Shown here piece after piece: positions 1 through 64,000 of a stretch of DNA of 64,000 nucleotides. The notes below the pieces were generated by a model. The model searched no databases. It was not told the origin of the DNA and worked only from the letters and a program-made list of their open reading frames with translations. Numbering within the stretch: position 1 is the first letter of the stretch; the number at the start of each line of letters is the position of its first letter. This DNA comes from Psychrobacillus vulpis (GTDB taxonomy: Bacteria > Bacillota > Bacilli > Bacillales_A > Planococcaceae), in assembly GCF_006861825.1 (NCBI RefSeq), contig NZ_VDGI01000007.1:44034-108033 (forward strand), written 5' to 3'. Both the position numbers and the translations under genes were made by a program.

Positions 1-50
1 CCATGCCGGCGGAAAGCGTCCGCCTGGAACGGAAATCAACGATTTCCCAA
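1..50. repeat. GC-rich dispersed repeat, partial copy at window edge
   Basis: GC-rich tract in AT-rich surroundings containing GGAAAGCGTCCGCCTGGAAC, the same terminal module seen at 12328-12352 and, inverted, near 11850-11870. It is cut by the window start. Confidence 0.7.
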
Positions 51-55
51 TAAAA

Positions 56-94
56 AGAGAGTATGTGAACAACTTGTCATTCACCATACTCTCT
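56..94. terminator. Hairpin AGAGAGTATG / CATACTCTCT
   Basis: Ten-base perfect arms (56-65 and 85-94) with an A-run on the 5' side, so it would act as a terminator for minus-strand transcription. No gene is visible next to it. The outer stem resembles the oppA-oppB hairpin near 54361. Confidence 0.5.
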
Positions 95-108
95 ATGAAA
101 TCTCTTGG

Positions 109-225
109 AGGACTTTTTCAGTGCCCTTCCTTTCCGCGGGCGTTGTCTCAGCCTCCTTGCTTCGCTGCGGGGTCATCGACAGGAGTGTCGCCTTTTTCAA
201 CGATTTTCTAGAGAGTGTTTATTGT
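109..225 (-). repeat. GC-rich dispersed repeat, inverted copy
   Basis: Matches the reverse complement of the element at 34450-34565: shared modules include CTTTCCGCGGGCGTTG, CTTCGCTGCGGGGTC and AGGAGTGTCGCC, bounded by the recurrent TTTTTCAGTGCCC. Bases 226-459 hold nothing recognisable, and the short reading frame across the repeat looks accidental. Confidence 0.7.
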
Positions 226-459
226 TGGATCCCATCTATTTTTGCTTGAATGTTCATCCGAGGAAAGAGAGTGCATGCTTCTGTAAAAACAGGATGACTA
301 ACATAGGAATCGGCTGCCCTTAAAAATTCATTTTCAATGACATTTGGGACAACTCACTTTTATTTCATTAAGTGATTTTAGAAAATTAAAAGGAAGTATG
401 AGAAACTGTGAGAAGATTTTATTAGATGAGAGGACTATTGGAAGAAAGTTTACGTAAAA

Positions 460-498
460 AACTAGCGTGAAAAGGATTCTTTTCACGCTAGTTTTTTT
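460..498. terminator. Bidirectional terminator after cheV
   Basis: Perfect 15-bp stem (460-474 with 479-493), 4-nt loop, with T-runs on both strands. It lies directly beyond the cheV stop codon. Confidence 0.85.
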
Positions 499-1402
499 AT
501 AAAATAAATTGATCGATTTTTAATACTAATTCTGCAATTTCTGGTTTACTAATTTGGTCTTCTGCTCCAACTTGATCACCTTTATGACGTAGATCGTCTG
601 TTATGAGACTTGAGAAAATGAGCACAGGAAGTTTCATCAAATTACTATTTTCTTTAATTTTTCTCGTTAATGCATGTCCATCCATTTGAGGCATTTCGAT
701 ATCAGTAATAACGATTTGAACATGTTCTGAAATATCAGGTGAAACTTTTTCTAAGCCCTCTAAATAGTCCAGTGCATCCTTCCCATTCTCAAAAAACTCT
801 AAGTTCACATAGCCTGCCTCGTTTAGTGTATCGTGTAAAAGTTTTCGAAGTAGTGGTGAATCTTCTGCAACAATAATCTTTTTGTTAGAGCGCTCGCGAT
901 GACCTAGCTTTTTAACAGATTCTACATTTATCCCTGACTCTGGATTAATATCTACGATAATTTTCTCAAAATCTAGTAATAGAATCATTTCATCATCCCG
1001 CTTAATCACTCCGATTACGTGAGTGGAACCTCCTTGATATATATCCGAAGGCTTTTCGATTTGATTCCATGAAATGCGATGGATTTGCGTCACATTATCT
1101 ACATGAAAGACTACTCTTTGTTTATTGAATTCAGCTACTATATACTTTTCTTGTTCGTTTCTAGATACTACCGGAAGTCCTAAAACCTTTGCCATACTTA
1201 CAACTGGCAGAACCTCTCCTCGTAGTTGCACTATACCTTCTACATGTGGGTGTGCGTGTGGAATAAATGTAACAGGAATCGGTTGAATTATTTCTTTTAC
1301 TTTAATTACATTGATTCCGAATTTATTAGAACCTAACTGAAACTCTACTATTTCTAATTCATTCGTTCCGCTTTCAAGCAAGATTCCTTTATGATCATTC
1401 AC
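497..1402 (-). CDS. cheV: Chemotaxis protein CheV
   Basis: CheV couples chemoreceptors to the CheA kinase and carries its own receiver domain for adaptation. Residues about 5-150 are a CheW-like domain (opening LESGTNELEIVEFQLG) and about 175-300 a receiver with the acidic/Ser pair in VAEDSPLLRKLL, the phospho-acceptor Asp in ITDIEMPQMDG and the conserved Lys in ISKPEI. The 301-residue length matches B. subtilis CheV. I chose the GTG at 1402 because GGAGAGG lies nine bases upstream and the protein then aligns end to end with CheV; the upstream in-frame ATGs at 1426 and 1420 have no ribosome site. No other chemotaxis genes are adjacent. Confidence 0.93.
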   Translation of the reverse strand: MNDHKGILLESGTNELEIVEFQLGSNKFGINVIKVKEIIQPIPVTFIPHAHPHVEGIVQLRGEVLPVVSMAKVLGLPVVSRNEQEKYIVAEFNKQRVVFHVDNVTQIHRISWNQIEKPSDIYQGGSTHVIGVIKRDDEMILLLDFEKIIVDINPESGINVESVKKLGHRERSNKKIIVAEDSPLLRKLLHDTLNEAGYVNLEFFENGKDALDYLEGLEKVSPDISEHVQIVITDIEMPQMDGHALTRKIKENSNLMKLPVLIFSSLITDDLRHKGDQVGAEDQISKPEIAELVLKIDQFIL

Positions 1403-1558
1403 ATAAATCGTCCTCTCCATAAACATTTCTATAAATCGATTGTATCATAGAGTCGTTTTCAATAACTAATTCATAAGTTCTATTTTCAAAAACAAAAGTA
1501 ATTCTTATGTATTAATCAAAACAATTGTAAGCATCTTATCGATATCAATTGAAAATAC

Positions 1559-2428
1559 TCATTCGTAAGCTTTTATTAACGTTTGTGTTCCATTATCTTC
1601 GTACCCATTGGACACTAATTCCTCATACATAGATTTAGTTAGTTCTAAACCAGGGAGCTGCAAATTCATTTTTTCTGCTTCATCAAGAGCTATTTTCATA
1701 TCCTTCACGAAATGTTTAATATAGAATCCTGGTTCGAAATTCCCAGCAATCATTCGAGGTGCTAGATTGCTTAAAGACCATGAGCCTGCAGCTCCTGTTG
1801 ATATAGAGCTTAATACTTGATCTAAATTTAATCCTGCTTTTTTTCCATAAGCAAGTGCTTCGCAAACTCCAATCATTCCTGTTGCAATCGTAATTTGGTT
1901 GCACATTTTTGTATGTTGACCGGAGCCAGCAGGACCTTGATATAAAATAGTTTCACCAAAAAGATTTAAAACTGGTAACACATGCTCAAATGTATCTTTA
2001 TCGCCACCACACATAATAGAAAGTTTTCCTAATTGTGCTCCTATATCTCCTCCAGAAACTGGTGCATCGAGAGAAAGTATCCCTTTTTCTTTTGCTGCTC
2101 TATTAATCTTTTGCGCTAGTGTTGGTGTGGAAGTCGTCATATCAATAGCAATAAGTTCTTTATTGTCAGCTGTTAGAATACCATTTTCTCCAAAATATAT
2201 TTCCTCAACGTCATGTGGGTATCCGACCATCGTAAACACAATCTGTACACTGTTCGCTACTTCACTTGCTTTATCCACCCAAGTAGCTCCCATTGCTATA
2301 AGCTCTTCTGCTTTTTCTTTCGTTCTTGTATATATAACTACTTCATGACCTGCATTTAACAAATGTTTTACTAAACTTTTTCCCATTACTCCTGTACCAA
2401 TAAAACCTGTTTTATACTTTTCTGCCAT
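1559..2428 (-). CDS. ykwC: YkwC-like NAD(P)-dependent beta-hydroxyacid dehydrogenase
   Basis: Member of the 3-hydroxyisobutyrate dehydrogenase/tartronate semialdehyde reductase family, cytosolic. The N-terminus has the Rossmann motif GFIGTGVMGKS, followed by the substrate-binding DAPVSGGDIGAQ and the catalytic-Lys segment AGSGQHTKMCNQ; the C-terminal all-helical dimerisation domain follows. Overall it resembles B. subtilis YkwC (288 aa). The start is the ATG at 2428, preceded by GGGGG, which gives 289 aa; the longer frame up to 2485 runs into the neighbouring terminator. The physiological substrate is not evident from the sequence. The gene is monocistronic, with its own promoter. Confidence 0.88.
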   Translation of the reverse strand: MAEKYKTGFIGTGVMGKSLVKHLLNAGHEVVIYTRTKEKAEELIAMGATWVDKASEVANSVQIVFTMVGYPHDVEEIYFGENGILTADNKELIAIDMTTSTPTLAQKINRAAKEKGILSLDAPVSGGDIGAQLGKLSIMCGGDKDTFEHVLPVLNLFGETILYQGPAGSGQHTKMCNQITIATGMIGVCEALAYGKKAGLNLDQVLSSISTGAAGSWSLSNLAPRMIAGNFEPGFYIKHFVKDMKIALDEAEKMNLQLPGLELTKSMYEELVSNGYEDNGTQTLIKAYE

Positions 2429-2443
2429 GATAAATCCCCCAAT

Positions 2444-2471
2444 AGTATATTTAATATGTATAGTGTACCAA
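2444..2471 (-). promoter_or_regulatory. Sigma-A-type promoter for ykwC
   Basis: Minus strand -35 TTGGTA (2466-2471), 16-bp spacer, -10 TATACT (2444-2449). The -35 overlaps the T-run of the upstream terminator. Confidence 0.55.
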
Positions 2472-2509
2472 AAAAAGAGGACCATCCAAATATATTTGGA
2501 TGATCCTTA
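2470..2509 (-). terminator. Terminator of the moxR operon
   Basis: Contains the 18-bp perfect palindrome ATCCAAATATATTTGGAT (2484-2501) extended by partly paired GGAT/ATCC flanks, followed on the minus strand by a run of seven T. It lies about 60 bp after the DUF4129 gene. Confidence 0.8.
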
Positions 2510-2570
2510 AAAAAAGGGGGAAATGAGAATGTTGCTGTGTTCATTATTAATATGCCCGTTTTTTATCTTG

Positions 2571-3809
2571 TTAAACATCTTTTTTAACAAAATAATTTTT
2601 TTTTGTTTCTTCTAATGTTTTTATAAACAAGTCAGCTTTCGATGATTCTATTACCTGTCCACCATATCTAACTTCTTCGTATATGGAAAAAAATCGATTT
2701 TCAACTAACCAGTCCATTCTTTTAAACCACTCTCTTACTGTTTCACTGTTTACTCGACCTAACTCATATACTTTTGCTTCGATTTCAAACTGTAAATATT
2801 TTTCTCTTAATATCGACGATTCCACTACATAAAGAGATTTAGTTTCACTATTTTGTTTTTCTACTACGCTCATTATTTTATTTTCATATTGTAAATTATT
2901 CATCTCTACTTTGGATTCTTCTGGTTTTCTTTTCACTATTTTTACAATGGCGATTAATATTATGACAACTACAACAGCAGCTATAAACCATTCGAAAGGA
3001 AAATCTGTAGAGAAACTTTTACTAATCGCATTATTTGCATCAATATTCGGCTGTTTTATATTTGGTATTAATTCACTAAGTGGACCTGATTCTTTCCGAA
3101 ATTTATCTATCAGATTTACCAAATATTCTATGAATGGGCCTAATGGTATTATAGCTAAACTAATAATTACCGCTATAAGCTCATCAACCATTTCTCGAAT
3201 ATCATCTACAATCCAATAAATAAAACTAGTAAGTACAGTTACTCCTAGTATTCCAGCAATGTAAACTAATAGTAGTTGTTGAAATGATAAGGAATTTCTT
3301 TTATCTGTATGTACCCAAATAGAAAATAGACGTACTCCAACAAATAATGTCATACCACCAATCAATAAGATAAAAAGAGTAGTACTATATCCCTGAAACT
3401 TCATGAAAAGACACAGTAAATATACTCCTAGAAATGTTGTACAGAATAGTAGTGTAAAACTACCGTCGAGTGTCTGTTCATCTTGCATAGTATGAAATCT
3501 TGCTTGGATTCTCCAAATGGATATCCCTAAAGAAATAATATATAGCCAAAGAGGAGCTCCAATTAAAAACAATGGCAATAAAGCAACTGTTGGGACAACC
3601 AATGCTACGATTAAGTTTGGTCCCGTTTTTGAATAAACAAGCGATGCAATAATTGCAATAATCAATTGAAGCCCAATCCAAATAAAAGGTAACGAAATAG
3701 TTGTTAGATGTTGAATGAAAACAAAAAGGAGAGCAATTATCCATACGTCATTCAAATAATTTCCAAATGATTGTACTTGTACCTTATTAGAGTTAGTAAG
3801 ATTATTCAT
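2571..3809 (-). CDS. DUF4129-type membrane protein (YebA-like, lacks transglutaminase)
   Basis: Third gene of a MoxR-DUF58-membrane protein set; such sets are common in bacteria and their exact role is unsettled. The 412-residue protein has clustered hydrophobic helices in its first half, another membrane segment near 290-310 (FEWFIAAVVVVIILIAIVKI) and a soluble C-terminal region resembling DUF4129 (LREKYLQFEIEAKVYELGR onward). B. subtilis YebA in the same position is about 740 aa with a transglutaminase core; I see no Cys/His/Asp transglutaminase core here. The start is the ATG at 3809, preceded by GGGAGGAAG, and it overlaps the DUF58 gene by 8 bp. Confidence 0.72.
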   Translation of the reverse strand: MNNLTNSNKVQVQSFGNYLNDVWIIALLFVFIQHLTTISLPFIWIGLQLIIAIIASLVYSKTGPNLIVALVVPTVALLPLFLIGAPLWLYIISLGISIWRIQARFHTMQDEQTLDGSFTLLFCTTFLGVYLLCLFMKFQGYSTTLFILLIGGMTLFVGVRLFSIWVHTDKRNSLSFQQLLLVYIAGILGVTVLTSFIYWIVDDIREMVDELIAVIISLAIIPLGPFIEYLVNLIDKFRKESGPLSELIPNIKQPNIDANNAISKSFSTDFPFEWFIAAVVVVIILIAIVKIVKRKPEESKVEMNNLQYENKIMSVVEKQNSETKSLYVVESSILREKYLQFEIEAKVYELGRVNSETVREWFKRMDWLVENRFFSIYEEVRYGGQVIESSKADLFIKTLEETKKNYFVKKDV

Positions 3810-4962
3810 CAAGACTTCCTCCCATACGCGCATCGGATCGATACAATACATTTGTACGCCGCTCCCAATTCATAAATAATGGGAAAAAACGTTCTAATTG
3901 ATGAGACATGATATAGACTGCTACGGGTAATTCCTCATGTGTGTCTATATAAGAAATGATTTTTTCAAATGGAATGAGAGTATCATTATTAGATAAAACA
4001 GAAAGAATTTCAAATGCTTTAATACGATGTGCATCTCCACTTCCTGTAGGCAAAAAAACAAAAGGAATTTTTCCAAATGCCCGTATGTTAATAGCTAAGG
4101 AAAATGGAATATCCTGCTGATTACAAATTTCTATATGAGAGGCAAGCCACTCAATTTTTTCTTCAAAATCCGAAACAACTCCATATTTTTCCACAACATT
4201 CAAAACAAATAATACCGATACATTCGCAGTTTTTGTAAATACTTTCGTTTGTAGATTACTCATTTTTGCACTAGCTTTCCAATGAATGTGGTGAAATTGA
4301 TCACCTGGTACATATTCCCTCGTTCCAATAGGGAAAAAAGGATCTTCAAATAGAGATGCATTTAACTCAAGTATGCCTTGCTTAAACTTAGATGGGATAA
4401 ACCCTTCATCGATTTTATGTAAAGTTGGAAAAACAATCGCATCCATTAGAATTAATGGAGTGTAATTTAACACAATAGATCCTTCCGCAAAAGGATGTGG
4501 AATAATTACTTCTAGTTGTTTAATTCGAGAAATACCTCTATGAACTCCTTCTATAGGTACTTTAACAGTGATACGTTTTTTATACCCAATTGATAACGGA
4601 ATTTTAACTTCATGAAGACCTGACGTCATATTCGTAGTGTCTCCTTGTGGAGCAATTGAAGTTTGAAATGAAATAATAACAGAACTATTCCATATTGGTA
4701 ATCCTTTATTCTGAAAAGTAAGTTCCAAATAGTTAGTTGTTCCCTTCATTAAACGAACTCGTCTTTTCTCATTTACTAACTCGAGTCTTTCTCCTACTCT
4801 ATGATAATAATATACTTGCAATAGTCCAATTATTAATAAAAATGAAATGACCGAAACAAATAGATACTGCTTCAGTAAGATGCTTATGAAAAATGAAAAG
4901 CATAAAAGTTGTACATAAATTTTCGTATTTTTTATTCCAAAGTCTTGACGAGACCATGTCAT
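3802..4962 (-). CDS. DUF58 domain protein (YeaD-like)
   Basis: Two hydrophobic segments at residues about 15-55 are followed by an extracellular-like beta region and the DUF58 core with the hallmark REYVPGDQFHHIHWKASAK, a von Willebrand A-like fold partner of MoxR ATPases. Length (386 aa) is typical. The start is the ATG at 4962, which shares one base with the MoxR stop (TGATG), indicating translational coupling; a TTG one codon upstream is possible. The function of the MoxR/DUF58 pair is generally thought to be chaperone-like assembly or activation, which is inference for this organism. Confidence 0.85.
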   Translation of the reverse strand: MTWSRQDFGIKNTKIYVQLLCFSFFISILLKQYLFVSVISFLLIIGLLQVYYYHRVGERLELVNEKRRVRLMKGTTNYLELTFQNKGLPIWNSSVIISFQTSIAPQGDTTNMTSGLHEVKIPLSIGYKKRITVKVPIEGVHRGISRIKQLEVIIPHPFAEGSIVLNYTPLILMDAIVFPTLHKIDEGFIPSKFKQGILELNASLFEDPFFPIGTREYVPGDQFHHIHWKASAKMSNLQTKVFTKTANVSVLFVLNVVEKYGVVSDFEEKIEWLASHIEICNQQDIPFSLAINIRAFGKIPFVFLPTGSGDAHRIKAFEILSVLSNNDTLIPFEKIISYIDTHEELPVAVYIMSHQLERFFPLFMNWERRTNVLYRSDARMGGSLDE

Positions 4963-5897
4963 CAAACATTAGCCTCTACTGGTGCTTCGATAGAATCAAC
5001 TATTTCTTTCATCACATCAGCTAAATCATGGATTAACATCCCTTCAGAAGAAAGCTTCATGCGATGCAATGACACTGGTTCAATTACTTTTTTCACATCA
5101 TCTGGTATAACAAATAATCTGCCGTTAACAAAAGCACTTGCTTTAGAAGCTTGAAGTAATGCTAAAGATGCCCTACTACTTAACCCTAGTTCAATGTATG
5201 GGTGATTTCTTGTCTTATGTACAATTTGAGTTATATATGTAATGATGTCCTCATGAACGATAACATCCTTTACTTCTTCTGACCATTTTTGAATTTCTTC
5301 TAACGAAACCATTTTGTGCGATTTTACTTCCCCTGGGGATCGGCCGAACTCTTTTAGAATAATTCTCTCTTCCTCAACTGTTGGATATTCGATTGTTATT
5401 TTAAATAAAAAACGGTCTAACTGTGCAGCTGGGAGTGGAAATGTACCTTGTTGAGATTCCACAGGGTTTTGTGTAGCAATTACCATAAACGGAGAAGGCA
5501 ATTTAATGGTTTCACCGTCCACAGATACTTGTTTTTCTTCCATTGCTTCAAGTAAACTTGACTGCGTTCTTGGAGTTGCACGATTTATCTCATCGGCAAG
5601 AAGAATATTACTCATTACTGGACCTACCCGAAGTATAAATTCTTGTTTTTGTGGAAGAAAAAAACTAATACCTGTTACATCAGAAGGTAAAACATCTGGA
5701 GTAAATTGTAATCGTTTAAACTCTCCTTGTATTGCTTCTGCAAACGCTTTAGCCATCATTGTTTTGCCTGATCCCGGTACACTTTCTAAAAGCACATGCC
5801 CTTGTACGAGTAATCCCATAAGCATTATTTCGATTTCTTTTTCTCTTCCGATAATAGCATTATTCAACTCTACTTGTAGTGATGATATGTTTTGCAT
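4962..5897 (-). CDS. MoxR-family AAA+ ATPase (YeaC-like)
   Basis: AAA+ ATPase of the MoxR clade. Walker A is ESVPGSGKT, Walker B is LLADEINRA, sensor 1 lies in VIATQNP with the typical VESQQGTFPLPAAQLDRFLF segment, and the C-terminal lid follows. It is 311 aa from the ATG at 5897, which has GGGGG eight bases upstream; the ATG two codons earlier is too close to that ribosome site. It heads, or follows the Spo0E-like gene in, the operon with the DUF58 and DUF4129 genes. Confidence 0.9.
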   Translation of the reverse strand: MQNISSLQVELNNAIIGREKEIEIMLMGLLVQGHVLLESVPGSGKTMMAKAFAEAIQGEFKRLQFTPDVLPSDVTGISFFLPQKQEFILRVGPVMSNILLADEINRATPRTQSSLLEAMEEKQVSVDGETIKLPSPFMVIATQNPVESQQGTFPLPAAQLDRFLFKITIEYPTVEEERIILKEFGRSPGEVKSHKMVSLEEIQKWSEEVKDVIVHEDIITYITQIVHKTRNHPYIELGLSSRASLALLQASKASAFVNGRLFVIPDDVKKVIEPVSLHRMKLSSEGMLIHDLADVMKEIVDSIEAPVEANV

Positions 5898-5917
5898 GTA
5901 CATTTCCCCCTGACAAA

Positions 5918-6094
5918 CTAATCCACCTTTTTTATAATTATATCATTTTTTTCTAAATATTGGAATTCGTTTAATAATTTATCTAATTCTTCACTTAATC
6001 GAATAGTTTCATCGTCTAATATACCCTTTTCAAGTGCAGTCTGAATCATTTTTTCTCGAGTACTTTCAACTCGTTTCAATACAGAGTTTAACAT
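5918..6094 (-). CDS. Spo0E-like aspartyl-phosphate phosphatase (58 aa)
   Basis: A small reading frame preceded by GGGGAG seven bases before its ATG. The product starts MLNSVLKRVESTREKM and contains LSEELDKLLNEF, matching the SxxxD signature (here SEELD) of the Spo0E family, whose members dephosphorylate Spo0A-P and delay sporulation. The two-helix hairpin architecture and the 58-residue length fit the short members of the family. It ends 20 bp before the MoxR start, so cotranscription with the moxR operon is likely. Whether it targets Spo0A or another response regulator cannot be told from the sequence. Confidence 0.85.
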   Translation of the reverse strand: MLNSVLKRVESTREKMIQTALEKGILDDETIRLSEELDKLLNEFQYLEKNDIIIKKVD

Positions 6095-6188
6095 ACAAAA
6101 TCTCCCCTTCTACAAAACATACATTCATTTCAGTATACCTTTTGTATTAACTCTATAAACTGGGAACTTCTCGACATTTTACGACAAA

Positions 6189-6377
6189 TCAACTTCTTGG
6201 TAGTTTTAAGTACGTATAAACTACATGGCCGCCTTGTGAAGCTTTTCCTGAGAAATGCTTAAAATCTTCTCTTTTTACCAATACTTCACGGAAAGGGAGA
6301 AACTCATCTTTTAAAATTTCCAGTTCCTTTATCTCTCCAGTTTGTAACATGTTCAATTTCTCTTCATATGAGTGCAT
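6189..6377 (-). CDS. Small hypothetical protein (62 aa)
   Basis: Soluble, charged 62-residue product beginning MHSYEEKLNMLQTGEI and ending in VVYTYLKLPRS. I do not recognise the family. The ATG at 6377 has GGAG eight bases upstream, better placed than the ATG six codons earlier. It lies 94 bp upstream of the Spo0E-like gene on the same strand. Ribosome site and codon use support it as a real gene. Confidence 0.6.
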   Translation of the reverse strand: MHSYEEKLNMLQTGEIKELEILKDEFLPFREVLVKREDFKHFSGKASQGGHVVYTYLKLPRS

Positions 6378-6502
6378 GTGAAACGCTCCATTCATTTAAT
6401 ATTGATGTATATTTTTCCCGTTTTCGTTTAAAATACTTTACGTATACCTTTTTTTAGGGCAAACTGTATTGTATTAAGTTCTAAAAGGGGAGTGAACAGT
6501 CT

Positions 6503-6691
6503 GTGAAAGTTGCAGAAGTTGGTAATATTATAGAATTTAGAGATGGCCTACAAGGAATAGTAGAAAAAGTAAATGAAAACTCGGTTATAGTAGATTTAAC
6601 ATATATGGAGAACTTCAGTGAACTCGAAATGGAAGAAAAGACTGTAGTAAACCATAAACGTTATAAAATATTATATAATAATGAAGATTAA
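6503..6691 (+). CDS. ykvS: YkvS-like DUF2187 protein (62 aa)
   Basis: Small cytosolic protein of the DUF2187/YkvS family with a KOW-like beta fold. The segments GNIIEFRDGLQGIVEKVNEN, SVIVDLTYM and KTVVNHKRYKIL resemble B. subtilis YkvS closely. The function is unknown. It starts at GTG 6503 with AGGGGAGTGA upstream. It is monocistronic and diverges from the 62-aa gene at 6189-6377. Confidence 0.8.
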   Translation: MKVAEVGNIIEFRDGLQGIVEKVNENSVIVDLTYMENFSELEMEEKTVVNHKRYKILYNNED

Positions 6692-6755
6692 ACGTCATGC
6701 CGTTCCTCTCTCAAAGATGAACGGTATTTTAAATAATTGTTAGGATGTGCTATTT

Positions 6756-7367
6756 ATGAAACGACAAATACCAATAATAGGATTAATACTATCGCTACTT
6801 TTTGCCTACGCATTTACGTGGCTATCTTTTTCAAACGATAAAGTTTTTTGGTATTTTTACACTTTTACGATCCTTTTTCTCATGTCAGTTGCGTTTTTTT
6901 ACGCTAAAATTGATGATAAGGTGAGAACATTAGAATACCTTTTCTTAGGTATAGGCTTTGGAGTATTAGCCTATGGGCTCATTGCTGGTGGGTACAAGCT
7001 AATAGAAATAACTCCATTTTTATCCACAACAAGTATCGATAGCTTTCTTAGTAAATTTGGTCCTGCCTCTGTTTGGCATTATTTACTCCTATTATTCTTT
7101 ATTGCACCAGGAGAAGAGTTATTTTGGAGAGGCTATATTCAACAACAACTAAAACGTTGGGTTTCACCTATTTATGCAATCATTGCCAGTTCCGCATTAT
7201 TTGGTTTTTCATTAATTTTTAGTGGATTTTGGTTAGGAATATTAGGTGCTTTCGTTATTAGTCTTTTATTAGGACTACTATACGAATGGAAAAAAAGTAT
7301 GCCTCTTATTATTTTGGCCCACATAACAATGTTAGTACTATTATTTTTAGTTCTACCGCTATCGTGA
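6756..7367 (+). CDS. CPBP family intramembrane metalloprotease
   Basis: A 203-residue membrane protein with about six hydrophobic segments and the CPBP (Abi/CAAX protease-like) motif EELFWRGYIQQQL, in which the paired Glu and the Arg are the conserved catalytic residues; a later conserved His lies in LAHITMLV. Bacterial homologues include bacteriocin self-immunity proteins and prenyl-protein protease relatives, but the substrate here is unknown. The ATG at 6756 is preceded by AGGA; a GTG at 6747 is the alternative. The downstream 200 bp up to the next gene show no clear element. Confidence 0.8.
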   Translation: MKRQIPIIGLILSLLFAYAFTWLSFSNDKVFWYFYTFTILFLMSVAFFYAKIDDKVRTLEYLFLGIGFGVLAYGLIAGGYKLIEITPFLSTTSIDSFLSKFGPASVWHYLLLLFFIAPGEELFWRGYIQQQLKRWVSPIYAIIASSALFGFSLIFSGFWLGILGAFVISLLLGLLYEWKKSMPLIILAHITMLVLLFLVLPLS

Positions 7368-7567
7368 AACATTTACTACTCGTTCTCGTCTAATTAATAC
7401 AGCACAAGCACTTAAAATTGACCCAACCAGTAAATTTGGGGATTGATAAGTGTTAGCCCTTCCCCACATACATTACCGAATTCTGTAATGCTCTTTGTCA
7501 CAAACTGATGTGAAGGAACTCGTGCTAACTAGAATGATGTAAACAATATTTAGGGAGATGAATTAAC

Positions 7568-8191
7568 TTGAAAAAAATTACTTCATTACTATCCATATTG
7601 CTAATTTCGATTTTTATTACTGCATGTGGCACGACAAATACAGAGAGTCAAGATACTCCTGATAAACAGTTGAACGAAAATGAAAATACAGAACAGACAA
7701 CAACAGAAACAGGACAAGTAGAAGGAGATACAGGGAGTAATACAGATGCTGGGCAAGAATTGAAGGGTATTGTGACAACAAGTGATAATCAGAACTACTC
7801 TATCGTTGTAGCAGAAGGTTTTGAGCTGACTGGAGAAGAACCGAACAGAGACATGCTATACAATAAAACAAATGATGAACAATCGATGAGGATAGAGACA
7901 TTCGATGCAACCGAAGTAAACTTAGAAGACATAACGAGTAATTTAGTAGAAACACTTAAAGCTTCCAATGAAACTGGAACAGTATCTGAAATAACAGATG
8001 AACAACAACTTCCTATTGGTGATTCAGTTGAAGAAGTAAAAGGTTTCCAAATAGATACACCAGATGGGAAGGTTTCAGGTTACACTTTTATAACAAATGG
8101 AATGGTTGTAAAGCTTACTGTATTTGACACGAAAGATGCGCCAGCTTTAGGAACGTTCATTGAAATGGCTAAAACGATAAAAAGTAAATAA
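7568..8191 (+). CDS. Putative lipoprotein
   Basis: The N-terminus is a lipoprotein signal peptide with lipobox FITAC (Cys at residue 20). A low-complexity Asn/Gln/Glu/Thr-rich linker covers about residues 24-65, and a soluble domain of about 140 residues follows with no motif I can name. It would be anchored on the outer face of the membrane. It starts at TTG 7568 behind AGGGAGATGA. A strong terminator follows immediately. Function not recognised. Confidence 0.75.
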   Translation: MKKITSLLSILLISIFITACGTTNTESQDTPDKQLNENENTEQTTTETGQVEGDTGSNTDAGQELKGIVTTSDNQNYSIVVAEGFELTGEEPNRDMLYNKTNDEQSMRIETFDATEVNLEDITSNLVETLKASNETGTVSEITDEQQLPIGDSVEEVKGFQIDTPDGKVSGYTFITNGMVVKLTVFDTKDAPALGTFIEMAKTIKSK

Positions 8192-8192
8192 G

Positions 8193-8239
8193 AAAAAGCT
8201 TCTGATTCGGTTCTTACATCTGAATCAGAAGCTTTTTTT
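8193..8239. terminator. Bidirectional terminator
   Basis: AAAAAGCTTCTGATTC pairs with GAATCAGAAGCTTTTT across a 13-nt loop. It separates the convergent lipoprotein and MarR genes and has T-runs on both strands. Confidence 0.88.
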
Positions 8240-8243
8240 ACTG

Positions 8244-8690
8244 TTAATAGGAAAGATTTTTAATGGATAATCCAAGTTTTTTTACAAGCTCTATAGCTTG
8301 TTTTTTTTCTTCCTCTGATATCGCACTCATTAGCTCAACTAATTGCTTTTCGTGCCTAGGAAAAAGTTCATCCATAAATAATTTTCCCTCATCTGTAATT
8401 TCTGCAAAAGTAACACGTCGATCTGTATCGCTAGAAACTCTACTAATGTATCCTCTACTCTCTAACTTATCTACTACATATGTAATAGAGCCACTTGCCA
8501 GCAAGATTTTGTTGCCTATTTGTTGAAGTGGCTGCTTTCCTTTATGATATAAGAGTTCTAAAACAGCAAATTCTGTTGGATTTATACCATTTTCTTGAAT
8601 AAACTGATTCGTACATTCATGAATTACTTTATGAGCACGTGACAATACAATAAATAACTTTAATGCACTGTTCGATTGTTCATTTGTCAT
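8244..8690 (-). CDS. MarR-family transcriptional regulator (MhqR/YusO-like)
   Basis: Winged-helix regulator of 148 residues. The recognition region reads ILLASGSITYVVDKLESRGY and the wing SSDTDRRVTFAEITDEG, both diagnostic of MarR proteins; helices at the two ends would form the dimer interface. It most resembles B. subtilis MhqR/YusO, which respond to quinones or phenolic compounds, but no Cys needed for oxidation sensing is obvious at the N-terminus. The ATG at 8690 has GGTGAGG nine bases upstream; two further starts upstream are poorly spaced. Its promoter contains an inverted repeat, so autorepression is likely. Confidence 0.88.
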   Translation of the reverse strand: MTNEQSNSALKLFIVLSRAHKVIHECTNQFIQENGINPTEFAVLELLYHKGKQPLQQIGNKILLASGSITYVVDKLESRGYISRVSSDTDRRVTFAEITDEGKLFMDELFPRHEKQLVELMSAISEEEKKQAIELVKKLGLSIKNLSY

Positions 8691-8704
8691 TCTCGTCATC
8701 CTCA

Positions 8705-8758
8705 CCTATATAAAATACACTATCTATTATTATATAGGTCGTACTGTAATATTGTCAA
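8705..8758 (-). promoter_or_regulatory. MarR promoter with overlapping palindromic operator
   Basis: Minus strand: -35 TTGACA (8753-8758), 18-bp spacer, -10 TATAAT (8729-8734), both perfect consensus. An inverted repeat CCTATATAA (8705-8713) / TTATATAGG (8730-8738) covers the -10 and the expected start site, as expected for an autorepressor site. Confidence 0.75.
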
Positions 8759-8765
8759 AATAGGT

Positions 8766-9848
8766 TCAGTTTTTATCATGTATTGGAAGAAAAAATTTAA
8801 AATTAGTTCCTTTTCCTACGACACTGTCTACTTCAATTGTCCCCTCATGTGATGTAATTACTCTATTTACATGGCACAATCCAAGACCTGTCCCACTTGA
8901 CTTTGTCGTAAAATAGGGTTCAAAGATTTTATCTAATTTATCTTCCTCAATTCCATGACCCTGATCCCTTATTTCTATACACACCTTATTATTAGATGTG
9001 CTAGAAACAGTAATATGAATAATCCCACCTGTTGGCATTGCTTCAATTGCATTTTTAATTGCATTCATAAACACTTGCTTTAATAAGCTCCGATCTCCAT
9101 AAATCGTGCAAGTATTATCGAGCTCAAACTTAATAATAGACTCAATATTTTGCATTAGTGCTTGTGGAGCCATAAAGTTTGCGACTTCTAAAATAAGTCC
9201 TTCCACCTCTAAAAAATCAAACTTATTATTTGTTGGTTTCGAGACTTCTAAGAACTCAGTCAAAATCTCTTCCATTCGTTTTATTTCATCATCAATGACG
9301 GATAAATATCTTTTTCCATCATCTGTAGCCGTTTCATATAACAATTGGGTAAACCCTTTTAAAGAAGTCATTGGGTTACGTATTTCATGTGCAATGCTTG
9401 CAGCTAATTGTCCAAGTGTACTTAGCGATTCAGTGTGGTCTAATCGTTTTTTCATTTTCATTTTTTCTGACTCATCATGAATTTCCGTCAAGAACAAATC
9501 AGTATCTTCTTGCTTAGATACTTTAATATTGATATACTTGACCTCACCTAAAAACGTTCGGATTTCACTAAATAGTTCAGCCTTACCTGTCCTCAGTAGT
9601 TCTTCTATGAATATTTTTTTACTTTCAAAAGACTCACTAAACAGTTCCAATAGATTTAAAGCATTCATTCCGTTTAATTCGTTTCGATTAATTTGGAGAA
9701 TTTCTTCAGCTTGTAAGTTCACTTCTAAGATAGTCCCTTTATTATTAATGAAAATAAGACCACTTGAAAATAGTTGAAAGACATGTTCAAATTTTTGCTT
9801 ATACTGATAATCCATTAGCACAAACGTCACCAAACCTCTCATCACCAT
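8766..9848 (-). CDS. Sporulation-type sensor histidine kinase (PAS-HisKA-HATPase)
   Basis: Soluble kinase with a PAS domain (residues about 20-125), the HisKA phospho-acceptor segment LAASIAHEIRNPMTSLKG and a HATPase domain with the N box NAIKNAIEAM, G1 IRDQGHGI, F box FEPYFTTK and G2 GTGLGL. The HisKA sequence is of the KinA-KinE type that feeds the Spo0F/Spo0A phosphorelay, and no response regulator gene is adjacent, as for those orphan kinases. There are no membrane segments. The start is uncertain: ATG 9848 lacks a good ribosome site; the ATG at 9815 or a GTG between them may be used. Confidence 0.85.
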   Translation of the reverse strand: MVMRGLVTFVLMDYQYKQKFEHVFQLFSSGLIFINNKGTILEVNLQAEEILQINRNELNGMNALNLLELFSESFESKKIFIEELLRTGKAELFSEIRTFLGEVKYINIKVSKQEDTDLFLTEIHDESEKMKMKKRLDHTESLSTLGQLAASIAHEIRNPMTSLKGFTQLLYETATDDGKRYLSVIDDEIKRMEEILTEFLEVSKPTNNKFDFLEVEGLILEVANFMAPQALMQNIESIIKFELDNTCTIYGDRSLLKQVFMNAIKNAIEAMPTGGIIHITVSSTSNNKVCIEIRDQGHGIEEDKLDKIFEPYFTTKSSGTGLGLCHVNRVITSHEGTIEVDSVVGKGTNFKFFLPIHDKN

Positions 9849-9967
9849 CGAATCTTATATGCAATTAAATACAATTAAATCTAAATTACGTTCAATTTTT
9901 TAAAATTTTAATTAATTCTGATTATTTCATAACTTTTTTGATATTGAAATGATTCTTTTTACCTATA

Positions 9968-9996
9968 TTGTCGACAACTTAATTCATTGATACAAT
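9968..9996 (+). promoter_or_regulatory. Sigma-A-type promoter for the radical SAM gene
   Basis: -35 TTGTCG (9968-9973), 17-bp spacer, -10 TACAAT (9991-9996), 29 bp before the start codon. Confidence 0.5.
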
Positions 9997-10025
9997 AGTT
10001 ATACTTTAAAAAGGAGTTATACAAC

Positions 10026-11756
10026 ATGAATATTATTTTAACAACGCTAAATGCAAAGTTCATTCATACAAATTTGGCTTTACGCTGCCTAAAAGCTTAT
10101 GCTGAACCGGAATACACCCCTCTTATCTGTGAGTATACGATTAAAGATCCAACGTTCAATATCGTTTCTGACCTATATCAAAAGAAACCTGATGTTGTAG
10201 GATTCAGCTGCTATATTTGGAACATCGAAGAAACCATTAAAGTTATTCAAATGCTCAAAACAGTAGACCCTTCTATTATAATCGTTTTAGGAGGACCGGA
10301 AGTTTCATACGATACAAATGTATGGTTACGACAAGTGAAGGAAATCGATTATATCATTGTTGGTGAAGGAGAACATTCATTTAAAGAGTTATTAAATTAC
10401 TTACACGACAAACAACTCTTAAAAGATGTACCTGGTGTAGCATATGTAAGAGATGACAAATTTATTCTAAATCCGCTACCACCAAAACTAGATTTAAGAG
10501 AAACACTTTCCCCTTTTCGTTTTGAAGAAGATTTACCTAATCTTTCAAAACGTATCGTTTATATCGAAACTAGCCGTGGGTGTCCATTCTCCTGTCAATT
10601 TTGCTTATCCTCCATTGAAGTTGGTGTTAGATATTTTAACCGTGATAAAATTAAAGAAGATATTCGTTTTTTAATGGCGCATGGTGCGAAAACGATAAAG
10701 TTCGTTGATCGAACATTTAATATAAGTCGAAGTTATGCTATGGAAATGTTTCAATTTTTAATAGATGAACATAGACCTGGAGTAGTATTTCAATTTGAAA
10801 TAACGGCAGATATTATGAGACCTGAAGTTATTCAATTTTTAAATGATAATGCACCTGCAGGACTTTTCCGTTTTGAAATTGGTGTTCAATCCACAAATGA
10901 TTTAACAAACGAGCTTGTAAAACGTAGACAAAACTTTGAAAAGCTAAAGCGTACAGTAACAATGGTCAAAAGTGGAGGCAAAATTGATCAGCATCTAGAC
11001 TTAATCGCTGGTCTACCAGAAGAAGACTATCATTCGTTTCGAAGAACTTTTAATGAAGTATTTGAAATGCGCCCTGAAGAACTACAACTTGGCTTTTTGA
11101 AATTACTTCGTGGCACAGGATTACGAGTAGAAGCTGAAAAGTATGGATACGTATATGTAGATCAAGCTCCTTATGAAATTTTTTCTAACAATGTTTTAAC
11201 ATTCGATGATATTCTTCGAATTAAACAAGTAGAAGATGTTTTAGAAAAGTATTGGAATGCACACCGAATGGACAATACATTAGAATATTTATTCGAGAAT
11301 GAATTTGATACGCCTTTCGACTTTTTTCAGCAGTTTGGAACGTTTTGGGAAGCTAGAAATTGGTCGAAAATTGGACATCAGTTAGAAGATCTATATACAA
11401 GATTATATTCATTTTTAATAGAACAAAAAAATCTTTCTTTACCAGTTGTTGAAAGTGTGATGAAGCTAGATTATTTATCTAAACAAAAATTTCAGCCTCG
11501 GAAACCTTGGTGGGAAAACAATATGAAAAAGGAAGAGCAATCTGCTCTATATAAGCAACTAGCAAAGAATCCATCTATCGCTGGAGAAGAATTTGCAGCA
11601 TTACAACTAAACGAACGTGAATTATATAAGCAAACATTTATTACACCAATATCCATATGTGCTGAATCTTATAAACAAGGAATAATCAGAGAAAAAGAAG
11701 GATATTTGCTTACTACTTTCGGCAAAACATCCTCCCCTCTTTTTTCCTTTATTTAA
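10026..11756 (+). CDS. B12-binding-domain radical SAM protein (DUF4080 type)
   Basis: Residues about 1-135 form a cobalamin-binding-like Rossmann domain (IIIVLGGPEVSYD; GEGEHSF), and the radical SAM barrel follows with the 4Fe-4S motif CxxxCxxC at Cys186, Cys190 and Cys193 (SRGCPFSCQFC). A C-terminal DUF4080-type domain completes the 576 residues. Family members of this layout include methyltransferases and anaerobic Mg-protoporphyrin cyclase-like enzymes; the substrate of this branch is unknown. AAGGAG lies nine bases before the ATG. The gene stands alone between two regulatory gaps, so context gives no hint of the substrate. Confidence 0.85.
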   Translation: MNIILTTLNAKFIHTNLALRCLKAYAEPEYTPLICEYTIKDPTFNIVSDLYQKKPDVVGFSCYIWNIEETIKVIQMLKTVDPSIIIVLGGPEVSYDTNVWLRQVKEIDYIIVGEGEHSFKELLNYLHDKQLLKDVPGVAYVRDDKFILNPLPPKLDLRETLSPFRFEEDLPNLSKRIVYIETSRGCPFSCQFCLSSIEVGVRYFNRDKIKEDIRFLMAHGAKTIKFVDRTFNISRSYAMEMFQFLIDEHRPGVVFQFEITADIMRPEVIQFLNDNAPAGLFRFEIGVQSTNDLTNELVKRRQNFEKLKRTVTMVKSGGKIDQHLDLIAGLPEEDYHSFRRTFNEVFEMRPEELQLGFLKLLRGTGLRVEAEKYGYVYVDQAPYEIFSNNVLTFDDILRIKQVEDVLEKYWNAHRMDNTLEYLFENEFDTPFDFFQQFGTFWEARNWSKIGHQLEDLYTRLYSFLIEQKNLSLPVVESVMKLDYLSKQKFQPRKPWWENNMKKEEQSALYKQLAKNPSIAGEEFAALQLNERELYKQTFITPISICAESYKQGIIREKEGYLLTTFGKTSSPLFSFI

Positions 11757-11817
11757 GAACTTTGTTTCCACAATAAGAAAAACAGGGCAAAAAGACGCCC
11801 GGTCCTTTTAAAACAAG

Positions 11818-11995
11818 TAGCCGCAGAAGTACGGTTGATTTCCGCTCCTGCGGACGCTTTCCGCCGGCATGGCTTCAGCCGCTTCCCTTGCTCCTGCGCA
11901 AGCTCGTCGCAAAAATTAATTTCGCTGCGCTCAGTCCAGGGTCTTCAGCTCATGCTATTCCGGCTGGAGTCGCCGCCTGCGCTCCAATCAACTAG
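11818..11995. repeat. GC-rich dispersed repeat (divergent, mosaic copy)
   Basis: Mosaic of modules found elsewhere in the window in inverted orientation: CGGACGCTTTCCGCCGGCATGG (shares its core with bases 1-20 inverted), GCGCAAGCTCGTCGC (reappears inverted near 48750) and GGAGTCGCCGC. Bases 11757-11817 and 11996-12237 show nothing else recognisable. Confidence 0.65.
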
Positions 11996-12237
11996 TATGT
12001 AGCTATTCATCATGCAGCTGTTTATTAATAGAATGAGCGAAACTGATAAAGAATAGTAGGAATAGCACAACTACTCTTTTTTCTCTATTTCTAAAAAGTG
12101 AACGGCTTGTTTTAGGAGATTGGATTGATCAATAACTGTCTACAAATCTTCACTTTATAATGCAGTAGCAAGTACTCCATTCAAACAATGAATAGAAAGC
12201 ACATGATTACTTTTTTTGTAGAATGGATGGATGCAGT

Positions 12238-12352
12238 GAAAAGCGGCGACTCCTGCGGGATTAGCGAGACAGACGAGACCCCGCACGAAGCGAAGCGGAA
12301 GGAGGAGGCTCGTCGCTCGCCCCGCGGAAAGCGTCCGCTTGGAACGGAATCC
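12238..12352 (+). repeat. GC-rich dispersed repeat, near-complete copy
   Basis: Contains all core modules in order: GCGACTCCTGCGGGA, AGCGAGACAGACGAGACCCC, GCACGAAGCGAAGCGGAAGG, AGGAGGCTCGTCGCTCG, CCCGCGGAAAGCG and the end module CCGCTTGGAACGGAA. AGCGAGACAGACGAG and CTCGTCGCTCG can pair, so a transcript would fold into a long imperfect hairpin. Confidence 0.8.
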
Positions 12353-12390
12353 ATCCTATAAACTTTTATACTTTCTTATTCTTTAAACGA

Positions 12391-12440
12391 AAACAACCGA
12401 GCATTTCATCCAATAACGGATGAAATGCTCGGTTTTCTTT
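12391..12440. terminator. Terminator after the Ktr gene
   Basis: Perfect 17-bp stem from AACCGAGCATTTCATCC to its complement around a 6-nt loop, followed by a T-rich tract on the plus strand and TTGTTTTC on the minus strand. Confidence 0.75.
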
Positions 12441-12485
12441 TTCCAAATTGCAAAAAGCTCATAATTCTTCCTTCTTACAATTAAA

Positions 12486-13838
12486 TTATCCAATAATAAC
12501 CCTTTCTTTTGGGAAGCGATATTTAGTCTTATTACTTTTTCCGCCTAATGAAAATAGAAATGAGATCAATCCTACTCGTCCTATAAACATAAGTACCATA
12601 ATGGTTATTTTCCCAATATTCGACAAATCCCCTGTTATCCCTAGAGACATTCCACAAGTTCCGAAAGCCGAGGTTATTTCAAATAGTAAGGAAGTAATCG
12701 GTATATTCGGTTCTGTAATTGACAATAAAATGGTCGCTGCAAAAACCATAGCAAAAGCTAAAATAATTACTGCGTAGGAACGGAAAACATCTACAAGATG
12801 AATTTCACGATTAAACACTTGAATGTTTTCCTTCCCTCTTGAAAAGTGAATCAAGAAAAGAATGGCTATCGCAAATGTCGTCGTTCGAATACCTCCACCC
12901 ACTGAGCTAGGAGAAGCACCAATAAACATTAGTACGCTTAATAAGAAATTTGTTCCCTCGCTGAATAACGTAACATCCATCGTCGTTAATCCAGCTGATC
13001 GAGTGGATACGGAATGAAAAAATGCTGTGAACAGCTTTTCATGCCATGGCATCCCTTTAAATGAATGAAACATTTCAAGCAACAATATCATCAGAGTTCC
13101 AAATAATATTAGTGCGCCATATGTAATTGTCGTTATCTTTGTAAAAAGAGAAAATCGGAAATTTTTATTTTTATTGGATAAAAATTCTTTTACTTCTATT
13201 AAAACCGGAAACCCGATTGCACCAAAAACAATAAGAAAACTAGTAATAGTTTGAACAAAGTAATCATGATGATAAGGCATCAAAGATTGACCTGTTATAT
13301 CAAAACCTGCATTAGTTGTAGCTGATACAGATGTGAAAATACCATGAATCATTGCTTGCTTGAATGAATTATAATACTGTGTAAAGTACAATGTTAATAA
13401 TGTTGCACCTATTAATTGTATTAACAACAGTATTTTTACAATTTCTCTGATTAAGTGTACGACTCCAGACAAATTAGGTTGATTGTGATCGACCATAATT
13501 AATTGTCTTTCACGAAGTCCAATTTTTTTACCGGAAATAAGCCATATAAACGTCCCTAATGACATAATACCGATTCCGCCAAGTTGCAATATAAGGATAA
13601 TCATAATGTATCCAAATACGGTGTAAGTTTCAGATATATTAATAGCCGTCAATCCTGTTACACTTACCGCACTTACAGCGGTAAATAAGCTATCAATAAA
13701 ATCTACTTCAACCCCTGGCTTATGGACTCCAGGTAAACGAAGCAGTAGGACAGAAAAAGCAATTGCTATAAAGTAATACGTAACGATTACTTGTGCCGGT
13801 GTAAATTTTATTTTTGGTTTAAGTTGCGGAGTTCTCAT
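12486..13838 (-). CDS. ktrD: Ktr/Trk potassium transporter membrane subunit (KtrD/KtrB-like)
   Basis: Four-repeat K+-translocating subunit of the Ktr system, working with a cytosolic KtrA/KtrC gating ring not encoded in this window. The four pore loops carry the conserved selectivity-filter glycines in SVTGLT, TTNAGFD, STRSAGLTT and FGTCGMSLG. The 450-residue protein and its opening (FTPAQVIVTYYFIAIAFS; LLRLPGVHKPGVEVDFIDSL) resemble KtrD more than KtrB, but the distinction is not certain. The ATG at 13838 follows AAAGGA. It is monocistronic, with a terminator on either side. Confidence 0.85.
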   Translation of the reverse strand: MRTPQLKPKIKFTPAQVIVTYYFIAIAFSVLLLRLPGVHKPGVEVDFIDSLFTAVSAVSVTGLTAINISETYTVFGYIMIILILQLGGIGIMSLGTFIWLISGKKIGLRERQLIMVDHNQPNLSGVVHLIREIVKILLLIQLIGATLLTLYFTQYYNSFKQAMIHGIFTSVSATTNAGFDITGQSLMPYHHDYFVQTITSFLIVFGAIGFPVLIEVKEFLSNKNKNFRFSLFTKITTITYGALILFGTLMILLLEMFHSFKGMPWHEKLFTAFFHSVSTRSAGLTTMDVTLFSEGTNFLLSVLMFIGASPSSVGGGIRTTTFAIAILFLIHFSRGKENIQVFNREIHLVDVFRSYAVIILAFAMVFAATILLSITEPNIPITSLLFEITSAFGTCGMSLGITGDLSNIGKITIMVLMFIGRVGLISFLFSLGGKSNKTKYRFPKERVIIG

Positions 13839-13889
13839 ACAAATTATTTCCTTTCCATGAATCGCCAAGCCTGTTTACTCATTGTAAGA

Positions 13890-13930
13890 AAAAAAAGCAT
13901 AAAAAGATAGCTTTAACCAACTATCTTTTC
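13890..13930 (-). terminator. Terminator after terC
   Basis: AAAGATAG (13903-13910) pairs with CTATCTTT (13921-13928); on the minus strand a long T-rich run follows. Confidence 0.6.
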
Positions 13931-13958
13931 ATACTTTTTGTTTTTATTTTCGAGTATT

Positions 13959-14711
13959 TTACTTTTTATTTTTTACTACACCTAGTATATAGCCGGATGC
14001 AGCAATAACAAGCAGGACAGTCCAGAAAATAATACTCCAAGTTGTTGAATGCGGGAAATGCTCATCTAAAATTCCTACTTTTGGATGTGAAAGCGTTAAT
14101 ACAGCTAGCTTCACTCCTACCCAACCAACAATTAAAAATGCTGCTGTTTCCAATGTAGGATATTTTTCAAGTAACTTAACAAACTTATGAGCAGCAAATC
14201 GCATAATAATAAGTCCAATTACTCCACCTAAGAACATAACAGCGAATTGTCCGCCGTTTATTCCACCAATCTCATAGCTACCTAGATGCGGTAATGTAAC
14301 TGCGATAGCTACTGCTGCAAGCATTGAATCAATTGCAAATGCAATATCAGCTAGCTCAACTTTTAATACTGTAACCCAAAAGCCAGAACCCTTTTTTTCT
14401 TTTTCTTCAACATCTTTTTCATCATCTTTTTTCCGTGAATCATAAATATGTTTAATGGAAATAAACAGTAAATATGCTGCTCCTATTGCCTGCACCTGCC
14501 AAATGTTCACCAGGAACGTAATCATAAATAATGCTAAAAATCTAAAGATGAATGCCCCTAACAAACCATAAAATAATGCTTTTTTCTGCTTATCTTTAGG
14601 TAAGTGTTTTACCATAACAGCCATTACGACTGCATTATCTGCTGCCAATAAGCCTTCTAATCCAACTAGGACAAGTAATACCCATCCATACTCCAATAAT
14701 ATTGTTTCCAT
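13959..14711 (-). CDS. TerC family membrane protein (YkoY/YceF-like), manganese-related
   Basis: Integral membrane protein of about seven to eight segments with the TerC signatures GLEGLLAADNAVVMAVMV and VELADIAFAIDS, whose acidic residues are thought to bind metal. TerC proteins of this type (YkoY, YceF/MeeY) have been linked to Mn2+ efflux and metalation of exported proteins. A charged cytosolic loop (SRKKDDEKDVEEKEKK) divides the halves. The 250-aa frame starts at ATG 14711 with GGAGG six bases upstream. The yybP-ykoY riboswitch in its leader supports Mn2+-dependent control. Confidence 0.88.
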   Translation of the reverse strand: METILLEYGWVLLVLVGLEGLLAADNAVVMAVMVKHLPKDKQKKALFYGLLGAFIFRFLALFMITFLVNIWQVQAIGAAYLLFISIKHIYDSRKKDDEKDVEEKEKKGSGFWVTVLKVELADIAFAIDSMLAAVAIAVTLPHLGSYEIGGINGGQFAVMFLGGVIGLIIMRFAAHKFVKLLEKYPTLETAAFLIVGWVGVKLAVLTLSHPKVGILDEHFPHSTTWSIIFWTVLLVIAASGYILGVVKNKK

Positions 14712-14733
14712 TAATATCCTCCTCATTGCATAT

Positions 14734-14885
14734 AAAAAGACCCCTGCCTTTAAGAAGGCAAAGGTCTTGCTAAGCAATTAGTATAATTACTATCATAACC
14801 GATGGCAGATGCCATGTAATGACGACTATGAAATAGGTTTCCCTATAGCTACTCCCCTTTGACAAAAGTCAAAAGTCTATTTAAT
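14734..14885 (-). ncRNA. yybP-ykoY manganese riboswitch with terminator
   Basis: The minus strand carries the class hallmark AAAGGGGAGTAGC (14849-14861), then GGGAAACC, a TAGTCGTCA segment and a distal stem, and ends in a terminator hairpin (14734-14768) of GACCTTTGCCTT paired with AAGGCAGGGGTC plus a T-run, 23 bp before the terC start. The family binds Mn2+ and turns expression on when Mn2+ is abundant. Confidence 0.9.
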
Positions 14886-14895
14886 TATGTAAATC

Positions 14896-14923
14896 ATTAT
14901 ACCACAATAAATAAAATTGTAAA
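14896..14923 (-). promoter_or_regulatory. Sigma-A-type promoter of the riboswitch-terC unit
   Basis: Minus strand -35 TTTACA (14918-14923), 16-bp spacer, -10 TATAAT (14896-14901). It sits directly after the end of the reductase gene. Confidence 0.65.
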
Positions 14924-14929
14924 TACCAT

Positions 14930-16018
14930 TTACTTAATTTGAATATGAAAAGATTTATCATTTTTATGTTTGAGATAGAATTCAATCATAGCCGGTAACG
15001 ATTCGATAAAATCCGGACATCTAATATTTCCTTTGCTTAAAATCCTTTCTGCAATAACAGTATCAAAAGAAGAATCCCATGTTAAATAATCTAAAGTCTC
15101 CTTTTCCACTTGTAGCATCTTTCGGATTGGATAGATAGATACCGCTGCTCTTGCAAGAAATAAAGGAATTCTTCCTTTTGGATATTTTCCTGTTATTTGC
15201 TTTACGAATGCACGATATACCTCCTCCACTGGATATGGCTTCGGATCAGTTAAATGGACTGTTTGTGAAATCGCATCTTCACTTAAACAACAATATATAG
15301 ATGCTTTTGTTATATAATCGCTAGGGACAACATTAATAAATGCACTTGACCTACCGAGGTAAGGTAATACAGGCAGTTTCTTTAAATTCGTAATCATATT
15401 AATAAAGAAATAAGGTCCATCAAATTTTGTTGTTTCACCTGTTTTTGAATTTCCTCTCACTATACCTGGTCGAATAATGGTTACTGGAATTATTTCTTTT
15501 AATTGATCCACGAGTACTTCTGCTTCATACTTTGTTTCTTCATAATGATTTTTAAAGCCATTTGGTTTTAGTAGCTCCGTTTCTAAAAGTTTCCCTTCTC
15601 TTTTTCCGGCTACATATGCTGTACTAAAATACATATACCTTTTTAGATTATTGAACTGCAGAACTAGCTTATTAAACATTTCTGTACCATAGACGTTTAT
15701 TTTCCAAGCAACTTCTTTTGGAACTGCTAAATCATAAATTGCTGCTAAATGCCAAATATATTCTACATTTTCAAGGAGTTTCTTTAACCAATTGTCTTCT
15801 ATCCCTGCGTTCGGTAATGTAATGTCTCCTTCAACTATAACAATTTGTTGATTGGATAAACCATCCTCATAAATTTCTTTAATCATTACCTTGGCTTTCT
15901 CAATTTGAGTTGGTAGTACAAGCACATAAGTAGTAGAAAAAACTTTTTGTTGGCGGAGTTCTTTCATAATATTTTTTGCAAGAAATCCTGGAAAACCTGT
16001 TATTAAAGCTGTAGTCAC
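14930..16018 (-). CDS. NAD(P)-dependent extended-SDR / thioester-reductase-like protein
   Basis: 362-residue Rossmann-fold protein with the nucleotide motif TGFPGFLAKN, the conserved HLAAIYDL segment and the catalytic Tyr-Lys pair in HYEETKYEAE. The fold fits the NAD-binding-4/male sterility (acyl-CoA or thioester reductase-like) branch of extended short-chain dehydrogenases. The substrate is unknown. It starts at GTG 16018 behind GGGGGG and lies 34 bp after the RND exporter gene on the same strand with no terminator between, so the two are probably one operon. Confidence 0.78.
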   Translation of the reverse strand: MTTALITGFPGFLAKNIMKELRQQKVFSTTYVLVLPTQIEKAKVMIKEIYEDGLSNQQIVIVEGDITLPNAGIEDNWLKKLLENVEYIWHLAAIYDLAVPKEVAWKINVYGTEMFNKLVLQFNNLKRYMYFSTAYVAGKREGKLLETELLKPNGFKNHYEETKYEAEVLVDQLKEIIPVTIIRPGIVRGNSKTGETTKFDGPYFFINMITNLKKLPVLPYLGRSSAFINVVPSDYITKASIYCCLSEDAISQTVHLTDPKPYPVEEVYRAFVKQITGKYPKGRIPLFLARAAVSIYPIRKMLQVEKETLDYLTWDSSFDTVIAERILSKGNIRCPDFIESLPAMIEFYLKHKNDKSFHIQIK

Positions 16019-16052
16019 AATAATCCCCCCTTTTAAAGGTACCTAACATTAG

Positions 16053-19000
16053 TCAGTCATTATTTGTTGGTGTTGCTTTTCTTCTAGTTTGTTTATCAAA
16101 TAAACTGTATATTACTGGCACCACGTAAAGTGTTAAGAAAGTAGAACTGATTAAGCCCCCAATAACAGTAATCCCCATAGGCTGATTAATCTCTGTTCCT
16201 TCTCCTATACCTAGTGCAAGTGGAACTAAACCTAAAATAGTTGTTAATGCGGTCATTAATATAGGACGGACTCGATCTCTAACTGATGTTGTAATTGCTT
16301 CGAATGAGTCCATACCATCTGCTTTTCGCTGATTAATATAATCTACTAAAACAATTCCGTTATTCACAACAATTCCAACTAGAATTAGAATTCCAATAAC
16401 AGTCGAAATACTTATTGGTGTACTTGTAGTAAATAGACCAATGAATATCCCAATCGTAACAAGAGGTACTGTAAACATAATAACGAAAGGATATTTATAA
16501 GATTCAAATTGGGCAGCCATAACGATATATACTAATACGACCGCCAGTAATACTGCCAATATCATATCATTTTTAGCATTATCTAATAACTCTCTATCCC
16601 CGCCAAATGAGATGAGAACATTATCTGCCAATGCTACTTGGTCAATTGCTTCATCAACAAAATCAGACATTTCACCTAAAGAGTAATTTGATTCATATTT
16701 TATAGTGAATGTAACTGCTCCTGCTTGATCGACTCTTCTTATTGTTAATGGTCCTTCTGCTATTTCTACATCCGCAACATCTTGTAACATAATGAATTGT
16801 CCAGAAGGAGTTCTAAGTTTAAGTTGCTTTAGTTGTTCGACGCTATTACGATACGCCTCGTCATATTTCACATATACTCCGTAAACATCCTCATGTTCCG
16901 AAATAATTTGGGTGGCAAATGCTCCTCTAGTAACATTATTTACTGTTTGAGCGATTTGTACTGGTGCTAGACCATATTCAGTTGCCGCCTCTTTCTTTAC
17001 AGTCATTTGTACTTCTTCGACTTTTTCTGTTAAATCGTTTCTTATGCTTGTAACACCTGGAATCTTATCCACTTCTTTATAGATTGATCCAACTGCATGA
17101 TTTAATTGATCTTTATCTGCTGAAGAAATAGTGAAAGATAGAGAGTTCGGAGCTGAACCAGCAGCCGTTTGCATATTAAAATTCACTTCTACATTTTCAC
17201 CAGCCGCAGCTATTACTTTCGGTTGAACTTCATCTACAAAAGTAAAAATAGAACGACTTCGATCTTCTAACGGAATCATCTTGACATATATTTCAGCCAT
17301 ATTAGACTTCGAGGTTCCTCTAGATTGGCCTTCTTGGTTTCCTCCAACAAAACTTACGTAAACTTCTACATCTTTTTCTTTTTGTAATTGCTTCTCTATT
17401 TTCTTTACAACTTCGTCCGTTGCTAAAAAAGAAGATCCATTTTCAAGTCTTACTGCAATAGTGACAAATCCTTCATCAGTCGCAGGTAAAAATTCCGTCC
17501 CCGTGCGGAACAGTCCAAGCGTTGAAATAAGTAACAAAATAACTGTAATCGAAAGTATCAAAGCACGATGGGATAATGACCATTTTATAGAACGTTCAAA
17601 ATTATTGTATGCTTTCGAACGTCTTCTTTTTGCTTCTATATTCCCTTTTGGCTTCGTAAGCATCCTACTTGCCATCATAGGTATCACCGTAATCGCAACT
17701 ACTAATGAAGCAAATAAACTAAACGAAATAGTTAAAGCAAATTCAGTAAAAATTTGTCCTATTAATCCAGAAAGAAATACTACTGGTACAAAAACGGCAA
17801 CGGTTGTTAGAGTAGAAGCTGTAATAGCCCCAACTACTTCCTTTGTTCCGATATAAGTTGCTTCTTTTGGATTTTTTCCTAACCCTAAGTGCCTTTCTAT
17901 ATTTTCGATTACAACAATAGAATTATCTACAAGCATGCCTATACCAAGTGCTAATGCACCTAACGTCATAATATTTAATGAAAATCCAGCAAAATACATT
18001 AAAACAAACGTCACAATTACTGAATAAGGAATTGCTACACCTACAATAATTGGACTTCTAATGCCTTTCAAAAAGACGAACAATACGAGCATTGCTAAAA
18101 TTCCACCTGTTATAAGGGTTGTGCCAATATTGTCTATAGCAAGCTTTACATAATCACCTTGATCAAATAAAATATTTGCTTTTACTCCACTGAACTCTTC
18201 TGTTGCAAGTTGCTTCTCTAACGCTTTTTGAAACGCCTTTGATACACTTGCAGTATTGGCACTAGATTCTTGAAAAACAGATAACAAAACGGCCGGTTCA
18301 TTATTCGCTCTCGTTTCTGAATTCTGTTCTTTTTCAGCAAGTTGAACCGTAGCTATATCTGCAATCGTTACTTTGGTCCCATCAAGCGGATTTACTGTAA
18401 CAACTAAATTTTTTATATCATCCAGATTCGTTAGAGAGCTGACTATTCTTGTTGTAAGCAATTTATTATCTTCAGTTTCAATAGGATTCCCCGGTAACGA
18501 TATATTATTTGCTTGGATTAGTTGTACAATGTCATTTTGCGTAAGCCCTTTTTCTTCTAATACATTCTGATCGAGTAAAATTTGTACTTCTTCTACAAGT
18601 GTTCCAGAAACATTAACACTTGCAACTCCCTTTGTACTAATTAGTTCCTTTTCTAATTTCTCTGCTACTAGCCTAATATCTTCATCTGAACTTGTCCCAC
18701 TCAAAGCTAATTGAATTACTGGAAATTGCGCAGGATCAAACTTCAGAAACTGTGGCCTTCCAACATCTTCAGGAAGTATCGTTACGTCCATCCTTTGCAT
18801 AACATCTAGTTCTATTTCATCCATATTCGTAGACCAATCAAATTCTAATAAGATAAAGTTGGCACCTTCCTGTGAAGTACTTTTGATCGACTTTATCCCA
18901 GGTAAAGTACTTAAGGAAGATTCTAATGGTTTTGTTACTTTTTCATTCACTTCTACTGGACTGGCACCAGGATAACTTGCCACTACGACACCTATCGGAG

Positions 19001-19124
19001 GATTTAGGTCCGGTATTAAAGTAATAGGAATTTTAAAAAAAGAAACTCCACCTAAAATAATTATTAAAAACATAATTACGGTCGTAAATATTGGCCTTTT
19101 TATGGAGAAATCACTTATTTTCAT
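16053..19124 (-). CDS. swrC: RND family efflux transporter (SwrC/YerP-like)
   Basis: 1023-residue AcrB-type resistance-nodulation-division protein: an N-terminal transmembrane helix (IKRPIFTTVIMFLIIILGGV), two large periplasmic-type loops, and two sets of six helices. The fourth-helix motif GIGMLVDNSIVVIENIER carries the proton-relay Asp. It resembles B. subtilis SwrC (about 1065 aa), which confers surfactin self-resistance and supports swarming; drug or lipid export is inferred from the family. It starts at ATG 19124 with AAGGTGG upstream. It is followed by the reductase gene in the same transcription unit. Confidence 0.88.
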   Translation of the reverse strand: MKISDFSIKRPIFTTVIMFLIIILGGVSFFKIPITLIPDLNPPIGVVVASYPGASPVEVNEKVTKPLESSLSTLPGIKSIKSTSQEGANFILLEFDWSTNMDEIELDVMQRMDVTILPEDVGRPQFLKFDPAQFPVIQLALSGTSSDEDIRLVAEKLEKELISTKGVASVNVSGTLVEEVQILLDQNVLEEKGLTQNDIVQLIQANNISLPGNPIETEDNKLLTTRIVSSLTNLDDIKNLVVTVNPLDGTKVTIADIATVQLAEKEQNSETRANNEPAVLLSVFQESSANTASVSKAFQKALEKQLATEEFSGVKANILFDQGDYVKLAIDNIGTTLITGGILAMLVLFVFLKGIRSPIIVGVAIPYSVIVTFVLMYFAGFSLNIMTLGALALGIGMLVDNSIVVIENIERHLGLGKNPKEATYIGTKEVVGAITASTLTTVAVFVPVVFLSGLIGQIFTEFALTISFSLFASLVVAITVIPMMASRMLTKPKGNIEAKRRRSKAYNNFERSIKWSLSHRALILSITVILLLISTLGLFRTGTEFLPATDEGFVTIAVRLENGSSFLATDEVVKKIEKQLQKEKDVEVYVSFVGGNQEGQSRGTSKSNMAEIYVKMIPLEDRSRSIFTFVDEVQPKVIAAAGENVEVNFNMQTAAGSAPNSLSFTISSADKDQLNHAVGSIYKEVDKIPGVTSIRNDLTEKVEEVQMTVKKEAATEYGLAPVQIAQTVNNVTRGAFATQIISEHEDVYGVYVKYDEAYRNSVEQLKQLKLRTPSGQFIMLQDVADVEIAEGPLTIRRVDQAGAVTFTIKYESNYSLGEMSDFVDEAIDQVALADNVLISFGGDRELLDNAKNDMILAVLLAVVLVYIVMAAQFESYKYPFVIMFTVPLVTIGIFIGLFTTSTPISISTVIGILILVGIVVNNGIVLVDYINQRKADGMDSFEAITTSVRDRVRPILMTALTTILGLVPLALGIGEGTEINQPMGITVIGGLISSTFLTLYVVPVIYSLFDKQTRRKATPTNND

Positions 19125-19156
19125 TTTCGGGTTCCACCTTCTAATTTGCTACTTCT

Positions 19157-19185
19157 ATCATATGCCCTAGCTCCCAAGAGTTCAA
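19157..19185 (-). promoter_or_regulatory. Sigma-A-type promoter for swrC
   Basis: Minus strand -35 TTGAAC (19180-19185), 17-bp spacer, -10 TATGAT (19157-19162), 33 bp before the swrC start. Confidence 0.55.
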
Positions 19186-19225
19186 ATACGAAAAAAGATA
19201 AACAGGACGAGCTCACGAGAGTAAT

Positions 19226-19570
19226 AGCGGATACAGAATATTGGATTTGCGGATGTGGGCTTGGAATTTGCGCTTAGCGGCTGGGTACTTGCGATTAGGG
19301 CTGACTTTGCGTTTGGGTGAACTTGCGCATAGAGTCTTTGAATTTGCACATACGAGCTTTGAACTTGCGCATATGGGCTTGGAATTTGCGCTTAACGGGT
19401 GAGAACTTGCGCTTTGGACTGAATTTGCGTTTGACACGCTTTAATTTGCACATAGAGTCTTTACATTTGCAGATACAATCTTGGAATTTGCGATTAGCGA
19501 GTGGGAACTTGCGCATAACCGGAAGGAACTTTCGATTTGGGATGAATTTGCATATAGAGTATACAATTGG
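19226..19570. repeat. Nested 21-bp-period tandem repeat array
   Basis: Sixteen degenerate units centred on (A/G)A(A/C)TTGCG occur with TTGC at 19247, 19268, 19289, 19307, 19323, 19344, 19365, 19386, 19407, 19425, 19446, 19467, 19488, 19509, 19530 (TTTC) and 19548. Spacing is 21 bp except for three 18s and one 16. Groups of units recur as larger blocks starting near 19257, 19375 and 19478. Because nearly all steps are multiples of three, frames stay open on both strands, giving pseudo-proteins with 7-residue periodicity, but none has a ribosome site. Function unknown. Confidence 0.85.
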
Positions 19571-19590
19571 CACTTGTGTAGCTATAAATT

Positions 19591-19626
19591 AAAGAGGTCA
19601 TCTGATTGAACAAGATGACCTCTTTT
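19591..19626. terminator. Terminator after prfC
   Basis: AAAGAGGTCATCT pairs with AGATGACCTCTTT around an 8-10 nt loop, immediately after the prfC stop codon. Confidence 0.85.
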
Positions 19627-19629
19627 GAA

Positions 19630-21204
19630 TTAAAGAAGATTATATAGTTTTATGTGTTCGTATTTATCTTGGAACCATCTTGTAGCGAATTCATTTTCAA
19701 ATAAGAAAACATATTGATCGTAACGGTCTCGCACTAGCATACTTCTTGGACCTGTCATCGATTCTTTTACGTCTTCTTCATTTTCAATCCATCGAGCTAC
19801 TTTTGAACCAATTGGCTCCATACGTACTTCTACATTGTATTCATTTTTCATACGGTGCTCAAATACTTCAAATTGTAGCTGTCCTACTGCTCCTAAAATA
19901 ACTTCTTCTGTATGGAGAGTCTTATAATATTGAATAGCACCTTCTTGTACTAATTGTAAAATACCTTTATGGAAATGCTTAGACTTCAATACGTTTTTGG
20001 CAGTTACTTTAACGAATAGTTCTGGAGTAAATTGAGGAAGTTTTTCATAATTAAATGCTTTTTTTCCTCCAACTACAGTATCGCCTATTTGATAATTTCC
20101 AACGTCATATAGACCAATGATATCACCCGCTACTGCAACATCTACAGTTTCACGATCATCTGCTAAAAATTGAGTAGATTGCGTTACTTTGAAATTTTTC
20201 CCAGTACGAGCAAGCGTGACATTCATTCCTCTTTCGAACTTACCAGATACGATACGGACGAAAGCAATACGATCTCGGTGAGCAGGGTTCATATTCGCTT
20301 GAATTTTAAAGATGAAACCAGAAAATTCTTCTGTTAATGGATCTACCACTTCGCCATTATCTGCATTACGTGGCTGTGGAGTTGGAGCAAATTGTAAGTA
20401 AGTCTCTAAAAATGTTTGTACCCCGAAATTCGTCAATGCGCTTCCAAAGAATACAGGTGTTAGATCTCCTGAAAGTACTTTTTCTTTGTCAAAGTCATTA
20501 CCTGCTTCATTTAACAGCATAATGTCTTCCATTGCCTGCGTATAATAGGAAGTTTTTTTCATTGGATGATCAACTGCTAGTTCACCGTCTTCATCTAAGG
20601 GCAGGTATCTTTCTTCTTCTTCTGTACGGAATTGTTCAATTCGGTTATTAAAACGATCATAGATTCCTAAAAACTCTTTCCCCATACCAATAGGCCAATT
20701 CATAGCATATGACTGGATTCCTAACACTTCTTCTAGTTCTTCCATCAGTTCCAATGGTTCTTTTCCTTGACGGTCGAGTTTATTAATAAACGTGAAAATC
20801 GGAATCCCTCTCATTCGACATACTTTAAATAGTTTTAAAGTTTGTGCTTCGATTCCTTTAGCAGCATCGACAATCATAACAGCGCTATCTACAGCCATAA
20901 GCGTACGATACGTATCTTCACTGAAATCCTGATGCCCTGGAGTATCCAAAATGTTAATTCGACAATTATTAAAATCAAATTGCATGACAGAAGATGTAAC
21001 CGAAATACCACGTTGCTTTTCGATTTCCATCCAGTCCGATGTTGCAAATTTCCCTGTTTTTTTTCCTTTTACTGTTCCTGCATCACGAATTGCTCCACCA
21101 AAGTATAAAAGCTTTTCTGTAATAGTTGTTTTACCAGCATCTGGATGGGAAATAATTGCAAAAGTTCTTCGTTTTAGTATTTCATCTTTTATTTTTAAGT
21201 CCAT
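19630..21204 (-). CDS. prfC: Peptide chain release factor 3
   Basis: Translational GTPase RF3, which removes RF1/RF2 from the ribosome after peptide release. G1 is SHPDAGKTT, the effector loop includes [14 protein letters not shown]3 DTPGHQDF and G4 NKLDR. The 524-residue length and the C-terminal domain ([19 protein letters not shown]) are typical of RF3 rather than EF-G. It starts at ATG 21204 with AAGGAG 11 bases upstream. It is monocistronic with its own promoter and terminator. Confidence 0.95.
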
Positions 21205-21236
21205 ATTTTGAGTATCTCCTTCTTATTTACTTTTTT

Positions 21237-21265
21237 ATCATATGGATTCAAGCGCGAAAATACAA
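21237..21265 (-). promoter_or_regulatory. Sigma-A-type promoter for prfC
   Basis: Minus strand -35 TTGTAT (21260-21265), 17-bp spacer, -10 TATGAT (21237-21242). Confidence 0.5.
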
Positions 21266-21269
21266 GTAA

Positions 21270-21332
21270 AAAAGAATCAGTCAACGGTAATTTTGCGAAT
21301 TTAATCACAAAATCTGTTGCTGATTCTTTCAA
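21270..21332 (-). terminator. Terminator after the M42 peptidase gene
   Basis: AAAGAATCAGCAAC pairs imperfectly with GTTGACTGATTCTTT around a long loop, with six T at the end on the minus strand. Confidence 0.65.
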
Positions 21333-21340
21333 AATGTAGA

Positions 21341-22390
21341 TTAAGACATTTTGGAGGTTACATATGCATACAAAAGATTAGCAGTATGTTCTAACGACTC
21401 AACATGTGTTCTTTCATATGCATGAGACGCTTCTATTCCTGGACCAAATAACGCATGTTTCACATCAAATCCAGCTCGAATTGCAGCCGATGCATCTGAA
21501 CCATAAAACGGATAAATATCTAACTTATAATCAATATTTTCCTTCTTAGCAAGTTCTACTAATTGTCGAGTCAACTCATAATGATAAGGTCCTGAGGAAT
21601 CTTTTGCACAAATAGATACTGTATATTCATCGGATGTTTGACCATCCCCAATAGCTCCCATATCAACTGCAATGTACTCCACTGTTTGCTCCGGAATATT
21701 AGAGTTTCCACCGTATCCGATTTCTTCATTATTTGAAATATAAAAATGAGTCGTATTTGGTAGTACAATATTATTTTCTTGAATCGATTTAATTAATTGA
21801 AGTAATAAAGCAGTGCTTGCTTTGTCATCCAGATGACGAGATTTGATAAAACCTGATTCCGTTTCTTCAAAGCGAGGATCAAATGAAACAAAGTCTCCTA
21901 CTTCAATTCCTAACAGACGTGTTCCTTCTGCATTTGTTACTTTTTCATCAATCCGAACTTCGATGTTATTTTCATCTCGTGCTAGTCCGCTTGCATTTTT
22001 ATAAACATGTACAGATGTTTGATGCATAAGAATTGTACCGCGAATTTTTTTACCACTCGCTGTATGAATTGTGCAGTACTCACCTTCAACAGCATTCCAG
22101 TTGTAGCCTCCAACCATTGTTAGTTTTAATCTTCCACTTGCTTTCACTTCTTTAACCATTGCCCCGAGAGTATCTGTATGTGCAGTTAATAAACGATGCT
22201 TTGAATCATCTTCTCCTTTAATCGTAGCGATTAAAGCACCTTTATTTGTTCGTTGATATGGTACTTGAAGATCCATTAAAATCTTCTCCATAAAATCCAT
22301 TATCTCTTTTGTATAACCTGATGGACTTGGTGTTTCCACTAAGCTCTTTAGTAATGAAACCGTCTCTTTAGCATTAAAAGTAAATGTCAT
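21341..22390 (-). CDS. M42 family metallo-aminopeptidase (YsdC/YtoP-like)
   Basis: Cytosolic zinc/cobalt aminopeptidase forming tetrahedral 12-mers in characterised relatives. Metal ligands and catalytic residues are visible in TAHTDTLGAMV (His and Asp), SRHLDDKAS (bridging Asp), SNNEEIGYGG (Glu-Glu, general base) and VDMGAIGDG; the last His lies in ASHAYERTHVES. It is 349 residues, normal for the family, which includes misannotated endoglucanases. The ATG at 22390 has AAAGGAGG upstream. Substrate preference among acidic, neutral or hydrophobic N-termini cannot be read from the sequence. Confidence 0.88.
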   Translation of the reverse strand: MTFTFNAKETVSLLKSLVETPSPSGYTKEIMDFMEKILMDLQVPYQRTNKGALIATIKGEDDSKHRLLTAHTDTLGAMVKEVKASGRLKLTMVGGYNWNAVEGEYCTIHTASGKKIRGTILMHQTSVHVYKNASGLARDENNIEVRIDEKVTNAEGTRLLGIEVGDFVSFDPRFEETESGFIKSRHLDDKASTALLLQLIKSIQENNIVLPNTTHFYISNNEEIGYGGNSNIPEQTVEYIAVDMGAIGDGQTSDEYTVSICAKDSSGPYHYELTRQLVELAKKENIDYKLDIYPFYGSDASAAIRAGFDVKHALFGPGIEASHAYERTHVESLEHTANLLYAYVTSKMS

Positions 22391-22519
22391 ATTGTTGCGT
22401 CCTCCTTTTATTCCATTATTCTATCTTATCAAAAATTAATATTTTCATACAGAACTAATTATAGTAGGTTCAGGTGCTTCTGATTACTAATTAATACTTT
22501 TTCTACTAAACTTTCTCAA

Positions 22520-22561
22520 AAATAATAAACATCCACAAACTTGTAAGATTCGCGGATGTTT
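22520..22561 (-). terminator. Terminator after the aldehyde dehydrogenase gene
   Basis: AAACATCC (22527-22534) pairs with GGATGTTT (22554-22561); TTTATTATTTTTG follows on the minus strand. Confidence 0.6.
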
Positions 22562-22567
22562 GTAAAG

Positions 22568-23956
22568 TTATTTTAGAAGACCTCTTACAAGTTTCACTTT
22601 GTTTTTATATGGTGGGAAGACTATATTGACAGGTAATTTAGTGTTCTTTTTAAGTATCGATTTTTGATGAGTAAATAATGTAAAGCTAGATTCTCCATGA
22701 TAGGCTCGGTGTCCTGAATTGCCTACTCCTCCAAACGGTAAGAATGCACTCCCCGCATGAGAAATTGTATCGTTAATACACCCTCCACCAAAAGAGAATT
22801 CCTGTAAAAAGTAACTTTGTGCTCTTTCATGTTCACTAAACATATAGGCAGCTAGAGGCTTTGGTAATTTACGAATTTGACGAATGATAGTTGGTAAATC
22901 TTTGTAGGAAATAATCGGTAGGATTGGTCCGAAAATTTCTTCCTCCATTGATGGACTAGAGAAATTTACTCCATCAAGTATAGTTGGCTCTATATATAAA
23001 TCATTCCTATCTGTACTTCCTCCAAATATAATATGATCCTTTTCTTTTTCCAGCATTTCTTCTAAACGACTAAAATGACTCTCACTTACAATCCTACCGA
23101 GATCAACACTGTCTTGAATTGATTTCCCATAAAATTGATGAATCGTTTCTTTTAAATGTTCGATAAATTTCACTTTTACATTTTCTTCTACTAAAATATA
23201 ATCTGGTGCAATGCAAGTTTGACCTGCATTTACTAATTTACCCCAAACTATACGTTTTGCAGCCATTTCTAAATTTGCAGTATGATCTACAATAACTGGA
23301 CTCTTTCCTCCAAGTTCTAGTGCTATAGGTGTTAGTCGTTCAGAGGCCGCTCTCATGACAATTTTTCCAACTTTTACACTACCGGTGAAAAAGATAAAAT
23401 CAAAAGGTGCATTGATTAATAAGGACGTTTCTTCCTTTTCACCTTCCAATACACGAATATAACGTTGATCAAATGTTTCCTCTATAATTCTTTTTATCAC
23501 TTTTGTCGTATTTGGAGTTATTTCAGATGGTTTAATGATTGCACAATTTCCACCACATATGGCACCAAGAAGTGGTTCTATCACTAGTTGAAATGGATAA
23601 TTGAAAGGTCCAATGATTAGAACCGTACCATATGGATCATGGACGATAAAACTTTTAGAAGGCATTAAAGCAATTGGTGTTTTTACTTGCTTTGGCTCCA
23701 TCCATTTTTCCAAATTTTTCTTCATAAATGAAATACTTTCATAGACAAGTCCTATCTCAGTAGTATATGCTTCAAATTCACTTTTTCGTAAATCATCATG
23801 CAATGCTTGAATGACTTCTTTTTCATACTTTTTTATCGTATTTTTCAAATTATCCAGTTGTTCTATTCGAAATTTGGCAGTTCTAGTTACTCCTGAATAA
23901 AAAAATGTTTGGTTTTCCTCTATTATTTTATCCAATTGTTCCGCTGAAAAATTCAT
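22568..23956 (-). CDS. Aldehyde dehydrogenase (class 3-like, YwdH-type)
   Basis: NAD(P)-dependent aldehyde dehydrogenase. The general base Glu is in LELGGKSPVIV, the catalytic Cys in NAGQTCIAPDYI, and the cofactor loop in FFTGSVKVGKIVM. The C-terminus keeps the hydrophobic tail that many class 3 enzymes carry. It is 462 residues from the ATG at 23956, chosen because AAGGAG lies nine bases upstream; the longer frame to 24010 has none. Likely substrates are fatty or aromatic aldehydes by family analogy only. It is monocistronic. Confidence 0.88.
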   Translation of the reverse strand: MNFSAEQLDKIIEENQTFFYSGVTRTAKFRIEQLDNLKNTIKKYEKEVIQALHDDLRKSEFEAYTTEIGLVYESISFMKKNLEKWMEPKQVKTPIALMPSKSFIVHDPYGTVLIIGPFNYPFQLVIEPLLGAICGGNCAIIKPSEITPNTTKVIKRIIEETFDQRYIRVLEGEKEETSLLINAPFDFIFFTGSVKVGKIVMRAASERLTPIALELGGKSPVIVDHTANLEMAAKRIVWGKLVNAGQTCIAPDYILVEENVKVKFIEHLKETIHQFYGKSIQDSVDLGRIVSESHFSRLEEMLEKEKDHIIFGGSTDRNDLYIEPTILDGVNFSSPSMEEEIFGPILPIISYKDLPTIIRQIRKLPKPLAAYMFSEHERAQSYFLQEFSFGGGCINDTISHAGSAFLPFGGVGNSGHRAYHGESSFTLFTHQKSILKKNTKLPVNIVFPPYKNKVKLVRGLLK

Positions 23957-24208
23957 AATAAGCATCTCCTTATTGTTATAATCGACCTTTTTCTTAAGAA
24001 AATCATACATTTTTTTTCTTATATAGGGAAGAATATTACCTTCAAAGAAACGAATGTTAAAACTTCTTTCTTTTTAAATACATGAATGACACGAAATGTG
24101 GAAATACTCTTAACTGTAGAGAGAAATTCTTTTTTTACACTTTCCACTCCATTAGTCTATAAGTCTTATTTTTGCTTTATGATTATTGATTCATTTTTCA
24201 AACAATAA

Positions 24209-24235
24209 GTTTATTACTGAAATTTGTTAGGGTAT
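24209..24235 (+). promoter_or_regulatory. Candidate sigma-B promoter
   Basis: GTTTAT (24209-24214), 15-bp spacer, GGGTAT (24230-24235), close to the general-stress consensus GTTT-N12-15-GGGTAT, 42 bp before the 48-aa gene. Bases 24011-24208 hold nothing else I can recognise. Confidence 0.45.
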
Positions 24236-24277
24236 ACAATGATCAAATGGATATCGGAAAATAAAGGAGGAAATAAC

Positions 24278-24424
24278 ATGACTGAAACAGAAACTACTTG
24301 GTGGGAACCTATTTTTACTGGTGCAATTGCAATGGGAATTAACAAAGAACGATTATCTGAATTAAACGAAGAAGCATTTTTATATTTCACAGAAAATCAA
24401 GACGAAACGGAGCCCAATAATTGA
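24278..24424 (+). CDS. Small hypothetical protein (48 aa)
   Basis: Acidic 48-residue protein beginning MTETETTWWEPIFTGAI, with no signal peptide. AAAGGAGG lies seven bases before the ATG at 24278, a strong ribosome site, and a good terminator follows, so this is a complete small transcription unit. I do not recognise the family. The upstream sequence resembles a sigma-B promoter, which would make it a general-stress protein; that is inference. Confidence 0.7.
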   Translation: MTETETTWWEPIFTGAIAMGINKERLSELNEEAFLYFTENQDETEPNN

Positions 24425-24442
24425 ATAGACTTTCTACATAAG

Positions 24443-24482
24443 ATCAGCTTTCCTAGAAAAGTGACAGGAAAGCTGATTTTTT
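24443..24482. terminator. Bidirectional terminator
   Basis: ATCAGCTTTCCT pairs with AGGAAAGCTGAT around an 11-nt loop, followed by a T-run; it separates the convergent 48-aa and glycosylase genes. Confidence 0.85.
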
Positions 24483-25323
24483 ATTCGATATTTCTCCATA
24501 AATATAATGCAGCGTAACTAAGATATGGGGACCATGTGGAGAAATGCATTGTGATTTCTTCTTTGGATGGTTTGCTCTCCAGTTTCCAAATTTGTTTTAA
24601 TGAGTTTTGAAGTCCAATATCAGCAGTTGGAAATAAATTTTCTCTACCAAGTCCAAATAATAAAAAGCTTTCTGCTGTCCATGGACCTATTCCTCGATAT
24701 TTTATGAGTGTATGAATAATCGTTTCATCTGATTCATTGGAGAGGGATTTCAAATTCAACTCCCCTTCTGCAATTACTTTTGATATACCGATAATATACT
24801 CTGCTTTTCTTGTACTAAATTGCATGCTTCGAAGTGTTTCTACATCTAACAAAGCGATTTTATCTGCATCTGGATATAACCATACGCTATCCACTTGTTT
24901 TCCAAAAGCTTGCACAAATCGTTCCGTTAATGTTCTGGCAAATGAAAGATTTAACTGTTGGTGAATAATACTTTTTATAAGATTTGCGTATAAGGAAAAA
25001 TCTGTAATGATAGGAGTTCCTTCAAATTTAACAAACAGTTCCTTTAAATTGGTATTAGCAAAATGGGCATTAACTGGTTCTAAACTACGATCAAAATGAA
25101 AAATGGATGATATACGTTCTAGCTGTTCGGCCGTTTTAATTCCTATTAGATTAAATTTAGGCTCTTCAAAAGACCCAATACTTTGTATTGTAATGATCGA
25201 ATTATCTAACGGAATTTTAATTGATTGCTCGTTTACATTTACTGCATTTAGAGGATCCAAAGCAAGTCTTGCAATTGCGTCGTCAAATCTATATGCAAAT
25301 GGTAATTCAATCGTCTGTGTCAA
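24481..25323 (-). CDS. DNA-3-methyladenine glycosylase II (AlkA/YfjP-like)
   Basis: Base-excision repair glycosylase of the HhH-GPD superfamily that removes alkylated bases. The helix-hairpin-helix is LIKYRGIGPWTAESFLL and the catalytic Asp lies in FPTADIGLQ; an N-terminal AlkA-type beta domain precedes them. 280 residues. I chose TTG 25323 because AAAGGAG sits eight bases upstream; the frame's first ATG at 25344 lies before that ribosome site. It diverges from the nuclease gene with only about 40 bp between the starts. Confidence 0.87.
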   Translation of the reverse strand: MTQTIELPFAYRFDDAIARLALDPLNAVNVNEQSIKIPLDNSIITIQSIGSFEEPKFNLIGIKTAEQLERISSIFHFDRSLEPVNAHFANTNLKELFVKFEGTPIITDFSLYANLIKSIIHQQLNLSFARTLTERFVQAFGKQVDSVWLYPDADKIALLDVETLRSMQFSTRKAEYIIGISKVIAEGELNLKSLSNESDETIIHTLIKYRGIGPWTAESFLLFGLGRENLFPTADIGLQNSLKQIWKLESKPSKEEITMHFSTWSPYLSYAALYLWRNIE

Positions 25324-25364
25324 TATTTTCGCTCCTTTTATCATGTGCTAAAATACTATTGGTG

Positions 25365-25958
25365 ATGATGATGAAAAAATGGTTTCTAATATTAGGGCTA
25401 CTCTTCCTTTTTGGTTGTGAATCAGTTCCTACAAGCGAGATTACAAAAACAAGTGGTACAACGAACCAGGTACCAATAGAAGTTGTTGAAGTAATCGACG
25501 GAGATACAATTAAAATAAATTATAATGGAAACATTGAAAAAGTTCGATATTTACTTATCGATACTCCGGAAACAAACCATAAAACACTTGGCAAACAACC
25601 TTTTGGAGAAGATGCAAAAGTTCGAAACAAAGAACTTCTGAATAGCGGAAATGTAACGATTGAATTTGATGTTGGTAATCGATTCGATGACTATGGCCGA
25701 ATGCTTGCATATATTTACGTAGATGGTGTAAGTGTTCAAGAAACACTACTTGAGGAAGGATTAGCACGAGTTGCATATGTATTTCCCCCAAACACAAGAT
25801 ACTTAGATAATTTTGAGAAAGCTTCGGACACTGCAAAAGTTGAACAAATTGGTGTGTGGGAGACAGATGACTACGTTACTAATCGTGGATTTGATGCCTC
25901 TGCTATTTCAAAATCAAATAATCGGACAAATAAGTCGGTGGAAAATATTATGAAGTAA
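25365..25958 (+). CDS. Thermonuclease-family lipoprotein (YncB-like), C-terminus frameshifted
   Basis: Secreted, membrane-anchored staphylococcal-nuclease-type protein. After the lipobox FLFGC comes the SNase domain with VIDGDTIKINYNG, the Arg-containing VRYLLIDTPETNH, YGEDA-like FGEDAKVRNKELL and the second Arg in DYGRMLAYIYV; the end of the domain is GLARVAYVFPPNTRY. Three consecutive ATGs (25365, 25368, 25371) and no clear ribosome site leave the start uncertain. The frame stops at 25956, while a conserved-looking tail continues in the -1 frame (next entry), so the gene has either lost its tail or contains a one-base sequence error. Confidence 0.85.
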   Translation: MMMKKWFLILGLLFLFGCESVPTSEITKTSGTTNQVPIEVVEVIDGDTIKINYNGNIEKVRYLLIDTPETNHKTLGKQPFGEDAKVRNKELLNSGNVTIEFDVGNRFDDYGRMLAYIYVDGVSVQETLLEEGLARVAYVFPPNTRYLDNFEKASDTAKVEQIGVWETDDYVTNRGFDASAISKSNNRTNKSVENIMK

Positions 25959-26029
25959 CCAATCCTGAGAAGTGGTTTTGTACCGAACAAGAAGCAGTTC
26001 AAGCTGGATTTAAAAAATTTGGAGAATAA
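25934..26029 (+). pseudogene. Out-of-frame C-terminal tail of the nuclease
   Basis: In the -1 frame relative to the nuclease the DNA encodes GGKYYEVTNPEKWFCTEQEA and a further ten residues ending GFKKFGE, then TAA. This resembles the Trp/Phe-Cys tail found on longer SNase-family lipoproteins. The frames would join if one base were restored around 25935-25938. Confidence 0.6.
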
Positions 26030-26054
26030 GAAGAGTAAACGTAGAAATACCATG

Positions 26055-26265
26055 GTTTTTCGCTACGACGGACGCTTTTCGTGGACATGGCTTCAGTCTC
26101 CTCGTCACTGCAAAGACACTGGCCAAATAAAGTTCGGCCAGTGTCTTTCCTGCGGGAAAGCGAGACAGACGAGACCCCGCACGAAGAAGGAGGCTCGTCG
26201 CTCGCCCGCGGAAAGCAAATGCCAAAGCGATAAAAACTCTTAACGACTATTTGATAGATAATTTA
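26055..26265 (+). repeat. GC-rich dispersed repeat
   Basis: Bases 26148-26265 share all modules with 46367-46490, including GAAAGCGAGACAGACGAGAC, GAGGCTCGTCGCTCGCCCGC and an AT-rich end CTATTTGATAGATAATTTA. An upstream inverted piece GACACTGGCC / GGCCAGTGTC forms a hairpin at about 26114-26146. The short frames across it look accidental. Confidence 0.78.
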
Positions 26266-26310
26266 AAACGACTTGCGCGTTATCAGTTCGTTAAATGAAC
26301 GTAATAACAA

Positions 26311-26326
26311 GAAAATCCCATGAGCC
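26311..26326 (-). terminator. Distal half of an IS-split terminator
   Basis: GAAAATCCCATGA is one arm of a 13-bp stem; GCC (26324-26326) is the loop and one copy of the IS target duplication. The partner arm is at 27779-27791 beyond the IS. Confidence 0.8.
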
Positions 26327-26333
26327 TGAACTG

Positions 26334-26370
26334 CCCCGTAAATGTTAGACATCAACTAACATTTACGGGG
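26334..26370. promoter_or_regulatory. Hairpin at IS left end covering the orfA ribosome site
   Basis: A perfect 15-bp stem CCCCGTAAATGTTAG / CTAACATTTACGGGG with a 7-nt loop, followed by TGTTTTT and the orfA ATG. Its left arm is part of the terminal inverted repeat and its right arm contains the only GGGG near the start codon. Such hairpins in IS elements block translation from read-through transcripts, which is the inferred role here. Confidence 0.7.
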
Positions 26371-26377
26371 TGTTTTT

Positions 26378-26905
26378 ATGTCTAAATATACAGTAGAAGT
26401 TAAATTACAAGCGGTGGAACGCTATTTAACTGGAAACCAAAGCTATAAAACTATTGCAGAAAGCATTGGCGCAGCTAAATCTCAAGTCATTACTTGGGTA
26501 AAACTGTTTGAAGCACAAGGTGAACATGGTTTTCAGAAAGACGACTATACAAGTTACTCATCAGCGTTTAAACTAGACGTACTCAATTTTATGATCAAAA
26601 CTGGTGCGTCTCTTCGAGAAACCGCAAGCACATTTAATATTTCTTCCCCTAGTACCGTGTATAAGTGGGAACAGTTGCTTAAGACAAAAGGAATGGACGC
26701 GCTTGAACCAAAGAAAAAGGGGCGTCCATCCATGAAAAAAGAAACGAAGAAAATTATATCACCAACATCCACTCTAGCAGAAGACTCAGTCGAAGCTCTA
26801 CAAGCGAAAGTCGAGCGTTTAGAAATGGAAAATGCTTATTTAAAAAAGTTAAACGCTTTAGTTCAGACGCAGGAAAAATTACAAACAAGATCAAAGCGCA
26901 AGTAA
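26378..26905 (+). CDS. IS150-like transposase OrfA
   Basis: 175-residue DNA-binding subunit with two helix-turn-helix regions ([20 protein letters not shown] and [20 protein letters not shown]) and a C-terminal leucine-rich coiled coil ([20 protein letters not shown]) that mediates OrfA/OrfAB oligomerisation. It recognises the terminal inverted repeats. The slippery site lies 20 codons before its stop. It starts at ATG 26378 just after the left-end hairpin. Confidence 0.92.
26842..26848 (+). other. Programmed -1 frameshift site A_AAA_AAG
   Basis: In the orfA frame the heptamer reads TTA AAA AAG; slipping back one base gives an open frame ([10 protein letters not shown]...) that runs without stop into orfB. 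This would produce the OrfAB transposase. Confidence 0.82.
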
Positions 26906-26934
26906 TTGTTGAACTAAAGGGACAATATGAGGTC

Positions 26935-27744
26935 GTGGATTTAGTTGAGGTCGCTGACATTCCACGCAGTACTTATTACTACTGGGAAAAACGATTGGAT
27001 CAAGTCGATAAATATGAAGCGGTAAAAGAAGCCATTAAGATCATTTATCACGAACATAAGGGTCGTTATGGTTACCGTCGCATCGCGAAAGAACTGCAGA
27101 AATACGGTTTTACTCATGACCCGAAGACCATCAACCGCTTGATGAATGAAATTGGTTTAAAATGTGAGGTCCGTATGAAGAAGTATCGCTCTTATAAAGG
27201 AAACGTTGGGAAAATCGCTCCTAATGTACTACAACGTGATTTTAAGGCAGAGAAAATGAATCAAAAATGGGTAACAGACGTGACTGAATTCCATCTATTC
27301 GGAGAAAAACGTTATCTGTCACCTGTTCTTGATTTGTGTAATGGGGAAATTATCGCATATAAAGTCATGAATCGACCGGTCTACCAACTTGTAGGAGATA
27401 TGTTAGACGAAGCTGTTCAGCGCCTCCAGCCAGGAGACGAAGTCATCCTTCATTCCGATCAAGGCTGGCATTATCAAATGAAAAAATATCAACAGACATT
27501 ACAAGCACATCAAATTACACAGAGTATGTCTCGTAAAGGGAACTGTTTAGATAACGCAGTCATTGAAAATTTCTTTGGCCTATTAAAGTCTGAACTGCTT
27601 TATTTACAAGAGTTTGAGAGCATGGCGCATTTTGAAAAGGAATTAGAAGAATATATGGATTATTATAATCACAAGCGAATGAAGGTAAAATTAAAAGATC
27701 TGAGCCCGGTAGAATACCGAACACAGATCTTAGAAGCTGCCTAA
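26935..27744 (+). CDS. IS150-like transposase OrfB (DDE integrase domain)
   Basis: Catalytic half of the IS3-family transposase. An HTH_21-type region ([16 protein letters not shown]) is followed by the rve-type integrase core with the DDE residues in TDVTEF (Asp), [10 protein letters not shown] (Asp) and [13 protein letters not shown] (Glu, with the K/R-containing LLKSELLY). 269 residues from GTG 26935, but the same frame is open back to the slippery site at 26842, so it is normally made as the OrfAB fusion. No inactivating change seen. Confidence 0.92.
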
Positions 27745-27775
27745 ATTATTTGTCTAACTTTATTGGGTCAGTTCA

Positions 27776-27796
27776 GCCTCATGGGATTTTCACTTT
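27776..27796 (-). terminator. Proximal half of the IS-split terminator of the PgpA-like gene
   Basis: GCC (27776-27778) plus TCATGGGATTTTC (27779-27791), the exact complement of the arm at 26311-26323. It lies 8 bp after the PgpA-like stop codon. The uninterrupted hairpin would have a 13-bp stem and a GCC loop. Confidence 0.85.
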
Positions 27797-27798
27797 TT

Positions 27799-28383
27799 TT
27801 ATGTTCTTACACCTGTAATATTAGCTTCAGGTGCAGTATCTTCAGGCGGTATGTCTTCAAACGTTTCGTTCGCTTCTTCCAAATCTCTCGTGCGATGTGC
27901 TAATCTTGAAGCAGCACTTGCAGCAATGCTACCAACTAAATCATCTAAAAATGTATGCACTCCATTTCCCGATTTCGTATCAAGTTTTGAAATTAAACCT
28001 ATTTTATTTTTATCTAAGTGCCCAAATGTTGTAACAGCAATACTTCCATACGTGTAAACGGAACCTAATGCAATCGTTTCATCTACGCCGAATAATCCTT
28101 CATCTGACTCTACTAATTGTTGAAGCGGTTCTGATAACATTTTCTTTTCAGCGAGTTCATCCAATTCTATTCCAACTAAAATTGCATGCTGCATTTCTCT
28201 TTTTTTCAAGACACTCTTTATGGATTCCACACAATGTTCAATTGTGAGTCCTTTATTGTATGGAATTTGCATTTCATAAACAATTTTTGCAATTTCCTCT
28301 ATCGTAACACCTCTTCGTAATAATGCATCATTTGCAGCTTTTTCAACGGCTCTTGAATGTACTCTTGATGTCCCTCTATCCAA
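27799..28383 (-). CDS. PgpA-family protein (YutG-like, putative phosphatidylglycerophosphatase)
   Basis: 194-residue protein aligning along its length with B. subtilis YutG: RRGVTIEEIAKIV, KKREMQHAILVGIELDELAE, DEGLFGVDETIAL and the conserved VHTFLDDLVGSIAASAASRL. The PgpA family removes phosphate from phosphatidylglycerophosphate, but soluble YutG-type members lack the membrane helices and their substrate is less certain. It starts at TTG 28383 with AAGGGG nine bases upstream. An extra acidic tail of about 25 residues follows the conserved domain. Its terminator is interrupted by the IS. Confidence 0.83.
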   Translation of the reverse strand: MDRGTSRVHSRAVEKAANDALLRRGVTIEEIAKIVYEMQIPYNKGLTIEHCVESIKSVLKKREMQHAILVGIELDELAEKKMLSEPLQQLVESDEGLFGVDETIALGSVYTYGSIAVTTFGHLDKNKIGLISKLDTKSGNGVHTFLDDLVGSIAASAASRLAHRTRDLEEANETFEDIPPEDTAPEANITGVRT

Positions 28384-28484
28384 TTTTATTATCCCCTTTA
28401 TCTTACTGATTAGTGTTTATTATACCTCTGTTCATGTATATGTTACAATTTCTATACAACATGATTATTAGTAGGAGGTTCACG

Positions 28485-29207
28485 ATGAACAAAGGAGTTG
28501 TACAAGATCTGACGCTTTTTAGCGAAGCATTGCAAGAAGAGATGCAATTGCTAATTTATTTACCACCAAATTATTCTCCATTGTATAAGTACTCTGTCCT
28601 TATCGCAAATGACGGGAAAGATTATTTTCAATTAGGACGAATTTCTCGAGTTGCAGATGAATTATACGAACAAAACGAAATTGAAAACCTAATTATTGTA
28701 GGTGTACCATATAAAAACGTTCCAGATCGAAGAGAAAAGTATCACCCTGATGGACAGAAGCATCAATCATACATACGTTTCCTTGCACAGGAACTTGTAC
28801 CTTACATAGATGCTAATTATCCGACTTATCAAATTGGAATGGGACGTGCATTAATTGGTGACTCACTAGCTGCTACAGTTTCCTTACTTACTGCACTTCA
28901 ATACCCAAATACTTTTGGAAAATTAATACTACATTCCCCACTTGTGAATGAGTATGTATTAGATCAAGTAGAGAATCATAAAGAAGTACATGCATTTTCT
29001 CTATATCATGTAATTGGCAAAGGTGAAACAGCTGTCAAAACAGGAGATGGATTATTAACCGATTTCATCACCCCAAATAGAAAATTGCATAATTTATTAT
29101 TAAATAAAGGTTTTTCTACGTTTTATGACGAATTAAACGGAGACCATACTTGGAAGCTTTGGCAACCAGATATGAAGCGATCACTATTAAACAATTTCAG
29201 TTTATAG
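28485..29207 (+). CDS. yjcH: Putative esterase, YjcH-like
   Basis: 240-residue alpha/beta hydrolase of the esterase D type. The nucleophile elbow appears as LIGDSLAATVS (GDS), and the C-terminal His as DELNGDHTWKLW. AGGAGG is seven bases before ATG 28485; the longer frame from 28413 lacks a site. It heads the yjcH-yjcG-yjcF order conserved with B. subtilis. The substrate is unknown. Confidence 0.85.
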   Translation: MNKGVVQDLTLFSEALQEEMQLLIYLPPNYSPLYKYSVLIANDGKDYFQLGRISRVADELYEQNEIENLIIVGVPYKNVPDRREKYHPDGQKHQSYIRFLAQELVPYIDANYPTYQIGMGRALIGDSLAATVSLLTALQYPNTFGKLILHSPLVNEYVLDQVENHKEVHAFSLYHVIGKGETAVKTGDGLLTDFITPNRKLHNLLLNKGFSTFYDELNGDHTWKLWQPDMKRSLLNNFSL

Positions 29208-29267
29208 ATGTTTTTTTGTTATAATGGTTATGTGATCCGTAGAAAATTTATGAGGAGGTAATTAAAA

Positions 29268-29783
29268 ATGAAATACGGTATTGTTGCTTTCCCATCGAAG
29301 AAGGTACAGGATTTTGCTAACTCCTATAGAAAGCGTTATGACCCGCATTACGCACTTATTACACCACATATGACTATTAAAGGTGTATTTGAGGCAGACG
29401 AAAATGAAATCAAAACAATCGCACGAAAAGTGGACGAAGTTGTGAGAGGTCATAAACCATTTATTTTGAAAACTTCCAAGGTTAGTTCATTTGCTCCAGT
29501 GACAAATGCTATTTACTTTAAGGTAGAGCCAACTGATGAATTACTAGCTTTACGTAAAGATTTAAATGCTATAGAACTGAACGATAGTGAAAATTACGCG
29601 TTTGTTCCTCATATTACGATTGCACAAAAAATGAATTCTAGCGAACATGATGATATTTATCCTCAACTAAAGATGATTGGTGCAGAATTCGAAGAAGAAA
29701 TTGACAGACTTCATTTACTTTATCAATTAGAAGATGGTTCTTGGACTGTTTACGAAACATTTAGATTGTCTGGAGCTGAATAA
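29268..29783 (+). CDS. yjcG: 2H phosphoesterase / 2'-5' RNA ligase family protein YjcG
   Basis: Two HxTx motifs define the 2H fold: HMTIKG (His34) and HITIAQ near residue 119, about 85 residues apart as usual. At 171 aa it equals B. subtilis YjcG. Cyclic-phosphate or RNA-related activity is inferred from the family; the natural substrate is not established. It starts at ATG 29268 with GAGGAGG upstream and is followed three bases later by yjcF. Confidence 0.88.
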   Translation: MKYGIVAFPSKKVQDFANSYRKRYDPHYALITPHMTIKGVFEADENEIKTIARKVDEVVRGHKPFILKTSKVSSFAPVTNAIYFKVEPTDELLALRKDLNAIELNDSENYAFVPHITIAQKMNSSEHDDIYPQLKMIGAEFEEEIDRLHLLYQLEDGSWTVYETFRLSGAE

Positions 29784-29786
29784 TAA

Positions 29787-30215
29787 TTGGTTAACGCAAA
29801 AATTGTAGGAACAGAAAAAGAATATCAAGATGCTATTTTCATTAGAAGAAAAGTATTTGTTGAAGAACAAGATGTTCCGCTACACTTGGAATTAGATGAG
29901 TTTGACCAAGACGCTAAACATTTTGTCGCATACGATGGTGATACTCCATTTGGTGCAGGGAGAATTCGAACAATTGAACCTTCTATTGGAAAAATCGAGC
30001 GTGTTTGCATACTTCCATCTTACAGAGGTAAAAATCATGGCAACTTAATGATGCAATGTATGGAAGATCACGCACAAGCAAATGGTTTTCAAAAATTAAA
30101 GCTAAATGCTCAAAGCCATGCTATACCATTTTATGAAAAAAGAAATTATACGATTACGTCTCCTGAATTTTTAGAAGCTGGAATTCCACATCGTGCAATG
30201 GAGAAAAATTTTTAA
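29787..30215 (+). CDS. yjcF: GNAT family acetyltransferase YjcF
   Basis: 142-residue ElaA-like GNAT protein: FIRRKVFVEEQDVPLHLELD at the start, then the acetyl-CoA-binding core IERVCILPSYRGKNHGNLMM, and a C-terminal FYEKRNYTITSPEFLEAGIPH. It starts at TTG 29787, three bases after the yjcG stop, with GGAG inside the end of yjcG, so it is cotranscribed and probably translationally coupled. Acceptor substrate unknown. Confidence 0.88.
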   Translation: MVNAKIVGTEKEYQDAIFIRRKVFVEEQDVPLHLELDEFDQDAKHFVAYDGDTPFGAGRIRTIEPSIGKIERVCILPSYRGKNHGNLMMQCMEDHAQANGFQKLKLNAQSHAIPFYEKRNYTITSPEFLEAGIPHRAMEKNF

Positions 30216-30230
30216 TAATATATCAATAAG

Positions 30231-30276
30231 AAAAACCGTTAGTGGAATTTATTTTTCCATTAACGGTTTTATTTTT
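30231..30276. terminator. Bidirectional terminator
   Basis: AAAACCGTTAGTGGAA pairs with TTCCATTAACGGTTTT (one wobble), T-run on each side; it separates yjcF from the convergent 101-aa gene. Confidence 0.85.
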
Positions 30277-30285
30277 AGTTACTGG

Positions 30286-30591
30286 TCATATATACAAGTT
30301 AATAATATTTCCTTTGCGACTGATTTCTGCGACTTTCGGTGATAAATTTACCGGGTTTGGTTGAATAAAGCTTTTAAACAAAGGAAGGATAGATGGTTCT
30401 TTTGAGTCCAATAATTGCTTTTCTTGGCTCTTCTCGAATTTCTGTTCTTGTTGCTCAAGATGTTTATCAAAATTTGATTTCATTCTTATTCCATTTACAT
30501 TATTGATATAAGCAAAATTATAATCATCCATTAGCATACGATTCGCATAATTTTGTGACTGGATCGGTTGAACTGGAATGATGTAACCCAT
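30286..30591 (-). CDS. Hypothetical protein (101 aa)
   Basis: Begins MGYIIPVQPIQSQNYANRM and contains a Gln/Glu/Lys-rich middle (KHLEQQEQKFEKSQEKQLL). No signal peptide or membrane segment and no recognised domain. The ATG at 30591 has AGGAGG eight bases upstream; the GTG three codons earlier is too close. It sits at the end of the sporulation gene block, and upstream is a near-consensus sigma-B promoter. Function unknown. Confidence 0.7.
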   Translation of the reverse strand: MGYIIPVQPIQSQNYANRMLMDDYNFAYINNVNGIRMKSNFDKHLEQQEQKFEKSQEKQLLDSKEPSILPLFKSFIQPNPVNLSPKVAEISRKGNIINLYI

Positions 30592-30622
30592 TTTCTCCAC
30601 CTCCTGCTTGTTTTAACACTCT

Positions 30623-30648
30623 ATACCCTATGCTTCATTGCATGAAAC
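30623..30648 (-). promoter_or_regulatory. Candidate sigma-B promoter
   Basis: Minus strand GTTTCA (30643-30648), 14-bp spacer, GGGTAT (30623-30628), 31 bp before the 101-aa gene. The overlapping CATAGGGTA also fits a sigma-K -10, but no AC is found at the right distance. Confidence 0.5.
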
Positions 30649-30695
30649 TTATCACTTTTAACATCGGCAAAATAATATTTTGTTGAATATTCAGA

Positions 30696-30941
30696 TTACA
30701 TCAATTTTTCGATGTCTGATAAACTTAACGAACTACCTTTTTGCAATATAGAATTCGTAAGTTGATCTTCTAATTCTTTAGATACTGGTTTATTTGCTAG
30801 CTTGCCAACTTTTCGAACAATTTTACGAACTTGTTTTTCATCCGTAAAATCAGCATACGAGATGGCATTGGCAAGCGTAAAAAGTTCTTCCATTGATACA
30901 CCAGTTTTATTTTCAATTGCTTTAAAAAATGAATTTTGCAT
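30696..30941 (-). CDS. spoVIF: Sporulation protein SpoVIF (YjcC-like)
   Basis: 81-residue protein resembling B. subtilis SpoVIF (YjcC), which is needed for spore coat assembly and resistance in late sporulation. Matching features are FFKAIENKTGVSMEELFTLA, DEKQVRKIVRKVGKLANKPV and LEDQLTNSIL. It starts at ATG 30941 with GAGGGAGAGAG upstream. It lies 33 bp after the YjcZ-like gene, so the two probably share a transcript. Confidence 0.83.
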   Translation of the reverse strand: MQNSFFKAIENKTGVSMEELFTLANAISYADFTDEKQVRKIVRKVGKLANKPVSKELEDQLTNSILQKGSSLSLSDIEKLM

Positions 30942-30974
30942 TTACTCTCTCCCTCACATTATCAATATTTTGGA

Positions 30975-31118
30975 TTAATGGAGAAAGCTAGCTCCTACAA
31001 TAATTAATAAAATAAATAAAACAACGATTAGTACAAATGTTGAACTTTTATTTCCGCCATAACCGCAGTCATAGCCCCCGCCATAGCCAGGATATCCTCC
31101 ACCACAGTAGCCGTACAT
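30975..31118 (-). CDS. YjcZ-family sporulation protein (47 aa)
   Basis: A small Gly/Tyr/Cys-rich protein: [20 protein letters not shown] followed by [20 protein letters not shown] and a short tail. The Gly/Tyr N-terminus plus one C-terminal membrane helix is the hallmark of the YjcZ/SscA-like spore proteins. GAGGAGGG is well placed before the ATG. A CATACTATA sequence about 40 bp upstream resembles a sporulation -10 element. The frame is below common length cut-offs and easily missed. Confidence 0.85.
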
Positions 31119-31185
31119 ACTCTTTCCCTCCTCTCATCTTCAACTTATAGTATGCGGATGGGGAACTGAAAAAAGGGCGAATCAA

Positions 31186-31551
31186 CTAATAAGTAGTTTT
31201 TGAATTTTGAAAAATAAAAGCTCCTATTACCCCAAATATTATTGCTGCACTAATACCAGAGCTCGTTACTTCGAACATTCCTGTTAATACCCCAATAAGA
31301 CCGTGCTTTTCTGCTTCAGCTAAAGCTCCATGGGTAAGAGAATTTCCGAACGAAGTTATAGGAATTGTAGCTCCAGCACCTGCAAAGTCAATTAGCGGCT
31401 CATACAGCCCAAAACCATCTAAAATTGATCCACTCACAACAAGTGTACTAAGTGTATGTGCTGGCGTAAGTTTAAATACATCCATTAATATTTGACCAAC
31501 TACACATATGAGACCACCAACAACAAATGAAGTAATTAATGATGAAATCAT
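31186..31551 (-). CDS. spoVAE: Stage V sporulation protein AE (SpoVAEb)
   Basis: 121-residue membrane protein with three to four hydrophobic segments ([52 protein letters not shown]), matching SpoVAEb of the forespore inner-membrane channel that moves Ca-dipicolinic acid. It is homologous to SpoVAC in the same operon. It starts at ATG 31551 with GAGGGG upstream, one base after the spoVAD stop. Confidence 0.92.
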
Positions 31552-31552
31552 T

Positions 31553-32560
31553 TTATCCCCTCTTTTCCATACGGCATTCAATGGCGTGAGCTATGCAAGG
31601 GATTGTTTCACCTTGTTGAAAAGTTAGTGGTGATAATAAGGCTCCTGTTGCAACAAGCAATACACGATTAAATACACCATTTTTTAATTGGTTATACACG
31701 TAACTAAAAAAAACTGCTGCAGAACAACCTGCACCACTCGCTCCTGCATTATAAAATGATTTTTCTCCATAAAATTGCGCACCAGCATCTTGTAATATCA
31801 CACCACTATCTTCATCTTGAAACATTTCCTTTAATATCGATAGTCCTATCTTTCCTAAATCACCTGTCATAATAACGTCATAATCCGCCATCCTACTGTT
31901 AGTATTCGTTAAATGTCTTTCAATAGTATCTCTTGCTGCTGGTGCCATTGCAGCTCCCATATGTAAAGGATCTGTTTGACCGCCATCCACTACTCTTCCA
32001 ATTGTTGCATGTGTAATAATCGGTGCATTTTTTGCTTGTTTTTGTAATAACGCATATCCAGCAGCAGTTACTGTCCATTGAGCAGTTCCAGGTTTTTGAG
32101 ATCCATATTCCAATGGATATCTAAACTGTCTTTCTACTGCTGGGTGATGACTTGAGGCTCCTGCTATAACCGATCGTGCATTTCCGGATTCCAATAGAAG
32201 ACTACCAAGAATAACAGATTCCATTGAACTTGCACAAGCAGAGAAGACACCTAGAAAAGGAATAGATAATTGACGTGCGGCAAAGTTTGTTGGAGAAAGT
32301 TGATTGATTAAATCTCCTCCAATAAATACATCGATGTTTTCCATTTGCTCGTGTGCTTTACGGATGGTTACTTCACAAGCCTTTTCAATAAAACGTGTAT
32401 TTGCCCGTTCAAATGTTTCATCTTTTTCATTCTCTAATGGAAGAATTTCATCAAACTCTTCTGCAAAAGAACTTTCTTTTTCTACTGGACCAACCACAAC
32501 ACCTGTGCTCGCTATACTTGGCTTTGCCATAAATTGTATTGTTCCATATGTGTTCACCAT
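31553..32560 (-). CDS. spoVAD: Stage V sporulation protein AD
   Basis: 335-residue protein with a thiolase-like fold that binds dipicolinic acid at the forespore membrane. Typical segments are [40 protein letters not shown] and [21 protein letters not shown]. It starts at ATG 32560 (GTG 32557 possible) behind GGGAGTGG, overlapping spoVAC by 7 bp. Sequence is complete. Confidence 0.95.
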
Positions 32561-33009
32561 GAGACCACTCCCAATTTCACTAAAATTGTTTTAATTAGAG
32601 CAACAAAAAAAGCTGAAACAACTCCAAATACGATAACGGAACCAGCTAACTTGAACATATTACCACCAATACCTAATACATACCCTTCCGGTTTATGTTC
32701 AATGGAAGCTGAAATAACAGCATTTCCAAAACCAGTTACTGGAACTGCTGATCCAGCACCACCGATTTGCGAAATCTTTTTATATAGTCCAGTACCCGTT
32801 AATATCATCGCGATAAAAACCATTGTTGCTACCGTTGGATTTGCAGCTGTTCTTTCGGTAAAGGGAAAGAAGCGGATATAGAAAAATGTAATCAGTTGAC
32901 CTATTGTACAAATGATTCCTCCAACTAAAAATGCTTTTAACATATTTACAAATAACGGTGTCTTAGGAGTTTGTTGATCGACAATTTTATCGAATTGCTT
33001 CTGTTCCAT
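32554..33009 (-). CDS. spoVAC: Stage V sporulation protein AC
   Basis: 151-residue inner-membrane protein of the spore DPA channel; B. subtilis SpoVAC behaves as a mechanosensitive channel. Segments include LKAFLVGGIICTIGQLITFF, QIGGAGSAVPVTGFGNAVIS and a C-terminal helix IVFGVVSAFFVALI. The ATG at 33009 shares one base with the stop of the upstream lipoprotein gene, showing tight coupling. Confidence 0.95.
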   Translation of the reverse strand: MEQKQFDKIVDQQTPKTPLFVNMLKAFLVGGIICTIGQLITFFYIRFFPFTERTAANPTVATMVFIAMILTGTGLYKKISQIGGAGSAVPVTGFGNAVISASIEHKPEGYVLGIGGNMFKLAGSVIVFGVVSAFFVALIKTILVKLGVVSW

Positions 33010-33398
33010 TAGGTCTCTTCCTTTGATAATGATTTTATTTTTTTAATCGACTTTGTCATTTCATCTTCTTGCATACTTTGCTCGATTATTTTTTCAACTT
33101 CCCACCGTATCTTTAAATCACTTGTCACTAGGACTTCCTTATCAGGAAACTTTTCCTCTAACTTTTTGGATATTTTTTTTTCAATTTTTTCTTTATTAAA
33201 CCTACTCATTCTGCGTATATCAATTGCAACGAGAACATCATTTTTGTCTGTAACACTGCTGTAACCCTTTACCGAATCATAATTATTTAATACTTGTTTT
33301 ATTTCAGATGAATCGTTTTCAGGATAAATTGCTTCATTTACTTCATTGGAACAAGCCGTTAAGAAGCAAAGCAGAAGTATATATATAGCATTTTTCAT
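33009..33398 (-). CDS. YhcN/YlaJ-type sporulation lipoprotein
   Basis: 129-residue lipoprotein with lipobox FLTAC (Cys16) followed by a small YhcN/YlaJ-like domain (VKGYSSVTDKNDVLVAIDIR; KIEKKISKKLEEKFPDKEVL). Such lipoproteins are found in the inner spore membrane and accompany additional spoVA operons in many Bacillales. It is the first gene of the spoVAC-D-E transcript, starting at ATG 33398 behind AAAAGGAG and a sigma-G-type promoter. Confidence 0.82.
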   Translation of the reverse strand: MKNAIYILLLCFLTACSNEVNEAIYPENDSSEIKQVLNNYDSVKGYSSVTDKNDVLVAIDIRRMSRFNKEKIEKKISKKLEEKFPDKEVLVTSDLKIRWEVEKIIEQSMQEDEMTKSIKKIKSLSKEET

Positions 33399-33421
33399 AG
33401 GATTCTCGCTCCTTTTCGAGT

Positions 33422-33450
33422 TAGTATGAGCTTCGAAAAAAGAAATATAC
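33422..33450 (-). promoter_or_regulatory. Sigma-G (or sigma-F) type promoter of the spoVA operon
   Basis: Minus strand -35 GTATA (33446-33450), 17-bp spacer, -10 CATACTA (33422-33428), matching the forespore consensus GHATR-N17/18-CATWHTA (W is T/A; here C at that position of the classical CATACTA form). Located 24 bp upstream of the lipoprotein start. Confidence 0.72.
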
Positions 33451-33476
33451 GAAAGTCAATTGAGATATTTGCCCTT

Positions 33477-33503
33477 ACACCAAATGGATAGTTACATAAA
33501 TTA
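33477..33503 (+). promoter_or_regulatory. Sigma-K type promoter for cotZ
   Basis: AC (33477-33478), 16-bp spacer, CATAAATTA (33495-33503), matching the mother-cell consensus AC-N16/17-CATANNNTA, 28 bp before cotZ. Confidence 0.7.
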
Positions 33504-33531
33504 GAGATAGGTAAAGAGGAGGTGAAATGTA

Positions 33532-34044
33532 ATGGGTTGTGGAAGAATTGAAGATATTACGGACGTAAGAAGAACTGGACGTTGCGTTTGTGATGTCGTA
33601 CGTGCAATTAAAGATATTCAAGACCAAGCGACTTCGGATTGTCCCCCATGTCCTACAAACTGTTTTTTAGAACCTCTTGGCGGTCTTGTTAGTCCCTCTC
33701 GAAACCAAGCTGATACACGTGTATTTATGCTTTTAACAGAAGATGGAACACCTTTTAAAGCATTTTACAGAGATCGAGACAGATGCGATAATGATTGTTT
33801 CTCAGTCTTTTTCCGAGTGGAAGATATTTTCGACAGCTGTTGCGCTACCTTACGAGTACTAGAACCACTTGATGCGCAAAGAAAAGAAGTTGATTTATTG
33901 AACGCAGATGGAACAAAAATCGACTTACGACAAATTTGCAAAGTGCGTAATTTTGCATTGACTGGTAGCTGTATTACGGTAGATTTAAATTGTTTCTGTG
34001 CAATCGAATGTATTGCTGATGTATTTTTAGATGTATGTGACTGA
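33532..34044 (+). CDS. cotZ: Spore coat protein CotZ/CotY family
   Basis: 170-residue Cys-rich protein (about 17 cysteines) of the CotY/CotZ family that forms the spore crust or exosporium-basal layer by self-assembly. Diagnostic segments are CFSVFFRVEDIFDSCCATLR and ITVDLNCFCAIECI. Compared with B. subtilis CotZ (148 aa) it has an extended N-terminus. GAGGAGGTGAAATGTA precedes the ATG at 33532. It diverges from the spoVA operon, and the next coat gene is the cotO-like gene at 34978. Confidence 0.9.
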   Translation: MGCGRIEDITDVRRTGRCVCDVVRAIKDIQDQATSDCPPCPTNCFLEPLGGLVSPSRNQADTRVFMLLTEDGTPFKAFYRDRDRCDNDCFSVFFRVEDIFDSCCATLRVLEPLDAQRKEVDLLNADGTKIDLRQICKVRNFALTGSCITVDLNCFCAIECIADVFLDVCD

Positions 34045-34069
34045 TCGTTTCAACCTTGCAGTGTCTACT

Positions 34070-34097
34070 CCGTTCGGGAATGTCCCGGACGGTTTTA
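34070..34097 (+). terminator. Terminator after cotZ
   Basis: CCGTTCGGGA pairs with TCCCGGACGG (one G-T) around ATG, followed by TTTTATT. Confidence 0.75.
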
Positions 34098-34214
34098 TTG
34101 TGCAATTTTACAAAGAAAATAAAATCCGCAAACGCAATTTAAATGCATCTTGCCTTCATCGTTTCTAGCGTGCTTTGGACAGCATGTCGGCCATCTTATT
34201 ACCGGATAAGTTTT

Positions 34215-34254
34215 AAGAGTGACGAGAAGTGGCAATCCACTTCCCGTCACTCTT
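34215..34254. other. Long hairpin without T-tract
   Basis: 18-base arms AAGAGTGACGAGAAGTGG and CCACTTCCCGTCACTCTT around CAAT, one mismatch. No T-run follows on the plus strand, so a simple terminator is doubtful. It lies in a 930-bp gap (34045-34977) filled by repeats. Confidence 0.7.
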
Positions 34255-34357
34255 CTTCGGTAATCCTATGGCTGTCGTTTGTCCGTGCCCGCTTGAAACG
34301 GTTGGAGTCAGATTGGCTATTGCTTAGGTTAATGAAAGAATAGATACTATCTACCTG

Positions 34358-34565
34358 GCGAGCGAGACAGACCAGCCCCCGCACGGAGCGAAGCGAGGGC
34401 ACTGAAAAACTGTCTGTTTTTAGAATAAATACTTTTTCATTTCAAGAAAATCGTTGATAAAGGCGACACTCCTGCGGGAATAACGTTAGTCGAAGACCCC
34501 GCAGCGAAACGAGGAGACTGAGGCAACGTCCGCGGAAAGGGAGCCGTTTCAACGATTTTTTATGT
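34358..34565 (+). repeat. GC-rich dispersed repeats, two partial copies
   Basis: The first piece (34358-34415) has GCGAGCGAGACAGACC, CCCCGCACGGAGCGAAGCGA and ends in GGGCACTGAAAAACT; the second (34450-34565) has GCGACACTCCTGCGGGAATA, GACCCCGCAGCGAAACGAGG and CGTCCGCGGAAAGGGAGCCG. The second is the inverted counterpart of 109-225. Confidence 0.78.
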
Positions 34566-34661
34566 ATTTAAATATTGGACAACCTCATCTGGCAACATCT
34601 AATTACCTTTCTTATCTTTGAACAAAAGCCAAGCGCCCTCGTATTCACTTAAGAATTAGCT

Positions 34662-34835
34662 TTAATGTTTAGACGAAATAGATGTTTCCTCTCTCCGAAA
34701 TCGCGATAAACCTGTCCAAAGCATACCGAAAACACCGAAGAACAAAGTAAGTAACCAACAGGCAAGTTCTTCTGCGATGCTGGAGTATGGACTTAGAAAC
34801 GCTTTGTCGAAAATCCAAAAGTCCTGATTTTTCAT
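34662..34835 (-). CDS. Possible small membrane protein (57 aa) or gene remnant
   Basis: An ATG-initiated 57-codon frame: MKNQDFWIFDKAFLSPYSS then a hydrophobic stretch WLLTLFFGVFGMLWTGL and a basic end SRFRREE. No good ribosome site precedes it (GCATAGAAA). A related sequence LFFLGVFGLLCTG is encoded on the minus strand at about 48652-48712 within another repeat-rich gap, and VLWTACRPSYYR on the plus strand at 34170-34205. This may be a decaying repeated small gene rather than a functional one. Confidence 0.4.
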   Translation of the reverse strand: MKNQDFWIFDKAFLSPYSSIAEELACWLLTLFFGVFGMLWTGLSRFRREETSISSKH

Positions 34836-34848
34836 TTTCTATGCAATA

Positions 34849-34935
34849 AAAAAACTATCCTTTTTAATTGCACCCCTAACTGTTAGCTTCATACTAACAA
34901 TCTGGGTGCAATTAAATTAATAAGGATAGTTTTTT
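34849..34935. terminator. Three-tier palindrome, terminator of the cotO-like gene
   Basis: Nested stems AAAAAACTATCC/GGATAGTTTTTT (34849-34860, 34924-34935), TTAATTGCACCC/GGGTGCAATTAA (34864-34875, 34904-34915) and TGTTAG/CTAACA (34881-34886, 34894-34899). T-runs on both strands. Confidence 0.75.
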
Positions 34936-34977
34936 CTCTTTTGACGGAATTAATTCATGCATTTAAGCTATTATTCT

Positions 34978-35355
34978 TTACTTCATTTCTACTCCGCGCC
35001 ATACTATTTTTTCCACTTGATCCACTCGGTAAGTAATTTTTTCTTCTGGTCCAACCAAAAAAGTGACGAATTCATCATCTACTTTTTCTACTTCTCCAGG
35101 GACATGTATCCCACCTTCTATATGAAATACAAGTGGTCTATATACTTTTCGTTGAAATGGTTTTACTAAAAAATTTAACTTTTCTAATATGGCGATTGTC
35201 TTATTAGACATGTTAGAACGTATTTCATAGATTGAAGTGCTCTCTTCTCGCTCTTTTTCTTGGACATCTATTTCTACATCTCTCTTATAGTTAGGTGGCA
35301 AATGAAAAACTGGTGGACCTTTTATATAAAGTAAAGGATCATTAAAAGAATTCAC
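34978..35355 (-). CDS. cotO: Spore coat protein CotO-like
   Basis: 125-residue protein whose C-terminal half (LEKLNFLVKPFQRKVYRPL; HIEGGIHVPGEVEKVDDEFV) resembles the CotO family; B. subtilis CotO (YjbX) is longer at about 227 aa and is encoded next to cotZ. Support comes from the proximity to cotZ and a near-perfect sigma-K promoter with the same -10 as cotZ. It starts at GTG 35355, seven bases after AAGGA; GTG 35361 is the alternative. The family assignment is moderate. Confidence 0.62.
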   Translation of the reverse strand: MNSFNDPLLYIKGPPVFHLPPNYKRDVEIDVQEKEREESTSIYEIRSNMSNKTIAILEKLNFLVKPFQRKVYRPLVFHIEGGIHVPGEVEKVDDEFVTFLVGPEEKITYRVDQVEKIVWRGVEMK

Positions 35356-35374
35356 AGACACATCCTTTTTCCTT

Positions 35375-35402
35375 TAATTTATGCTCATTTCATTGAAAAT
35401 GT
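35375..35402 (-). promoter_or_regulatory. Sigma-K type promoter for the cotO-like gene
   Basis: Minus strand AC (35401-35402), 17-bp spacer, CATAAATTA (35375-35383); the -10 is identical to that of cotZ. Confidence 0.72.
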
Positions 35403-35414
35403 GCAAAAGCCTAT

Positions 35415-36782
35415 TTAAGATATAGAAGAGATAAACAATGTCGCTAAACCGAGGTAGATTAAAATACTTATAACATCATTAATAGTTGTAATAAAAGGAC
35501 CGGATGCAACAGCAGGGTCTATCTTCATCCGATGGATTAACAAAGGTATAAATGAACCTGCAAGTGTCGCAACAAAAATGGAGCCAAAAATGGCTGCTCC
35601 AACTAGTAATCCAATTACTATATCATGCTTCCAAAAGAAAACAATTCCTACTACAATTATTCCACATAGCAGACCAGTAGTTAACCCAGTTCCAGCTTCT
35701 CTAAACAATAATTTAAATTTGCTTTCCTCTTCAATATCACCAGTTGCAATTCCTCTTATTGCAACAGCTAAAGCTTGTGTACCACTATTTCCAGCAGTCC
35801 CTGCTATTAGGGGAATAAAAACTGCGAGCAAAGCTACTTGATCTAACGTTTTTTCAAAGATACTCATTAAATTTGCTGTCAACATTCCTAAAAATAACAA
35901 AATAATTAGCCATGGTAACCTTTTTTTCGCTGCCTGAAATGGACTTTTATCAAAAGTATCCATATGAGCAACCCCTGCAAGTTTAGAATAATCATCCGAT
36001 GCTTCTTCATCTAAAACGTCAATAATATCATCGACCGTAACAATTCCTAAAAGATGCTGTTCAAAATCAACAACAGGTACAGCTAAGAAATTATAGTCTT
36101 TTATCGTTCGGGCAACTTCTTCCTGATCCTCACTTACTAATATACTTACAACTCGTTCATTCATAATATCTTTTATCAAAGTATCTTCTTCTGCTATGAT
36201 TAAATCACGTAGCGAAATTACCCCAGTAAGCTGGTGTAATTCATTTACGACAAATAAGTAATATACAGTTTCCGCATTCGGTGCTTCTTTTCTTAAAATA
36301 GTCATTGCAGAACGACAAGTAGATGTTTCTGGAATTGCTACATATTCTGTTGTCATAATTGATCCAGCAGTATACTCATCATAATGTAGAAGATCTTTAA
36401 TCTCTTGAGCAGACTCCTCATCCATTATGCTTAAATAACTGGCTACTTGGTCTTTTCCTAATTCATTTAATACATCAACGGCATTATCTGCATACATATA
36501 GGAAAGCATATCAGCAGCGTATGTCGTATCCATTTCTTTCAAATAAAATTCATATTGCTCATCATCAAATTTTGTCGCTTCAAATAACTCCGCCATTTCC
36601 TTAGGAGAGAGATAGTGAAAGATTTTTTTACGTATATCTGGCTCCACCTTTTCAAAAAATAACGATTGGTCATATGGGTGAAGCTGCATAAATTCTTCTC
36701 TAAATTCGTCCATTAAATCATTACTTAAAAACTCTATTAACTGGGATTCGTCTAGTGCAAGTTGATTCATTTCTTCTTTCAC
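35415..36782 (-). CDS. mgtE: Magnesium transporter MgtE
   Basis: 455-residue Mg2+ channel. Domains in order: MgtE N domain (about 25-130, SPKEMAELFEATKFDDEQYE), two CBS domains (about 130-255, TAGSIMTTEYVAIPE; AVPVVDFEQHLLGIVTVDDI), a plug helix and a five-helix pore domain with the conserved AGTAGNSGTQALAVAIRGIA and the final TINDVISILIYLGLA. The CBS/N domains sense cytosolic Mg2+ and close the pore. It starts at GTG 36782 behind GGAGGGG. No M-box riboswitch is seen in its short leader. Confidence 0.93.
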   Translation of the reverse strand: MKEEMNQLALDESQLIEFLSNDLMDEFREEFMQLHPYDQSLFFEKVEPDIRKKIFHYLSPKEMAELFEATKFDDEQYEFYLKEMDTTYAADMLSYMYADNAVDVLNELGKDQVASYLSIMDEESAQEIKDLLHYDEYTAGSIMTTEYVAIPETSTCRSAMTILRKEAPNAETVYYLFVVNELHQLTGVISLRDLIIAEEDTLIKDIMNERVVSILVSEDQEEVARTIKDYNFLAVPVVDFEQHLLGIVTVDDIIDVLDEEASDDYSKLAGVAHMDTFDKSPFQAAKKRLPWLIILLFLGMLTANLMSIFEKTLDQVALLAVFIPLIAGTAGNSGTQALAVAIRGIATGDIEEESKFKLLFREAGTGLTTGLLCGIIVVGIVFFWKHDIVIGLLVGAAIFGSIFVATLAGSFIPLLIHRMKIDPAVASGPFITTINDVISILIYLGLATLFISSIS

Positions 36783-36852
36783 GTATACCCCTCCTTTCAG
36801 CGGTTTGTACAAGTATATACTTTACATACTCTCAGTTCCTAACACTTTTCTT

Positions 36853-36881
36853 ATTGTATGTGGTTTATTATTATTAAGCAA
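36853..36881 (-). promoter_or_regulatory. Sigma-A-type promoter for mgtE
   Basis: Minus strand -35 TTGCTT (36876-36881), 17-bp spacer, -10 TACAAT (36853-36858). Confidence 0.5.
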
Positions 36882-36888
36882 CTACTAT

Positions 36889-36940
36889 ATTGTGTGTTTC
36901 CTCGCGAATCTCCATCCTATTATTTCCCGGGAAATCACAC
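36889..36940. promoter_or_regulatory. Palindromic region upstream of the mgtE promoter
   Basis: Contains the perfect 14-bp palindrome ATTTCCCGGGAAAT (36922-36935) and a wider pairing of GTGTGATTTCC with GGAAACACAC on the minus strand. It lies between the yjbO terminator and the mgtE -35; operator or leader role is unproven. Confidence 0.35.
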
Positions 36941-36969
36941 CTTGAAACTTTATTAATCCTATATAATAA

Positions 36970-37013
36970 AAAGGCCCACGATTATCACCTATTATCAAGG
37001 TAATAATCGTGGG
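36970..37013 (-). terminator. Terminator overlapping the end of yjbO
   Basis: CCCACGATTATTACC pairs with GGTGATAATCGTGGG around TTGATAATA, followed on the minus strand by CCTTTTTATT. The hairpin includes the last codons and stop of yjbO. Confidence 0.82.
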
Positions 37014-37912
37014 TATTTATACAAAATTTCGTTCATATCTTTAGGAAATGGTGCCTCAATATGAATTGTTTCGTTTGTAAAAGGATGAAGAAATTTCAAT
37101 TCCTTCGCATGAAGTGCTTGTCTATCCATTAACAAGAGACTACCACCGTATAGATCATCTCCTATTAATGGGTGACCTATAGACATCATATGTACTCTTA
37201 TTTGATGAGTCCTCCCTGTATGCAACTTTAGTCTTACATGGGAAATTTCCTCCCCTTGGAACGAAAATCTCTCAAGTACTTGTACAGTGGTCTTAGCATG
37301 CTTCCCTTCTGACGAAATAATTCTTTCTATAATACTGCCATCTTTACGTCCAATTGGTGCATCTATTGTAAAGTTATCTTCTAAAAGATGGCCATGTACA
37401 ATCGCTTCATATGTCCGAAAAATATCTCCTGATTTTTGCATTTCGCTTAATAAATGATGAGCATGACGATGCTTCGCTATACAAATAACTCCAGAAGTAT
37501 CCTTGTCTAATCGAGTAACAATATGAACAGTCGTCATCAAACCTCTTTCTTCTAAATGCCCAGCTACGTAGTTTGCAATTGTTCCATGTGGATGTTCCCT
37601 CGAAGGAATTGTACTAATCCCAGCTTTTTTGGAAAGTATTAATATATGTTCATCCTCAAAAAGAATTGGAAACTCTCCTTTTTCAGCAATTAATCCCTCA
37701 CTTTTTCTTTCTTTCGGGAAAATGACGGACACTACGTCTCCTATTTTTAAAAGATGACGAACCGTTTTTTCCTCCCCGTTGACGAGAATTTTTCCACCTT
37801 CATATTTAATACTTGTTAATGCTTTTTTGGAAATTCCGTATTGTTTTATTGCATCTCTTAATACTTGTTGTTCTTTTATTTCAAAAGACAAAGATATTGG
37901 ATTGGAGTTCAT
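36995..37912 (-). CDS. yjbO: RluA-family pseudouridine synthase (YjbO)
   Basis: 305-residue rRNA pseudouridine synthase of the RluA/RluD family. An N-terminal S4-like RNA-binding region (residues about 20-65) precedes the catalytic domain with the Asp in [14 protein letters not shown] and the conserved [14 protein letters not shown]. The target uridine is not deducible. It is the last gene of the relQ-nadK-yjbO operon, overlapping nadK by 4 bp (ATGA), as in B. subtilis. Confidence 0.92.
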
Positions 37913-38715
37913 TTTTCTAGATCACTATCTATAAAGGAATCATGCACTCTTTTCCAAAATGGAAACGATCTAAAACGTGCAAAACGTATTTTTTCATTCG
38001 CAACTCTGTACATGATAGATTGCACATCTTTATGCAGTAACTGCAAATGATCAACTGTTACCATAAAGTCCGGCCCCTTGACAGGCTTTAATAAGCAAGA
38101 ATGATGTTTTGGCAAAACTAAAGGCGCTCCAACGGTACGAAATACTCGATTGTTTATAGACGCAATTTCTGCAAGTTGCATTGCTTCTAGCGAAGGATGC
38201 ACAATTGCACCACCTAATGCCTTATTGTAAGCAGTGCTACCTGATGGGGTGGACATACACAGTCCGTCCCCTCTAAAGCGTTCAAAATGACTTCCATTCA
38301 ACTCCACATCCATAACTAATGTTACGTCTGGAGATTTGACAGTTGACTCGTTTACTGCGAGGTATTTGGAGCTATCTTCGCCGTGTCGATAGTTAATAGT
38401 CACTTCAAGGAGCGGATATTCTATTACTTCGTATTCTTTTTTTGCAATGCTAATGACCAATTTTTCTATTTCTGAAGGCTTCCAATCTGCATAAAAACCT
38501 AAATGTCCCGTATGAATTCCGACAAATGCAACAGATGATGTTCTATGCTTATACTTATGGAATGCATGTAAGAGCGTTCCATCTCCTCCGATGGATAAAA
38601 CGATATCAGGATTCTCTTCATCCAACTCAAGCCCAAAATCCACTAAGTACGATTTAGCACTTTCCATTAAATTATTTGATAATTTATCATTTCGAGATTG
38701 TATGAAAAATTTCAT
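37909..38715 (-). CDS. nadK: NAD kinase
   Basis: 268-residue ATP-dependent NAD kinase that makes NADP. It has the GGDGT motif at residues 43-47, NEST in LAVNESTVK, and the glycine-rich [19 protein letters not shown]. Length equals B. subtilis NadF (YjbN). It overlaps relQ by 4 bp upstream and yjbO by 4 bp downstream, so the three proteins are translationally coupled. It starts at ATG 38715. Confidence 0.95.
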
Positions 38716-39389
38716 CGTTGGCGATGCCTCTCTTCCGTGTGACCATGTATTCTTGGGGTGGAAAGCTCTTTGTTAGCACTAAAGTATTTTTGTGCTTCTT
38801 GTATTTCACCACGTATTAACGACATTTCCTCGTCTAACCGAAATGCTGCTTCTGCTGCATACTGTAACCTTTTTTTTATTTCTTCTGGAAATACGCCTTT
38901 ATATTTATAATTCAAGGAATGCTCAATCGAAGCCCAAAAGTTCATCGCAAGTGTACGAATTTGTATTTCGGCCAATATATTGATTTCGCCATGTATTGTT
39001 TGGACAGGGTACTCAATTATCATATGATAGGATCTATATCCACTTTGTTTTTTATTTGATATATAATCTCTTTCTTCCACTACTCTTATATCTTTTCTTG
39101 CTCTTAACATTTCCACTACAGTTTCAATATCGTCGACAAACTGGCACATCATTCGTAACCCGGCAATATCCGGAATTTCTTTTGCTAACGTATCGGAAGG
39201 CTCGAATACAATTCCTTTTCCAAGAGATTTATCATAAATACTCGCTAATGGTTTTACTCGCCCAGTGACAAATTCGATAGGCGAGTTCGTATTTTCAATT
39301 TCAAATTGTGTACGCATCCCTTTTAGCTTTATTTTCAACTCAGAAACTGCTTGCTTGTACGGCTCTAGAAAACGTTCCCATTGCCCCAT
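38712..39389 (-). CDS. relQ: Small alarmone synthetase RelQ (SasB/YjbM)
   Basis: 225-residue (p)ppGpp synthetase with only the synthetase domain and no hydrolase or TGS domain. Motifs: [13 protein letters not shown] (residues 42-54), [16 protein letters not shown] (116-122) and [17 protein letters not shown]. Members form tetramers and are activated by pppGpp. The C-terminal tail ([16 protein letters not shown]) is slightly longer than in B. subtilis. GGAGGTGA precedes ATG 39389. First gene of the relQ-nadK-yjbO operon. Confidence 0.94.
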
Positions 39390-39421
39390 ACGCGCGTCAC
39401 CTCCACTTCACATGACTTTTT

Positions 39422-39805
39422 CTATTGCATTAGAATTTCACTGAATGCCTCTTCTACTGCTTTTGAAAATTCAGCACCATAGTTATCATTTCCTTCAATA
39501 TTGAATATTAGCATTTCAAGCTCTTCTCTAAACTTATGTAGTGTTAATTCTACTTCTCCAAATTGTAATGTTGGATCCTCTGTAGCTTTTAATGTGCTCA
39601 CTAGTAGTGGCCAAACTGCTTGACCGAACTTCACGTAATGATAGCCTGTCTCATCTTCTAATAGATAGACAAAAGCTAGCGTATCGGAATCAGTAATCAT
39701 TTGACCTCCTGCTGCTATATGTATATTTGTTGGAACCTCATCTAAAATAAAACGTATATCATTCTCTAATTGCACTCCACTGTGCACATTAAACGTAATA
39801 GGCAA
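39422..39805 (-). CDS. yjbL: UPF0738 family protein (YjbL-like)
   Basis: Small acidic cytosolic protein in the position of B. subtilis yjbL (UPF0738, 122 aa). The segment AGGQMITDSDTLAFVYLLED and VKFGQAVWPLL fit that family. Function unknown. I chose TTG 39805 because AGGAAAG lies eight bases upstream and a -10-like TATGAT near 39846 would leave the earlier GTG at 39838 almost without a leader; the GTG remains possible and would add 11 residues. Confidence 0.7.
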   Translation of the reverse strand: MPITFNVHSGVQLENDIRFILDEVPTNIHIAAGGQMITDSDTLAFVYLLEDETGYHYVKFGQAVWPLLVSTLKATEDPTLQFGEVELTLHKFREELEMLIFNIEGNDNYGAEFSKAVEEAFSEILMQ

Positions 39806-39850
39806 AATAAAATCTTTCCTTTCTATCCATTCTTCCACTATTTTATCATA

Positions 39851-39878
39851 TTGAATACCGTTGCAAACTGTCTATAAT
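39851..39878 (+). promoter_or_regulatory. Sigma-A-type promoter for yjbK
   Basis: -35 TTGAAT (39851-39856), 16-bp spacer, -10 TATAAT (39873-39878). It faces the divergent yjbL promoter. Confidence 0.55.
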
Positions 39879-39905
39879 AGAAATAATAAGAAAGGTCGTG
39901 AAATA

Positions 39906-40481
39906 ATGCATAAAGAAAAAGAAATTGAATTTAAAAACTTGCTCACGAAAGAAGAATTTAATCAATTATTAACTCATTTTCAATTAACTCAAAAAGATTT
40001 CTTTACACAAACAAACTATTATTTTGACACACCAAATAACTATTTTAAAGAAAAAAAAATGGGCTTTCGTTTGCGAGTATTACCAAATAGAAATGAATTA
40101 ACACTAAAAATTCCAGAACAAGAGCATATTATGCATGAAACAACTCAACTTGTAACCGATATAGAAAGAGATGCGATCATACATAATCTTAAGTTCCCTT
40201 CTGTTTCCTTTCTCGAACAAACGGAAGAAAAAGGACCTCTCATCTGTATCGGTAGTATGAAAACAAAACGTGCCCAATTATCATTTGACAATGGTATGTT
40301 ATTTTTTGATCACTCCATTTATAGTAATACAGAAGATTTTGAGTTAGAATATGAGTGTAACGATGTCGAAAATGGGAAAATGGTTTTTTCGCATTTATTA
40401 GATACCTATAAAATTCCCGTAAGACATACCGATAAAAAAATCGCACGACTTGTAAACTATAATAATTCGTTGAAAGGTTGA
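39906..40481 (+). CDS. yjbK: CYTH domain protein YjbK
   Basis: 191-residue CYTH/triphosphate tunnel protein. The ExExK signature appears as KEIEFKNLL, with the basic tunnel residues in GFRLRVLPNRNELTLKIPEQ and the acidic FELEYECNDVENG. Members bind or hydrolyse triphosphates such as inorganic triphosphate or thiamine triphosphate; this one's substrate is unknown. It starts at ATG 39906 with AAAGG ten bases upstream and is followed six bases later by the transglycosylase gene. Confidence 0.87.
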   Translation: MHKEKEIEFKNLLTKEEFNQLLTHFQLTQKDFFTQTNYYFDTPNNYFKEKKMGFRLRVLPNRNELTLKIPEQEHIMHETTQLVTDIERDAIIHNLKFPSVSFLEQTEEKGPLICIGSMKTKRAQLSFDNGMLFFDHSIYSNTEDFELEYECNDVENGKMVFSHLLDTYKIPVRHTDKKIARLVNYNNSLKG

Positions 40482-40487
40482 TACCAA

Positions 40488-41138
40488 GTGGATATTCAAT
40501 CATTGAAAACACTAATGGAAATAAATGCAATGCAAACTTTAGGATCGTTGCAAAGCTCTCCAAGTAACTCTAATAACTCTTCTTTGTTCTCAGAGTTACT
40601 TGGAGAAGTACTCCATGTTAATGAAGATTCGTCTTCTTTGTATAATGAGTCTTCCCTAATTTACAGTGGAAACTCACCAGTATTCATTCCATCGAATATA
40701 AATTTTCAAAATGGAAGTTTTACAAATGCTATTACTTCTTTTTCATCTAAAACAGGATTATCTTCTAATTATGATGAGATTATTCAAAGAGCATCAGAAA
40801 AGTTCAACTTACCAGAAAAGCTAATTTCGTCAGTCATAAAGCAAGAGTCTGGCTTTAATGCTTCTGCTATTAGTACAGCTGGTGCATCGGGATTAATGCA
40901 GATTATGCCTGGTACTGCGAAATATTTAGGTATTAACAATATTTTTGACCCAGAAGAAAACATTATGGGTGGAGCAAAGTATTTACGACAAATGCTAAAT
41001 CAATTCGATGGTAATATTGAAACAGCACTAGCTGCTTACAATGCTGGACCAGGTGCTGTCAAAAAATATGACGGTATCCCACCATACAAAGAAACACAAG
41101 ATTACGTACGAAAAGTAATGAATTACTTTCAAGCATAA
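40488..41138 (+). CDS. yjbJ: Lytic transglycosylase (CwlQ/YjbJ-like)
   Basis: 216-residue protein with a Ser/Asn-rich N-terminal half and a C-terminal SLT domain: catalytic Glu in IKQESGFNASAIS, then GASGLMQIMPGTAKYLG and AYNAGPGAVKKY. B. subtilis CwlQ (YjbJ) in the same location is bifunctional in cell-wall cleavage. No classical signal peptide is visible, as in the homologue. It starts at GTG 40488, cotranscribed with yjbK. Confidence 0.88.
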   Translation: MDIQSLKTLMEINAMQTLGSLQSSPSNSNNSSLFSELLGEVLHVNEDSSSLYNESSLIYSGNSPVFIPSNINFQNGSFTNAITSFSSKTGLSSNYDEIIQRASEKFNLPEKLISSVIKQESGFNASAISTAGASGLMQIMPGTAKYLGINNIFDPEENIMGGAKYLRQMLNQFDGNIETALAAYNAGPGAVKKYDGIPPYKETQDYVRKVMNYFQA

Positions 41139-41162
41139 GAATTACTAGGAAACAATATTCAA

Positions 41163-41188
41163 GCGGCCATTAAACTGGTCGTTTTTTG
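41163..41188 (+). terminator. Terminator after yjbJ
   Basis: GCGGCCA pairs with TGGTCGT using wobble pairs around a 6-nt loop, then TTTTTT. Confidence 0.65.
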
Positions 41189-41275
41189 CTCTAATTTTGA
41201 AGCCAGTCTAATTGTTTGAGATATTCGAAGTGGATTGATAGAATGGAAATAGAGCTAAGCAAAGGAGTAACTAAC

Positions 41276-41674
41276 ATGACAGAGAAACCAATACTTCCTT
41301 ATGATGAAATCGGTGCTGAAAAATTATCAGAGCTAGTCGATACATTTTATAGAAATGTAGCAGAACATCCTAAGCTGAAGCCAATTTTTCCAGAAGATTT
41401 AACAGAGACTGCTAGAAAACAAAAACAGTTTCTAACACAATATCTTGGTGGCCCCAATTTGTTTACGGAAGAGCATGGACATCCAATGATGAAAATGCGA
41501 CATTCACGATTTCCTATTACTCCTGAACGTGCTGAAGCATGGCTAGAATGCATGAGTGATGCAATGGACGAAACAGGTATCGAAGGGAAATTCCGTCATG
41601 ATTTTTATAGAAGACTTGTTCTTACTGCCAACCACATGGTCAATCAAATGAGTCATGAGGAGGAAATGATGTGA
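41276..41674 (+). CDS. yjbI: Group II truncated hemoglobin (YjbI)
   Basis: 132-residue 2-over-2 globin. Recognisable are the Phe-Tyr pair in LVDTFYRNV, QFLTQYLGGPNLFTEEHG, and the proximal His region HPMMKMRHSRFPI; AEAWLECM follows. It probably binds oxygen or peroxide. In B. subtilis and Listeria it helps SpxH/YjbH function. It starts at ATG 41276 behind AAAGGAG and its TGA overlaps the spxH GTG by 4 bp, so the two are coupled. Confidence 0.93.
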   Translation: MTEKPILPYDEIGAEKLSELVDTFYRNVAEHPKLKPIFPEDLTETARKQKQFLTQYLGGPNLFTEEHGHPMMKMRHSRFPITPERAEAWLECMSDAMDETGIEGKFRHDFYRRLVLTANHMVNQMSHEEEMM

Positions 41675-42486
41675 CAAGAGTACAAATTCCGACTGAAACA
41701 ATTGCTTCTCCTTTAGTAAACAAGCCCATTGAAATGTATATTTTTCTTGATCCTCTTTGTTCAGCTTGTTGGGATTTGCAACCGATCATTCGGAAGTTGC
41801 AAGTGGAATATGGACAGTATTTTACAGTTCGTACAGTACTTAGCACGCAACTAAGTAACTTAAATACTGTATGTACAAAGCCAAATGAACACCTGGTAAA
41901 AAGTAATGGTGACTATTTAGACATGGAGCACCCTGTATTTCCATCTATTGCGGTTAAAGCTGCAGAGTTTCAAGGAAAAAAAGCTGCTCTTCGTTTTTTC
42001 AATAAAATACAAGAACATTTATTTTTGAAAACCAAAAATGTAACATCTTTTTCTGTACTTCAAGAACTTGCTATTGAAGTAAATATTGATGTACAGGAGT
42101 TTAGTAATGACTTTCGTTCAAAAGAATGTGCCCGTTCATTCCAAAGTGACTTAAATATAACGTGTGAAATGGAAGTAACTTCTTTTCCAAGTATCGTTTT
42201 CTTCAACGAAAATATTGAAGATGAAGGTATTAAAGTATCCGGCATTTATCCATATGAAATTTATGTACAAATATTAAACGAAATGCTCTATGAAGAGCCG
42301 CATAAACAGCAACCACCATCCCTAGAAAAGCTTTTTGAGCGATTCTATTCATTAACGACAAGTGAGATAGCTTGCTATTATAATATTTCAGAACCCCAAG
42401 CAGAAAGAGAGTTAAAAAAGCGCTTATTACTTCAACAAGTTGATAGACTTGTTTTACAAGATACAGTATTGTGGCGATTAAAATAA
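41671..42486 (+). CDS. spxH: ClpXP adaptor protein SpxH (YjbH)
   Basis: 271-residue DsbA-like thioredoxin-fold adaptor that presents Spx to ClpXP for degradation. The CxxC is CSAC (Cys30, Cys33) in FLDPLCSACWDLQP; the region EMEVTSFPSIVFF has the cis-Pro of the fold. The C-terminal winged-helix-like part (LTTSEIACYYNISEPQAERE) is typical. It starts at GTG 41671 with GAGGAGG upstream. Spx itself is encoded 5 kb away at 47725. Confidence 0.92.
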   Translation: MTRVQIPTETIASPLVNKPIEMYIFLDPLCSACWDLQPIIRKLQVEYGQYFTVRTVLSTQLSNLNTVCTKPNEHLVKSNGDYLDMEHPVFPSIAVKAAEFQGKKAALRFFNKIQEHLFLKTKNVTSFSVLQELAIEVNIDVQEFSNDFRSKECARSFQSDLNITCEMEVTSFPSIVFFNENIEDEGIKVSGIYPYEIYVQILNEMLYEEPHKQQPPSLEKLFERFYSLTTSEIACYYNISEPQAERELKKRLLLQQVDRLVLQDTVLWRLK

Positions 42487-42600
42487 AGATTGAATATAAA
42501 GCAGTCTATCTCTATGAGTTTAAATATTCCTAGTGGTAGGCTGCTAATCTTTTACTTGAATAGGATAAGATTTCTATTTAAAGTGACTTAATCAAAAAGA

Positions 42601-42641
42601 AAAATGCCCTATCCTCCATGAGGATAGGGCATTTTCTTTTT
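42601..42641. terminator. Terminator after spxH
   Basis: AAAATGCCCTATCCTC pairs with GAGGATAGGGCATTTT around a short loop. The rest of the 42487-42937 gap shows no gene. Confidence 0.85.
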
Positions 42642-42880
42642 ACAAAGGGGATGGGAGAAATGTTCACGTTCAAACAAAGGGGTGTATGTTATCTTGTGAT
42701 TTATTTCACACTCTTACTTTATCATGCCGGAATAAATAATACAATATATTAGATACTCTTTTCACAAAATCGTCATACATAAGACGTCTAACCTATTTTG
42801 TTCATCCATTCCTATTAGTTATTATTTTACAAGATAATTTGTTTAAACCTAAAATGCACATTTTATTTTGATTTCTAAAC

Positions 42881-42933
42881 AAAAAAGGTAATCCTTAAGT
42901 CGTTGTACACGATTTAATGGATTACCCCTTTTT
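42881..42933 (-). terminator. Terminator after pepF
   Basis: AAAGGGGTAATCC pairs with GGATTACCTTTT on the minus strand, with an inner stem ATCGTGT/ACGAC, followed by T-rich sequence; directly after the pepF stop. Confidence 0.7.
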
Positions 42934-42937
42934 GAAA

Positions 42938-44758
42938 TTATTGTGCAGAAAGCAATTGTTCTAACTCGTTTAATTTTTCTTCGAATACTCGACAGGCTTC
43001 TTCTATTGGAGCAGCTGTGTTCATGTCCACTCCAGCTTTTTTCAACACTTCGATTGGATAGTCTGAGCATCCAGCTTTTAAAAATTCATTAATATAACGT
43101 TCTACTGCTGGCTTACCTTCAGTCAGAATTTGATTGCTAAGAGCTGTTGCAGCACTTAACCCAGTAGCATATTGATACACATAATAATTGTAGTAGAAAT
43201 GTGGAATTCTCGCCCATTCTAATCCAATTTGCTCATCAATAACAATCTCATCGCCAAAGTATTTTTTATTTAAATCATAGTACACTTCTGTTAGTTTATC
43301 CGCTGTCAATGCTTCCCCATCTTGGTCTAACTGATGGATAATATGTTCAAATTCAGCAAACATCGTTTGACGGAATACAGTGCCACGGAATCCTTCTAAC
43401 CAATGATTTAATAAATATATACGCTTCTTAGGATCTTCAATTGTTTTTAATAGGTAATCATTTAGCAATGCTTCATTACATGTTGATGCCACCTCTGCGA
43501 CGAAAATTGAGTAATCACCATATACATAAGGTTGATTTGCACGAGTATAGTAACTATGAATACTATGACCAAATTCATGCGCAAGAGTAAAAAGATTATT
43601 TACGTTATCTTGCCAGTTCATCAAAATATATGGATTCGTTCCATACGTTCCAGATGAATAAGCCCCTGAACGTTTACCTTTCGTTTCTACAACATCTACC
43701 CATCGATCTTCCAAACCTTGTTTTACGATTGATACGTATTCTTCACCAAGTGGAGCAAAGCTTTTTAACATCGTTTCACATGCTTCTTCATACGTATACT
43801 CTATATCGATTTCTTTAACTAAAGGTGTATATAAATCCCACATATGAAGTTCATCTAGACCAAGGACTTTTTTACGTAATCCTACGTATTTATGAAGTAG
43901 GTGTACGTTTTTATTAACTGTTCCTACTAAATTATCATAAACACTTTCAGGTATATGATTTTGGGACATAGCTGCTTCACGAGCAGTTTTATAGTTGCGA
44001 ATTTTAGCATTCACATTATCAGCTTTTACATTACCTGTTAAAGTTGATGCAAATGTATTACGGAACTTACCGTACGTATCGTACATCGCTTTAAATGCAT
44101 CCTCACGGACTCTCCCGTCTTTACTCTCTAAAAAGCGCGAATATCTTCCGTGTGTTAATTGTACTTCGTTTCCATTTTCGTCTTTAATGGATGGAAATTC
44201 TAGATCCGCATTGTTCAACTTTCCAAATGTATCGGATGATGCACCAGCAATTTCTGAAAACTGTGCAAGTAAAGCTTCCTGTTCTTGAGGTAACACATGA
44301 GGTCGTTCCTTATTGATTTCTTTTAATAATTGACTATAAACTTTCAATTCTTGGTTATCATTTAAATAAGAAGAAATAACCGCCTCGTCAACTGATAATA
44401 TTTCTGGAACTAAAAAAGATAATTCCGTAGAAACTTTCACATAGAGTGATTTGATACGACTTTCCATCGCTTGGTATATACTGTTTGCAGTGTCTTGATC
44501 GTGACGCATATGTGCATACGTATAAAGTTTACGCAACCGACTAGTAAGTTCATCTCGATACGTTAATACTGCTAATAGAGCATTTGCACCGCTTCCAACT
44601 GTCCCTTGATAGGAAGCAGCTTTTTTAGACAGCTCCGATACTTCTTTAAATTCTTGCTCCCACGCTTCATTTGAAGAAAAAATATCTTCTAATCTCCATG
44701 TTAATTGCTCTTCTACTTCTTCTCGTGATAAAATTTTATTTTTCGCTTCTGCAGTCAA
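42938..44758 (-). CDS. pepF: Oligoendopeptidase F
   Basis: M3B family zinc oligopeptidase, cytosolic, degrading peptides of roughly 7-17 residues in characterised relatives. The zinc motif is LAHEFGHSIHS (HEFGH near residue 393) with the downstream Glu ligand in IFVAEVASTCNE. I chose TTG 44758, which has GAAGGAGAG upstream and gives 606 residues; the GTG at 44797 overlaps its own ribosome site. It lies between coiA and spxH as in B. subtilis yjbG. Confidence 0.92.
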   Translation of the reverse strand: MTAEAKNKILSREEVEEQLTWRLEDIFSSNEAWEQEFKEVSELSKKAASYQGTVGSGANALLAVLTYRDELTSRLRKLYTYAHMRHDQDTANSIYQAMESRIKSLYVKVSTELSFLVPEILSVDEAVISSYLNDNQELKVYSQLLKEINKERPHVLPQEQEALLAQFSEIAGASSDTFGKLNNADLEFPSIKDENGNEVQLTHGRYSRFLESKDGRVREDAFKAMYDTYGKFRNTFASTLTGNVKADNVNAKIRNYKTAREAAMSQNHIPESVYDNLVGTVNKNVHLLHKYVGLRKKVLGLDELHMWDLYTPLVKEIDIEYTYEEACETMLKSFAPLGEEYVSIVKQGLEDRWVDVVETKGKRSGAYSSGTYGTNPYILMNWQDNVNNLFTLAHEFGHSIHSYYTRANQPYVYGDYSIFVAEVASTCNEALLNDYLLKTIEDPKKRIYLLNHWLEGFRGTVFRQTMFAEFEHIIHQLDQDGEALTADKLTEVYYDLNKKYFGDEIVIDEQIGLEWARIPHFYYNYYVYQYATGLSAATALSNQILTEGKPAVERYINEFLKAGCSDYPIEVLKKAGVDMNTAAPIEEACRVFEEKLNELEQLLSAQ

Positions 44759-44820
44759 GATGAGCTCTCCTTCCAATTCCTTCGTAATTCGAATCACTCC
44801 TTATTTTCTCAATTTTCTAG

Positions 44821-45972
44821 TCAATTTGCAAGGAAATCAACGTAGAGTAAATGATTCATTTTAGGGATATCTATTTTACTCAATTGAATAGATGAATTAG
44901 ATTTTTCAATACATCGTTGTAATAGCTGAATATATATCTTTATAGCTTCAAACATTCTATTATTACTTCCTTTTCCAATTGGTCTATTTTGAAGAAAAGA
45001 TTCGCAATGGAAATCAGTCACTTGGTCGATTGAGACATGCATAATATTTAAATAATCGATCAATTGAATTTGCCATTCTATGGCATGTACATGAAATGCT
45101 TCCGCAAATGAAGTAGGAATTCCAATAAACAACGGGAGATTTCGAGGAAGTACTTGCCACCGATAGCATACTTGTAAAAAGGGAGATTGTATTCCTTTTC
45201 TATTGTAGATATAGATATTATTTAAATGTTTCATTCGTTGTTGTTTATAAAGTCTTAAATAAATTAGATACTCTTCAAAAGTTAAACGCTTTAATAATGC
45301 AAAAGGCCAAGATTGCTTTTCCAGTGATAAACTTTTGGATTTAACTATATATGTGTTAGTTTTAATGTGCATTAAGTTAGAAAGATAATGAAAATGTTTA
45401 GCTTGGGGACAGTAGGTAATAATTGTATTACCATAGGTGGAATGTCTACTGATGAATTGTTTTCTAAATGCAGATAGCTGCATCATTCCTATTTCTTGAG
45501 TTGGGAGCTCGTATTTAGGAGGTTTTCTAAGTATCCAAAGTGGGATTATTTGCTCGTTTTGATAACCTAACTTTCGTTTTTGAATAGTAGATACAAGTAC
45601 TGGGCTACATTGAAATTCGATTGCAAAGTTTGTTTTATCACACTGTACTAAAATATCTGGTCTTTGTTTAATTGTTGGAATGAATGGCTCCAATTGAGCT
45701 TGTACTTTCAACCGTTGAAAAAAAGAGTACAGTTGAAGCTTGCCATAGTGATGATCTTCACTTTCACCTTCCGAAAAGGATTCCGAGCAGCTGGAATTTT
45801 GCTTATGAGCAAAATGCGGGATATTAATCATTCCATTTTTCAATATAACTTCTTCCTGACATTGCATACAAAGGAAAGAGTTCTTATTTCTTAATTCCTT
45901 TAATTGCTCATTAGAATAATTGGCAGTAATAATGATTTTACCTTGTTTTGTAATAGCTGTGAGTATTACCAT
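44821..45972 (-). CDS. coiA: Competence protein CoiA-like
   Basis: CoiA family protein linked to DNA processing during transformation. An N-terminal Zn-ribbon-like region (FLCMQCQEEVILKNG; IPHFAHK with the FAHK motif) is followed by an endonuclease-like segment RPDILVQCDKTNFAIEFQCS, resembling a restriction-enzyme fold. About 380 residues, normal. Start uncertain: AGGAGG is only two bases before ATG 45972, while an ATA at 45966 has ideal eight-base spacing and gives MLTAITKQGK, the usual CoiA opening. No other com genes are in the window. Confidence 0.85.
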   Translation of the reverse strand: MVILTAITKQGKIIITANYSNEQLKELRNKNSFLCMQCQEEVILKNGMINIPHFAHKQNSSCSESFSEGESEDHHYGKLQLYSFFQRLKVQAQLEPFIPTIKQRPDILVQCDKTNFAIEFQCSPVLVSTIQKRKLGYQNEQIIPLWILRKPPKYELPTQEIGMMQLSAFRKQFISRHSTYGNTIITYCPQAKHFHYLSNLMHIKTNTYIVKSKSLSLEKQSWPFALLKRLTFEEYLIYLRLYKQQRMKHLNNIYIYNRKGIQSPFLQVCYRWQVLPRNLPLFIGIPTSFAEAFHVHAIEWQIQLIDYLNIMHVSIDQVTDFHCESFLQNRPIGKGSNNRMFEAIKIYIQLLQRCIEKSNSSIQLSKIDIPKMNHLLYVDFLAN

Positions 45973-46084
45973 CACCTCCTATTCTAAATGTACGAATATT
46001 CGCTAAAATAATCAAGTATTAATAACAAACTTAATACTAAATGCAAAAAAATCAATGAATCTTCGCATAACATTGTCCTTGTTT

Positions 46085-46300
46085 CAATTCTTAGAGGAAA
46101 AAGCCGTGAGATTCCTGCGGAAAAACGGAGCAGCAAGACCCATCACGATCGTAACGAGGGCACTGAAAAATTCTCTATAATTCAACTTTGACAGATCTGG
46201 TTGTCCGATAGTTCAATTAATAAGAAAATCGTTGAAACAGCTCCCTTTCCGCGGGCGTTGCCTCAGCCTCCTCGCTTCGAGGCCACTGAAAAACTCAAAA
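46085..46300. repeat. GC-rich dispersed repeats, truncated pieces
   Basis: Piece one (46095-46175) has GATTCCTGCGGAAAAACGGA and ends GAGGGCACTGAAAAATTC; piece two, inverted (46226-46300), has CAGCTCCCTTTCCGCGGGCG and TTGCCTCAGCCTCCTCGCTT before GGCCACTGAAAAACTC. The CACTGAAAAA junction recurs at 34402, 46157, 46286 and (inverted) 115. Confidence 0.72.
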
Positions 46301-46354
46301 TTATTATTTTTATAGGAACTATTTGCTGTATATCATCAAAGAATTTAACGCGAC

Positions 46355-46490
46355 GCATGAGACTCCTGCGGGAAAGCGAGACAGACGAGACCCCGCACGA
46401 AGCGAAGCGTAGGAGGAGGCTCGTCGCTCGCCCGCGGAAAGCGAATGCCAAAGCGCTAAATTCTCTTAGGACTATTTGATAGATAATTTA
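46355..46490 (+). repeat. GC-rich dispersed repeat, near-complete copy
   Basis: GAGACTCCTGCGGGAAAGCG, AGACAGACGAGACCCCGCAC, GAAGCGAAGCG, GGAGGCTCGTCGCTCGCCCG and the AT-rich end CTATTTGATAGATAATTTA. It is almost identical to 26148-26265 apart from a 12-bp deletion in the latter. Confidence 0.82.
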
Positions 46491-46498
46491 TATGAATG

Positions 46499-46735
46499 AC
46501 ACTTTTTCAGTGTCCTCAGCGTAGCAAGGAGGCTTGGCGATTCGTCCTCGGAAAGCGAGTAGCTTTTTCCGGACTCATTTAGTCTTCGTTCTATTTATAT
46601 AAAAAAGAGGTAAACAACTCTAACTAATCACGTTCATTTTGGCTGCTTTTTGGACATCTCGGATAGCACTCCTAGAATCTATACGAAGGAGAAAGCTGCG
46701 AGACTCCTGCGGAAAGCGAGTGTCTATTACCGGAC
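46499..46735. repeat. GC-rich dispersed repeats, short pieces
   Basis: 46499-46575 begins ACACTTTTTCAGTGTCC and contains AGCGTAGCAAGGAGGCTTGG and CGTCCTCGGAAAGCGAG; 46684-46735 contains GCTGCGAGACTCCTGCGGAA. With the preceding entries these fill the gap 45976-46765, in which no gene is seen. Confidence 0.65.
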
Positions 46736-46768
46736 TAAAATAATCCTATTTATATTTTAGAAGAAAAA

Positions 46769-46837
46769 AGACTGTAGGCACACTCGATTTTATCGAGTTT
46801 GTCGACAGTCTGAAACCTTCTTTTCACAGAAGGTTTA
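46769..46837 (-). terminator. Double hairpin after mecA
   Basis: AAACCTTCT/AGAAGGTTT (46813-46821, 46828-46836) overlaps the mecA stop; a second stem AGACTGT/ACAGTCT with inner ACTCGAT/ATCGAGT (46769-46811) ends in a T-run on the minus strand. Confidence 0.8.
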
Positions 46838-47503
46838 AAAGAATTTATTGAGTTCCTTGAATACATCGTTTGTTATTATTTCTTTTCCGTATTCTTGAAT
46901 AATATGAATAGTCGTTGATGTACGACTAGCAAATTCTGAAATTACACTTAATGTATCTAGGATTGATATTATTTCGTTCACTTCTAAGTTGAAATGGACA
47001 TGCAAATAGTACTTCTCCTCATAATGATACAAAGATGTTTGTAAAATCGTCGTATTTAATTTTTTTGCAAGTGGAAGTAAATCATCAAAGTGGTCAAATA
47101 CAAATGTATACTCTAATGGTAATTCCTCCATATCATCTAGATAGCTTGGAAAATCTTCAAATTCATGTGGTCCTATAGAACTCGTAGCCCCATTTTTAAA
47201 AATTTTGTTTGAATGGTCTTCTATTTCAAAACTTGACTCTGACCGATCATCGCCTTTTGTCATTTCCGTTCGAGTGACAATCACTTCCAAACCTTTTTCC
47301 ATCGCATGAACTTGTATCCACAACGGTCCATCTAAATCGTCAAAATGGTCATCATCATGAACCTCATCCATCATCTCCCAAAAAAGCTGCTCGCTCTTAT
47401 CTTTGTTAAACCAAATTTCATCTCGGCTGAAGCCTCTTTCTTCAATGTCGATGTATGAAATGTATACTTTGAAAGTGTTATCATTGATACGCTCGATATC
47501 CAT
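46835..47503 (-). CDS. mecA: Adaptor protein MecA
   Basis: 222-residue ClpC adaptor that delivers substrates such as ComK to ClpCP and restrains competence. The N-terminal substrate-binding domain opens MDIERINDNTFKVYISYIDI with EERGFSRDEIWFNKDKSEQLFW; an acidic linker follows, and the C-terminal ClpC-binding domain spans about 130-222 (YTFVFDHFDDLLPLAKKL). Length matches B. subtilis MecA (218). It starts at ATG 47503 with AAAGGAGATG upstream. Own terminator; between coiA and spx as in B. subtilis. Confidence 0.95.
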   Translation of the reverse strand: MDIERINDNTFKVYISYIDIEERGFSRDEIWFNKDKSEQLFWEMMDEVHDDDHFDDLDGPLWIQVHAMEKGLEVIVTRTEMTKGDDRSESSFEIEDHSNKIFKNGATSSIGPHEFEDFPSYLDDMEELPLEYTFVFDHFDDLLPLAKKLNTTILQTSLYHYEEKYYLHVHFNLEVNEIISILDTLSVISEFASRTSTTIHIIQEYGKEIITNDVFKELNKFF

Positions 47504-47670
47504 TTAACACATCTCCTTTCGCTTCCTACCGTTTCATATAGTGCAATGTCTACTACTATTGTATGTTGTTTAATAAAAAAAGAAAAGGATTCGTGCTTAT
47601 CTTTTCGGAATAATAACGACCAGACTATAAGCATTTTAAGAAAATTTAAGTAACTATGCAAGTAATAAAA

Positions 47671-47719
47671 TAAGAGCTGAATGTTTTTCAAAAATTTCTT
47701 TGAAAACAATCAGCTCTTA
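47671..47719 (-). terminator. Terminator after spx
   Basis: TAAGAGCTGATTGTTTTC pairs with its complement through TTTTTCATTCAGCTCTTA-type arms around a loop; TTTTATTAC follows on the minus strand. Confidence 0.8.
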
Positions 47720-47724
47720 ATGTA

Positions 47725-48120
47725 TTAGTTAACCATACGTTGTGCTTCGAGTAGCTGATAAGCACGTACTTTTCTTGGTAAAAATCTTCGAATTTCATCT
47801 TCGTTATATCCAACTTGTAGACGTTTTTCATCCAAAATAATTGGTCGTCGTAATAATCCAGGATACTCTTGGATTAGCTCATATAGTCGTTGAAGTGGTA
47901 AGCTCTCCACATCAACATTTAATTTTTGAAAAATTTTCGAACGAGTGGAGATGATTTCGTCTGTACCGTCTTCTGTCATTCGTAATATTTCTTTTATTTC
48001 ACTAATGCTCAGCGGTTCTGAAAAAATATTTCGTTCTGTATATGGAATATCATGCTCTTCCAACCATGCTTTTGCTTTTCTACAAGAAGTACAGCTTGGT
48101 GAAGTAAATAGTGTGACCAT
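47725..48120 (-). CDS. spx: Transcriptional regulator Spx
   Basis: 131-residue ArsC-like protein that binds the RNA polymerase alpha C-terminal domain and activates thiol-stress genes on oxidation of its CxxC (Cys10, Cys13 in [11 protein letters not shown]). It is almost identical to B. subtilis Spx through [20 protein letters not shown] and [13 protein letters not shown]. The ATG at 48120 is the conserved start; the upstream GTG and TTG are in frame. Its stability would depend on ClpXP with SpxH, encoded at 41671. Confidence 0.97.
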
Positions 48121-48590
48121 CAATAAAAACACTCCCTCTCAATTGGTTGTTGTGTTATATGAAGTAGATTATAATTAGTTTAATGTAATACTTTACTTTT
48201 TAAGTATACACCAATTTTTAGTTAATTAAAATATGTTTAGAAGAAAAAATTTACTATTTGATGAATCTGACACAATTTCGTTGAATATACAAGTAAGCTT
48301 ATAGTATGTACCTAAAAATTATATACACTATTTTTATACCCATCTCTTTTCTATTTTAAACATCTAATACAAAAAATAAATTTACTATTCTCAATTAGTA
48401 AGTACAAATTGAAAATGGCTGTTATACTAAATAATACGTTTTTCATGAAATAAGGTTTCAAAAATAATAAAAAAATTGCTGACTAATCATTTCTAGAGTG
48501 TTTTGGAATGTACAAATGCATCAACATTACTTTGGAAATCCTTGTGAAACGGATGTTTTGTCCGGCACCATCCATACAATTATCGAAAAG

Positions 48591-48625
48591 ATGGTAGGGA
48601 CGTGACTAAGTCAAGTCCCTACCAT
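48591..48625. other. Long palindrome without T-tract
   Basis: ATGGTAGGGAC (48591-48601) pairs with GTCCCTACCAT (48615-48625), and inside it TGAC pairs with GTCA, leaving one mismatch and a TAA centre. It resembles the hairpin at 34215-34254 in size and setting. Confidence 0.65.
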
Positions 48626-48649
48626 TCAAAAATCCTAATGAAGGTGTTG

Positions 48650-48800
48650 AAGTCGTCCTGTACAAAGCAATCCGAAAACGCCAAGGAAAAAAAGTAGTGG
48701 AACTGATACTTTCTTTTGCGTCGAGCTTACGCATGAGTAAACGGTCTTCTGCGACGAGCTTGCGCAGGGACAACAGCTGTTATCGTTTAATCTTAGAATC
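48650..48800. repeat. Repeat remnant shared with 34700-34780
   Basis: CCTGTACAAAGCAATCCGAA and the following AACGCCAAGGAA match CCTGTCCAAAGCATACCGAA and AACACCGAAGAA at 34711-34744. Then GCGACGAGCTTGCGC repeats a module of 11818-11995 in inverse. The rest of the 48121-48941 gap (48140-48480) is AT-rich with no feature. Confidence 0.6.
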
Positions 48801-48839
48801 GTTTGTAGGGTGTACAGTTTTTATAATTTTAAAACATAA

Positions 48840-48872
48840 AAAAGACATAAGATTTTATATCTTATGTCTTTT
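48840..48872 (-). terminator. Terminator after the putative glycosidase gene
   Basis: Perfect 14-bp stem AAAAGACATAAGAT / ATCTTATGTCTTTT around TTTAT, T-run on the minus strand. Confidence 0.82.
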
Positions 48873-48941
48873 AGCTATACTTGTATACTAAAAAATGTCC
48901 TACTTTCTTGCATGGCTTGTCTTAGAAGAAATATCTATAAC

Positions 48942-50150
48942 TTAAGGTGTATAGTCCACGCCTGCAGAATACTTGTTACCTGCATTCCATAGTAAATATT
49001 CCATTATACCTGCTTCGTTTAATGCTTTTATTTGTGCTTCTACTTCTTCTTTACCATATGTTTGATAGTTTCCTGCTCCAAGGTAGGATGCTGTGAAGTC
49101 TTGAATCCATGGTCGTGAAACCGGCCGATTTTTAAGCTCACCTAGCTTAGCATTTTCAACTTTTGCATATTCTTGAACTAGACGGTATGGTTCTAAATCA
49201 GGCTTAGCAATACCAAAATAAGAAGTCCAATGACTTGGATATATCATAGAAGAAATAACGTCAACATTTTCAGATATCTTTGAAAAGTTTTGTCCAATAC
49301 CAGGAGCCTCTGGTAATGTAGCTGAATAACCAAAAATATCAACGGATACTTGAACTCCATATGGTTTTAATTTCTCTCTAGCATAAGCAACAAAGTCTGT
49401 AACAGCTTCTACACGTCGTTGCACAGAGTCAAGCTCGGAATTTTCGTATTTCCCCATAGAGTATTTTAAAGTGCCATCTCTTTTCTCAAATCCTTCTGGG
49501 AAACGAACATAGTCAAATTGAATCTCTTTAAAGCCCATCTTTGCTGCTTCAATTGCAATTTCTACATTATGATCCCAAACCTCTTGCATAAACGGATTAA
49601 CAAACGCTTCGCCACGTCTATTTTTCCATACAGAAGTTCCTTCTACAAACGACAATTCTGGCTTTCGTTCTGCAAGCTCTGTATCTTTAAATACAACGAT
49701 ACGAGCAATTGGATAAATTTGTTTTTCTGCCATCACTTCAAGTACTGCACGTGGATTTTTTATGTATGGTTTTCCAATGTCATACTTTGCAAGAGTTGAA
49801 TCCTCTTTCGGTATATATGTTAAGTTACCAAAATCATCTTTTATATCGATGACCATTGCATTTAACTCTGTTGAATCCATTAATTTTAATAAATCATTAA
49901 ACCTGGATCCCCCCGCAGAATGACCTGTTACATATACGCCTCTTACTGCATCTGGATATTCAAAAGTTAGTCCCGAGTCGTATATGAATAATTTAGAGGA
50001 CGAAATGATAGATTCATCGATTGACTCAAAACTATATTCTTTCGATGAAAAGTTCTTAGAGAACAAATTTACTTCAGCGGAAGCAGAAGTAGGAATCGAT
50101 ATGGATGTAGCTATGCTAAATGCAGCAAACCATTTAAGTGAATTCTTCAT
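48942..50150 (-). CDS. Putative secreted glycoside hydrolase (DUF4015)
   Basis: 402 residues with a Sec signal peptide (KWFAAFSIATSISIPTSASA) and a TIM-barrel-like DUF4015 domain: RGVYVTGHSAGG, LNAMVIDIKDDFGNLTY, IQFDYVRFPEGFE and VSVDIFGYSA. Family members are presumed glycosidases of the GH superfamily; the substrate is unknown, though spore or cell-wall glycans are often suggested. It starts at ATG 50150 behind GAAAGGACG. It is monocistronic with its own terminator. Confidence 0.83.
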   Translation of the reverse strand: MKNSLKWFAAFSIATSISIPTSASAEVNLFSKNFSSKEYSFESIDESIISSSKLFIYDSGLTFEYPDAVRGVYVTGHSAGGSRFNDLLKLMDSTELNAMVIDIKDDFGNLTYIPKEDSTLAKYDIGKPYIKNPRAVLEVMAEKQIYPIARIVVFKDTELAERKPELSFVEGTSVWKNRRGEAFVNPFMQEVWDHNVEIAIEAAKMGFKEIQFDYVRFPEGFEKRDGTLKYSMGKYENSELDSVQRRVEAVTDFVAYAREKLKPYGVQVSVDIFGYSATLPEAPGIGQNFSKISENVDVISSMIYPSHWTSYFGIAKPDLEPYRLVQEYAKVENAKLGELKNRPVSRPWIQDFTASYLGAGNYQTYGKEEVEAQIKALNEAGIMEYLLWNAGNKYSAGVDYTP

Positions 50151-50221
50151 AATAGTTCGTCCTTTCTACTTTTCTTCATTCTATCAATTGTGTCATATGA
50201 AAGAAAGGGTAATTCGACTAA

Positions 50222-50256
50222 AAAAAGGTCATTCTAAGAAGAATGACCATATTTTT
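50222..50256 (-). terminator. Terminator of the opp operon
   Basis: GGTCATTCT pairs with AGAATGACC around a 2-3 nt loop, followed by TTTTTTAG on the minus strand; it ends at the oppF stop. Confidence 0.8.
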
Positions 50257-51196
50257 AGACACGAGCACTAGAAACTGCTTTCAGTGCTACATATTCTTTT
50301 TCTGAGCAATAAACAAAGTGTCCAGGAGTAATTTCACGCATAGTTACTTCTTCCCCGTCCTGGTAATTATGAACAGAAGGATCATAAGATTTACGAACAC
50401 GAGTACGTTCATAATTTGGATCTGGAAGCGGAATTGCAGATAATAACGACTGCGTATAAGGATGTAATGGATTGTTGTATAAATCTTCAGCAGGAGCAAG
50501 CTCTACAAGCTTACCAAAATACATTACACCAATTCGGTCAGAAATGTATTTCACCATTGATAAATCATGGGCAATGAATAAATACGTTAGTCCTTTTTCC
50601 TTTTGTAATTCCTTTAACAAGTTTACTACTTGAGCTTGAATAGAAACGTCCAAAGCTGAGATTGGCTCATCAGCAATGATAAATTCAGGATTTACTGCAA
50701 GTGCTCTAGCAATTCCCAAACGCTGACGCTGACCACCAGAAAATTCATGAGCATATCGATCCGCATGTTCACGATTCAAACCAACTGTCTCTAATAGTTC
50801 TACAACTCGCTCTTTACGTTCTTTAGGATTTTTCACTAGTCCGTGAATATCTAATCCTTCTGCAATGATATCTAACACTTTCATACGCGGATTAAGAGAT
50901 GCATATGGATCTTGGAAAATCATTTGCATTTTTTGGTTAAATGTTTTCAAATCTTTTTTAGATTTTTTATCATGAACATTTACACCATCATAGATAACTT
51001 CACCATCAGTAGCATCATATAGGCGGATAATCGTACGGCCAGTTGTTGATTTACCACATCCAGACTCTCCAACAAGTCCTAATGTTTCACCTTTATAAAT
51101 GTCAAAGCTTACATCATCTACTGCACGAACTTCGTTTGGCTTACCTTGATTGAAATATTGCTTCAAATTTTTAATTTCTAGTAATTTTTCAGCCAT
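50255..51196 (-). CDS. oppF: Oligopeptide ABC transporter ATPase OppF
   Basis: 313-residue ATPase of the Opp importer. Walker A GESGCGKST, signature FSGGQRQR, Walker B FIIADEP and the switch His in IAHDLS, plus the C-terminal oligopeptide-transporter domain (NPLHPYTQSLLSAIPLPDP) with one Cys. Last gene of the operon; ATG 51196 shares one base with the oppD stop and has GGAGG inside oppD. In B. subtilis Opp imports Phr signalling peptides and feeds sporulation and competence. Confidence 0.95.
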   Translation of the reverse strand: MAEKLLEIKNLKQYFNQGKPNEVRAVDDVSFDIYKGETLGLVGESGCGKSTTGRTIIRLYDATDGEVIYDGVNVHDKKSKKDLKTFNQKMQMIFQDPYASLNPRMKVLDIIAEGLDIHGLVKNPKERKERVVELLETVGLNREHADRYAHEFSGGQRQRLGIARALAVNPEFIIADEPISALDVSIQAQVVNLLKELQKEKGLTYLFIAHDLSMVKYISDRIGVMYFGKLVELAPAEDLYNNPLHPYTQSLLSAIPLPDPNYERTRVRKSYDPSVHNYQDGEEVTMREITPGHFVYCSEKEYVALKAVSSARV

Positions 51197-52260
51197 TAGT
51201 AAGCACCTCCTTCAGTTCCTTCATAATATCTACTTCCTGGATACTTTTTCATTCGCTCAACAATCGCAACCGGAGGTTCTACTTGTGGAGCATTTGGATG
51301 TAATAACCAAGTTGCTGCATAATGCGTATCACTTATTTTAAAGAAAGGTGGTGCTTCCTCTAAATCGATTTTTAATGCATAATCACTACGCAGTGCAAAT
51401 GCATCTCCTTTTGGAGGATGCAATAAATCCGGTGGAGTACCTGGAATTGCATATAGTTTTTCTTCCGCTGTATCTAATGACGGCATTGAACTTAATAATC
51501 CCCAAGTATATGGATGTTGTGGATTATAGAAAATTTCATCTACAGTACCTATCTCTACAATACGCCCTCCATACATTACTGCTACTCTGTCAGCAACGTT
51601 TGCAACTACACCTAAATCATGAGTAATAAAGATAATTGAAGTATCAATTTTTTTCTGTAAATCCTTCATTAACTCTAAAATTTGTGCTTGAATCGTTACA
51701 TCTAGTGCAGTTGTTGGCTCATCCGCAATTAGAATTTGTGGATTACAAGCTAGTGCGATTGCAATAACGATACGTTGACGTTGTCCACCAGAGAACTGAT
51801 GCGGATATTGCTTCATACGCGCTTCTGGTTTCGGCATTCCAACTAAACGTAATAAATCGATCGACACTTTACGTGCTTCTGATTTACTAACTTTTCGGTG
51901 CTTTAATATAGGCTCCATAATTTGTTTACCTATTGGCATTGTTGGATTTAAAGAAGTCATTGGATCTTGGAAAATCATCGATATATCTTTCCCACGAATC
52001 TTCTGCATTTCTTTATCCGTTAATTTCGTTAAATCTTTTCCATTGAAAAGAATTTCACCATTTTTAAACTCTGAACTATGCTCAGGTAATAATCGCATAA
52101 TAGACTTTGTCGTAACAGACTTACCAGAACCAGACTCTCCAACTATTGCAAGGGTTTCTCCTTTTAACAAGTCAAAATTAACGCCGCGAATAGCTTTAAC
52201 TTCTCCTGCAAATGTATGGAAGGAAAGCTCTAGGTCTTTAACTTCTAATATTTTTTCCAT
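51196..52260 (-). CDS. oppD: Oligopeptide ABC transporter ATPase OppD
   Basis: 354-residue ATPase partner of OppF: Walker A GESGSGKSV, signature FSGGQRQR, Walker B ILIADEPTTALD, switch His in ITHDLG. The C-terminal extension after NPQHPYTWGLLSSMPSLD contains LLHPPKGDAFALRSDYALKI as in B. subtilis OppD and lacks the four-Cys cluster seen in many relatives. ATG 52260 is preceded by GGAGG. Confidence 0.95.
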   Translation of the reverse strand: MEKILEVKDLELSFHTFAGEVKAIRGVNFDLLKGETLAIVGESGSGKSVTTKSIMRLLPEHSSEFKNGEILFNGKDLTKLTDKEMQKIRGKDISMIFQDPMTSLNPTMPIGKQIMEPILKHRKVSKSEARKVSIDLLRLVGMPKPEARMKQYPHQFSGGQRQRIVIAIALACNPQILIADEPTTALDVTIQAQILELMKDLQKKIDTSIIFITHDLGVVANVADRVAVMYGGRIVEIGTVDEIFYNPQHPYTWGLLSSMPSLDTAEEKLYAIPGTPPDLLHPPKGDAFALRSDYALKIDLEEAPPFFKISDTHYAATWLLHPNAPQVEPPVAIVERMKKYPGSRYYEGTEGGAY

Positions 52261-52276
52261 CTTCGCTTTCCTCCTA

Positions 52277-53296
52277 TTAGTCTTTCATTTTCGGATCAAG
52301 TGCATCACGCAAACCATCACCAAGCAAGTTAAATGCAATCATCAATAAACTTAAAATAAGAGACGGATACAATAAAATATGTGGTTGGAATTGAAGAACT
52401 TTATTGCCATCATTAATAAGAGTACCAAGAGATGCAGCAGGTGGTTGTAAACCTAACCCGATAAAACTTAAAAAGGCTTCAAAGAAAATCGCTCCAGGTA
52501 TCGTGAACATTGTGTTAATAATAATTATCCCTAAAATATTTGGTAAAATATGCTTCGAAATAATTCGACCATTGCTAGCCCCTAAAGTACGAGAAGCAAG
52601 CACAAACTCTTGGTTTTTATATTTCAGTACTTGGGCACGTACTACTCGTGACATACCGATCCACCCAGTTATCGTAATGGCGATAATAATCGCGGTTACC
52701 CCAGGCTCCATAAAAAGTATCATTAATATTACGATTACTAATGTTGGAATTCCAATTAGAATTTCTACTATTCGCTGCATTATATCATCCACGCGACCAC
52801 CGTAGTATCCTGAAATACCTCCGTATGCAACACCTATAACCATATCGATTAGAGCTGCAGCAAATGCAATAAATAACGAAACTTGTGTACCTTTCCAAAC
52901 TCGAGAGAACATGTCTCGTCCAAGTCCATCCGTCCCAAACCAATAATAAGTATCTACTTTTTTCAACTCATATAAATCTACTTCTTTACCTGCGAGAGTT
53001 CCATATCCATCCATTATTCCAAGCTTTTCGAGACCAGGAACTTTTGGTGGTAAGTTAGCATGAGTTAGCGTTTGAGTTTCTGCATCATGTGGACTAATCA
53101 TAGGTCCAACAAAGGACATGATGATGATAAATAATAGTATGAACATACTAACGATAGCAGCTTTGTTTTTACGAATTCGTAACCAAGCGTCTTGCCAAAA
53201 ACTTAGACTAGGTTTCGTAATTCTTTCGGCTTGACTACTATCAATATGAACTCTTTCAAAAGAATCAGCAGGTATTTTTTGTATATCTTGACTCAT
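52277..53296 (-). CDS. oppC: Oligopeptide ABC transporter permease OppC
   Basis: 339-residue inner-membrane permease with six helices, a long N-terminal tail and extracytoplasmic loop (TLAGKEVDLYELKKVDTYYW) and the EAA loop FVLASRTLGASNGRIISKHI. DPKMKD at the C-terminus is typical. ATG 53296 overlaps the oppB stop by one base with AGGAGG nine bases upstream. Confidence 0.95.
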   Translation of the reverse strand: MSQDIQKIPADSFERVHIDSSQAERITKPSLSFWQDAWLRIRKNKAAIVSMFILLFIIIMSFVGPMISPHDAETQTLTHANLPPKVPGLEKLGIMDGYGTLAGKEVDLYELKKVDTYYWFGTDGLGRDMFSRVWKGTQVSLFIAFAAALIDMVIGVAYGGISGYYGGRVDDIMQRIVEILIGIPTLVIVILMILFMEPGVTAIIIAITITGWIGMSRVVRAQVLKYKNQEFVLASRTLGASNGRIISKHILPNILGIIIINTMFTIPGAIFFEAFLSFIGLGLQPPAASLGTLINDGNKVLQFQPHILLYPSLILSLLMIAFNLLGDGLRDALDPKMKD

Positions 53297-54228
53297 TAAT
53301 TATTACCTCCTGATAAGCGGATACGCGGGTCAATAATTCCATAAAGAATATCAACTACGAATATTACGACAATTAAGAATGCAGAGAAGAACAATGTTGT
53401 ACCCATGATAATAGAGTAATCATTCGACATAATTGACTTAACAAATTGTTCCCCAATTCCTGGGATTGCAAATATTTGTTCAATTACAAGCGAACCTGTA
53501 AGTAATCCAGCTGCTAAAGGTCCTAAAACAGTTACTAGAGGAATTAATGCATTACGGAAAGCATGCTTAAATGCGACTTCAAATCCGCTAGCACCTTTGG
53601 ATTTTGCTAATGTAATATAATCCGAACTTAGTACTTCAACCATTTCCGTACGAATAAAACGAGAAGCTGTAGCAAGTGGCCCCATTGCCAAAGCGATTGA
53701 AGGCATTACACTAGACAGCCAGCCGTCCTTCCATAACGCTACAGGGAGTATTCCCCATTTAACACCGAGCCAGTATTGAAGGAAAGTTGCAAAAACGAAA
53801 GATGGAATCGAGATACCAACGATAGCTATTAATGTACTACCGTAATCCCAAATAGTATTTTGTCGTAACGCAGCAATCATTCCTAACATTATTCCAATCG
53901 TCACACCAAGTATTAATCCTTGAGACCCAAGAATAAAAGATGGTCCTAAGCGTTTTACAATTAATTCTGTAACGCTTGCGTTTTTAAATTGGAACGAGTT
54001 ACCTAAATCACCTTTTGCTAAGTTTAACATATACTTACCATATTGAACTGGTACAGGTTCATCTAATCCATATTTCGCTTCTACTATCGCAAGTTGTGAA
54101 GGGGATAGTTTTGAAGCAGAGCTAATCGGGGATCCTGGAAGCGCCTTCATTAAGAAGAACGTTGCCGTTGCAATCAAGAAAAAAGTAATAAACATGTAAA
54201 TTACACGTCGAGTAATATATTTTGCCAT
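53296..54228 (-). CDS. oppB: Oligopeptide ABC transporter permease OppB
   Basis: 310-residue permease: N-terminal helix ITRRVIYMFITFFLIATATF, the GDLGNSFQFK loop, EAA loop YITLAKSKGASGFEVAFKHA and the end DILYGIIDPRIRLS. Six helices. ATG 54228 with GGAGGTG. It follows oppA after 210 bp that contain a hairpin, so it is probably expressed at a lower level than oppA. Confidence 0.95.
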   Translation of the reverse strand: MAKYITRRVIYMFITFFLIATATFFLMKALPGSPISSASKLSPSQLAIVEAKYGLDEPVPVQYGKYMLNLAKGDLGNSFQFKNASVTELIVKRLGPSFILGSQGLILGVTIGIMLGMIAALRQNTIWDYGSTLIAIVGISIPSFVFATFLQYWLGVKWGILPVALWKDGWLSSVMPSIALAMGPLATASRFIRTEMVEVLSSDYITLAKSKGASGFEVAFKHAFRNALIPLVTVLGPLAAGLLTGSLVIEQIFAIPGIGEQFVKSIMSNDYSIIMGTTLFFSAFLIVVIFVVDILYGIIDPRIRLSGGNN

Positions 54229-54354
54229 CTTTGCACCTCCTACATAAAATTATTAAACTAATATTATATTAATCTATTATCTATCTAAACAGATAAACAT
54301 AGTTTTTGTCAAAATGAAATGATTTATAATAATATTTAGTGAATTCTGATTCAT

Positions 54355-54398
54355 TTAAAAAGAGAGTATATGGCCCAATAGGATTCCATATACTCTCT
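54355..54398 (-). terminator. Intra-operon hairpin between oppA and oppB
   Basis: Perfect 13-bp stem AGAGAGTATATGG / CCATATACTCTCT around a 12-nt loop, then TTTTTAAATG on the minus strand. It is likely a partial terminator or a processing/stabilising hairpin for oppA mRNA. Confidence 0.8.
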
Positions 54399-54437
54399 AA
54401 CTATGAGATTTTAAGAGATTAAGAATCTAAACGATTC

Positions 54438-56150
54438 TTAGTTTTTCCCTTCGATGTAAGCCCATTTGTAGCTGTAATCCCCACCGAATGGGTGAGAAAC
54501 AACACCTTTAACATATGGTTTTACTAAGAACATTAAACCACGTTGATAGATTGGTGCAATTGCAAAATCTTGTTCAATGATAATTTTTTCTGCTTTTGCC
54601 ATTGCTTCCCAACGTGCAACAGGATCAAGTGCTAATTTACCATTAATATCTTTTAATAGTTGATCATACTCAGGGTTTGAGTAAGACATTTGGTTATTAC
54701 CGCCGCCAGTTTCCCATAAGCTTAAGAAAGTATATGGATCTTGGAAGTCAGGACCCCATCCAGCTACTTGGATGTCATAATCTTGGCTTGTATCAAGTTC
54801 AAGACGAACAGAGAATGGTACTTCTTTAAGAGTAATTTTTAAGCCTTTTAAGTTTGTTTCTAATTGAGATTTTAGGTATTCATCCATTTTTTTAGAAAGG
54901 TCAGAGTCTCCTCCAAGGATTTCTAAAGTAAGTTCAGTAACACCTAGTTCTTTTAGACCTTTTTCCCATGCAGCTTGAGCTTCTTCAACGTTAAAAGTAG
55001 ACATATCTCCATTTACATCACGGAAGTCGTTTCCATCTTCATCAAATGTGAAATCTTTTGGAATCATGTAGTTAGCAGGCATAGAACCATTAGCTAAAAC
55101 TACAGAAGCTAAATCATCCTTATTAAATGCTTTTGAAATAGCTTCACGAATATTTTTGTTTGCTAAAGGTGATTTTTTACCAACACGTTCTTGGTTAAAT
55201 TTGAACCAGAAAATTGATGTATCTGCCTCAGTTAAAAGTTCTGGATCATTTGCATATTGCATTGCATATTCACCAGTAAGACCAGCACGGTCTTTTTCAC
55301 CGTTTGTATATAAGTTTACAGATGTTGCAGTTTCTTTTACTACGTCATAATTGATTTGAGTAAGTTTTACAGTATCTTTATCCCAATACTGATCGTTTTT
55401 AACTAATTGCCAAGTTAAACCTGTTCCATCCCAACCTTTAAGTGTGAATGGTCCGTTGTATAACAATGCTTCAGAATTTTTCGCATAGTTTTCACCTTGC
55501 GCTGTAACGAATTCTTCTTTTAATGGTAAGAATGTTCCGAATGACATTAATGATAAGAAGTAAGGAATTGGTTTTTCAAGTGTTACTTCTAATGTTTTTT
55601 CGTCAAGTGCTTTAACACCTAATTCAGTGTATTCAACAGTACCTTCAGAAATTGCAGTAGCGTTTTTAATAACACCAGACATCATGTATGGACCGTATTC
55701 AGATGCAGTATCTGGGTTCATAGCACGTTTCCAAGCATATTCAAAATCATTTGCAGTTACAGGAGAACCGTCTGACCAGTTAGCATCACGAAGTTTGAAC
55801 GTGTAAACAAGTCCGTCTTCTGAAATTGTTGGTTCACCATCAGAGATTGCAGGAACAGCAACGTTTTCTTGATTCAAGCGGTATAAACCTTCGTTTGTGT
55901 TGTTCAGAATGTCAAAACCTACTGCGTCTGTTACTAAAGATGAATCAAGAGTTGGAATTTCCGCACTCATGTTCAAGTTTAATACTTGTTCTTCGTCAGC
56001 TGCTACTTCTTCAGCCGGTGTTGTAGTTTCTTCTTTTTCTTTTTCGTCTGTAGTTGTTTTTGAACCTTCTTCTTTACCGCCACAAGCAGCAAGGAAAAGA
56101 CCTACAACTAGCAGAAGGCTAAAAAGCCATAAAAACTTTTTATTCTTCAA
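54438..56150 (-). CDS. oppA: Oligopeptide-binding lipoprotein OppA
   Basis: 570-residue SBP family 5 protein. Lipobox LFLAAC (Cys23), Thr/Glu-rich linker, then the peptide-binding lobes with EPTISEDGLVYTFKLRDANW, GSPVTANDFEYAWKRAMNPD and a C-terminal QRGLMFLVKPYVKGVVSHPF. It captures peptides outside the membrane for OppBCDF. It starts at TTG 56150 behind GGAGG. First gene of the operon. It is much like B. subtilis OppA (545 aa). Confidence 0.95.
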   Translation of the reverse strand: MKNKKFLWLFSLLLVVGLFLAACGGKEEGSKTTTDEKEKEETTTPAEEVAADEEQVLNLNMSAEIPTLDSSLVTDAVGFDILNNTNEGLYRLNQENVAVPAISDGEPTISEDGLVYTFKLRDANWSDGSPVTANDFEYAWKRAMNPDTASEYGPYMMSGVIKNATAISEGTVEYTELGVKALDEKTLEVTLEKPIPYFLSLMSFGTFLPLKEEFVTAQGENYAKNSEALLYNGPFTLKGWDGTGLTWQLVKNDQYWDKDTVKLTQINYDVVKETATSVNLYTNGEKDRAGLTGEYAMQYANDPELLTEADTSIFWFKFNQERVGKKSPLANKNIREAISKAFNKDDLASVVLANGSMPANYMIPKDFTFDEDGNDFRDVNGDMSTFNVEEAQAAWEKGLKELGVTELTLEILGGDSDLSKKMDEYLKSQLETNLKGLKITLKEVPFSVRLELDTSQDYDIQVAGWGPDFQDPYTFLSLWETGGGNNQMSYSNPEYDQLLKDINGKLALDPVARWEAMAKAEKIIIEQDFAIAPIYQRGLMFLVKPYVKGVVSHPFGGDYSYKWAYIEGKN

Positions 56151-56195
56151 AATAATAACCTCCTTAAATATTCAGAAAAATTCATTACAATAATT

Positions 56196-56223
56196 ATTAT
56201 ACATTTTACTTTTAACTTGTACA
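56196..56223 (-). promoter_or_regulatory. Sigma-A-type promoter of the opp operon
   Basis: Minus strand -35 TGTACA (56218-56223), 16-bp spacer, -10 TATAAT (56196-56201), 46 bp before oppA. Confidence 0.5.
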
Positions 56224-56385
56224 GGTTTTTTTATAATATTTTTACAATTGCGTAACAAAATCATTACATTGTCCTAACAATTGAGAATGTTTGGTAAATA
56301 TTTTATAGGTTTATTTCATTTATTTTCCTAAAGTTTTGATTATTTAAAAGAAATCTTCTATAATAAAATTTGATTGAGGTGAAAT

Positions 56386-56730
56386 ATGAAGAAAAAATTA
56401 ATTTACTTTTTTGGGTTACAATTACTAGTTTTCGTACTAATGTTCTTATTTCATGGAAATTCCACACTAGTTTCTTATGTGAATATATCCTTTTATGTTG
56501 GAGGAACAATTACTTTTTTAGGATTATTGACTTATGTAGTATCTGGTGGATTTTTTGATTTTTTTACGGAAAGTACAAGAAAAGTTTTTACTCCGAAGCA
56601 TATGAAAGAGGAAGCAAAGAAAATGCGTTTGCCTTCTGAAGTTTTTTCTTTTCCTTATAAGCCAATTATTGCGTTAGGATTGTCTTGTTTGTTCTGTATG
56701 TGTATCGCTTTATTTGTTTATTATAGTTAG
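56386..56730 (+). CDS. DUF3899-type membrane protein (114 aa)
   Basis: Three hydrophobic segments (KLIYFFGLQLLVFVLMFLF; ISFYVGGTITFLGLLTYVVS; IIALGLSCLFCMCIALFVYY) with a basic cytosolic stretch FTESTRKVFTPKHMKEEAKK between the second and third. The layout fits the DUF3899 family found next to trpS/opp in Bacillales. Function unknown. GAGGTG is seven bases before ATG 56386. It precedes the trpS leader. Confidence 0.75.
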   Translation: MKKKLIYFFGLQLLVFVLMFLFHGNSTLVSYVNISFYVGGTITFLGLLTYVVSGGFFDFFTESTRKVFTPKHMKEEAKKMRLPSEVFSFPYKPIIALGLSCLFCMCIALFVYYS

Positions 56731-56789
56731 GTTTTCAGTCTTGATTTTTGAGTTTCTTCTATAATATAATGTTCAAAACAATATAGCTA

Positions 56790-58034
<1,245 letters not shown>

Positions 58035-58234
58035 CCGTCAAAGAAATGATAGAAAAACAGAAAACGAAAAAATCATTTGATTGTAGTATATAGAGAAGGA
58101 CAGTGTTCCAAGAGTATCCTAAAGATAGGAAATTCAAATACAAAACTAAGTGAGAACAGCTGACGATTGCTATTCCGTAGCTTATTAGAAATAATAAAAG
58201 TCTAATCTATATCACATCCTTCTTAAACCATATG

Positions 58235-58273
58235 AAAAACCGTTCCTAAACTTTCGTAAAGGAACGGTTTTTA
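58235..58273. terminator. Bidirectional terminator between trpS and the app cluster
   Basis: AAAAACCGTTCCT pairs with AGGAACGGTTTTT around a 12-nt loop. The gap 58035-58234 has no other feature I can name. Confidence 0.87.
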
Positions 58274-58278
58274 CTTAA

Positions 58279-60126
58279 TTATTTAGTAGATTTTGCTGGT
58301 GCATCTGCAGTTAATTCTACTTCGTTTAGATCAAACTCTGTATCATAATTTACATCATAGTGTTTTACACGGTCATTAATTGTATATATTGCAGTACGGA
58401 ATTGAGTTGGGATAACTTGCGCGTTTTCTTCCATATATTCTTGCCACTCACGGAATGCATTTGCACGGAATGCTGGATCGAATGCATCTGGAGAATCAAT
58501 CGCTGTTAACAAAGCATCTAGCTCAGGTGTTGTAAAGCGACTAAAGTTAAATGCAGCGTTTTTACCATATAATCCTGCTGGAGATGGGTTTGTACCTGTT
58601 CCCCATGCTGCCATATAAATATCAATTTCTGGATCATCCACTTCAACTTTATCATAGAAAGTTTGGAATTCGATTAAACGACCTGTTGACAATACAACTT
58701 TTAAACCAACATCAGCCCAGTTTTGCATCCAGAATGCAGCCATCTCTTCCGCAATTGCATCACCAGCCATACCAGCCATTTTTATCTCTAATTTTTCACC
58801 TTTAGGAGTTTCTCGGAAACCATCTCCGTCTGTATCTTTATATCCAGCTCCATCAAGTATTTCGATTGCTTTGTCTTTATCATAATAATAACCTTTTAAA
58901 GACGAATCATAGAATGATTTGAATACTGGTGGTATTAAAGAGTTTGCGCGACTGCGTAGGTTATCATAATAAACTTCATTTACTTGTTCTACATCAAGTG
59001 CATAACCCATAGCTTGTCGTAATTTTACATCTCCCATTTTAGCATTTGGATCCATAACAGAGATTCCATTAACTGTATCAAATTTTCCTAATTTAAATCC
59101 TAAATAAGAATAAGAAAGCTCTGGTTGAGCTAAAATCGTAATGTTATCAAAATCTTTTACTTCAGGATATTTTGTTGCAGGTAGTGAACCAGCTGTCATA
59201 TCATATTCGCCAGATTGAATAGCAGCTGCGATAGATGTAGATGGAACTGCTTTCAGCAATACTCCGTCAAGTTTAGCAGGACCTTTCCAGTAATGTTCAT
59301 TTCGTACAAATTGAACTGATTCTCCTGGAACGATTTTATCAATTTTGAATGCCCCTAAAGTTACAGGATTTTTACGAACCGCATCAGATTCTAAAAGCTG
59401 TCCGATTGGAATGTCTTTTAAAATATGGTTTGGTTCTGCATAACTCCATAGTCCATCACCAACTGAGAATATTGCTGGTGATAATTTTTGGAATGAAATT
59501 TCTAAAGTTGTTTCATCAATTTTTTTCAATCCTGAAATTGTGTCCGCTTTACCATCATGGTACTCAACTGCCCCAACGATATTTTGGAAATCACCATCAT
59601 ATCGGATACCTTGGTAGTCAGGGTGACCAATGATTAAATACGGTAAAATTAAATCTTCAATTTTAAGAGGTTCTCCGTCTGACCATTTTACTCCTTCACG
59701 GATTTTTACGATTGCTTTATTGTTTGCTTGATCTACCTCTAATGTAGCAATTCCTTTATCATTAACTAAAAAGTCACCATCTGTTGCGAAGATTGCATTG
59801 CTTGAATATGCCATAATGTCTGCATCATAACCATCTTCATATAAAACCCATGAGAAAATTCCTTGGAAAGGAGAGTCAGTTCCTAGAGCAACTTTTAAAG
59901 TTCCACCTTTAATAGCTTCTCCTTCATTGTCAACGATTAGAGGGAACTCTGATGTTTCAGCAGGTTCCTCTGTCTTTTCTTCTGGTTTTTCTTCTTTTTC
60001 TTTCTCAGTTTCTTTTGGAGTAGTTTCCGTATTGCCTTCTGAAGAATTTTCACTACCTTTACATGCACCAAGAACTAGCATAAATGCTAAAAGTATTACA
60101 AGTAGAGCCCACAGCTTTTTACTCAT
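58279..60126 (-). CDS. appA: Peptide-binding lipoprotein of App/Opp4-type ABC transporter
   Basis: 615-residue SBP family 5 protein with lipobox LVLGAC (Cys21), a Glu/Lys/Thr-rich linker (about 25-60) and a divergent binding domain (EGVKWSDGEPLKIEDLILPY; MAAWGTGTNPSPAGLYGKNA). It is longer than OppA and lies after the permease genes, as in Opp4/App-type operons. Last gene of the cluster. ATG 60126 with AAAGGAGG. Preference for peptides versus nickel or sugars is not decided by sequence, but the whole operon is of the peptide type. Confidence 0.88.
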   Translation of the reverse strand: MSKKLWALLVILLAFMLVLGACKGSENSSEGNTETTPKETEKEKEEKPEEKTEEPAETSEFPLIVDNEGEAIKGGTLKVALGTDSPFQGIFSWVLYEDGYDADIMAYSSNAIFATDGDFLVNDKGIATLEVDQANNKAIVKIREGVKWSDGEPLKIEDLILPYLIIGHPDYQGIRYDGDFQNIVGAVEYHDGKADTISGLKKIDETTLEISFQKLSPAIFSVGDGLWSYAEPNHILKDIPIGQLLESDAVRKNPVTLGAFKIDKIVPGESVQFVRNEHYWKGPAKLDGVLLKAVPSTSIAAAIQSGEYDMTAGSLPATKYPEVKDFDNITILAQPELSYSYLGFKLGKFDTVNGISVMDPNAKMGDVKLRQAMGYALDVEQVNEVYYDNLRSRANSLIPPVFKSFYDSSLKGYYYDKDKAIEILDGAGYKDTDGDGFRETPKGEKLEIKMAGMAGDAIAEEMAAFWMQNWADVGLKVVLSTGRLIEFQTFYDKVEVDDPEIDIYMAAWGTGTNPSPAGLYGKNAAFNFSRFTTPELDALLTAIDSPDAFDPAFRANAFREWQEYMEENAQVIPTQFRTAIYTINDRVKHYDVNYDTEFDLNEVELTADAPAKSTK

Positions 60127-60187
60127 TCTTTTTCCTCCTTTTTATATCTCTTATATATATCAAACGTTTAACGTTTAATACCTACTA

Positions 60188-61099
60188 TTATCCGAGACGT
60201 TGTCTAGCATCTGCGGATCGACGAATCGCTTGACCAACATAATTTATTGCAAGCATCAATAATAAAATTAATAAAGATGCGGGCAACCATACCCACCATT
60301 TTTCTTGTAAAATGAGTGGATTATTCGCATAACTTACTAGCGTTCCTAAACTTGGAACAGATTGTGGTAATCCAAATCCTAAATAAGATAATCCCGTTTC
60401 AAGTCCAACATTTCCAGCAAAACTGAGTGTCATATCTACAATTAGTATTGAGCTTATATTCGGCATAATTTCTGTAAAAATAATTTTAGCATCCCCCGTA
60501 CCCATCGTTTTAGATGCATTTACATAATCTCGTCTACTCTCAGTAAGTGATTTACTTCGAACAAGTCGTGCAGTGCTTACCCAAAGAAAAGCACTCATAA
60601 TGAAAATGAAAGTCACTACATTGTATTTAGGAATGATTACTACGAAAACAATAATAATCATTAATACTGGAATCGTAATGAAAAAATCAATGATACGCAT
60701 GAAAATATTATCGATCAAACCACCAAAGTAACCAGTTATTAAACCAACAGCAATCCCAAAAATTCCGGTAATAATTGTAACGGATAATGCTATAGTAATA
60801 GAGTTACGAGCACCGAGTATTAGCTGTGCTAAAATAGAACGGCCTCCTTGGTCTGCTCCAAGGAAAAACTTATCTCCTGGTTCTGCAAATTTGTCTCGAA
60901 GACTTACTTTCATTAATGTTTCTTGATCTAAAAAAAATGCTGCAACATAAATTCCAAGAATGACTGTAACTAATCCTATTAAAGAAAACATAGCTAATTT
61001 ATCTTTTTTAAACTCCCGTGCTATTACTTGAATACCAGTAGGAGGAGAACTAATAATATTTTCATTGATATCTTTTACATTTCCTACATTTACACTCAT
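60188..61099 (-). CDS. appC: Peptide ABC transporter permease AppC-like
   Basis: 303-residue permease, six helices, EAA loop RRDYVNASKTMGTGDAKIIF and ADQGGRSILAQLILGARNS in the extracytoplasmic loop. ATG 61099 with GGAGAGAGGG upstream. It follows appB by 30 bp and precedes the binding-protein gene by 61 bp. Confidence 0.9.
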   Translation of the reverse strand: MSVNVGNVKDINENIISSPPTGIQVIAREFKKDKLAMFSLIGLVTVILGIYVAAFFLDQETLMKVSLRDKFAEPGDKFFLGADQGGRSILAQLILGARNSITIALSVTIITGIFGIAVGLITGYFGGLIDNIFMRIIDFFITIPVLMIIIVFVVIIPKYNVVTFIFIMSAFLWVSTARLVRSKSLTESRRDYVNASKTMGTGDAKIIFTEIMPNISSILIVDMTLSFAGNVGLETGLSYLGFGLPQSVPSLGTLVSYANNPLILQEKWWVWLPASLLILLLMLAINYVGQAIRRSADARQRLG

Positions 61100-61129
61100 C
61101 TTTCCCTCTCTCCTTAACCTGTATTTTCG

Positions 61130-62092
61130 TCAATCTATCCTAATGCGAGGATCTACAATACTCATGATGATATCGGACAATAGACTACCCAATAATGTTA
61201 AGAAGCCTAAAAGTAAGACTAATGCTGTAATGACACTATAGTCTCGTGATGTAATGGATTGAACAAACAACTGGCCCATTCCTGGATACCCGAAAATAGT
61301 TTCGATAAAGATTGATCCTCCTAATAACCCAGTAATCGTGAAACCAAGGAAAGCGGCAATTGGTAATAATGAATTTCTAAAAATATGTTTGCTATATACT
61401 TTACGAATTGGAATACCTTTACTTCGTGCTGTCCGTACATAATCCATCGATTTCGAATCAATTATTTCAGAACGAAGATATTGAATAACTCCAGTAGTTC
61501 CCAATATTGCATAAGTAATGGCCGGTAAAAGCATATGGTAAATTTTACTCCATATATACCCCCAAGATCCTTGATCGTATTTGATATCTACCGTACCTGT
61601 TGTTGGAAACCAGTGGAATTGATAACCAAACAAAAATAAGAAAATTAGTGAAAGTACGAATGTAGGAATAGCGTAACTAATAAAACTATACAAAACGATT
61701 GTTTTATCAAGGAATGTATCTTGATAACGCCCCGCTAAAACTCCTAAAGGAATGGCTATCAAATAAAGTAGAACAACACTTAATAACGATAACCAAAATG
61801 TATTCAATGCTCGGTCACCGATTAAATCAGCGACAGCTATTTTATACGTGTAGCTTTTCCCAAAATCTCCTTGAGCAGCATTTACAATCCAATTGTAATA
61901 CTGAACATACCAAGGATCATAAAATCCGGCAGCTTCACGCAATTCCTCAAGCCGATTGGGATCTGATTCGGGTGTGATTAATCCTGTAAATGGATCCCCT
62001 GGCATAAAACTAGCTAAGATAAAAATAAGTAAACTTAATACAAATAACTGAGGAATCATTACTAGTACACGTCTTAAAATTGTTTTCCACAT
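61130..62092 (-). CDS. appB: Peptide ABC transporter permease AppB-like
   Basis: 320-residue permease: LRRVLVMIPQLFVLSLLIFI, the GDFGKSYTYK loop, EAA loop DYVRTARSKGIPIRKVYSKH and the end SIVDPRIRID. ATG 62092, one base after the appF stop, with AAGGAGGTCATC as ribosome site; that site is inside the last copy of a 39-bp tandem repeat at the end of appF. Confidence 0.92.
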   Translation of the reverse strand: MWKTILRRVLVMIPQLFVLSLLIFILASFMPGDPFTGLITPESDPNRLEELREAAGFYDPWYVQYYNWIVNAAQGDFGKSYTYKIAVADLIGDRALNTFWLSLLSVVLLYLIAIPLGVLAGRYQDTFLDKTIVLYSFISYAIPTFVLSLIFLFLFGYQFHWFPTTGTVDIKYDQGSWGYIWSKIYHMLLPAITYAILGTTGVIQYLRSEIIDSKSMDYVRTARSKGIPIRKVYSKHIFRNSLLPIAAFLGFTITGLLGGSIFIETIFGYPGMGQLFVQSITSRDYSVITALVLLLGFLTLLGSLLSDIIMSIVDPRIRID

Positions 62093-62093
62093 A

Positions 62094-63080
62094 CTAGATG
62101 ACCTCCTTATTTGTAGTGGTCATCGCTACTTTATGGATGACCTCCTTGTTTGTAGTGGTCATCGCTACTTTATGTGTATCTGAAAGAGAATATAAGTCAA
62201 ACACACGACCATCCTCATCAAAATATTGATACTCTTCTTTTTGATAGTTTTGTTCCACAGTAATCCGTTCTCTTTTACGTGATTCCCTTGTGGAAGGTTC
62301 TATCGTTGGAATAGCAGATAATAATCGTTTCGTATAAATATGTTGAGGAGACTGATAGACATCTTGACGATTTCCAGACTCAACAAAACGTCCTTTATAC
62401 ATTATCGAAATATGATCACACATATGCTTTACTACACCTAAATCGTGTGAAATAAATAAATAACTCAGACCTAGTTCTTTTTGAATATCTTTCAAGTAAT
62501 TCAATACTTGGGCTTGTACAGACAAGTCAAGAGCAGATACAGGCTCATCTGCTATAATCAATTTTGGATTTGTTGCAATAGCTCGTGCAATTCCAATACG
62601 TTGTTTTTGTCCTCCAGAAAATTCATGTGCGTATTTTAACTTTGCGTCTTCTGGCATTCCGACAATTGCTAGTAATTCATTAATTTTACGTTTTTCTTCT
62701 AAATCAGAAAGCTTCAAAAAGTTACGAATTGGTTCAGCGATAATATCTTGAACCCTTTTCCTTGGATTTAAACTAGAATTTGCATCTTGGAAAATCATTT
62801 GGATATCCTTGTTAAAACTAGAATTTCGATTACGACTTTTGTTTGTGACATCTTCTCCCTCGTATATAATACTTCCAGAAGTCACTTTCTCAAGTCCGAT
62901 AATCGATTTGCCTGTCGTGGATTTACCACACCCAGATTCTCCAACCAAACCATAAGTTTTTCCTTTCTCAAACTCTAAACTGATGCCGTCAACTGCTAAC
63001 ACATTGTCTACAACTGCGTTAAAGAATCCCCCACGTATTGGGTAATGTACATGTAAATCATTAATTTGCATAAAACTCAT
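62094..63080 (-). CDS. appF: Peptide ABC transporter ATPase AppF-like, with duplicated C-terminus
   Basis: 328-residue ATPase: Walker A GESGCGKST, signature FSGGQKQR, Walker B LIIADEPVSALD, switch His in ISHDLG. The C-terminus ends in two identical copies of HKVAMTTTNKEVI, encoded by a 39-bp tandem duplication, so the protein is 13 residues longer than expected. ATG 63080 overlaps the appD stop by 4 bp, with GGAGG nine bases upstream. Confidence 0.92.
   Translation of the reverse strand: MSFMQINDLHVHYPIRGGFFNAVVDNVLAVDGISLEFEKGKTYGLVGESGCGKSTTGKSIIGLEKVTSGSIIYEGEDVTNKSRNRNSSFNKDIQMIFQDANSSLNPRKRVQDIIAEPIRNFLKLSDLEEKRKINELLAIVGMPEDAKLKYAHEFSGGQKQRIGIARAIATNPKLIIADEPVSALDLSVQAQVLNYLKDIQKELGLSYLFISHDLGVVKHMCDHISIMYKGRFVESGNRQDVYQSPQHIYTKRLLSAIPTIEPSTRESRKRERITVEQNYQKEEYQYFDEDGRVFDLYSLSDTHKVAMTTTNKEVIHKVAMTTTNKEVI
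62097..62174 (-). repeat. 39-bp tandem duplication carrying a ribosome site
   Basis: Two copies (62097-62135 and 62136-62174) differ at one base. Each contains GGAGGTCATC on the minus strand; the copy nearest appB supplies its ribosome site, the other lies within appF. The repeat is 13 codons, so appF stays in frame. Confidence 0.92.
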
Positions 63081-64000
63081 TGGAAACTTCCTCCTCTTTC
63101 ACCTTCAAAATGAAAGTGCTGCCAGCAAGTACATCTTACTAAGTGACCTGGAGAAATTTCATGAAGTATTGGATTTTCTTCATGAGCTCTAGCTGGAATC
63201 CATGGAATTCGTGATGAGAATCGGCATCCAGTTCTAGGTAACTTCACTAAAGATGGTACCAACCCTTGAATTACTTGTAATTTGTCATCTTCACTATTCA
63301 TTTGAGGGATTGAATTGAACAATGACCGAGTATATGGATGTTGCGGATTCGAGAATAATTCGTCTACAGGAGCTTCTTCAATAATTTGACCGGCATACAT
63401 TACAGCAACTCTATCTGCTACTTCAGCAACTACACCTAAATCATGTGTTATTAATATAATTCCAGCTCCTGTTTCTGCTTGAAGATCTATTAATAAATCC
63501 AGTATTTGCGCTTGAATAGTAACATCTAGTGCTGTTGTAGGCTCATCTGCTATTATAATTTTTGGTTTACAAGAAATTGCAATAGCTATAATGACACGTT
63601 GACGCATACCACCCGAAAGTTGATGTGGAAATTGTCTTATGACTCGTTTTGGTTTAGGAATTCCAACCTGACTTAATAATTCAAGCACACGCTTTTCCCT
63701 TGCATCCTTTGAAAGATTTGTATGATATATTAATCCTTCTTCAATTTGCTCTCCAATTCGCATTAAGGGATTTAATGCAGATAACGGATCTTGGAAAATC
63801 ATCCCTATTTCTTCACCACGAACTTTATTAAAGTTGTCTTCATCTAGAAGGGCAAGGTTTAAACCGTTGTATGATATCTCACCTTGAACCTTCGTTTTGT
63901 TATGATCATGAAGTCCAATAATAGATGTTGCTAATGTACTTTTTCCACAACCTGATTCTCCAACAATGGCAAGGATTTCATTTTTCTTTAATGTAATCGA
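63077..64000 (-). CDS. appD: Peptide ABC transporter ATPase AppD-like (N-terminus beyond window)
   Basis: The frame is open to the window edge; the first visible residues include ILAIVGESGCGKST (Walker A), then IGMIFQDPLSALNP (Q loop), LSGGMRQRVIIAIA (signature) and IIADEPTTALDVT (Walker B), ITHDLG, and the oligopeptide C-terminal domain NPQHPYTRSLFNSIPQ with CRFSSRIPWIPAR and LVRCTCW. Roughly 20-25 N-terminal residues are missing. It couples to appF by a 4-bp overlap. The order is D-F-B-C-A, unlike B. subtilis appDFABC. Confidence 0.92.
   Translation of the reverse strand, partial: SITLKKNEILAIVGESGCGKSTLATSIIGLHDHNKTKVQGEISYNGLNLALLDEDNFNKVRGEEIGMIFQDPLSALNPLMRIGEQIEEGLIYHTNLSKDAREKRVLELLSQVGIPKPKRVIRQFPHQLSGGMRQRVIIAIAISCKPKIIIADEPTTALDVTIQAQILDLLIDLQAETGAGIILITHDLGVVAEVADRVAVMYAGQIIEEAPVDELFSNPQHPYTRSLFNSIPQMNSEDDKLQVIQGLVPSLVKLPRTGCRFSSRIPWIPARAHEENPILHEISPGHLVRCTCWQHFHFEGERGGSFQ

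Follow-up and report, generated by a model that had tools for sequence, protein, structure and literature searches.

Phase-spaced direct-repeat arrays at gene ends in Psychrobacillus and other Bacillales: candidate platforms for lineage-specific DNA-binding proteins

The intergenic region behind prfC of Psychrobacillus vulpis carries an array of diverged direct repeats in which a conserved core and a variable spacer alternate at a period of 21 bp. Arrays of this anatomy occupy many sites in the same genome and reappear, across several species, in corresponding gaps behind genes, with the spacing retained and the core differing between lineages. With moderate confidence, and on sequence grounds, we take these arrays to be non-coding, helically phased platforms, phase-locked for putative lineage-specific DNA-binding proteins, a reading that fits the data better than neutral slippage, mobility, an RNA function or coding.

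Results

Anatomy of the array behind prfC

The stretch analysed (the window) comprises 64,000 nt of contig NZ_VDGI01000007.1 of P. vulpis, whose genome (G000) has 4.02 Mb. Unit placement by a dynamic-programming chain, with the core matrix set by hand, gave 18 direct units at 19222..19585 of the plus strand, where a preliminary description had counted 16. Each unit consists of the core AAYTTGCGNWTA, approximately seven variable bases and a closing TG. The steps between units were, in order, 22, 21, 21, 18, 16, 21, 21, 21, 21, 18, 21, 21, 21, 21, 21, 18 and 20 bp, i.e. 11 steps of 21 bp, three of 18 bp and one each of 16, 20 and 22 bp; the three 18-bp steps and the 16-bp step described earlier were all recovered. 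Tandem Repeats Finder called periods of 21, 42 and 123 bp. The best lag among 10–59 was 21, with an identity of 0.483 (19231-19582), and all 1000 first-order Markov shuffles of this segment stayed below it (mean of the best lag 0.324, maximum 0.404); the 21-bp array is thus borne out and is larger than first described. Ungapped repeats also revealed a higher-order organization with block spacings of 118 and 102 bp, in line with the blocks of about 118 and 103 bp noticed before. The reference copy of this block family (D1) lies at 19320..19428 on the plus strand; other copies are at 19202, 19422 and 19443, the best of them, 76% identical, spanning 19443..19551 on the same strand.

The array is followed by a perfect 13-bp inverted repeat (19591..19625), probably a terminator, and by the 3′ end of prfC (19630..21204, minus strand), assigned to peptide chain release factor 3 from its ORF and an NCBIfam equivalog. 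On the other side lies the 5′ end of an RND efflux permease gene (16053..19124, minus strand). These flanks are placed as the preliminary description had them; the name swrC given there to the permease is that description's own. All NCBIfam hits of the product fell below their cut-offs. Elsewhere in the window, we observed a yybP-ykoY manganese riboswitch (14710-14869) and a T-box leader (56785-57003), both by Rfam, and a 39-bp tandem repeat of two copies with 97% match (62097-62174).

Open frames of 91 aa (plus) and 92 aa (minus) run over the array, as had been pointed out, and 21 bp correspond to seven codons, so that a repeat protein or its fossil had been considered. This origin is hardly credible for the arrays as a class, and coding by the window array is very unlikely: steps indivisible by three break the frame in 60 of 113 array rows, among those of the window array are 16, 20 and 22 bp, the period in Bacillus infantis is 20 bp, and both Pfam matches were below cut-off. 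A function as transcribed 3′ UTR repeats, for example in termination or as protein sponges, would suit the gene 3′ ends that adjoin the arrays; we nevertheless regard it as quite improbable. The window array folded no better than shuffles on either strand (z 0.83 and 0.02) and contained no inverted repeat of at least 12 bp, none of the arrays searched matched an Rfam family at gathering score, and the strand of TTGC-family arrays relative to the adjoining gene is mixed.

Arrays elsewhere in the P. vulpis genome and an IS256-family element

When G000 was searched with the window array, further arrays were found. The pattern AAYTTGCN{14,19}AAYTTGC gave 75 matches versus 2 for the reversed control, and chaining with the window core placed 215 units in 14 array segments with 201 steps, 156 of them exactly 21 bp (the chain prints 170 units as 21 bp, 14 of which are terminal units assigned 21 by default). 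These first-family segments total approximately 4.4 kb of the 4.02 Mb. Across the units, conservation extends over AA-Y-TTGC-G-N-W-TA and the closing TG and is lacking at positions 12-18. A second core family of G000, CGAGCATA, has steps of mainly 21, 19, 40 and 42 bp and was met only beside copies of an IS256-family element (L251, L252, L253 and L254 on contigs C23, C4, C76 and C21); within the L254 array there is an insert a few hundred bases long.

One end of this element, the transposase of which scores as IS256 family, gave eight matches in G000; one of these marks the contig end of a copy that borders on an array with its other end (C13). Six of the seven readable flanks run straight into arrays, three per core family. 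The remaining flank is separated by 54 bp from the outermost recognisable unit of a CGAGCATA array. For two arrays split at contig ends, joining the flanks yielded duplications of 9 and 7 bases and brought the units back into phase, so that each segment pair represents a single array split by the element; the 14 segments then become 12 arrays. The contig ends had suggested arrays beside rRNA operons, but none was found and the ends proved to be the IS256-family element. This association may reflect targeting or tolerance. If the arrays do act as platforms, the landing sites of the element would be explained, and the element might conceivably use the platform for insertion. At the end of contig C5 (L043), an array segment was observed between an rve-type transposase gene and the IS256-family element.

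An array adjoins the 3′ end of each of two NERD-domain genes of G000 (L039 and L047), with side and strand alike in both, which suggests joint duplication of gene and array. The NERD-domain protein was considered as array partner and dropped: the duplication would explain the pair, and a by-eye look outside the genus showed no likeness.

Core families in related genomes

A search of related genomes, as proposed in the preliminary description, revealed arrays with 21-bp spacing, so that the pattern is not absent from relatives. The genus sample comprised 19 genomes and the family sample 261; a search at order level gave the identical 261. Pairs of CTTGCGATT at 21 bp were present in 13 of the 19 genus genomes, with none in G000 (21 in G001, 8 in G005, 14 in G006, 21 in G008, 7 in G010, 17 in G014, 16 in G015, 7 in G016, 15 in G018 and 1-3 in four others). 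GTGRAACT pairs at this distance occurred in four genus genomes (71 in G004, 10 in G001, 8 in G010, 1 in G008) and TTACTNGCG pairs in six (36 in G001, 27 in G006, 14 in G015, 9 in G013, 6 in G007, 2 in G017); the reversed controls of all three words gave 0. A further genus core, TTGCGWTAY, is the main one in G003. No match to the four exact-21-bp patterns was obtained in G002, G009, G011 and G012, which may lack arrays or use other words. A looser pair pattern matched 17 of the 19 genus genomes, several of them at the level of the reversed control. At family level, 19 of 261 genomes contained AAYTTGCG pairs at 21 bp, 11 of these with a single match, compared with single control matches in four genomes. 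G022, which belongs to another genus, has its own core, AACTTGCGTCACTCG. G001 contains three core families and G000 two, which implies that one protein would be insufficient.

The spread beyond the family rests on named prfC loci and on two whole-genome searches. A scan of 430 non-coding segments at 80 prfC loci, all taken from named records, gave 15 strong lags. Eight of these were 20, 21, 40 or 42, and the other seven were 52 (twice), 39, 35, 25, 18 and 15. Among the first eight, the array-like segments belong to Sporosarcina sp., B. infantis, Lentibacillus jeotgali (two), Oceanobacillus massiliensis and a Bacillaceae-like contig filed as Chryseobacterium, and the segments of L060 and L075 are A/T-rich and doubtful as arrays. 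The whole genome of B. infantis contained 36 pairs of the core ATTAGYAACTT at exactly 20 bp, and that of L. jeotgali 110 pairs of AACTYGTG at 21 bp, with controls of 0 in both cases.

Quantised spacing, conserved cores and free spacers

Steps were tallied after de-duplication in 111 distinct array rows from the genus and G022. Steps of 21 bp (185) and 42 bp (48) were the most frequent, the dominance of 21 bp being in part due to selection because the arrays had been collected with 21-bp patterns. The others were 20 bp (17), 19 bp (7), 18 bp (1), 29 bp (12), 28 bp (2) and 39-41 bp (27), with only two steps in the range 22-27 and two in 30-38; steps of 7 bp (9) and 14 bp (7) mostly represent a second search-word match within a unit. 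Apart from 21 bp, the range 15-38 bp held 44 single steps, and 40 of these were 18-20 or 28-30 bp long (binomial p 2e-19 versus uniform, with windows chosen after seeing the data). The 10-bp gap between the 19- and 29-bp steps hints at helical phasing, and it is to be taken as a hint because neither length corresponds to whole turns of 10.5 bp; both steps are absent in L. jeotgali, where the regions taken gave 93 steps of 21 bp, 34 of 42 bp, 19 of 63 bp and 8 others. Block lengths were about 82, 92, 103, 113, 123 and 134 bp. In several species, an odd unit carries an A-rich word in place of the core.

Spacer and position analyses were based on 106 array rows from loci picked with four search patterns, after dropping the duplicate loci L159 and L172, with ORFs from a crude caller; the TTACTNGCG and CGAGCATA families are outside these rows. 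After de-duplication, the spacers of nine genus genomes carried 0.06-0.27 bit and the cores 1.4-1.9 bit. Part of the core is fixed by the regular expression, and the positions that it leaves free in G000 (0, 1, 10 and 11) carried 1.3-1.8 bit. In G022, which has a longer core, the spacer value was 0.90 bit. For each of the ten genomes tabulated, the mean likeness of spacers between its arrays differed from the column-shuffled value by no more than 0.01. Near-identical spacers between arrays exceeded the shuffled expectation (0.034 versus 0.002 in G005, 0.006 versus 0.003 in G001), the excess of such pairs being slight in G001, G003, G014 and G022. Since spacers are mostly not common to arrays, copying between arrays is not the main cause of the likeness of their cores; constraint on the core would be the simpler reading of why cores stay alike.

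Of the three origins suggested in the preliminary description, conserved cores, free spacers and quantised spacing favour an array of protein-binding sites along one helix face, with binding itself putative. Each core of about 8-12 bp would be recognised by a sequence-specific DNA-binding protein. With cores on the same strand at intervals of two turns (20 or 21 bp), successive sites would be presented to the protein on one helix face, so that an occupied array could form a long protein-coated platform. Core and reading protein would change together in each lineage, and the arrays of a core family would then agree in their cores while their spacers differ.

Position relative to genes and recurrence in several species

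The arrays were assigned to 62 distinct sites, grouped by hand, of which 22 lie in convergent gaps, 34 in tandem gaps, 3 in divergent gaps and 3 at contig edges; counting the L042 array of G000, which lies on the far side of its LytR-type gene, as a site of its own gives 63 sites with 35 tandem and leaves the conclusion unaffected. For comparison, 114 other gaps of at least 150 bp from the same loci comprised 13 convergent, 70 tandem and 31 divergent ones (convergent versus divergent, Fisher p 3e-6). From these distributions, arrays are scarce in gaps between two promoters and frequent at the 3′ ends of genes. Two species nevertheless share an array-bearing divergent gap (L222, L238). The L. 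jeotgali arrays showed 10 convergent, 15 tandem, 0 divergent and 4 edge positions.

Clustering of neighbour proteins identified 14 intergenic gaps in which arrays recur in 2-7 species. The most widely occupied were the gaps at cggR/glutaredoxin-like (7 species), ilvD (7, including G000 and G001), degU/NERD (6) and prfC/permease (6, one of these with GTGRAACT); the genes named degU and ilvD are presumed to be such from their sequences. Like neighbour genes formed 29 clusters, and in 23 of them side and strand of the array were the same in every species. Among the other six, three have an array on the opposite side of the gene, two were not assignable (L139 has arrays on both strands) and one is discordant, between the different genera of G005 and G022. 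Because the gaps recur and the TTGC family nearly always keeps one orientation, the arrays look inherited in place while their cores turn over. In G003, CTTGCGATT-like units persist in two short arrays and at the edge of a long one, which looks like an older word being replaced by TTGCGWTAY. The idea of a fast-evolving structural repeat, also raised in the preliminary description, therefore holds in that cores and spacers differ between species and fails in that sites, orientation and the 21-bp step persist.

Minisatellites or VNTRs are tandem blocks that change in copy number, and the arrays resemble them in their tandem units and in a copy number that varies between species. Blocks of approximately 82-144 bp are tandemly copied within arrays, and at one site 28 core matches were counted in G006 (L153) and 3 in G013 (L154). 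It is thus conceivable, if unlikely, that the arrays are neutral minisatellites whose blocks expand and contract through unequal crossing over or slippage, drifting unread by any protein. One core, however, is common to 14 dispersed segments of G000, whereas unrelated minisatellite loci would have no sequence in common, cores are alike across arrays with differing spacers, and array-bearing gaps are common to several species; moreover, non-permitted step lengths are rare and promoter-promoter gaps are under-used.

Miniature mobile elements, each put in place whole by a transposase or recombinase and later enlarged by tandem insertion, would account for the many sites per genome. They would also suit two by-eye observations: the prfC gap holds differing core families by species, with an oppositely oriented TTACTNGCG-like array in some species and no array in others, and a GATTCNNAAAA-like motif forms the end of several arrays and is also found internally at 29-bp steps. 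We nevertheless consider such elements improbable, as the TTGC family keeps gap and orientation in several species, which points to vertical descent. Carriage by phages or plasmids was likewise discarded, since the window array had no match in the plasmid or phage collections and, of 27 stretches from viral contigs, those with at least three cores were homogeneous repeats, mostly at multiples of three. Behind prfC of several species of the genus, another intergenic repeat (around GGACGCTTTCCGCGGGG ... GGAGTCGCC, and variants) was observed by eye with or instead of the array (L156, L159, L160, L161, L164-L166, L168-L170).

Relation to known repeat systems and possible role

REP/BIME elements are short intergenic repeats downstream of genes, often in convergent gaps and some species-specific (PMC3733652; PMC1525189), and REP elements are reported as insertion-sequence targets (PMC1525189). 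The arrays share with these elements, which are mainly proteobacterial, the location downstream of genes and the convergent preference, and in G000 also the insertion-sequence association. REPs, in contrast, are palindromes with GTAG or CGTC tags, whereas the arrays consist of direct, non-palindromic units in 20-21 bp phase with free spacers, and the window array has no foldable palindromic unit. Iteron arrays of plasmid origins and par centromere repeats comprise direct repeats of approximately 20 bp in helical phase with lineage-specific cores and a cognate protein. Direct repeats in helical phase are common to both, but the arrays described here occur many times per chromosome and at gene ends, and no identified neighbour is a replication or partition gene; the array-neighbour genes run against families, a minority of the neighbours, included no replication initiators. 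CRISPR arrays have near-identical repeats of 23-55 bp and unique spacers and thus likewise alternate a conserved word with a variable spacer; the present arrays differ by a core of approximately 12 bp, a 9-bp spacer, a period of 21 bp and diverged, drifting units in many small arrays. Among the matches listed in open-licence full text, a scope that most subscription papers lie outside, no description of this repeat class was seen. From its sequence features, the class would be categorically new, and less so should the arrays prove neutral.

By position and by analogy with BIME/REP, a platform at transcription-unit ends might serve topological or transcriptional insulation or supercoil handling, which is a guess. 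Tentatively, we envisage in Bacillales a hidden layer of platforms at the ends of transcription units, in which a fast-evolving reader family and its arrays would switch the word together while positions and two-turn spacing stay, as an insulator or chromosome-organising system. If proteins do read the cores, the arrays would provide a large, easily testable set of bacterial multi-site binding platforms. They would also amount to a natural experiment, in which sites and two-turn spacing are constant and the word is swapped between lineages.

Array strand

A tracking of the leading strand by array strand was considered for the genus and was not significant: the strand of TTGC-family arrays did not follow local GC skew (Fisher p 0.18), with 9 arrays against and 2 with the skew in G000. 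In L. jeotgali, 28 of 29 arrays in the regions taken were on one strand, and agreement with the skew was strong, a weak test because nearly all of these regions have positive GC skew. In tandem gaps of this species, 13 of 15 arrays agreed with the gene strand and two opposed it. One 86-kb contig of L. jeotgali carries 18 arrays (L287-L300), approximately one per 5 kb.
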